A stretch of DNA of 16,226 bases, taken from contig JAGDBH010000130.1 of NCBI GenBank assembly GCA_017959135.1, positions 1-16,226 on the forward strand, read 5' to 3'. Origin of the DNA: Succinivibrio sp. (lineage in GTDB: Bacteria > Pseudomonadota > Gammaproteobacteria > Enterobacterales > Succinivibrionaceae). Positions 1-16,226 of the stretch are shown one piece after another. The translations under genes and the position numbers were made by a program. The number at the start of each line of letters is the position of its first letter. The first letter of the stretch is position 1. A model generated the notes under the pieces. It had not been told where the DNA came from, did no database searches, and saw only the letters and a list, made by a program, of their open reading frames with translations.

Positions 1-494
1 AAACTCTCCTTTGATGTGAACCAGCTTGCATCTGCCCACTTTTTAATCAGATTTAAAGCAAAAGTATTGCCTTTGTCTGCAAGAGCAGCAATCTCGTCAA
101 AGGCATTGTAAATAAGCAGAGTATGCTCCAGGGCAGTCTCTGCCTCTGCTGCCATTGACTCATCCTCAAGAAGCTTGATCAGGTAGCCGACATTGAAACC
201 GCCTTTCATGGTACCTAAAAGCTTTACAGCAAGAGTCTTGTCTACAACAGGACTTACAGTCTTTCCGGTTGAGATGTCATATAAAAACTCTGCCTTGATA
301 GCTGAAGACTCATCAACACCAGGATTGATTCTGTCCTTTAGAAGATGCAGAAGCTCAGATTCAGATCCTACTGGAGGATTCTTACAGAGTTCACACAGCT
401 GCTTGGTAAATTCTGCATTCAGAGGTAAAGGCTCAACACCAAGACGGGCACGCTCGCCTGCCTGCTCATAATACTCAGTTAAATACTTTTCCAT
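1..494 (-). CDS. acnB: Aconitate hydratase B, N-terminal part (cut by window edge)
   Basis: The first 164 residues resemble the N-terminus of E. coli AcnB: MEKYLTEYYEQAGERARLG, then CKNPPVGSE, then NPGVDESSAIKAEFL, then LLGTMKGGFNVGYLIKLLED and finally KKWADASWF. This region is the HEAT-like N-terminal domain specific to AcnB. The catalytic domains and the iron-sulfur cysteines lie beyond the left edge and cannot be checked. AcnB interconverts citrate and isocitrate in the TCA cycle in the cytoplasm, and in E. coli the apo-form also binds mRNA. The ATG at 494 is chosen because the alignment to AcnB begins there. An AGGTG about 10 bases upstream is only a modest ribosome binding site. The gene begins 22 bases after ampD with no terminator visible between them, so co-transcription from lpxC is possible, although an internal promoter is not excluded. 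Confidence 0.9.
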   Translation of the reverse strand, partial: MEKYLTEYYEQAGERARLGVEPLPLNAEFTKQLCELCKNPPVGSESELLHLLKDRINPGVDESSAIKAEFLYDISTGKTVSPVVDKTLAVKLLGTMKGGFNVGYLIKLLEDESMAAEAETALEHTLLIYNAFDEIAALADKGNTFALNLIKKWADASWFTSKES

Positions 495-516
495 ATAAGA
501 GGTACACCTGTGGTAA

Positions 517-1059
517 TTATCGTATTTGGCTCCAGTCGAAGAATTTACCTGGGTCGGTTTTTCTGCCTGGTGCTACTTCATTGTGTCCGGCTATGTTATT
601 ACCAATATCCGGATAGTTTTTCTTAAGAACTGCAATTACATCCTTAAGAGTTGAATACTGTTCTATAGTGTATTCAAGATCATCGCAGCCCTCAAGTTCG
701 ATCCCAATTGAGTAGTCATTGCACTCTTTATGCCCATTATAGGAAGATCTGCCGGCATGCCAGGCTCTGTCAAGGAAGGAAACATACTGAGTAATTACGC
801 CCTGGCGGTTGATGAAAAGATGAGTAGAAACCTCAAGATGTGCGACTTCCTTAAAGTAAGGATGTGCATTGGGATCTAAAGTACCCTTGAAAATATCATC
901 AACGTAGGGACCGCCGAACTGGCGAGGAGGAAGAGAAATACAGTGAATTACGATAAGAGAAATTTTAGTCCCCTCAGGTCTTTTTCCATACCTGTCAACA
1001 GGGACTTTTCGGATGTTTATATCGTCAGAATATAGCCATCCTGACTTGATTTCAAACAC
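517..1059 (-). CDS. ampD: 1,6-anhydro-N-acetylmuramyl-L-alanine amidase AmpD (cytoplasmic)
   Basis: The 180-residue product resembles E. coli AmpD (183 residues) over its full length. AmpD cleaves the bond between 1,6-anhydro-MurNAc and L-alanine in recycled muropeptides and so controls the level of AmpR ligands. The zinc ligands of the family are present as H39, H159 and D169, and the catalytic E121 and K167 are also present (E. coli H34, H154, D164, E116, K162). Supporting motifs are ISLPPRQFGGPYVDDIFKG, AWHAGRSSYNG and CNDYSIGIELEG. There is no signal peptide, as expected for the cytoplasmic enzyme. The start codon is GTG. It is supported by a strong GGAGG five bases upstream and by alignment of the GWL motif near the N-terminus. 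The gene begins 12 bases after lpxC stops, and its ribosome binding site lies in that gap, so the two are probably one transcript. Confidence 0.95.
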   Translation of the reverse strand: MFEIKSGWLYSDDINIRKVPVDRYGKRPEGTKISLIVIHCISLPPRQFGGPYVDDIFKGTLDPNAHPYFKEVAHLEVSTHLFINRQGVITQYVSFLDRAWHAGRSSYNGHKECNDYSIGIELEGCDDLEYTIEQYSTLKDVIAVLKKNYPDIGNNIAGHNEVAPGRKTDPGKFFDWSQIR

Positions 1060-1071
1060 AGAAACCTCCAG

Positions 1072-2007
1072 TTAGAAGGCAGTTAAGGTCTTTTTAGCGT
1101 CAAGAAAGTTGATTGCATTTGATTTTGTTTTCTGAGTATCAGCAAACTGGATAATCTCGTAGTTTGAAGAATCAGATAACAGGGCTCTTAAAAGACGGTT
1201 ATTCAGATCATGACCTGTCTTATAAGACTTGAAATTAGCAAGAATGCTGTGGCCGTCCATATATAAGTCACCAATAGCCTCTAACAGCTTGTGTTTTACA
1301 AACTCATCCTCGTAACGCAGTCCTTCTGGATTAATTACTCTGTTATCATCCAGAACAACAGCATTTTCAAGAGAACCGCCTAATGCAAGATTGTGAGCAT
1401 GCATGAACTCAACATCTCTCATAAAGCAGAAGGTTCTTGCTCTTGAAACGTCACGGGCAAATGCTTCACCGGTAAAGGTCATGGCATAGTGCTGCTTATC
1501 CTTGTCCATTGCAGGGTGATTGAAGTCAATCTGAAGATCAAGATTGAAACCGCTCTCTGATGGAGTAAGTTCTGCCCACTTGCCTTCATTTTCAACACGA
1601 ACCTTGCGGACAACACGAATGAATTTCTTTGGAACTGAAAGCTCCTGAATACCTACAGAAGCAAACAGATAAAGGAATGGCTGAGCAGAGCCATCCATAA
1701 CAGGAATCTCAGGGGCATTAACATCAACATACAGATTATCGATACCCAGAGATGACAGTGCGGCAGTAAGATGTTCAACAGTAGAAATACGAACCCCCGC
1801 CTCGTTTACCAGAGCGGTACATAACTGAGTGTCCTTTACATTATCTGCTGTACATTTCATTGTAACATTAGGATTCAGATCGGTTCTTGTATACACAATA
1901 CCTGTATCTGCCGGTGCTGGTCTGAATGCTACCTGAACCTTTGCACCTGAATGTAAACCGATACCAGTCATTGATACTGGCTTTAGAATTGTACGCTGAT
2001 TGATCAT
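1072..2007 (-). CDS. lpxC: UDP-3-O-acyl-N-acetylglucosamine deacetylase LpxC
   Basis: LpxC carries out the committed, zinc-dependent deacetylation step of lipid A synthesis in the cytoplasm. The product is 311 residues against 305 in E. coli and aligns throughout: [70 protein letters not shown] and KTGHDLNN. Expected active-site residues are E78, H79, H239, D247 and H266. The residue aligning with the third E. coli zinc ligand, D242, is Glu here (E243, codon GAG, in HKLLEAIGD). The ATG at 2007 is chosen over a TTG at 2010 because it matches the family N-terminus and follows GTGAGG at a normal distance. The gene starts a new unit after the ftsZ2 terminator and is followed closely by ampD. In E. 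coli lpxC directly follows ftsZ; here three genes separate it from the dcw ftsZ. Confidence 0.96.
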
Positions 2008-2034
2008 CAAAATACCTCACACTTTCTGCGTGTA

Positions 2035-2064
2035 ATTATAATACATCTTTCAGATATGTGAAAT
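2035..2064 (-). promoter_or_regulatory. Candidate lpxC promoter
   Basis: A perfect TATAAT -10 hexamer (2035-2040 read on the minus strand) lies 27 bases upstream of the lpxC ATG. The hexamer 17 bases further upstream, TTTCAC, is a poor -35. A better TTGACG (2066-2071) sits 25 bases away, which is too far for a standard sigma-70 promoter. Since the upstream gene ends in a terminator, a promoter in this 244-base gap is expected. The choice of this -10 is by eye. Confidence 0.4.
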
Positions 2065-2218
2065 GCGTCAAGATAATTTCCTTTGACAAACTATTTCAAT
2101 TACATCTTAGGATGCAAATCTTAGCGTTACCTTAGCCGTGTTTTTACACACGAACCAAACATTCATCTTTCTGATTTCTATATGTATATTCCCTGCTCTC
2201 CTTTTTAAGTCTCTGCCC

Positions 2219-2246
2219 AAAATAAAGGTCAGCGACAGCTGACCTT
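2219..2246 (-). terminator. Rho-independent terminator after ftsZ2
   Basis: Immediately after the ftsZ2 stop, a perfect 9-base stem (AAGGTCAGC / GCTGACCTT) with a four-base loop is followed on the minus strand by TTTATTTT. This separates ftsZ2 from lpxC transcriptionally. Confidence 0.85.
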
Positions 2247-2251
2247 AGTGT

Positions 2252-3457
2252 TTAGAATTCATTACGTGAATTTAAGATTGGAGGAAGATTCCATGCATCA
2301 GTTGACTGTCCCTGATTGCTTCCTGAATTTCCGCCTGTCTCATAGATTCTTGTTGATTCTGTCTGAGAAACTGTCTGAGTCTGAGCATTATCATGGAACA
2401 TTGCAGCCTTGTTAGCCTCTCTTTCATTCAGAGAGTTCAGCTCCCTTCTTGCCATATTGGCAGGCTTTCTAGGATCAACAGCACTGATACCTGCAATCAG
2501 AAGAGTCAGAGAAACCTCATCTTCTGCCAGATTCTCATCAAAGAAGATACCGGTCTTGCAGTCAGCATCCTCATCAGCGTATGCCTGAATTGCAGAGCAG
2601 ACATTATCAAGCTGAATAATTGGGAAATTAGGATTAATCTTCACATAGGCCATGACACCCGATGCAGACTTGATATCAACCTGATCAACCAGAGGAGAAT
2701 TGATAGCCTTGTCTACGGCATCCTCAACCATGTTAGGACCTTTACCAAAACCGTTGCAGATTACAGCATGACCTCTGCCGCGCATGATGGTTACCACATC
2801 AGCAAAATCAAGATTGATAAATGCTGGAACTGTAATTGCGTCTGTAATGCCTCTTACAGCATTTAAAAGAACATCATTTGCACATTCAAATGCCTTGATA
2901 ATGGCAATATTTGCTCCAAGATTACGTAGAAGCTTATCATTATCAATTACAATCAGAGAATCCACGTTCTTTGAAAGCTCGGTAATACCTGACTCGGCAT
3001 TTACAGCATGACGCTTACCCTCAAAGGTAAATGGCTTGGTTACCACTGCTACAGTTAAAGCACCTACTTCCTTTGCAATCTGAGCAATAATTGGAGCTGC
3101 TCCTGTACCGGTACCACCGCCCATACCAGCGGTAATAAAGATCATATCTGCGCCCTGAAGAAGCTTTTTGATATCTTCAGCGGATTCTTCAGCAGCCTTT
3201 CTTCCCTTGTTAGGATCACATCCTGAACCAAGACCGCTTGTGAGTTTAACGCCAATCTGAACCTTGATGTCTGAAGTAGATCTGGTTAGAGAATTGGCAT
3301 CTGTGTTTACAGCAATAAATTCAACATTCTGCAGACCATTATCAATCATGTGCTGAATGGTATTGCATCCACCGCCACCAACACCGACAACGATAATCTT
3401 AGCGTTGTATATTTTATTTGTTTCAGTAGAATCCTGTACTGAATAATCGTCGCTCAT
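2252..3457 (-). CDS. ftsZ: Second cell division protein FtsZ (FtsZ2)
   Basis: This is a complete 401-residue tubulin-like GTPase of the FtsZ family. It has the T1 loop VGVGGGGCN (24-32), the GTP signature [12 protein letters not shown] (111-122) and the catalytic T7 loop NLDFAD (215-220, with N215, D217 and D220). Both nucleotide binding and hydrolysis residues look intact. By eye the core is about three quarters identical to the other FtsZ at 6113-7465. The variable linker is short and S/T/Q/N-rich, and the tail WNLPPILNSRNEF replaces the usual gammaproteobacterial DIPAFLR-type peptide. The ATG at 3457 is chosen because GGAG lies six bases upstream and the family alignment begins soon after; the frame stays open a further 14 codons upstream without family similarity. 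The gene is flanked by terminators on both sides, so it is probably monocistronic. Its role beside a normal ftsZ is unknown; a modulator of the Z-ring or a stage-specific copy are both possible. Confidence 0.95.
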   Translation of the reverse strand: MSDDYSVQDSTETNKIYNAKIIVVGVGGGGCNTIQHMIDNGLQNVEFIAVNTDANSLTRSTSDIKVQIGVKLTSGLGSGCDPNKGRKAAEESAEDIKKLLQGADMIFITAGMGGGTGTGAAPIIAQIAKEVGALTVAVVTKPFTFEGKRHAVNAESGITELSKNVDSLIVIDNDKLLRNLGANIAIIKAFECANDVLLNAVRGITDAITVPAFINLDFADVVTIMRGRGHAVICNGFGKGPNMVEDAVDKAINSPLVDQVDIKSASGVMAYVKINPNFPIIQLDNVCSAIQAYADEDADCKTGIFFDENLAEDEVSLTLLIAGISAVDPRKPANMARRELNSLNEREANKAAMFHDNAQTQTVSQTESTRIYETGGNSGSNQGQSTDAWNLPPILNSRNEF

Positions 3458-3630
3458 GGCAATCTCCAAAAAATAAGTACTCATCCTTAATAGTAGCACT
3501 CAAGTCTTAAAACAGACATAGCGTAATCTCAAAAAAAATTGAGTAATATCATAATTTTGTTAAAAAATCTTCTAAAACTTACGTTTTGACTGACTTTGTT
3601 CCAAACTGTCTCACCCCAAAACACGTCCCC
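3458..3630 (-). promoter_or_regulatory. Leader region of ftsZ2, promoter expected
   Basis: This A+T-rich gap lies between the terminator of the binding-protein unit and the ftsZ2 ribosome binding site. Because a terminator precedes it, ftsZ2 needs its own promoter here. A TATGAT -10-like hexamer with a weak TTTAGA 17 bases upstream can be read on the minus strand, but nothing is close to consensus. A small inverted repeat CTCAATTTTTTTTGAG (3528-3543) lies further downstream in the leader. It lacks a T-tract after it, so it is not a terminator. Confidence 0.3.
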
Positions 3631-3669
3631 ACAAAAAGAAACCTCCACTTTTTTGGAGAAGCGGAGGTT
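3631..3669 (-). terminator. Rho-independent terminator after the binding-protein pair
   Basis: On the minus strand, AACCTCC pairs with GGAGGTT (7 bases). After one mismatch, a further CTT/AAG extends the stem around a T/G-rich loop. The hairpin is followed by TCTTTTTGT. It begins five bases after the stop codon of the gene at 3675-4763. Confidence 0.8.
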
Positions 3670-3674
3670 GTTCT

Positions 3675-4763
3675 TTATAGTTCATCGAAGTATTTTTTTG
3701 CCATTTTTATATATTCGTTATTGATGTACTTCTGAGATTTGATTCTGTTACTTATCTGAATATCGTTTGTATCAAGACTCTTAAGTACAATCAGCGTATT
3801 GCTGGTCAGATCCTTCTCCAGATTCTGTATCCAGCTTCGACGGTGTCCCTGATGCTCAAAGAGCTTTATCTGTTCCTCAAGAGAGGTTACATGATGCTTC
3901 TTCAGATCCTCAAGACATTCCTGTTTTGTATATTCCTTACCAGACAGCTGCTTGTAGAAAAGCTGATAATCATCAACAAGAGAATCAATATCATCTATCT
4001 GAATCTGCAAAGCCTTAAAGTACATTGCCAGGAACTTGGCAACAAGCTCAGGGTTCTCGTGAGCAAACTTCTCATCGACCTTGATTGTGCATGGAACAAC
4101 CTCACCCAGCTGCTCGGCAGTTACAACTTCCTTATAGCCAAGCTTTAAGGCATCATTCAGATCAGGAGACCATAATGCAGTACCGTAGTACTTGTTTTTC
4201 TTAAGCTCATCCATGATATCTGAATCCGGGAACTTAGACAGCTTGACGTCATTTAAGTCTAACCCGAAAATTTCAAGCCACCTTGCCAGTGTGTAGATGG
4301 CAGATGAAACGCCTTTAACAGCAAATGTCTTTCCCTTAATGGACTCTGGTGAACCATAAACCTTTGGAAAATACTCATCATAACCCTGAGTTTTAAAGAC
4401 ATCACTATCAGCCAAAGCTAAAACAGAATTTGCAGCAGCCTCATCATTGGCGACAGCGATAACTTCAACAAATACATCCTTTCCCCCCATAATAAATGGA
4501 ACATGGCTTGTACAGGTAATATCCCATGAGTTTCGGTCGTGGCGATACTGTTTCATCAGTGCAAGACCGTTATAGTTGGCTATGGTCAGATCAAGCTCAA
4601 AGCCAAGCTTTTTGTCCCATTCCTTCTGTTCAGCATACCACAGCAGGAATCCCTCATGCTCTAACAGAAAAGTAGCCTTAATCTTTGGTAGATCTGCTGC
4701 GCTGCAGACGAAGCTTAACATCAGAGCAAAGACACACAATACTTTTGAAATAAACCTGTTCAT
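3675..4763 (-). CDS. ABC-type substrate-binding protein, NMT1/THI5/SsuA-like (second of pair)
   Basis: This 362-residue exported protein has an N-terminal signal peptide, MNRFISKVLCVFALMLSFVCSA, with likely cleavage before ADLPKIKA. The cysteine at position 20 does not sit in a proper lipobox, so a soluble periplasmic protein is more likely than a lipoprotein. It has the layout of periplasmic type-2 binding proteins such as ThiY, SsuA and TauA: an opening beta strand then LEHEGFLLWYA (34-44), VYGSPESIKGKTFAVK (135-150) and GTALWSPD (194-201). The C-terminal section after about residue 280 is longer than usual and helical-looking. The start ATG follows GGAG by eight bases. The gene is 15 bases downstream of a paralogue that it matches at roughly 40 percent by eye. 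No permease or ATPase gene is nearby. The ligand cannot be told from sequence; sulfonates, pyrimidines or nitrate-like compounds are family options. Confidence 0.8.
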   Translation of the reverse strand: MNRFISKVLCVFALMLSFVCSAADLPKIKATFLLEHEGFLLWYAEQKEWDKKLGFELDLTIANYNGLALMKQYRHDRNSWDITCTSHVPFIMGGKDVFVEVIAVANDEAAANSVLALADSDVFKTQGYDEYFPKVYGSPESIKGKTFAVKGVSSAIYTLARWLEIFGLDLNDVKLSKFPDSDIMDELKKNKYYGTALWSPDLNDALKLGYKEVVTAEQLGEVVPCTIKVDEKFAHENPELVAKFLAMYFKALQIQIDDIDSLVDDYQLFYKQLSGKEYTKQECLEDLKKHHVTSLEEQIKLFEHQGHRRSWIQNLEKDLTSNTLIVLKSLDTNDIQISNRIKSQKYINNEYIKMAKKYFDEL

Positions 4764-4778
4764 ACACTGCTCTCCAAA

Positions 4779-5882
4779 CTACTTCTTAAGGTTAGACAGT
4801 ATTCTTCGTGCCTGCTTTAGATATCTGTCTGTAACATATCGTGGATTCTTGACCTGTTTTGCAGTCATTGCATAATCATTGGTATGACTGTCATACAGGA
4901 TCAGCATCAGACTACTTGCAATGGTAGATTCAAGTCTCTGAATAGTGCTCTTTCCAGCTCCCTTTCTTTCAAACAGTTTGAGCTGAGTTTCAATAGGCAT
5001 GACAGAATGACGCAGAATGTCGTACTCACAGAATTCCTTTGAGAATTCCAGCTGGGAATACTTTCTTAAGAATTTCTGATAATCCTTGGTCAGAGAACGA
5101 GGATTTTCAATCTGGGTTTCTACAGCTAAAAGGTAGGCAGCCAGCATTTTTGAAATTACTTCCTCATGATCCTCGCAATACTCCTTATCAACAAGGAACA
5201 TCATAGGGATTTCGGCCTCAACATCATCAGCGGTGGATACAAGCTTAAAGCCTTTATTCTCTGCATGGTAGGTATCAGGTGACCAAATAGCAACAGCATC
5301 AACCTCTCCGCGCTCAAGAGCCTTTATGCTTTCCTTACCTGCGAGATCGACAATCTTGATGTCAGAATAATCCAGATCGAAGATTTCAAGATATTTAACC
5401 AGCATGTAGGCGCCAGAGGTTAATGGCTTAATAGCGAAGGTCTTTCCCTTGATAGTTTCAGGAGAACCGTAGACGTCCGGATAATCTTCATTCCAACCTT
5501 TAACCTTAAGAAGCTCACTATCAGCATTTGTATAAATACCGGTGGTGTTAGCCTCATCATTTGCAACACCAACGATTTCAAGAGGCATCTGGTTGGTACC
5601 GACAATCAGAGGAATACTGGTTACACAGGTTACATTCCAACTCGAAGGATCCTGACGGTGACGATTCATAAGGTCTATACCGTTTGTATCCAGAATAGTA
5701 AGGTCAATATCAACCCCTACCATCTTATCAAAGCCCTGTTTTACCGCATACCACATCAAAAAGCCCTCATGCTCCATAAGCATGGTTACCTTAATTCTAG
5801 GCAGGTCAAATGACCAGGCCTGCATTGTTCCAAAGAGCAACAGAATAACGCCAAATACTATCCTTTTTAAACAAGAATACAT
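4779..5882 (-). CDS. ABC-type substrate-binding protein, NMT1/THI5/SsuA-like (first of pair)
   Basis: This 367-residue exported protein is paralogous to the next gene in the unit. The signal peptide is MYSCLKRIVFGVILLLFGTM followed by QAWS, with cleavage probably near FDLPRIKV. Shared landmarks are MEHEGFLMWYA (36-46), VYGSPETIKGKTFAIK (137-152) and VAIWSPD (197-203). These match the fold pattern of ThiY/SsuA/TauA-type periplasmic binding proteins, which normally deliver a ligand to an ABC importer. The ATG at 5882 is preferred over an in-frame TTG at 5897 because AGGAGG lies four bases upstream of it and the codons before it do not belong to the signal peptide. The gene lies alone with its paralogue between two ftsZ copies, bounded by terminators on both sides, and has no transporter partners. 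The substrate is unknown. Conservation of the pocket motifs in both copies suggests both bind related ligands. Confidence 0.8.
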   Translation of the reverse strand: MYSCLKRIVFGVILLLFGTMQAWSFDLPRIKVTMLMEHEGFLMWYAVKQGFDKMVGVDIDLTILDTNGIDLMNRHRQDPSSWNVTCVTSIPLIVGTNQMPLEIVGVANDEANTTGIYTNADSELLKVKGWNEDYPDVYGSPETIKGKTFAIKPLTSGAYMLVKYLEIFDLDYSDIKIVDLAGKESIKALERGEVDAVAIWSPDTYHAENKGFKLVSTADDVEAEIPMMFLVDKEYCEDHEEVISKMLAAYLLAVETQIENPRSLTKDYQKFLRKYSQLEFSKEFCEYDILRHSVMPIETQLKLFERKGAGKSTIQRLESTIASSLMLILYDSHTNDYAMTAKQVKNPRYVTDRYLKQARRILSNLKK

Positions 5883-5929
5883 GACGCCTCCTAACAAAGA
5901 TTATTACAAAAAAAAACCTACGCTAATTA

Positions 5930-5958
5930 AGTATAGAAACAAAAAATTGCACAAATAT
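5930..5958 (-). promoter_or_regulatory. Candidate promoter of the binding-protein pair
   Basis: In the 230-base gap after ftsZ1, the best -10 on the minus strand is TATACT (5930-5935), 47 bases before the start codon at 5882. No good -35 lies 16-18 bases upstream, where the sequence is A+T-rich. A promoter is expected because a terminator (6052-6083) closes the ftsZ1 transcript. The exact site is uncertain. Confidence 0.35.
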
Positions 5959-6051
5959 TTATGTAGTACGACTTTTGCAGGTATGATCAAAAAATCTTTG
6001 TGACAGAGACTAAGAAAACAAAAAAAAGAGAGAATTCAAAAAGAAACGGGC

Positions 6052-6083
6052 AAAAAAAGTTCCCAGACCGAAAGGCTGAGAAC
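6052..6083 (-). terminator. Rho-independent terminator after ftsZ1
   Basis: On the minus strand GTTCTCAGCC, a TTTC loop and GGTCTGGGAAC form a hairpin with one G-T pair and one bulge, followed by seven T residues. It lies 29 bases after the ftsZ1 stop and marks the end of the distal dcw operon. Confidence 0.85.
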
Positions 6084-6112
6084 TTTATTTATTAACTTAA
6101 TAAGGAAACTGT

Positions 6113-7465
6113 TTATTCTGACTTAGAGCGAAGAATTGGAGGAAGATTCCATAAATCGTCCTTTGAATCCTCAACAGGGCTCTTTCCAAAAGTATCAACA
6201 GGAACTTCAGCAATTTCATTCACATTTCTGAAGGTTGGCTCCTGAGGATTTGCAGAACCGAAGCCAGATGAGAAGCTGTTCTGACGAGAGAATCCTGAAT
6301 TATCCATCTGTGCAGACTGATTCTGCTGATTCTGAGATGACTGAGAATTCTGACGCTGGAAGCCAAAATTGTTATTGTTAACATTGCCGAAGAAGTTTGG
6401 CTTTGCAGCCTCTCTTGCAGCACCCTGAGCAATCTGAGAACGAGCCTTGTTGGCTGGGTTGTTGGTATCGGTTGCACTGATACCGGTGATCAGAATGGTA
6501 ATAGATACCTGATCCTCAGAAATTGACTCATCGAAACTCATACCAAACTTGCAATCTGCTTCCTCATCAGCATAAGACTGAATTGCGTTACAGATTTCTT
6601 CCCACTTGGTAATTGGGAAGTTTGGATTTACGCGAACGTTAGCTAACAGACCAGCTGCTGACTTGATATCAACCTGCTCAATCAGAGGAGAATGAATTGC
6701 TCTGTCAACTGCGTCCTCAACAAAGTTAGCACCCTGACCAACACCGTTACCGATCATTGCATGACCACGACCACGCATTACGGTTACAACGTCAGCGAAG
6801 TCAAGGTTAATAAAGCCAGGATTGGTGATTGCATCGGTAATGCCCTTAACTGCATTTAACAGAATGTCGTTAGCAGCATTGAAAGCATTAACAATAGAAA
6901 TATTTGCACCAAGATTCTTTAACAGCTTGTCATTATCAATAACAATCAGAGAATCAACGTGTTTTGACAGCTCGGTAATACCTGACTCGGCATTAACCAT
7001 GTGACGCTTGCCTTCGAACTTGAATGGCTTGGTTACAACAGCAACGGTCAGAGCACCAGTCTCCTTTGCAATCTCAGCAATGATTGGAGCTGCACCTGTA
7101 CCGGTACCACCGCCCATACCAGCAGTAATAAATACCATGTCAGAGCCCTGAATCAATTTCTTGATATCTTCCTTGGACTCTTCAGCAGCCTTGCGGCCCT
7201 TGTTAGGATCACAGCCTGCACCCAGACCGTTTGTTAACTTAACACCAATCTGAACCTTTAAAGGTGAGGTTGAGTTAACCAAAGCCTGAGAATCTGTATT
7301 TACAGCGATAAATTCCACACCCTCAAGGTTCTCATTGATCATGTGCTGCAGTGAGTTACCACCGCCACCACCGATACCAAGAACTCTGATAACGCAAGAA
7401 CCGGATGGTGTAATTGTGGTTCCTGCACCTGCATTTGCTACTGACTCAACACGAAAATCGCTCAT
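6113..7465 (-). CDS. ftsZ: Cell division protein FtsZ (dcw copy, FtsZ1)
   Basis: FtsZ polymerises under the membrane at mid-cell and recruits the divisome. The 450-residue product has the T1 loop GIGGGGGN (30-37), the GTP signature [12 protein letters not shown] (116-127) and the T7 catalytic loop NLDFAD (220-225, with N220, D222 and D225). After the core, from about residue 340, there is a long linker very rich in Asn, Gln and Ser, for example [20 protein letters not shown]. This makes the protein longer than E. coli FtsZ (383). The last residues, [14 protein letters not shown], occupy the place of the peptide that binds FtsA and ZipA but differ from the common DIPAFLR core. The ATG at 7465 matches the family N-terminus and has a GCAGAGAG upstream. 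The gene follows ftsA, its usual neighbour, and its transcript ends at a terminator, so this is the orthologous dcw copy. Confidence 0.97.
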
Positions 7466-7583
7466 TTTAATACTCTCTGCAAAAATCTTTTCTAAATCAT
7501 ACCAATAAATATGGCTTATTGTATAAATTAAACCCTAATTTTTTGTAGTAGCTCACGCACGACTTAATAGCCTAGGAAAAGGG
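7466..7583 (-). promoter_or_regulatory. ftsA-ftsZ intergenic region with possible ftsZ promoter
   Basis: This is the longest gap within the dcw run. On the minus strand it holds TACAAT (7518-7523) and TATGAT (7496-7501), both -10-like, but neither has a convincing -35 at 17 bases. In E. coli the main ftsZ promoters lie upstream within ftsQ and ftsA, so an extra promoter here is plausible but unproven. A 5-base inverted repeat at the ftsA stop lacks a T-tract. Confidence 0.3.
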
Positions 7584-8966
7584 CTAAAGCTCTCTGGAGA
7601 TCCAGTCGGCAATAGTTTTAATAAAGCCAGTGCTTTTTGTTCCTTTTTCATTACGCTCATCATCAGTGTACTGCTTAAGATCATCAAATCTTGCTGATCT
7701 TAATAATCCTATTGCAACAGCCTTATCTGAATCTGAGATAACCTCAGGTGCACCTGCATTTTCAAACAGACCAATACCAATTGGATGACCAACTCTTACC
7801 TTGGTATTGCACTTTAGGAATGTATTATCCTGGAAGTTGTAATCACGAACCCACTCTGAAAATACCTGCTCAATACCAGGCAGTTTTGAAGTACCACCGG
7901 TAAGAACAATACCGCCACCAATCTCAAGGCTCTTTAGGGTTGAGCTGCCATAGAAGTTGATGCGCTGGAAGATAAGCTCACACATGCTTCTGATACCGCG
8001 ATTGATAACATCTGCAAGAGTGCCGTTACGAACAGCGACCTCATTTGAACTTACCTGAGTAGTGTTAGACTCATTGTCTGGAATTCTGATGGAAATATTT
8101 GCGCTATCCTCGCTTAGGAACTTGGAATCAGCACATCCGTAATTACATTTGATGTATTCAGCGTTATTCATGGAAATTGAGAATTCCTTGGCAATCATCT
8201 TGGTGATGTAATTGCCGCCGTCATCAATACCAAAAGATAACAGCTGACGTTTGCCCTCGTAAACTGTAACGTTAACAGTACCGCCGCCGATGTCAATGTG
8301 AATAACACCGATTTCTTTCTCTGCATCAGTTAAAACTGCGCTTGAAGCGGCATTACCGGCATAAATGATTGAGCAGACATCAAGATCAGGATTAGTCATT
8401 CTGATGGCTTTCTCAATATTGTTCTTGAACATGAAGCTGCAGCCGATCACATGAACACTTGCTGATAGACGCTTAGCGTACATGCCGATAGGATTGGTTA
8501 CCTGTTCTGAGCTTTCTGTTGCATACTGCTGAGGGATAGCATGAATGATTGAATAGTCGGCAGAATTGAATTTCACACCTGCCATAGCCATTCTTACAGC
8601 CTTATTACGATCTGATTTTTCAATTGTACCTGACTGGATTGTAGAGTGACCCTGCTGATTTTCAGCAACAACGAAACATCCAGGAACCCCGGTTACAATC
8701 TTCTCGATGGTAACGCCATAGGTTTTCTGATAATCCTGAATCAAATAGGCAATCTGTCTTGCTAGGCTGTTAATATCGGAAATATGTCCCTGAACCATAC
8801 CCTGACTGACACATTCTCTCATGCCCTGAATCTTAATCTGCTTGTTTGGTTCAACTATGCCTGAGACGAGACGAATGTAAGAACTACCAATATCCAGCGC
8901 ATATATCTGCTGTTCAGAATCACTGATAGTTACAGGACTATTTCCTTTCTTTTTCATGATTGCCAT
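7584..8966 (-). CDS. ftsA: Cell division protein FtsA
   Basis: FtsA is the actin-like ATPase that tethers FtsZ to the inner membrane and recruits later divisome proteins. Actin-fold motifs are in order: ALDIGSSYIRLVSG (23-36), HAIPQQYA, then VIHIDIGGGTVNVTVYEG as the second phosphate loop, and GGGIVLTGGTSKLPGIEQVF as the adenosine motif. The C-terminus, TGFIKTIADWISREL, is the amphipathic membrane-targeting helix, comparable with SWIKRLNSWLRKEF in E. coli. At 460 residues it is longer than E. coli FtsA (420). The extra length comes from about 15 residues at the N-terminus and small insertions in the second half. The ATG at 8966 follows AAGGGGA by about six bases. It begins 12 bases after ftsQ and precedes ftsZ1, the classical order. 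Confidence 0.96.
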   Translation of the reverse strand: MAIMKKKGNSPVTISDSEQQIYALDIGSSYIRLVSGIVEPNKQIKIQGMRECVSQGMVQGHISDINSLARQIAYLIQDYQKTYGVTIEKIVTGVPGCFVVAENQQGHSTIQSGTIEKSDRNKAVRMAMAGVKFNSADYSIIHAIPQQYATESSEQVTNPIGMYAKRLSASVHVIGCSFMFKNNIEKAIRMTNPDLDVCSIIYAGNAASSAVLTDAEKEIGVIHIDIGGGTVNVTVYEGKRQLLSFGIDDGGNYITKMIAKEFSISMNNAEYIKCNYGCADSKFLSEDSANISIRIPDNESNTTQVSSNEVAVRNGTLADVINRGIRSMCELIFQRINFYGSSTLKSLEIGGGIVLTGGTSKLPGIEQVFSEWVRDYNFQDNTFLKCNTKVRVGHPIGIGLFENAGAPEVISDSDKAVAIGLLRSARFDDLKQYTDDERNEKGTKSTGFIKTIADWISREL

Positions 8967-8978
8967 AAAAAAGTCCCC

Positions 8979-9734
8979 TTAATTCTTCTTATTATCTTCC
9001 GATGCAGGTTTCTTTCCTACAGCAAACCCGACATCATATCTTAAATCCACATACTCAACGTCATTTATATCCAGTCCTGAATGTTTAAATGAGCGTATGA
9101 ATCTTTTTAATCTTTCAATTCCATCTTTCTGACCACGCCCTAAAATAAGCTTGGTTCCATTATCAAGTGTTATTGTATAACAACGGACATTATCAAGATA
9201 TAACTCAATCATCTGATATGGGGAGTCCGTCATAACTCTGATAAAAGATACTGCACTGTCATATACATCTGTGCACAGATTGTCTCTGTAGGCACCAAGT
9301 TTTACCAGAGGAAGAGCAAAGTTCGACATGTCCGGATAAAAAATGCTTCTGGTCTTAGCATCATAGATACCGTTGTCATTCCAGTAAGCAGCAGGAACAT
9401 GTTCAATCACAGAAAGAATCAGAGTGTCAGGCATTTTCTTCTGAATTGCAACCTGAGCAATCCAAGGCTCCTTCAAAAGCTCCTGCTTTAGAACCTTGAC
9501 ATCTAAAGTTGCAATGTTCTGTCCGGCACACACTCTTCCTGTGATATCAGCTATCTTCTTTTTGGTCAGATTTTTGAAAACTCCGTCAATCTGTACTGCC
9601 TTTACAGGGAGTGCATTTGACTGAGAAAGAAAGTGCTTGATTAAGAGATCACCTTTAACAACAAGACCCAGCAGAAGCATCACAAAAATGATGCCTGCGA
9701 TAAAATAACCGCGGCTGTGTCTTTTTTTAGACAT
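8979..9734 (-). CDS. ftsQ: Cell division protein FtsQ
   Basis: FtsQ is a bitopic inner-membrane protein that links early and late divisome proteins through FtsB and FtsL. The 251-residue product has a short basic cytoplasmic N-terminus (MSKKRHSRG), one membrane segment at about 10-26, then a POTRA domain beginning at LPVKAVQIDG (42-51). The POTRA region includes LKQELLKEPWIAQVAIQKKMPDT-like sequence, typical of the family, with P and W placed as in other FtsQ proteins. The rest is the periplasmic beta domain, including LDNGTKLILGRG and ERLKRFIRSF. The ATG at 9734 is preceded by AAGGA five bases upstream, overlapping the region of the murC stop eight bases away, which suggests coupling. In E. 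coli ddlB lies between murC and ftsQ; no such gene is present here. Confidence 0.93.
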   Translation of the reverse strand: MSKKRHSRGYFIAGIIFVMLLLGLVVKGDLLIKHFLSQSNALPVKAVQIDGVFKNLTKKKIADITGRVCAGQNIATLDVKVLKQELLKEPWIAQVAIQKKMPDTLILSVIEHVPAAYWNDNGIYDAKTRSIFYPDMSNFALPLVKLGAYRDNLCTDVYDSAVSFIRVMTDSPYQMIELYLDNVRCYTITLDNGTKLILGRGQKDGIERLKRFIRSFKHSGLDINDVEYVDLRYDVGFAVGKKPASEDNKKN

Positions 9735-9742
9735 GGTGTTCC

Positions 9743-11170
9743 TTAAACTTTTTCAAACAGTGTAGAAAGATTTCTTGCAACCTGAACTACGTTACCTGCA
9801 CCCTGTGTCAGCAGTAGAGCTCCATCATCCAGAAGATTCTCCAGAAGCTCTGGAACCTCGTTTACAGACTCTACAAAGTGAGGCTCAATCTTGCCCTTTA
9901 ATCTGATGGACATGCACAGATGTCTGCCGTCAGCACCGGCGATTGGTTCTTCACCTGCAGGATAAACATCAACCAGCACCAGCTTGTCTACCAGCTGAAG
10001 CACTCTTACGAAGTCCTCATAGCAGTCACGGGTTCTGGTATAACGATGAGGCTGGAATACCATAACCAGCTCTTTATCAGGATATGCAAGTCTTGCAGCC
10101 TTGATGGTTGCTTCAACCTCAGTTGGATGATGTCCGTAATCATCCACAAGAGTAATAACCTTACCAGACTTGGTCTTGAAGTTACCGTAATTCTGGAATC
10201 TGCGTCCAACACCCTTGAAGTTCTTTAGGGCTTCAACGATTACAGACTCTTCAATACCGGCCTCAACAGCAACTGCAACTGCAGCAGCTGCATTCTTAGC
10301 CATGTGAATACCTGGAACAGGAAGTTCAATGCTTAGAGGAGCATGCTCTTTTCTTACAACCTTGAACTCACTTCTTGGGCCAACTTCCTTGAAGTCAACA
10401 ACTCTGAAATCAGCCTTCTCAGATTCACCATAGGTAACCACGGTACGACCGATCTTAGGAATGATTTCCTTAACGTTAGGATCATCCAGGCAGACTACGG
10501 CAACACCGTAGAATGGAAGATTGTGCAGGAATTCAACGAAGGTCTTCTTCAGACAGTTGAAATCACCGCCATAGGTATCAAGATGATCTGGCTCAATGTT
10601 GGTTACAACGGTCATCATTGGCAGCAGATGCAGGAATGATGCATCAGACTCGTCAGCCTCTGCAATCAGATAGTTTCCGGTTCCTAATCTTGCGTTGGTG
10701 CCGGCACTGTTTAACAGACCGCCAATCACAAAGGTAGGATCAAGCTTAGCCTGAGCAAAAATTGAAGCAATCAGAGAGGTAGTTGTGGTTTTACCGTGAG
10801 TACCTGAAATTGCGATGCCGTTTCTATAACGCATCAGCTCACCTAACATCTCTGCACGACGAACTACAGGAATATGAAGCTCTCTTGCTCTATGAATCTC
10901 TGGATTATCCTCATGAATAGCAGAGGATACAACAACTACTGATGAGCCGTTAACATTGTCTGCAGCATGACCGATGAATACGGTAATGCCCAGTTTTTCC
11001 AATCTTTCTGTTACTTTTGACTTAGCGATATCAGAACCTGAAATGGTATAACCACGATTCAGAAGAACTTCTGCAATACCGCACATACCGGCACCACCGA
11101 TGCCGATGAAATGGATCCTCTTTACTTTATGCATCAGAGGAACTGAATGAATATTATTGGTTGTTGTCAT
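9743..11170 (-). CDS. murC: UDP-N-acetylmuramate--L-alanine ligase MurC
   Basis: MurC adds L-alanine to UDP-MurNAc using ATP, the first peptide-forming step of peptidoglycan precursor synthesis. The 475-residue product aligns along its length with E. coli MurC (491). Visible motifs are [17 protein letters not shown] (20-36, nucleotide-sugar domain), the ATP loop GTHGKTTT (123-130), [11 protein letters not shown] (170-180), [15 protein letters not shown] and DDYGHHPTE (342-350), followed by [14 protein letters not shown]. The ATG at 11170 has only a weak A-rich leader without a clear Shine-Dalgarno sequence; ATG at codon 13 would also keep the whole domain but is no better placed. It begins 33 bases after murG and ends eight bases before ftsQ, within one operon. 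Confidence 0.97.
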
Positions 11171-11203
11171 TTTATCTTTGTTTATTTTTGTTTCTTGTTT
11201 ATT

Positions 11204-12274
11204 TTAATTCTTTACTACGCTATCAATGATGGCGACAGCCTTTTCAGTTGAATCAATGCTTGCCGCATTTCTTGCTGCATCAGACATAGCCTTTAATTTA
11301 GCTCTATGCTCAATTAAATCCTTTATTGTCTCATATAACTTATCAGCTGATAAATCCTTTTGAGCAAATACAAAAGCTGCGCCGGCATCTTTTAGGAACT
11401 GGGCATTCTTTGTCTGATGATCGTCAACTGCAGTTGGCAGAGGAACAAATATAGCAGGCAGTGATGCAGTACAGGTTTCTGCTACAGTCAGAGCACCGGC
11501 TCTGCAGATGATAAGGTCTGTATTTCTGTATAAAGCATTCATATCATCGATAAAGTCTGTTGCCTCATAGTCAAAAACAGCACCTTCATACAGTTTCTTG
11601 ACAGCTTCACTGTTGCCCTTTCCGCACTGATGAACAACCTTGATTGAGTTTTCAGAAAACTTCTTAAGTGCAACAGGAACAAGCTCGTTTAAAGCTTTTG
11701 CTCCAAGAGAACCACCTACAATAGAGATTCTGATTTTACCTGAGGTGTAGTCACGAGGAAGATCATGAAGTTCAATAATCTCCTTGCGAACAGGGTTTCC
11801 AACAACAGTAACCTTATCTCCGGTAAATGCACCAGGGAAGCCAAGCATTACAGAGGATGCAACCTTGAATAAAAGCTTGTTGGTCATTCCGGCTGCAGCA
11901 TTCTGCTCATGCAGAACCACAGGAATTCTCTGAAGATATGCTGCAAGTCCGCCTGGACCTGATGCGTATCCGCCCATGCCTAAAACCACATCAGGCTTGA
12001 ATTCTTTTATAACAGCGCGAGCCTGAAGAACAGCCTTCATAATCATGAAAGGAGCTCCGACTAAACGCTTAAGTCCGTTACGTCTGATTCCCTTTACATC
12101 AATGTATCTGATATCAAAACCATGCTTTGGAACCAGCTGCTCTTCCATTCTGCCACGGGTTCCTAGCCATAAAATCTGAGCACCTTCTTCCTGCATCTTC
12201 TTGGCAATCGCAATTGCAGGGAAAACATGGCCGCCAGTGCCGCCAGCCATAACTAATACTTTTTTAGCTTTCAT
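11204..12274 (-). CDS. murG: UDP-GlcNAc:undecaprenyl-PP-MurNAc-pentapeptide GlcNAc transferase MurG
   Basis: MurG converts lipid I to lipid II on the inner face of the cytoplasmic membrane. The 356-residue GT-B enzyme shows the family's glycine-rich loops GGTGGHVFPA (11-20) and GGYASGPGG (101-109), HEQNAAAGMTNKLL (122-135), VGGSLGA (186-192), RAGALTVAE (258-266) and DDHQTKNA (284-291). The last two belong to the UDP-GlcNAc binding domain. Length matches E. coli MurG (355). The ATG at 12274 matches the family N-terminus; the ribosome binding site is weak. It begins 17 bases after ftsW, the normal dcw order. Confidence 0.97.
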   Translation of the reverse strand: MKAKKVLVMAGGTGGHVFPAIAIAKKMQEEGAQILWLGTRGRMEEQLVPKHGFDIRYIDVKGIRRNGLKRLVGAPFMIMKAVLQARAVIKEFKPDVVLGMGGYASGPGGLAAYLQRIPVVLHEQNAAAGMTNKLLFKVASSVMLGFPGAFTGDKVTVVGNPVRKEIIELHDLPRDYTSGKIRISIVGGSLGAKALNELVPVALKKFSENSIKVVHQCGKGNSEAVKKLYEGAVFDYEATDFIDDMNALYRNTDLIICRAGALTVAETCTASLPAIFVPLPTAVDDHQTKNAQFLKDAGAAFVFAQKDLSADKLYETIKDLIEHRAKLKAMSDAARNAASIDSTEKAVAIIDSVVKN

Positions 12275-12291
12275 TTTCGTGCTTAAAAAAT

Positions 12292-13425
12292 CTATCTTTT
12301 CTTTGAAATAACCTTGTTACGCCATTCGTAGTCAATTCTTAACAGAATTCCGATAGCAGTACAGAATACCATCAGAGATGAACCACCATAACTGATAAAA
12401 GGCAGAGTCAAACCTTTTGTTGGCAGCCCGCCTGAGGCAGCTCCAATGTTAATGAAGGTCTGAAGAGCAATCCAAGCTCCGATTCCAACTGCAACATATC
12501 CCTGATAAATGGCATCCTCTTTCAGGATCTTAAAACCAAGGGATATGGCTTTATAAACTATTACAAACTCCAGCAGAATAAGAACACACATTCCTATAAA
12601 GCCGAACTCCTCACCGAAAATTGCGGTTACAAAGTCAGTGTGAGCCTCAGGCAGGTATCCTAACTTCTGATAGGAATTACCAAGTCCTTCGCCTGTTATT
12701 CCGCCTCTACCATATGCCATTAAAGACTGTGTCAGCTGATATCCTGAACCGAACTCATCTGACCAGGGGTCAAGAAATGAGGTAACACGTCTTGCTCTGT
12801 ATGGAGAGAATTTAATCAGCAGAATACAGATAATCCCCATAATGACGCCGACCACGATGTACTTTAAAAGTCCAACGCCTGCCACGAACATGATGGCAAA
12901 GGTAATTACGGCCAGAACAAAGAAAGAGCCCATATCCGGCTGCAACAACAGCAGGATAGTCATAATTGCCAGAAAAACAATCGGTCTTAAAAAGCCCTGA
13001 ATGGTTTTGGAAATAGCCTCAATCTTTCTGCTTACATAATCTGAAAAATACAGAATCCAGATAAGCTTTAGAATCTCAGCAGGCTGCAGATTCATCACAC
13101 CAAGGTTCAGCCAGCGCTTTGCACCGTTGATTTCTCGTCCCACAATCAGAACCAGAATCATCAGACACAGAACAAAGAACAGGCATACAAGAGAGCGTTT
13201 TTTCCAGAACGCTGTTGGTGTCATGGTAGCAATAAGTGCACAGAAAAGAGCAATGCCAATACCAAAAAGGTGACGCTTAGTCTGATACAGAGAGTCGCCA
13301 TATTTCATGGTTGACTCCATAATGGAAGCAGAACTAATAATCACAATTCCAAGAGCCAGCAGAATTACTGTTGTGATCAGAAGAATTCTGTCATAGCCAG
13401 GATTGCCCTTTCCGAATAAATGCAT
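12292..13425 (-). CDS. ftsW: Septal peptidoglycan glycosyltransferase FtsW (SEDS family)
   Basis: FtsW polymerises lipid II at the septum together with its partner transpeptidase FtsI. The 377-residue product is a polytopic membrane protein with about ten hydrophobic segments. SEDS landmarks are SSASIMES (31-38), GAKRWLNLG (101-109), LQPAEILKL (113-121), LQPDMGS, YQLTQSLMAYGRGG (229-242) and LPEAHTDFVTAIFGEEFGF (258-276). The Asp in AHTDF (D264) corresponds to the catalytic Asp of the family. It ends with FISYGGSSLMV, the FtsW/RodA hallmark. It is shorter than E. coli FtsW (414), mainly in the cytoplasmic N-terminus. The ATG at 13425 lies three bases after the murD stop, so translation is probably coupled; an AAGAG for ribosome binding lies inside the end of murD. 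Confidence 0.95.
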   Translation of the reverse strand: MHLFGKGNPGYDRILLITTVILLALGIVIISSASIMESTMKYGDSLYQTKRHLFGIGIALFCALIATMTPTAFWKKRSLVCLFFVLCLMILVLIVGREINGAKRWLNLGVMNLQPAEILKLIWILYFSDYVSRKIEAISKTIQGFLRPIVFLAIMTILLLLQPDMGSFFVLAVITFAIMFVAGVGLLKYIVVGVIMGIICILLIKFSPYRARRVTSFLDPWSDEFGSGYQLTQSLMAYGRGGITGEGLGNSYQKLGYLPEAHTDFVTAIFGEEFGFIGMCVLILLEFVIVYKAISLGFKILKEDAIYQGYVAVGIGAWIALQTFINIGAASGGLPTKGLTLPFISYGGSSLMVFCTAIGILLRIDYEWRNKVISKKR

Positions 13426-13428
13426 TTA

Positions 13429-14769
13429 CTACTCTTGAAGTTTACCTACCAGCTCTACAAAAATCTGGCCACGATCCTCAAATCCTTTGAACTGGTCAAA
13501 TGAAGCACAGGCTGGTGATAGCAGTACCGCCTGACCGTCCTTTGCCATTTCATAGGCTCTGTTTAAACCTTCTTCCATGGTTTCAACATCAAAACAGAGT
13601 TCTGAGTTTAAATCCAGAAGCTTCTGCTTATCCTTACCAAAGCAGAACACTGCCTTTACTTCATTACCAATGTACTTCTTCAGCGGAGTAAAATCCTGTC
13701 CTTTTCCAAGTCCACCGGCCAGAAGGATAATACCCTTGCTGTGAATATCACGTAAGCCAACAATTGCGGCTTCGGAAGATGCTACATTAGTTGCCTTAGA
13801 ATCGTTGTAGTAACAAACTTTTTTAATTGTTTTTACCAGCTGACAGCGATGTGGAAGTCCGGTAAAGCGACGCAGAGCCTTTATCTGAGAATTCTTTGAA
13901 ACATTCACACACTCAGTTAAGGCAAGACATGCAAGTGCATTCAGATAATTGTGAACGCCGTAGATACGCAGCTCATTGACGTTGATGATTCTAACCATGT
14001 TCTTGGTCAGATAGATTCCGTCACGGGCTCTTTCGATTCCATAGGTACCTTTGTTATCAAGACCGAATGAAATGATGTTGTATTTCTTCAGATCTGACTC
14101 ATTAGGATAGGTACGAGGATCTTCACGATTAACAATTACGTTCTTGCAGTTCTTGAAGATTGCCTTTTTAGCAAGAGCGTATTCTTCGATATCACCATGA
14201 TATCTGTCCAGGTGATCCTCTGAAACATTTAGGATTGTACATGCTGCAAGCTTTAATGACTTGGTGGTTTCAAGCTCGAAACTTGAAAGCTCAAGAACAT
14301 AAAGCTCAACATCATCTGACAGGATGTCAAATACAGGTACACCGATATTTGCACCGACAGCAACCTTGATTCCAGCTGTATCAGCCATAAATCCGGTTAA
14401 AGCGGTCACAGTTGATTTTCCGTTTGAACCCGTAATACCTACAATAGGAGCCTTAGCCTCTCTTGCAAAAAGTTCAATATCACCGACAACTTCAACACCG
14501 GCGGCAATTACCTTTGCAATTTCCTCATCATAGATACTTAAACCTGGGCTTATGACCACCATATCATATTCAACCAGAACATCAGCACTGATAGGTCCTA
14601 ATCTCAGGTCTATTCCAGTTGGCAAATCCCCCACGTGTGGAGGATTGTGTCTGGTATCAAAAACAGTCAGAACCTTGAGGTCATGTTTGATTAAATATTT
14701 AATAGCTGAAATATTTGAAATACCTAACCCGATAACAGCTATTTTCTTTCCATCTAAATTTTTATTCAT
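13429..14769 (-). CDS. murD: UDP-N-acetylmuramoyl-L-alanine--D-glutamate ligase MurD
   Basis: MurD adds D-glutamate to UDP-MurNAc-L-alanine in the cytoplasm. The 446-residue product (E. coli 438) has the nucleotide-sugar binding start KKIAVIGLGISNISAIKYL, the ATP loop GITGSNGKST (111-120), LELSSFELETT, LNVSEDHLDRY, HNYLNALACLAL, GLPHRCQ and YNDSKATNVASSEAAI, followed by the closing LLSPACASFDQFKGFEDRG. All are expected and in order. The ATG at 14769 lies 10 bases after mraY. The leader is a run of A residues with no Shine-Dalgarno sequence, so translation may rely on coupling or on A-rich leader recognition. Confidence 0.97.
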   Translation of the reverse strand: MNKNLDGKKIAVIGLGISNISAIKYLIKHDLKVLTVFDTRHNPPHVGDLPTGIDLRLGPISADVLVEYDMVVISPGLSIYDEEIAKVIAAGVEVVGDIELFAREAKAPIVGITGSNGKSTVTALTGFMADTAGIKVAVGANIGVPVFDILSDDVELYVLELSSFELETTKSLKLAACTILNVSEDHLDRYHGDIEEYALAKKAIFKNCKNVIVNREDPRTYPNESDLKKYNIISFGLDNKGTYGIERARDGIYLTKNMVRIINVNELRIYGVHNYLNALACLALTECVNVSKNSQIKALRRFTGLPHRCQLVKTIKKVCYYNDSKATNVASSEAAIVGLRDIHSKGIILLAGGLGKGQDFTPLKKYIGNEVKAVFCFGKDKQKLLDLNSELCFDVETMEEGLNRAYEMAKDGQAVLLSPACASFDQFKGFEDRGQIFVELVGKLQE

Positions 14770-14779
14770 TTTTTTTTAA

Positions 14780-15862
14780 TTATCTTAGTTTCAAGGTGAT
14801 AATACCGATTAACACCAGCACGATGGTAATAATCCAGAAACGGGCCATAACACGAGGCTCTGGCCAGCCGCCTTTTTCAAAATGATGGTGAATAGGAGCC
14901 ATTCTGAAAATTCTGCGGCCTCTCCACTTGTATGAACCAACCTGCAGAATAACACTCACTGTTTCAAGAACGAAGATACCACCCATGATGAAAAGCAGGA
15001 ATTCCTGTCTGATAAGGATGGCGATAATACCTAAAACAGCGCCTAATGATAATGATCCAACGTCACCCATGAATACCTGTACAGGGTATGAGTTGAACCA
15101 TAGGAAACCTAAACCGGCACCGATAATTGCGGTACAGGCAATTGTAATCTCTGATGCCTTTGGAACATATGGAATATACAGATAGCTTGCAAAGTTTGAA
15201 TTTGAAGTTACCCATGCAACAAAGGCAAGACCTGAAGCTACAGTGATGGTGGTGATAATTGCAAGACCATCAAGGCCGTCTGTCAGATTAACTGCATTTG
15301 AAGAACCGGTCAGAACAAAGTAAGCCAGAGGAATAATCAGAAAGCCTAAATCAGGCATAAAATCTTTGAAGAAAGGGACTACCAGAGTTGTTTCTGCTGG
15401 GGTTGATGATGAACCGTAAATACAGCATGCTAAGGTAATTGCACATGCAGACTGCCAGAAATACTTGTATTTTGCACGAAGACCATGAGGATCGTGACGA
15501 ACAACCTTCAGGAAGTCATCAGCAAAACCGATGCATGAATAGCAGATTAGAGTAGCAAGGGTATACCATACGTAAACATTATCAAGCTTACACCATAACA
15601 GCATTGAAATGGCTATAGAACCTACAATCAGAATACCGCCCATGGTTGGGGTGCCATTCTTTTTCAGGTGAGATTCCGGACCATCATTTCTCACAACCTG
15701 ACCAAAATGCAGAAGCTGCAGTTTCTTGATTACGAAAGAACCAAAAAACAGAGAAATGAATAAGGCTGTGAAAAGTGAAAGCACAGCTCTGAATGTCAGA
15801 TACTCAAAAACACGAAATGATGAGATATACTGACTAATGTAATCTGATAAATAAACTATCAT
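14780..15862 (-). CDS. mraY: Phospho-MurNAc-pentapeptide-transferase MraY
   Basis: MraY transfers phospho-MurNAc-pentapeptide to undecaprenyl phosphate to give lipid I in the inner membrane. The 360-residue product is the same length as E. coli MraY and aligns end to end. Catalytic and metal-binding residues are present: D115 and D116 in GFADDF, D267 in FMGDVGS, and the H325-H327 triad in [30 protein letters not shown] (189-201) and [19 protein letters not shown] are also typical. Multiple hydrophobic segments fit the ten-helix topology. The ATG at 15862 directly abuts the TAA of murF (no gap), with AGGGG eight bases upstream inside the murF end, a sign of coupled translation. Confidence 0.98.
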
Positions 15863-16226
15863 TTATTGGGCCCCTAGAGCGATAAGTTCTTTGGTAATTT
15901 CTTCCATATGCATTGAGTGAGAGCCTTTAACTAAAAAGCTTGTATATGGGTGATTGTTAATTACGGTGCGTGCATATTGTACGAGATCTGCGTGACAATT
16001 AAAATGTTTTGCTTTAATTCCTGCTTTTTTGCATGTGTACTCAGTCAGAGGTCCAACACATAAAAGTTCGTCAACCAGAGATGACGCATGTTCTCCTACA
16101 CTTTAATGAAGTTCAACGGCTGCATCACCAAGCTCGCCCATGTCACCAAAAATCATTACCCTATGGCCTGACTGCAGATTCAGTGTGTCAATTGCAGCAA
16201 TCACAGCGTTATAACTTGCATTGTAG
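15863..16226 (-). pseudogene. murF: MurF (UDP-MurNAc-tripeptide--D-Ala-D-Ala ligase) C-terminal part, with in-frame stop; cut by window edge
   Basis: The frame ending at TAA 15863 encodes the C-terminal domain of MurF, which adds D-Ala-D-Ala to UDP-MurNAc-tripeptide. Recognisable pieces are YNASYNAVIAAIDTL at the window edge, HRVMIFGDMGELGDAAVELH, SVGEHASSLVDELLCVGP and the end HPYTSFLVKGSHSMHMEEIT. These match E. coli MurF in order (for example VMGDMGELGEAA and VLVKGSRSAKMEEVV). However, an in-frame TAA (16103-16105) stands between the ELH and SVGEHA blocks, both of which are in the same frame and similar to MurF. The break is one codon, not a frameshift. In addition, the usual YNANPxS motif reads YNASYNA. 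The gene is essential in most bacteria, so a sequencing or assembly error, a very recent mutation or a second copy elsewhere must be considered. Position directly upstream of mraY is the standard dcw order. Confidence 0.8.

Follow-up and report, generated by a model that had tools for sequence, protein, structure and literature searches.

The dcw cluster of this Succinivibrio genome carries two complete ftsZ genes, with two NMT1-type binding-protein genes in between. Bacterial FtsZ is usually single, essential and dosage-sensitive. By every sequence mark, the product of the second gene, FtsZ2, appears to be a genuine FtsZ. Comparison of coding sequences shows that ftsZ2 is under strong purifying selection, with the same constraint as ftsZ1, and that nearly all post-duplication change fell on FtsZ2, FtsZ1 having kept the ancestral form. 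We judge the chances to be about even that FtsZ2 enters the Z-ring as a minor subunit and tunes FtsZ1 there.

The gene pair and its transcription signals

Both ftsZ genes lie on the minus strand of the window (the whole stretch of 16,226 nucleotides analyzed), in agreement with a previous sequence-only reading that had described two complete same-strand genes in the dcw region. The genes of the locus are as follows:

7584..8966, minus strand: ftsA, the single match in the window's genome
6113..7465, minus strand: ftsZ1, ancestral-type FtsZ of 450 aa with a long C-terminal linker, adjoining ftsA
4779..5897, minus strand: SBPb, NMT1/THI5-like substrate-binding protein of 372 aa, a passenger between the ftsZ genes
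3675..4763, minus strand: SBPa, NMT1-like substrate-binding protein of 362 aa, 38% identical to SBPb
2252..3457, minus strand: ftsZ2, derived FtsZ of 401 aa with a shorter linker (67 aa) and the CCTP WNLPPILNSRNEF

The listed open reading frame of ftsZ2 starts with a GTG at 3499. An ATG at 3457, with TTGGAG ahead of it, gives a product of 401 aa, which is also the listed length of the window's own FtsZ2 protein and of several close homologs. The gene is positioned between ftsZ1 and lpxC in four of five close genomes, and the contig of the fifth stops after ftsZ2. SBPb is missing from the corresponding place in S. dextrinosolvens DSM 3072 (G009). We set SBPa and SBPb aside as FtsZ2 partners because neither is present at the DSM 3072 spot and because they belong to a multi-member family, with four to seven matches in five of the nine genomes searched and zero in the other four.

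The candidate transcription signals of the region are as follows:

6056..6086, minus strand: ftsZ1 terminator, a hairpin followed by a T-run (−16 kcal/mol for a 58-nt piece, z −4.2)
3640..3669, minus strand: hairpin resembling a terminator, between SBPa and ftsZ2 (z −3.8 and consensus scan)
3539..3564, minus strand: conserved upstream block 1, rich in A and T, which may serve ftsZ2 as a regulator or UP site
3489..3515, minus strand: conserved upstream block 2, with an extended −10-like TGCTACTAT at 3498–3490, probable ftsZ2 promoter
2225..2246, minus strand: ftsZ2 terminator (−14.3 kcal/mol, z −4.1), conserved in five aligned genomes
2035..2062, minus strand: promoter-like lpxC site, TTCACA-16-TATAAT, 11/12, a consensus match only

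The two upstream blocks each occur once in each of five ftsZ2-bearing genomes (zero to two mismatches for block 1, zero or one for block 2) and in none of five other Succinivibrio genomes. Block 1 is identical at 25 of 26 positions between genomes G000 and G014, against a neutral expectation of 0.49. A leader peptide upstream of ftsZ2 (10 codons, stop-closed in four of five genomes) was considered and set aside; because all three substitutions would be non-synonymous if block 2 were read as peptide, a DNA element is the likelier interpretation. Together with the terminators, these conserved blocks point to ftsZ2 being transcribed as a separate unit. The earlier proposal of a dedicated ftsZ2 terminator is thereby borne out, and that of a probable dedicated promoter gains support from the two blocks; a consensus promoter scan of the region by itself performed at about chance level (16 sites versus 12.9 expected). 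The ftsZ1 terminator, which the sequence-only reading did not mention, is absent from the output of the consensus scan, and a hairpin is visible by eye at the same place in the other four aligned genomes. In the three relatives that keep SBPa, the hairpin that follows it has, by eye, another sequence.

Sequence marks and divergence of FtsZ2

The cores of FtsZ1 and FtsZ2 are identical at 234 of 319 positions (73%) and 88% similar, close to the three quarters estimated before. Both proteins contain the Pfam Tubulin and FtsZ_C domains, and the FtsZ2 profile scores exceed both cut-offs (PF00091, 170 bits; PF12327, 49 bits). This identity, together with clear matches to solved FtsZ chains, leaves the fold of FtsZ2 in little doubt. 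The T4 motif GMGGGTGTG and the T7 motif NLDFAD of FtsZ2 are present in all five genomes, consistent with the previous statement that both copies keep the GGGTGTG and T7 loops. All five also encode the FtsZ2 tail WNLPPILN, which shares WNLPPIL with its FtsZ1 counterpart, WNLPPILR, and has the sequence of a predicted FtsA/ZipA-binding peptide. FtsZ2 retains 71 of 72 universally conserved core columns. The sole exception is a Gly-to-Cys replacement at E. coli position 226, a position otherwise universal; it is found in 41 of the 42 first-listed homologs and in none of the remaining 78 listed. The C-terminal linker spans 67–69 aa in FtsZ2 versus 112–117 aa in FtsZ1 across the three genomes measured (67 and 112 aa in the window pair).

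The assembly to which the window belongs, as one of 381 contigs, is fragmented and 87% complete, and the sequence-only reading had itself raised a misassembled or contaminating contig, relatives with one ftsZ and relaxed selection on FtsZ2 as possible objections. However, ftsZ2 orthologs are present in S. dextrinosolvens DSM 3072, ACV-10 and a one-contig genome of 3.47 Mb, and 37 FtsZ2 homologs, excluding the window's own protein, show at least 79% identity over at least 96% of the query. We reject an assembly artifact because both the cultured isolates and the one-contig genome have the two ftsZ genes, and a pseudogene because ftsZ2 shows no relaxation, with a dN/dS of 0.054 next to 0.055 for ftsZ1 (five genomes). 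That misassembly, contamination or a decaying copy explains the second gene is thus extremely improbable.

Polarizing the core changes against other genera revealed a strong asymmetry. When three rows from other genera served as the outgroup, 35 of 237 columns changed in FtsZ2 alone, 3 in FtsZ1 alone and 6 in both; with eleven outgroup rows (173 columns), the corresponding counts were 18, 1 and 3. For G000, a single outgroup row (312 columns) gave 56 changes in FtsZ2 alone and 8 in FtsZ1 alone. Four congeners as outgroup gave 54 and 0 (270 columns), a count that may be biased by congeners sitting on the FtsZ1 side.

Codon adaptation is 0.61–0.65 for ftsZ2 and 0.68–0.78 for ftsZ1, with a background median of 0.55 (reference, one ribosomal operon; background, 24 ORFs of unchecked gene status). 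Values below those of ftsZ1 and above the background median suggest that ftsZ2 expression is lower than that of ftsZ1 but real.

Second FtsZ copies within and beyond the family

More than one FtsZ-like match was found in 22 of 56 family genomes, and 9 of 19 genus genomes, some of them incomplete, have a single match; a second FtsZ is therefore not required for division as such. The AU test rejected a common ancestral duplication behind the 15 second copies examined (P = 0.0007; 15 rows versus 44), with the caveats that gene conversion could mimic this result, that a first tree had already been inspected when the copies were grouped and that some branches are long. A single origin of the seven second copies of g1 is neither shown nor rejected (70/95). 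Because so many genomes have several FtsZ matches and a single origin of the 15 copies is rejected, ftsZ duplication looks recurrent in the family. The earlier picture of one odd pair thus stands as regards the paralogues, which are selected, apparently functional and equipped with separate transcription signals, but not as regards uniqueness. FtsZ2 nests with Succinivibrio FtsZ in our tree, which covers non-archaeal rows, and its nearest named homologs among the matches listed are from Succinivibrio.

In plants, the derived FtsZ partner has a changed tail without the tether, whereas both Succinivibrio copies keep the CCTP. Because both tails are kept, the Succinivibrio pair may work like a chloroplast-type pair but is not a member of that type, and one shared ring is only one reading. 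The available passages of PMC12343686 describe chloroplast FtsZ1/FtsZ2 in the green lineage and FtsZA/FtsZB in red algae as paralogues from lineage-specific duplications that co-assemble, the core of the derived paralogue speeding turnover. The Succinivibrio pair likewise combines lineage-specific paralogues, one slowly and one rapidly evolving (3 versus 35 changes), but in a bacterial cell and through a separate duplication within a bacterial family. In archaea (Haloferax, Odinarchaeota), a cell also contains two FtsZs, FtsZ1 and FtsZ2, whose roles are divided and whose anchor is SepF (PMC12583498, passages available), whereas FtsA and ZipA are present in Succinivibrio; the archaeal pair is stated to predate archaeal diversification (excerpt of PMC9871819), unlike an FtsZ2 that groups with Succinivibrio FtsZ. 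According to the same excerpt, the extra ftsZ genes that a few bacteria have, Bipolaricaulota among them, lie outside the dcw cluster, a statement on which this second bacterial ftsZ, located inside it, bears. Among proteobacteria, Agrobacterium and Sinorhizobium have more than one FtsZ, with just one of three in A. tumefaciens being full length with linker and tail (PMC13170164 and PMC4414408, passages available); unlike the truncated rhizobial extras, FtsZ2 is full length, with a linker and tail.

Our search of the open literature found no description of such an ftsZ pair in this lineage, in agreement with the sequence-only reading, and nothing on Succinivibrio dextrinosolvens with ftsZ. In the accessible text of the papers found on Succinivibrionaceae with FtsZ, duplication is not the subject, nor are duplicates the concern of the accessible part of a Riftia symbiont paper.

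Proposed role of FtsZ2

Searches for a second FtsA, ZipA or MinC found none, with one match each where detected; FtsA would be expected to anchor the tails of both FtsZs to the membrane. In the mechanism that we propose, ftsZ2 would have arisen by duplication of ftsZ inside the Succinivibrio dcw cluster, and its product would bind GTP and polymerize in smaller amounts than FtsZ1. The retained tail would admit FtsZ2 to the same FtsA/ZipA-tethered filaments, where its shorter linker and altered core could shift Z-ring turnover or curvature, its share in the ring being governed by its own promoter. Equal constraint, kept motifs and core columns, one-sided divergence, private upstream blocks, both terminators, single FtsA, ZipA and MinC, codon use, the linker and the chloroplast precedent count for this tuning role; the retention of both tails, in contrast to plants, and the genus genomes with a single FtsZ match count against it.

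FtsZ2 might instead build its own Z-ring when FtsZ1 is low, for example in slow growth or stress, with rare mixing of the two. Such condition-specific replacement, which we consider unlikely without dismissing it, draws on the private upstream region, the separate terminators and the retention of complete-ring parts including the CCTP, but ftsZ2 codon use exceeds the background median and the conserved core makes mixing hard to avoid, although neither objection is strong. High identity, shared motifs and equal constraint would also fit a copy that duplicates the function of FtsZ1 and persists only to raise or buffer total FtsZ, and dosage gains can recur, as the duplications here seem to. We find redundancy of this kind rather improbable, as it leaves unexplained the 35 versus 3 one-sided changes, the Gly-to-Cys replacement (41/42 versus 0/78 homologs) and the shorter FtsZ2 linker.

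Succinivibrio cells are curved or helical, and an FtsZ2 filament with a non-division task, such as cell shape or curvature, would suit them. Certain other FtsZ-family paralogues are described as having given up division (PMC12583498, passages available). However, FtsZ2 keeps its predicted FtsA/ZipA-binding tail, 9 of 19 genus genomes show a single FtsZ match and no shape gene was recognized within the window, leaving a non-division filament with a poor chance.

Beyond the tuning role proposed for this one pair, we tentatively suggest, at well below even probability, that Succinivibrionaceae repeatedly evolve multi-component Z-rings, in which in-place dcw ftsZ duplicates become co-polymerizing subunits and, in some lineages, arrays of up to nine FtsZ-like stretches. 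Equally tentatively, these arrays would include some stretches with stops and one open reading frame fusing two FtsZ domains. A bacterial family with in-place ftsZ duplication, in which one copy is nearly frozen and the other has changed under equal constraint, offers a natural series on the effect of a second Z-ring subunit, and part of its value is that no second FtsA, ZipA or MinC was found. The second copy of the present pair, close to the first, strongly selected and with a conserved control region of its own, opens the idea of a two-part division ring in bacteria to testing, and multi-component Z-rings, if real, would give bacteria a natural counterpart to the origins of alpha/beta-tubulin and of the plastid FtsZ pair.

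The ftsZ pair in the dcw cluster

The window, the entire contig C95 of assembly G000 (1.79 Mb, 381 contigs, 87% complete), carries on its minus strand a dcw cluster in the order mraY, murD, ftsW, murG, murC, ftsQ, ftsA, ftsZ1, two NMT1-type binding-protein genes (SBPb and SBPa), ftsZ2, lpxC and ampD. Pfam covered the eight genes from ftsQ through ampD; the first five were named by translation and order. In E. coli, ddl usually lies between murC and ftsQ; it was not found between these genes here (window 9734-9743).

7465..6113, minus strand: ftsZ1, ancestral type, 450 aa
4779..5897, minus strand: SBPb
3675..4763, minus strand: SBPa
3539-3564: block 1, conserved DNA upstream of ftsZ2
3489-3515: block 2, conserved DNA upstream of ftsZ2
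3457..2252, minus strand: ftsZ2, derived, 401 aa

The sequence-only reading had proposed two complete ftsZ paralogues in this region, and our analysis bears this out: FtsZ1 and FtsZ2 are 73% identical across 319 residues, and each has the FtsZ Pfam domains, the T4 (GTPase) and T7 loop motifs and the WNLPPIL tail. The start codon of ftsZ2 is most likely ATG 3457; our protein query (window 2255-3463) included two surplus upstream codons, too few to alter the results. It retrieved 38 homologues at least 79% identical over at least 96% of the query (P0001-P0038), including the window's own. Among named entries of genome_contigs, those closest to FtsZ2 come from Succinivibrio dextrinosolvens DSM 3072 (98%), S. 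dextrinosolvens ACV-10 (94%) and isolate RUG260 (93%). Both copies are present in five close genomes (G000, G003, G009, G010 and G014), including G014, a single contig of 3,468,545 bases; we regard G003 as ACV-10 and G009 as DSM 3072. In four of the five, ftsZ2 is found between ftsZ1 and lpxC; in DSM 3072, ftsZ1 adjoins ftsZ2 without the binding-protein genes, and the contig stops soon past ftsZ2.

The ftsZ1-ftsZ2 gap seems to accumulate insertions. In G014, a TnpB-type gene (OrfB_IS605, Cas12f1-like TNB domain; L125:7898-9127) lies between ftsZ1 and SBPb. SBPa and SBPb (window 3675-5897) have no permease or ATPase gene alongside, and their protein family has 4-7 matches in each of the five S. 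dextrinosolvens-group genomes; the four other Succinivibrio genomes searched gave no match. A group II intron lies shortly 3' of the ftsZ2 terminator in DSM 3072 (L120:12871-13123; RF02001, 130 bits; RF01998, 36 bits).

Constraint, divergence and control of ftsZ2

Comparison of dN/dS between the copies indicates equal constraint, with Nei-Gojobori means over five genomes of 0.055 for ftsZ1 and 0.054 for ftsZ2 (ftsA 0.031, ftsQ 0.048, murC 0.024, murG 0.032); over four genomes, the means are 0.042 for lpxC, 0.038 for ampD and 0.075 for SBPb, and SBPa is saturated. Within genomes, ftsZ1 and ftsZ2 differ by dN 0.27-0.29 and dS 1.26-2.22. Because this dS exceeds every orthologue dS of either gene (0.16-1.04), the duplication is older than the split of these five species.

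Divergence since then is one-sided. At the 237 core columns where three outgroup rows from other genera agree, 35 are changed in FtsZ2 alone in G000, 3 in FtsZ1 alone and 6 in both; with eleven outgroup rows (173 columns), the counts are 18, 1 and 3. The other four genomes fall within one or two columns of these values. Relative to the eleven-row outgroup, every one of the five FtsZ2 proteins differs at 21 of the 173 columns, compared with 1 to 10 for the 17 FtsZ1-type rows of Succinivibrio. FtsZ2 nevertheless retains 160 of 172 columns at least 95% conserved among 39 FtsZ1-type sequences. Of the 72 columns that are identical as well in a solved E. coli-type FtsZ and in eight FtsZs from genera with one copy, it retains 71. 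The lone exception is Gly226 (E. coli numbering), which is Cys in all five FtsZ2 proteins; among the homologues listed, 41 of the first 42 have Cys and the remaining 78 have Gly. The FtsZ2 linker spans 67-69 aa versus 112-117 aa in FtsZ1 (measured in three of the five genomes).

The non-Cys member of those 42, P0040, begins like FtsZ2 and ends like FtsZ1; P0042 has the reverse arrangement. These reciprocal chimeras may be either true recombinants or chimeric assemblies: P0040 lies on a 1.9-kb contig, and P0042 has no stated contig.

A separate terminator for ftsZ2, as previously proposed, is supported by a hairpin and T-run (z -4.1) conserved across five genomes; similar structures end ftsZ1 (z -4.2) and SBPa (z -3.8). 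A separate promoter, which that reading called probable, is supported by blocks 1 and 2. A consensus scan of the region performed close to chance (16 promoter-like sites versus 12.9 expected; 5 terminator-like versus 4.1), so the case for ftsZ2 control signals depends on conservation. Blocks 1 and 2 are kept even where the remaining gap is scrambled or lost, and block 2 terminates in TGCTACTAT, which we take to be an extended -10-like site. With up to 3 mismatches allowed, both blocks were found in all five ftsZ2-bearing genomes, each at one place only, and neither was found in G002, G004, G008, G011 or G015. Against a neutral identity of ~0.5, the chance probability of this conservation is 1e-5 to 2e-8 per pair (four comparisons), assuming independent sites and for blocks chosen after inspection of the alignment. 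Codon adaptation to the G014 ribosomal operon (ftsZ1 0.68-0.78, ftsZ2 0.61-0.65, ftsA 0.57-0.65, lpxC 0.67-0.70; background median 0.55, range 0.46-0.73, 24 ORFs) suggests that ftsZ2 is expressed moderately and less than ftsZ1.

Second FtsZ copies across the family

FtsZ2 searches of 56 Succinivibrionaceae genomes gave a match in 54 and two or more in 22, all from genera g1 (Succinivibrio), g2, g4, g9 and g13; the 15 genomes of g5-g8, g10 and g11 have one at most. Among 19 Succinivibrio genomes, nine have two or more matches, nine have one and one has none. Elsewhere in the order, 4 of 60 genomes gave a second match; that in G088 is the same gene continued, and the best of the other three is 45% identical.

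We fetched loci from 47 genomes in addition to the window. In 18 of the 22 multi-match genomes, the dcw cluster itself contains an additional tandem copy. This copy sits on the lpxC side of the first ftsZ except in G008 and G030, where the more divergent copy is on the ftsA side. For G021 and G036, lpxC is outside the fetched stretch, and for G049, G053 and G054 part of the gene order was deduced across contig ends. Extra matches lie only elsewhere in G006, G019, G039 and G044. Three of these are genes with both FtsZ domains (L118:7934-9085, G006; L150:7851-9254, G039; L154:8116-9258, G044), and no dcw genes were found in the fetched stretches around them.

Two g2 genomes carry arrays beyond ftsZ, with five FtsZ-like matches in G053 (L161:5573-11547) and nine in G054 (L162:2515-11733 and L163:118-2177). 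Most are divergent, and some have in-frame stops or lack the usual GTPase-loop motif. An open 731-aa frame in G053 (L161:6762-8957) has two Tubulin and two FtsZ_C matches and recurs on a 3,868-base contig, perhaps of the same sample; an 834-aa frame in G054 (L162:7207-9711) has two Tubulin stretches and one FtsZ_C.

In a tree of 59 of 81 FtsZ sequences (omitting fragments, array members, very long branches and one near copy), whose bootstrap is not fully settled, the five S. dextrinosolvens-type FtsZ2 proteins form one clade (100/100, stem 0.91). The g4 second copies and one g13 second copy form a separate clade (93/95), copies from G036, G008 and G040 fall elsewhere, and seven Succinivibrio second copies group weakly in the best tree (70/95). 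A single grouping was rejected for 15 second copies (p 0.0007) and for the 13 from g1, g4 and g13 (p 0.0005). These tests favour repeated ftsZ duplication in the family; one duplication followed by repeated gene conversion is a possible alternative.

Division partners and known systems

FtsA has a single match in 54 of 56 family genomes (E <= 1e-15), ZipA in 52 and MinC in 49, and no second FtsA, ZipA or MinC was found in any of the 56 at the thresholds used. The MinC C-domain scores 34-63 bits in genera with derived FtsZ (g1-g4, g9, g12-g14) versus 82-104 bits in the family's other genera, where G034 (58 bits) is the one exception. A joint change of FtsZ and the division-site system is possible.

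Sequence comparison shows two intact FtsZs under equal constraint, with one-sided change and separate transcription signals. In the mechanism we propose, both would bind the common FtsA and ZipA and mix, FtsZ2 would be the minor subunit, and its changed core and shorter linker would modify ring dynamics. Among described systems, chloroplast FtsZ pairs come nearest to this: according to PMC12343686, when the two co-assemble into filaments, the core of one FtsZ raises the turnover of the other.

Consistent with the earlier impression that such a pair was undescribed in this lineage, we found no description of it in searches of the open literature on FtsZ paralogues or copies, Succinivibrio or Succinivibrionaceae ftsZ, and ftsZ1/ftsZ2 in gammaproteobacteria, a scope that takes in few subscription papers. 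Our data indicate that ftsZ2 is a real, selected ftsZ duplicate embedded in the dcw cluster and one case of a pattern seen in the family; dual FtsZ as such is already known. PMC9871819 states that where bacteria have two ftsZ genes, which few do, the extra copy is located outside the dcw cluster. The Succinivibrionaceae, with the extra copy inside the cluster, are an exception to that statement.
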